A DNA stretch of 5,629 nt from Dehalococcoidia bacterium. GTDB lineage: Bacteria > Chloroflexota > Dehalococcoidia > JACPQF01. The stretch's first letter is position 1. Each line of letters opens with the position of its first letter. The translations under genes were made by a program, and so were the position numbers. The notes beneath the pieces were generated by a model, which had not been told where the DNA came from, did not search any database, and saw only the letters and a program-made list of their open reading frames with translations. The stretch is taken from the NCBI GenBank assembly GCA_030650265.1, contig JAUSEJ010000752.1, positions 1 through 5,629 on the forward strand, written 5' to 3'. This document shows positions 1 through 5,629 of this stretch, in pieces.

Positions 1-844
1 CGGTTTTCTGGTACCATTCCAGGGTCTTCTCCATCAGGGCGTAAATCCCTTCGTCGGGTACGTACTGTGCTACTTCATAGCCGAAGAGCGGATGCTTACC
101 ATGCTTGCCTCCCGCCCGAATCAGCCATCCCCGGCGAGCCACCACCATGGCGTCTACCGGACAGATCTTCACGCAGTCACCGCAGGCAACGCATTTCTCC
201 GGGTTGCGCGCAGGCAAGCCGTCCACCATCGTTAGAGCATGGTCGTCGCAGTTTCGTACGCATAGCTCACAACCATTGCAGAGGTCTTCAATTAGCTCGG
301 GTTCCACCATGCCCTGGAAACCAAGGTCCATCCCCCGGGTGCGGAAGCAGTCGATAGGGCAACCGGAGAAGGAGACCTTGAACTTGTGCAGCCCTGTGGG
401 GGTGCCAAAGTACCTCCTGTCCACCTCCAGGCAAACTTCCTGCGTATTCGTCAGTCCGTTGGGATTGTAAGAGCAGCCGCCGCAAGCTGTTGGCACTCTG
501 GCGCGGGGGCCGCACGAAGCTACAGACCAGTTTGCCGCTTTGAGCTGTTCGACGATGGCGTCGAAATCCTTGTAGTTTACGTACGGGACTTCCACTGACT
601 GGCGGACCGTCAGGTGGACCTCGCCCCGACCGTACTTATCGGCAATTGCCGCCGCTACTCGCAACTTGTCGGCGGTAACCAGACCGGCAGGACATCTCAG
701 CCTGACCGTAAACAGATCCTTTTGAACCTGCTTGATGAATCCCCCGCTCTTCAGTTCGTTGAGATTCAGCTTTGTTCGGCGAGATTCTTTTCCAAGCTCC
801 GCCTTGAGACCTTCGATTTTTGGTTCATGCCCGAACATCGTCAC
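1..844 (-). CDS. siroheme sulfite reductase (AsrC/Dsr-like small type) with 2x[4Fe-4S] ferredoxin insert, partial at the window edge
   Basis: This gene likely reduces sulfite to sulfide in the cytoplasm, with siroheme-[4Fe-4S] as the active site and electrons arriving through its own ferredoxin domain. About 281 codons are present and the 3' end is cut by the window; small sulfite reductases of this type are around 300 aa, so little should be missing. Visible order, numbered from the GTG: a nitrite/sulfite reductase ferredoxin-like half-domain at about 40-107 (RLRCPAGLVTADKLR, then HLTVRQSVEVPYV), a siroheme/[4Fe-4S] region at 111-168 (CGPRARVPTACGGC and SFSGCPIDC), a double ferredoxin domain at about 189-228 (two CxxCxxCxxxC sets: C189/192/195/199 and C218/221/224/228), and the C-terminal GGKHGKHPLFG motif. 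The GTG at 844 is preferred over the ATG at 838 because GAGG lies 8 nt upstream of it. The stop of the preceding gene is 23 nt upstream, so it is in the cysH operon. One siroheme-cluster cysteine is not in its usual place (see findings). Nitrite reduction is possible, but the cysH context favours sulfite. Confidence 0.88.
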   Translation of the reverse strand, partial: MTMFGHEPKIEGLKAELGKESRRTKLNLNELKSGGFIKQVQKDLFTVRLRCPAGLVTADKLRVAAAIADKYGRGEVHLTVRQSVEVPYVNYKDFDAIVEQLKAANWSVASCGPRARVPTACGGCSYNPNGLTNTQEVCLEVDRRYFGTPTGLHKFKVSFSGCPIDCFRTRGMDLGFQGMVEPELIEDLCNGCELCVRNCDDHALTMVDGLPARNPEKCVACGDCVKICPVDAMVVARRGWLIRAGGKHGKHPLFGYEVAQYVPDEGIYALMEKTLEWYQKT

Positions 845-852
845 GTTTATTT

Positions 853-860
853 CCTCTCCC
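853..860 (-). promoter_or_regulatory. ribosome binding site that selects a GTG start
   Basis: The minus strand reads GGGAGAGG here. Its GAGG ends 8 nt before the GTG at 844-842 and 14 nt before the in-frame ATG at 838-836. The spacing supports the GTG as the start of the sulfite reductase. This is inferred from spacing only. Confidence 0.55.
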
Positions 861-867
861 CTCTTCC

Positions 868-1260
868 TCAGATCTGATTTGACTGCGCCGGCCAGCTCCT
901 AAGGTACGGATCGAGCTTTCCTACCGACTGACAGAGTTTCCCTTCCACTTCAAACGCGCCGAACTCAGGGCGGAGACCCCGCAAGATCAGGGACGCTTCC
1001 CGATGAAAAATGGCCGGGCCCCAGACGCCTACGTCGGTCGCCCAGGCTCCCCTGCGAAGCTCATCCGCGTAAAGGACTTCGGCCAGCCGGTCTTCTAACC
1101 AGTGAAACGAAGCATGCTTTTGTCCATCGGCTATCGTCAGAATCATGGCCTCCAAAGGGTCTAGCGCCGGTTCACCGGTGAATGCCACCTGAACCTGGCA
1201 CCAGGCGCAAGGGGCATGGCGCTCGTATATGAACGATTTGAGCCGGCGCCAAATTTTCAT
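868..1260 (-). CDS. unrecognised 130-aa protein between cysH and the sulfite reductase
   Basis: I do not recognise this family. The start is the ATG at 1260, which overlaps the cysH stop as ATGA, so translation is probably coupled to cysH; no good independent ribosome site is visible, and codons further upstream would run into cysH. The protein is soluble-looking with no membrane segment or signal peptide. It begins basic (KIWRRLKSFIYERH), then has a CAWC pair (C18, C21) beside H15, a mixed helical stretch at about 34-70 (DPLEAMILTIADGQKHASFHWLEDRLAEV broken here by position only at its ends), and a tryptophan- and glycine-containing middle (ATDVGVWGPAIF). A third cysteine is at C110. The CxxC with nearby histidines could bind a metal or take part in thiol chemistry, but this is speculation. 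Its position between two sulfate-reduction enzymes suggests an accessory role in the pathway. The 23-nt gap to the next gene holds that gene's ribosome site. Confidence 0.8.
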   Translation of the reverse strand: MKIWRRLKSFIYERHAPCAWCQVQVAFTGEPALDPLEAMILTIADGQKHASFHWLEDRLAEVLYADELRRGAWATDVGVWGPAIFHREASLILRGLRPEFGAFEVEGKLCQSVGKLDPYLRSWPAQSNQI

Positions 1261-1976
1261 GCTAGTTCTGCGACGGCCTTCAATGGTCGTGTGTGAATGC
1301 CGCACTCACCGCCGCACTTATCCGTGCCGACCCAGCGGCCGGCGCGTTCGTTTTGGTCGTTGGTGATGCGGGTGCAGGGGGAGCAACCTAGAGAGCGGTA
1401 ACCCTCCAAGTATAGGGGATTCACCGGCACCTGATGGAGGGCAAGATACTGCCATACCTCGCGTTCGTGCCACAGGAGGATCGGATTGAGCTTGATGAGG
1501 CCCTTATCACGCTCCTCGATCTCCCGATAATCGGTTCGCGTCCGTCCCTCTGTGCAGCGCAGGCCCGTCACCCAGCAGTCTACATGCATTTCCTCTATTG
1601 CTCGTCGAGTGGGTTCTACTTTTAGGATGTCGCAGCAGCGGTCCGGACTGGTTTCGTAGAGATTATCGGGAATGGCCTCGTCGTTGCGGAAGATTCGAAG
1701 CTCAGGATAGCGAGCGACTTCCTCATACATGAATTTGACAGTCTCTGCCGGCTTGAAGCGCGTGGTGACGATAAAGCCGGGAATGTTGGGGCTGACTTGT
1801 TTGGCTAGATGCCAGACCGCTACCGAGTCCTGGCCCAGGCTATTGGCTACCACCAGTCGATTGCCATACTCCTCGTAGGCTTCGCGAATCAGGCCGAGGG
1901 AGCGGTCGATCTTCTGGGCCAGATTCAGTTCGTTTACCAATTCGACGAGGTTTTCTGAGTTCGAGCTTGTCTGCAT
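1257..1976 (-). CDS. cysH: APS/PAPS reductase, [4Fe-4S] adenylyl-sulfate reductase type (CysH)
   Basis: A thioredoxin- or glutathione-dependent sulfonucleotide reductase of the PAPS reductase family (adenine nucleotide alpha-hydrolase fold) that releases sulfite from APS, or PAPS, in the cytoplasm. The 239 aa match the usual length. Seen in order: a PP-loop-like SLGQDS at 46-51, an RCCDILK motif with C114-C115, a WVTGLRCTEGRTR substrate-binding stretch at 135-147, LNPILLWHEREVWQYL at 163-178, GCSPC with C198 and C201, and the C-terminal ECGIH at 224-228 with the catalytic C225. The CC plus CxxC set is the cluster-binding signature of plant/bacterial APS reductases, so APS is the more likely substrate (family knowledge). 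The ATG at 1976 has AAGGAG 7 nt upstream. The gene follows yezD after 93 nt containing a structured element and overlaps the next gene by 4 nt. Confidence 0.93.
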   Translation of the reverse strand: MQTSSNSENLVELVNELNLAQKIDRSLGLIREAYEEYGNRLVVANSLGQDSVAVWHLAKQVSPNIPGFIVTTRFKPAETVKFMYEEVARYPELRIFRNDEAIPDNLYETSPDRCCDILKVEPTRRAIEEMHVDCWVTGLRCTEGRTRTDYREIEERDKGLIKLNPILLWHEREVWQYLALHQVPVNPLYLEGYRSLGCSPCTRITNDQNERAGRWVGTDKCGGECGIHTRPLKAVAELA

Positions 1977-1983
1977 TTGGCGA

Positions 1984-1989
1984 CTCCTT
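1984..1989 (-). promoter_or_regulatory. cysH ribosome binding site
   Basis: AAGGAG on the minus strand, 7 nt before the cysH ATG. It sits at the end of an A-rich, apparently unstructured stretch (AAAACAAAAACAAAAGGAG), which should leave it open to ribosomes once the hairpins upstream have formed. Confidence 0.75.
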
Positions 1990-2013
1990 TTGTTTTTGTT
2001 TTGATATACAAAG

Positions 2014-2058
2014 AGGCCCAGATCCCTTTGGATCTGAGCCTCCAGTTGACTGGTTGGC
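2014..2058 (-). promoter_or_regulatory. two-hairpin RNA element, copy 2 (yezD-cysH intergenic, before cysH)
   Basis: In the minus-strand transcript, GCCAA is followed by hairpin P1, CCAG-UCAA-CUGG (2053-2042), and directly by hairpin P2. P2 pairs AGGCUCAGAUCC with GGAUCUGGGCCU around an AAAG loop (2041-2014): 12 base pairs with one U-G wobble, one pair longer if the flanking G and C also join. The core AACCRGNCAACUGGAGGC is shared with copy 1 at 2290-2336. P2 ends 37 nt before the cysH start. It is followed by CUUUGUAU rather than a clean run of U, so it is a weak terminator candidate at best. It may regulate cysH or protect or process the mRNA. It lies 11 nt past the yezD stop. Confidence 0.7.
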
Positions 2059-2069
2059 TTGCGGTAGGG

Positions 2070-2246
2070 CTAGCCCCTATTGTCCCGCGAAAAGCGGAGC
2101 TTCTCCGTCTTGTCTACTTGTATTATCTTGCCATCCTGAATGATGAGTTGAACAGAGCCGTACTTAATAGTCCGTATTGAGCGAAGGATCTCCCGCACGA
2201 TTTCTTCTTCGTTGTTTGAATTGATAGGCGATTGGTTGGTCACCAT
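2070..2246 (-). CDS. yezD: YezD family small protein (DUF2292), sulfur-linked
   Basis: A 58-aa protein whose core matches the YezD/DUF2292 family: EEEIVREILRSIRTIKYGSV at 13-32, then QLIIQDGKIIQVDKTEKLRF at 33-52. It looks like one helix followed by a beta hairpin, with no membrane segment and no cysteine. The family's biochemical role is unknown to me; it is found repeatedly next to sulfate-assimilation or sulfur-transport genes, and here it is the first gene of the cysH operon. The ATG at 2246 is chosen because family homology begins shortly after it. The ribosome site is modest (GGGGU, about 6 nt upstream). The reading frame is open for 21 more codons upstream, but that stretch covers the leader hairpins and has no family resemblance. 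Its stop is 93 nt before the cysH start. Confidence 0.88.
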   Translation of the reverse strand: MVTNQSPINSNNEEEIVREILRSIRTIKYGSVQLIIQDGKIIQVDKTEKLRFSRDNRG

Positions 2247-2263
2247 CAAATTACCCCATAGTT

Positions 2264-2277
2264 GAGGATGAATCCTC
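2264..2277 (-). promoter_or_regulatory. small hairpin enclosing an AGGAGG in the yezD leader
   Basis: The transcript reads GAGGAUUCAUCCUC, which folds as a 5-6 bp hairpin around UUCA. Its 5' arm is part of an AGGAGG that looks like a strong ribosome site but is about 26 nt from the yezD ATG and within the stem. It may modulate ribosome loading, or be chance. Confidence 0.4.
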
Positions 2278-2289
2278 CTAGTACAAGAC

Positions 2290-2336
2290 AGGCCCGGGCT
2301 CAAAATCAAGCTCGGGCCTCCAGTTGTCCGGTTAGC
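2290..2336 (-). promoter_or_regulatory. two-hairpin RNA element, copy 1 (yezD leader)
   Basis: In the minus-strand transcript, GCUAA is followed by P1, CCGG-ACAA-CUGG (2331-2320), and directly by P2. P2 pairs AGGCCCG with CGGGCCU, then has an A-C mismatch and an inner GCU/AGC around a U-rich loop (2319-2290). Compared with copy 2, P1 keeps pairing with A-U changed to G-U, and P2 differs in most positions but stays paired. The element lies about 28 nt after the predicted transcription start and ends 43 nt before the yezD ATG, similar to the 37 nt in copy 2. There is no U-tract after P2, so a classical terminator is unlikely. Confidence 0.72.
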
Positions 2337-2356
2337 CAGAAATAGTTGAGTAAGTG

Positions 2357-2369
2357 GATTAACTTAATC
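2357..2369. promoter_or_regulatory. palindromic operator candidate at the sulfur-operon transcription start
   Basis: GATTAA-C-TTAATC is a perfect 6+1+6 inverted repeat. It lies just downstream of the -10 box and covers the predicted +1 (about 2364), a classic position for a repressor site. The regulator cannot be named from this window. Confidence 0.55.
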
Positions 2370-2370
2370 T

Positions 2371-2399
2371 TTTATATCACATATTATGGCGCTTGTCAA
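2371..2399 (-). promoter_or_regulatory. sigma-70 promoter of the yezD-cysH-sulfite reductase operon
   Basis: On the minus strand, TTGACA (2399-2394) is a full-consensus -35 box, followed by a 17-nt spacer and TATAAA (2376-2371), a 5/6 match to the -10. Transcription would start near 2364, giving a leader of about 118 nt before yezD. The region is markedly more AT-rich than the flanking genes. Confidence 0.85.
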
Positions 2400-2597
2400 T
2401 ACCTTTAGGGGATCGAATTTGAATATTCATAGAAGTTTCCGATCTTCGGTGGAAGTCTTCAGGAGGTGAATGACGAATTCAGGGCCGGCAACAATCTATG
2501 CCGGTGGCTCAGCGATTGATTTCGGGGCTAGATCGCTATAGTGGTGCATGGCGGGCAAGGCGTGTCGGGTGGCTGGCACGATTGGGGCCAATCTGCT
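2400..2597. other. intergenic region between lgt and the sulfur promoter, no gene supported
   Basis: This stretch of about 200 nt lies downstream of lgt and upstream of the sulfur promoter. It holds an inverted repeat CCGGCA-8 nt-TGCCGG at 2485-2504, extended by one G-U pair when read on the minus strand. No T-tract follows it on either strand. It might end lgt transcription in a Rho-assisted way, but that is a weak inference. Only very short reading frames occur here (23 codons plus strand, 17 codons minus strand), without family resemblance. Confidence 0.5.
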
Positions 2598-3392
2598 TCA
2601 GCTTGCGTGAAGATGGCGCCGAAGATGCTTCAGATTCCACGCCAGCAGAGCCAGAGCGGCGGCTATACCGAACAGGGCGAAAATCTGCAGTTGGCTCAGC
2701 GGCCCAATCAGGGGAGCGGTGTTTTCCCGGAGGAACCCGACCAGGAAGCGTTTCAGAGCGAACAGGATTACGTAGAGTATGGCGAGAAAGCCGTCGAAAG
2801 GATGCCCACCGGGAGGCAACCCTTTTTCTTTGCGGCGCCGCCCACTATATCGCTCCACCGACAAGAGGACGATGAAAATGGCCAGGTTCGTGGCAGAACT
2901 CATCAACTGAGTAGGATAGCGTACTGCCCACTGGCCGTGATCGTCCGGCAGATAGATACCGAGCCAGGAATCGGTGGGCTTGCCGTAGGAGTCGCCAGAC
3001 GCAAAACAGCCAAGGCGGCCGATCGCCTGCGCCAGGGGGACCGGAACCACGAAAAGGTCAAAAGTCCGGCCAACCGGCATTTTGCATAGCCGGCAATAGA
3101 TTATGGCCGTGAAGAAGCCGCCGGCGATGACCCAGGTAACGCTCAGTCCTTCCGTGGGACGGGGGAAATCGGGCAGCGCATTGTAGGCAAGGATCGGTAT
3201 CATGGCCACCACGTAGGCCGTGGCCAACCCGCCGGCGATGCCCACGATCACGCCGCGCATAAGAACACCCGCTGACGTATTGAGGCGAAGCAGGCGATGA
3301 AACATGAACATGCCGCCTACGATAACAGCGAGGGCGATCATCGCCCCGTAGGTCTTGATCTCCAGCGGGCCAAGGTCAAATGCCGGTAGCAA
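2598..3392 (-). CDS. lgt: prolipoprotein diacylglyceryl transferase family protein (Lgt)
   Basis: An integral membrane enzyme family that moves diacylglycerol from phosphatidylglycerol to the lipobox cysteine of prelipoproteins, the first step of lipoprotein maturation. The 264 aa are close to the usual length. About seven hydrophobic segments are visible, near 15-32, 44-66, 85-100, 111-125, 168-180, 201-218 and 234-252. The N-terminal FDLGPLEIKTYG is typical. The family signature appears as GRLGCFASGDSYG at 125-137, with R126 at the place of the essential arginine, then YPTQL at 159-163, HPFDG at 197-201, and RFLVGFLREN at 215-224 with R222. Deviations are C for the usual N at 129 and Y for the usual H at 159; the GCF form is common in a divergent branch of the family. 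The start is TTG, with GAGG 7 nt upstream and no nearby ATG. It follows the 423-aa secreted-protein gene after 28 nt. Confidence 0.88.
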   Translation of the reverse strand: MLPAFDLGPLEIKTYGAMIALAVIVGGMFMFHRLLRLNTSAGVLMRGVIVGIAGGLATAYVVAMIPILAYNALPDFPRPTEGLSVTWVIAGGFFTAIIYCRLCKMPVGRTFDLFVVPVPLAQAIGRLGCFASGDSYGKPTDSWLGIYLPDDHGQWAVRYPTQLMSSATNLAIFIVLLSVERYSGRRRKEKGLPPGGHPFDGFLAILYVILFALKRFLVGFLRENTAPLIGPLSQLQIFALFGIAAALALLAWNLKHLRRHLHAS

Positions 3393-3399
3393 CTGTTTA

Positions 3400-3403
3400 C
3401 CTC
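3400..3403 (-). promoter_or_regulatory. ribosome binding site deciding the TTG start of lgt
   Basis: GAGG on the minus strand (within TTGAGG) is 7 nt upstream of the TTG at 3392-3390. The resulting N-terminus aligns with the expected Lgt N-terminus, so the TTG is well supported. Confidence 0.7.
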
Positions 3404-3420
3404 AAGAATGTTGCCTAAGC

Positions 3421-4692
3421 TTAGTAGTTTTTCAGAACCACCGGCAAATAGATCTTATATCCACCTTCCTCGTTAGGCCGGTAGCCCTGGCCAATGGCAA
3501 CACTGGCGCCGCTGGCCCTCACGGTTGGGCTGACAGTGGATGTAGCCGTTAATGTAAGAGTCTCCCGGATCGTGTCGCCGGTCGAAAGCGTGGGCGTGTA
3601 GACAGCAAAAACATTCGCCAGGCCGGCGTAGGGAAAAGAAGCATCGGCGGGTCCGGTGGCGACGGTGAAGGGCAGACCGGCAGTCGGGATTATTTGCGTT
3701 TGCGTCCGATAGTAGTATTTGTAGTCCCAGGCTTGTGGGGACGATGCCGTGATGGTGAATGTGCGCGTCACTGCGTCGTAGTTTTGGAGACAGAGCGTAT
3801 GGGTGAACGGCACGTTGGCACTGATTTCCTGAACGATGGACGGAGATTGGAGACCATCGAAGCTACACCAGGCGCCAAATCCCACGAGCGGATTGTTGGC
3901 CGGCAGGGGCCAGACTTCGGCGTTTAGCGCCGATTCAATAGGGCCTATGAATGTGTAGCCGTTATAAAGTGCATAGCCGACAGATCTACCAAATGCGTTT
4001 GCGCTATTGGCGCCCGCGCCGAAGTACATGAAGTAGTGGATCGACAGCGCAGTCGGAAATTCGTCTTTGAAAGCGAAGGTAGAGTTCGGGATAGGGAGAC
4101 TGTCACCGGGCGGGATCCGCCATACTTCCCAATGCGATTGCCCGTCGGTGCCAAATTGGGACGTGACCGCGGCTTCGTAAGTTACCCAGCGAGTGAACGT
4201 TATGGGCACGGAGGTCACCGTCGATGTTAGAGGCGGAGAGTAGTAGTTGAGAGTGACGGACATGCTGACCACCTGGCTTGCCTGGCCGGCGAGTTCGGGG
4301 ACTCGCATGGCGAAGTAGCCATTGTCTGCAAGTTCGTTCAGGAAATCCGGCACAGGTTGTACGTCTGCGCTAGGAGACGGCGAAAACCAGCCAGAAGACC
4401 TGGACGTCATGGCCGGCGAATAGACACCCGTCATAGCAATGTCAGCGTACACCCCCATGGCGTTGTCGGCGACCGCCGGCCCCACCCGTGTCTGGATCTC
4501 CGGGCCGCTGACGTGAGGACTAAGGTAAGCGAGAAGTATGCTGCACCCATCGCCAAATAGCGGGCTACACCCGCTGCCGATAAACAAGTACAGAGCCATC
4601 GCAAAAACCGAAACAAAAACAAGGAACTGACCGTAGATCTTCGCCTTCGCGCTTCGTATTCCTTGCCCCAGGGATCGCAGCAAAAGGTTCAT
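3421..4692 (-). CDS. secreted or membrane-anchored beta-rich protein with C-terminal IYLPVVLKNY motif
   Basis: A 423-aa extracellular protein of unknown function. The N-terminus is basic (R6, R13, K16, K18), followed by a hydrophobic segment at about 20-39 and GSGC with C42. This could be an uncleaved anchor, a signal peptide, or a poor lipobox (G at -3 is atypical). The middle (about 60-270) is rich in Ser, Thr, Pro, Tyr and Phe. C276 and C301 could form a disulfide. Residues about 285-402 look like an Ig-like beta-sandwich with alternating Thr and Val (IRETLTLTATSTVSPTVRAS). The last ten residues, IYLPVVLKNY, follow a short polar linker; I associate this ending with many secreted Anaerolineae proteins. 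The ATG at 4692 has AAGGAGG 5 nt upstream. The downstream neighbour is lgt, 28 nt away, probably co-transcribed. No enzyme motif is seen, so a role in adhesion or the cell surface is only a guess. Confidence 0.8.
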   Translation of the reverse strand: MNLLLRSLGQGIRSAKAKIYGQFLVFVSVFAMALYLFIGSGCSPLFGDGCSILLAYLSPHVSGPEIQTRVGPAVADNAMGVYADIAMTGVYSPAMTSRSSGWFSPSPSADVQPVPDFLNELADNGYFAMRVPELAGQASQVVSMSVTLNYYSPPLTSTVTSVPITFTRWVTYEAAVTSQFGTDGQSHWEVWRIPPGDSLPIPNSTFAFKDEFPTALSIHYFMYFGAGANSANAFGRSVGYALYNGYTFIGPIESALNAEVWPLPANNPLVGFGAWCSFDGLQSPSIVQEISANVPFTHTLCLQNYDAVTRTFTITASSPQAWDYKYYYRTQTQIIPTAGLPFTVATGPADASFPYAGLANVFAVYTPTLSTGDTIRETLTLTATSTVSPTVRASGASVAIGQGYRPNEEGGYKIYLPVVLKNY

Positions 4693-4697
4693 CGTGC

Positions 4698-4704
4698 CCT
4701 CCTT
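4698..4704 (-). promoter_or_regulatory. ribosome binding site of the 423-aa secreted-protein gene
   Basis: AAGGAGG on the minus strand, 5 nt before the ATG at 4692-4690. It is a near-perfect anti-16S match and fixes the start. Confidence 0.8.
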
Positions 4705-4799
4705 TTCCGGGTGGGTTATGTCTCATAGCGGTAAGACCAGCAAACTAATGGAAGGACATCCACGACGCAATGCGAGCGCCGTACCGGTTAGATGCCGCC

Positions 4800-4828
4800 A
4801 TCATACCTAATGAAAAGCAGACACGCAA
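4800..4828 (-). promoter_or_regulatory. candidate promoter of the secreted-protein/lgt unit
   Basis: On the minus strand, TTGCGT (4828-4823, 3/6 match), a 17-nt spacer and TATGAT (4805-4800, 5/6 match) give a plausible sigma-70 promoter. The leader to the gene start would be about 100 nt. A second, poorer pair (TTGCTG with CATAAC) lies closer to the gene. Confidence 0.42.
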
Positions 4829-4859
4829 TACCCCTGAATCTATGATTATTACTCAGATT

Positions 4860-4887
4860 TTGACTTCGGGGGAAACAGTGGTATGAT
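4860..4887 (+). promoter_or_regulatory. sigma-70 promoter of the dynamin-family gene
   Basis: TTGACT (4860-4865, 5/6 match), a 16-nt spacer and TATGAT (4882-4887, 5/6 match). Transcription would start near 4894, only a couple of bases before the AGGAGG ribosome site. It diverges from the candidate minus-strand promoter, with about 30 nt between the two -35 boxes. Confidence 0.65.
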
Positions 4888-4895
4888 TGATTGGC

Positions 4896-4901
4896 AGGAG
4901 G
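4896..4901 (+). promoter_or_regulatory. ribosome binding site deciding the TTG start of the dynamin-family gene
   Basis: AGGAGG is 6 nt before the TTG at 4908-4910. An in-frame TAG directly precedes that TTG, so no longer start is possible. No in-frame ATG occurs until near the window end, past all the GTPase motifs. Confidence 0.78.
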
Positions 4902-4907
4902 GAGTAG

Positions 4908-5629
4908 TTGCCGATAACCATTCTTGACGAACGACAGGCCAGTCTACTGACTGAGGAACGCCACCTTCTGGCGGACTTGCGCGAATTACTGGCGAGATTC
5001 GAGGCGACGCCGGCCGACCTGGCCACGCTGCGCCGCGCCTCGCTCGATCTCGATGAACTGTTCCTCCTCGTCGTGGTCGGAGAGTTTAACGCCGGCAAAT
5101 CCGCCTTTATCAATGCACTCCTTGGCAAGACCGTGCTGGCCGAGGGCGTTACGCCCACTACGACGCAGGTCAATCTGCTACGCTACGGGCCTACTCCCAC
5201 CTCGCGCTCCACTTCGGCCGATATCCTGGAACTGGAGCGCCCTGAGCCTTTCTTACGGGAGATCAGCGTGGTCGATACCCCCGGGACGAACGCCGTCATC
5301 CGGCGCCACGAGGAGATCACGCGCGACTTCGTGCCCCGCAGCGACCTCGTTCTATTTGTCACCTCAGCCGACCGGCCCTTCACGGAGTCCGAGCGCCAGT
5401 TCCTCGAGAGCATTCGCCAGTGGGGCAAGAAGGTCGTGATTGTCCTAAACAAGATAGACCTTCTGGCCAGCGAAGTGGAGATACAACAGGTCGTCCAGTT
5501 TATTGCCGAGCAAGCCCGCGCCCTCCTCGGCTTTGCTCCGGAAATATTGCCGCTGTCGGCCCGACTAGCGCTGCGCGCCAAGCAATCGCCGGCGGGCGCC
5601 GACCGGCAGCAGATGTGGACAACGAGCCG
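4908..5629 (+). CDS. bacterial dynamin-family GTPase, 5' part only (cut by the window edge)
   Basis: The first 240 codons of a dynamin-like protein; such GTPases bind and remodel membranes from the cytoplasmic side. After a charged, leucine-rich helical N-terminus (about 7-52), the G domain is complete to G5: Walker A GEFNAGKS at 58-65, switch-I TPTT at 82-85, DTPG at 123-126 followed by TNAVIRRHEEITRDFVPRSD, VTSADRPFTESERQFL at 151-166, NKID at 181-184, and SAR at 217-219. The GEFNAGKS and DTPGTNAV forms are those of the bacterial dynamin branch rather than Era- or TrmE-type GTPases. The assembly and membrane-binding helical parts, normally several hundred residues more, lie beyond the window. 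The start is TTG after a strong AGGAGG, with its own promoter 20 nt upstream. Any partner gene, often a second dynamin, cannot be seen here. Confidence 0.9.
   Translation, partial: MPITILDERQASLLTEERHLLADLRELLARFEATPADLATLRRASLDLDELFLLVVVGEFNAGKSAFINALLGKTVLAEGVTPTTTQVNLLRYGPTPTSRSTSADILELERPEPFLREISVVDTPGTNAVIRRHEEITRDFVPRSDLVLFVTSADRPFTESERQFLESIRQWGKKVVIVLNKIDLLASEVEIQQVVQFIAEQARALLGFAPEILPLSARLALRAKQSPAGADRQQMWTTS

Follow-up and report, generated by a model that had tools for sequence, protein, structure and literature searches.

A putative sulfur operon with two copies of a structured element

The window, by which we mean the whole stretch of 5,629 nt that was analysed, carries yezD, cysH and a nitrite/sulfite reductase gene on its minus strand, the last of these being the final gene, within the window, of a putative sulfur operon. 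Copies of one RNA element with three possible helices (P0, P1 and P2) precede both yezD and cysH. The features are, with the basis of each:

2371..2399, minus strand: putative sigma-70-like promoter of the yezD operon (TTGACA 2399-2394, 17 nt, TATAAA 2376-2371), by eye
2290..2337, minus strand: element copy before yezD, whole P0-P1-P2 unit (sequence)
2334..2337, minus strand: P0 5' strand GGCU of the yezD copy, partner GGCC 2315-2318 (covariation)
2320..2331, minus strand: P1 hairpin CCGG-ACAA-CUGG of the yezD copy (covariation; absent from the single-sequence MFE fold)
2315..2318, minus strand: GGCC common to the P0 3' strand and the P2 5' arm, yezD copy (sequence)
2290..2319, minus strand: P2 hairpin of the yezD copy, 7 + 4 bp with a mismatch, weak U-tract (folding)
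2070..2246, minus strand: yezD (DUF2292, OscA-like), ATG at 2246, proposed trans-acting partner (PF10055, 59.5 bits)
2014..2059, minus strand: element copy before cysH, whole P0-P1-P2 unit (sequence)
2056..2059, minus strand: P0 5' strand AGCC of the cysH copy, partner GGCU 2037-2040 (P0 covariation)
2042..2053, minus strand: P1 hairpin CCAG-UCAA-CUGG of the cysH copy (3 of 4 pairs in the MFE fold; covariation)
2037..2040, minus strand: GGCU common to the P0 3' strand and the P2 5' arm, cysH copy (sequence)
2014..2041, minus strand: terminator-like P2 hairpin of the cysH copy, then CUUUGUAUAU (terminator scan, folding)
1257..1976, minus strand: cysH, PAPS/APS reductase domain (PF01507, 141 bits)
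2..844, minus strand: nitrite/sulfite reductase gene, open at the window edge (PF03460, PF01077)

The promoter at 2371..2399 was missed by our promoter scan, which demands T at position 6. Among the search matches, the closest relatives of the window CysH are from Chloroflexi MAGs. Two other minus-strand ORFs have no Pfam match, one of 145 aa between cysH and the sulfite reductase gene (868-1305) and one of 423 aa, possibly exported, at 3421-4692.

The first-pass annotation, made from the sequence, had described two copies with the common core AACCRGNCAACUGGAGGC, a P1/P2 layout and similar distances from P2 to the start codon. All of this is as claimed, the distances being 37 nt for cysH (ATG 1976) and 43 nt for yezD (ATG 2246). 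None of 60 dinucleotide-preserving window shuffles gave an 18-mer pair with two or fewer mismatches in the same 424 nt, and each element, folded in isolation, is more stable than its shuffles (z of -4.3 and -3.6). The inner stem of P2 in the yezD copy, given as 3 bp, has four pairs upon folding, one of them G-U. The statement that neither copy has a good U-tract holds for the yezD copy, whose tail GUCUUGUACU is weak, and is too strong for the cysH copy, the P2 of which is terminator-like in a simple terminator scan (14 pairs, tail UUGUAUAUCA), a scan that finds six terminators in the window vs. 5.2 in shuffles and proves nothing alone. P1 as first drawn is absent from the MFE fold of the yezD copy, in which it therefore rests on comparative evidence. 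Finally, the conserved block reaches further 5', to AGCCAA or GGCUAA, which leads to the third helix, P0; in the window copies the linker between P0 and P1 is AA, not GA.

A covarying hairpin that shares a strand with a terminator

Related copies read GGCU-GA-CCAG-NCAA-CUGG-A-GGCC and start 5' of the core that was first described. P0 joins their first four bases to the four that follow the conserved A, and the latter four also open the 5' arm of P2. Since the P0 3' strand is at the same time the P2 5' arm, the antiterminator-like P0-P1 hairpin and P2 are mutually exclusive. The original two-hairpin reading thus captured P1 and P2 and missed a third helix that competes with P2. In a table of 48 copies, not all distinct, all four P0 3' bases are paired in the P2 MFE fold in 45; this overlap and the covariation of P0 are what is expected of an antiterminator helix that runs into a terminator arm. 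The median MFE is -7.9 kcal/mol for P0-P1 and -21.4 kcal/mol for P2. A T-rich tail, taken as at least four T in the eight bases past the P2 stem, follows in 39 of the 48 copies, as in intrinsic terminators. The earlier view that these are not ordinary terminators therefore has to be given up for most relatives, in which P2 looks like an ordinary one. The other nine copies have no such tail; four of these (L083, L093, L163, L164; L denotes loci and G genomes throughout) lie near a ribosome-binding site and may act on translation. Standing outside this table are the divergent L175 and the copies of L103, L117, L162, L165, L167, L179, L183, L184, L190, L191 and L193-L200.

The two P0 strands change in step, as GACU/GGUC, GACC/GGUC (L081, L094), UACU/GGUA (L149, L172), UGCU/GGCA (L151, L171) and GUCU/GGAC (L157), and P1 occurs as CCAG/CUGG, CCGG/CCGG, CUAG/CUAG, CUGG/CCAG, CUUG/CAAG and CUGA/UCAG. 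For the covariation count, L177 with its 10-nt loop was excluded from alignment A4 and five copies with an AU linker (L155, L156, L157, L159, L178) from A5, leaving 42 aligned cores, 40 of them distinct. In these, 96.3% of the P0 and P1 cells are paired vs. 85.4% in shuffles, and the covariation score is 0.416, a value reached by none of 500 shuffles (0.212), with the caveat that kinship among sequences inflates such tests. Sliding the registers by one to three columns lowers the score to at most 0.159. Pair 3-25 of P0 is G-C in 34 rows and A-U in six, with zero mismatches, and pair 9-20 of P1 is C-G in 21, U-A in 18 and U-G in one. Against covariation, further pair types are as frequent as in shuffles (11 vs. 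11.2) and the outermost P0 pair is open in 12 of 40 rows. Loci L179 and L183 each hold two tandem elements 3' of yezD, with P0 strands that change in step (CGAUC/GAUCG, CGGUU/GACCG).

Known RNA families, repeats and chance matches

At gathering score, the element positions have no match in Rfam 15, be it to S-box, T-box, the NMT1 motif, sul1 or others, in the window (searched at E up to 10) and in 17 further loci (searched at the gathering threshold), which agrees with the first reading that no sulfur-related riboswitch consensus fits. The window search returned four rows, three of them away from both copies; the fourth, TCV_H4, covers P2 of the cysH copy on the other strand and, at 20.9 bits vs. 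a gathering score of 50, was taken as chance. An identity of the element with SAM-I was rejected, as SAM-I sits separately, upstream.

Pattern searches also return matches of other origin. Seven strict-pattern matches (L032, L034, L035, L037-L039, L041) lack GGCTGA or P2 by eye and are attributed to chance. About 40 of the 47 loose-pattern matches in viral contigs (L099-L145) were recognised by eye as a single phage coding sequence that recurs, TTTGCTGACTGGNCAAACAGAGGC, which can mislead searches by pattern alone, and L116, L135 and L137 have no P2. A search with the R1 model under stricter filters gave 30 loci (L043-L072), of which the 17 from L043 to L059 were inspected by eye; L047, L048 and L050-L059 were judged not to be the element. 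A widened scan gives about one chance match per 100 kb and misses the window's own copies, which have the AA linker instead of GA; in 216 kb of CysH loci it gave five matches, three of them real by eye. One could thus ask whether the element amounts to ordinary terminators after yezD with a chance similarity, or to a dispersed repeat, given that P2 is terminator-like in most copies, that a phage coding sequence fits the loose pattern and that chance matches occur at this rate. We regard this as highly improbable in view of the covariation of P0-P1, the conservation across phyla and the low copy number, which is one to three in the genomes inspected; with so few copies per genome, a dispersed repeat was rejected.

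The element follows yezD

A covariance model and the genome scan bore out the proposal of a conserved structured element of sulfur operons, possibly one that binds a protein. It follows the yezD gene, not sulfur metabolism as such. In the class draw of 343 genomes, 12 have the strict pattern (13 places) and 20 have yezD. By eye, GGCUGA and P2 are present in five strict-pattern genomes (G004, G016, G035, G039, G054), each of which has yezD (p 4e-7); for all 12 pattern genomes the count is six with yezD (p 1.3e-5). Starting from the gene, a clear element is present in 16 of the 20 yezD genomes, by eye, and in 15 of them it lies directly 3' of yezD (three times in G001), while G035 has two elements elsewhere. 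Of the others, G101, G290 and G325 retain only a P1-like hairpin remnant 3' of yezD, and no element was seen by eye 3' of the yezD gene of G047, a weak family member. Outside the class draw, G012 has yezD and no clear element. A P1-like hairpin, GACCAGACCACUGG, without the AGGC block occurs 3' of yezD in the Chloroflexota loci L162, L165 and L167.

In a draw of 400 genomes across the phylum, a protein-family search found yezD in exactly five (G004, G092, G394, G405, G599). When these 400 genomes are ranked by the E-value of the R1 model, which has eight training copies and to which only G004 contributed among the draw's yezD genomes, G004, G092, G394 and G405 come first and G599 seventh, the ranks between G405 and G599 (G596, G118) being coding-sequence matches by eye; the association of rank with yezD has p = 3.8e-7 with the training genome omitted. 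The element of G394 and that of G599 lie away from yezD, and in G394 the contig ends 12 nt past this gene. In an earlier set of 37 genomes, yezD was present in all nine element genomes and in four of the 28 others, three of which (G001, G003, G008) were later found to hold the element. A B. subtilis genome used as a control carries a DUF2292 gene. Calls of the element beside yezD, here and in the satellite phages and other phyla below, are partly by eye. Such near-constant co-occurrence points to YezD as a switch that allows transcription to go on.

The downstream genes that could be recognised, by family or on inspection, include cysH, TauE, CysH-like and NMT1/SsuA-like genes; for L036, L049, L073 and L074 no link of the following genes to sulfur was found. 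Across L040 (831-1292) and the stretches upstream of yezD in L091 and L160, reading by eye showed an Rrf2-family regulator gene directly before yezD and operator-like sequences (CTGACTAAATCRGTAGG) by the yezD promoters.

Other phyla and Streptococcus satellite phages

In Actinomycetota, yezD is present in 13 of 217 genomes. A first, narrower scan found element-like matches in seven of the 13 yezD regions (shuffles 1.3 per 20 regions) and, in addition to these, one match in L202 that looks like chance. The widened scan, adopted after some of these loci had been read by eye, is positive in all 13 regions (3-16 kb), with 17 matches where 30-nt block shuffles average 0.44. The element is directly 3' of yezD in five regions and twice in tandem in two of these. 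In Planctomycetota, seven of 149 genomes have yezD, and two of the seven regions are scan-positive, one probably by chance; further variants can be seen by eye, and most regions are without the element. In Bacillota, a Cytobacillus spongiae plasmid has the order SAM riboswitch, yezD, element, cysH, transporter, sat, cysC and nitrite/sulfite reductase, and the element there has a T-rich tail. The riboswitch is a SAM-I (RF00162) before yezD in this sulfate operon (L098, 3805-3910), and its action would be in series with that of the YezD element. No element was found in the stretches inspected near two Priestia plasmid, one Paenibacillus and two Novosphingobium yezD genes.

Of the 47 loci from the viral-contig pattern scan, three (L105, L106, L117) have the element overlapping or adjoining the stop codon of a YezD-like gene. 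By tblastn, the L105 protein leads to 67 records and the L106 protein to 90, all from Streptococcus satellite phages. In 19 of 20 such loci the element directly follows the YezD-like gene, five times with an AU linker and once with a 10-nt loop; the remaining locus, L175, has a divergent form. Upstream, many loci have annotated replication genes (primase, replication protein or helicase loader). Downstream, most genes are hypothetical; a portal, terminase, capsid or minor capsid gene is annotated in four of 20 (L148, L151, L156, L171). No sulfur gene is annotated in the 20 satellite-phage stretches. The description as a sulfur-operon element is thus right for the bacterial sulfur operons that carry copies, and too narrow for satellite phages, in which it comes after a yezD-like gene and no sulfur gene is annotated. 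Two other observations concern viral contigs: L103 (9554-9574, minus strand) holds a copy that has all three helices, P2 being terminator-like, and no yezD is among the ORFs around it, and the satellite-phage-like contig of L106 that has the element also has a DUF3800-I RNA (RF02969) at 6216-6336.

These distributions bear on two alternatives in which YezD does not act on the RNA. P0-P1 could be a very small riboswitch that binds a sulfur metabolite directly, with yezD merely one of the controlled genes. The neighbours are indeed often sulfur assimilation genes or NMT1/SsuA-like and TauE transport genes, and both terminator and possible translational versions occur, as in riboswitches. We nevertheless consider this unlikely: the satellite-phage stretches, in which no sulfur gene is annotated, keep the element behind a yezD-like gene, the bacterial matches inspected include no clear element in a genome lacking yezD, and for an aptamer both the loop and the internal loop would be very small. 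The satellite phages, with no annotated sulfur gene in these stretches, make the best case for a protein, and not a sulfur metabolite, as the partner. Attenuation might also be coupled to translation in cis, with ribosomes that finish yezD choosing between P0 and P2 and YezD itself not binding. That the yezD stop codon touches or overlaps P0 in Cytobacillus and in many satellite phages would fit, but no yezD frame runs into the window copy before yezD, nor into the copies of G035, G394, G405 (two of three), G599 and several in Actinomycetota, and elsewhere the gap between yezD and the element reaches about 60-120 nt (L046, L160), so that this explanation, too, appears improbable.

YezD is a small protein related to OscA

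The window YezD belongs to DUF2292 (PF10055; 59.5 bits vs. a gathering cut-off of 22), the only family that it matches in Pfam, and the only NCBIfam match is OscA (NF033785; 34.7 bits, 1.3e-8), for which the curated cut-off of 85 is not reached. Judged from these scores, YezD is a homologue of OscA below equivalog level. Of the viral-contig proteins, that of L105 scores 25.6 bits against PF10055 and that of L106 19.3, below the cut-off. Both (L105 9379-9579, L106 4349-4516) resemble PBSX XtrA (PF17356) at a similarity below the Pfam cut-off; PBSX XtrA and PHROG 1551 are likewise small proteins carried by phages, with a similar C-terminus. Four YezD residues are invariant in sets of 22 and 56 aligned sequences (G30, Q43, K49, R51). 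The predicted model consists of one helix and a beta-hairpin, and its comparison with PDB structures, including by VIA-align, gave no informative match.

In the passages on OscA in PMC3596284 and PMC2996968, it is a small protein of undescribed function tied to sulfur starvation and chromate resistance, and oscA and a sulfate-binding protein gene make up one transcription unit, which is overexpressed after chromate exposure; a 2009 report, as related in the same two papers, places OscA in the sulfur starvation response and chromate resistance. Those passages mention no RNA element for OscA. A search of the open PMC literature found no account of the element or of a YezD mechanism, which is not proof of absence from print.

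A model for antitermination by YezD

We propose that the element is a RAT-like attenuator in which YezD holds the P0-P1 antiterminator hairpin, so that read-through follows, a reading to which we give a probability of roughly 0.6. The nascent RNA would form either P0-P1 (NNCU-GA-P1-AGGNN) or P2, and not both, as each of the two uses the bases that follow the conserved A. P2 would stop transcription or, in some relatives, perhaps hinder ribosome binding. P0-P1 would form first and, being weak relative to P2 by the median MFE values given above, would need holding. YezD (DUF2292/OscA), encoded directly upstream in most cases inspected, would bind P0-P1 and block its invasion by P2, and the polymerase would read on, in bacteria into the sulfur genes and in satellite phages into the module that lies downstream. 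The amount of YezD would carry the signal, which in bacteria may be sulfur starvation; the Rrf2-type regulator by yezD in L040 and the SAM riboswitch before yezD in Cytobacillus can be compared. At the window copy before yezD, YezD would promote its own synthesis. The sign of the effect could be the opposite, with YezD binding P1 and favouring P2 in a negative feedback on its own operon, as the sequence does not fix the sign and adjacency to yezD suits autoregulation. Such a sign seems rather unlikely, since P2 is far more stable than P0-P1 and termination needs no helper, and the conserved, covarying P0-P1 would have no role.

Antiterminators of the LicT/BglG type hold the RAT hairpin, which has bases in common with the 5' arm of an intrinsic terminator. 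The YezD element likewise has a short hairpin that overlaps a terminator 5' arm, a small proposed RNA-binding protein and a place next to the genes controlled. Its hairpin differs from RAT in sequence and size, and YezD, a DUF2292 protein of 50-70 residues, has neither a CAT nor a PRD domain; with matches to PF10055 and NF033785 only, it is not the BglG-type partner (CAT-RBD plus PRD) of the RAT family proper, to which we therefore do not assign the element. In ANTAR-regulated leaders, which precede nutrient-assimilation operons, two hairpins stand side by side and the second is shared with the terminator, an arrangement found here as well; the protein family is another one, and the first hairpin of the YezD element has in P0 an extra helix that overlaps the terminator. 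SAM-I (S-box, RF00162) riboswitches also control sulfur operons by termination, and one precedes yezD in Cytobacillus, whereas the YezD element has no Rfam match and the two occur in series.

Taking one step further, we lean, at little better than even odds, towards DUF2292/YezD/OscA and its phage relatives being a new family of tiny RNA-binding antitermination proteins, with a 24-nt hairpin target of their own that mostly lies just 3' of the gene; at least three phyla would use it to open sulfur-scavenging operons, and satellite phages to pass from replication to a downstream (packaging) module. Under the proposal, the OscA/YezD family acquires an RNA target and a molecular role that can be tested. 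It would, if true, represent a protein-RNA antitermination system far below LicT or ANTAR in size, would explain an unnamed RNA element common to several phyla, and would provide a candidate gene-expression switch for the satellite phages of streptococci.
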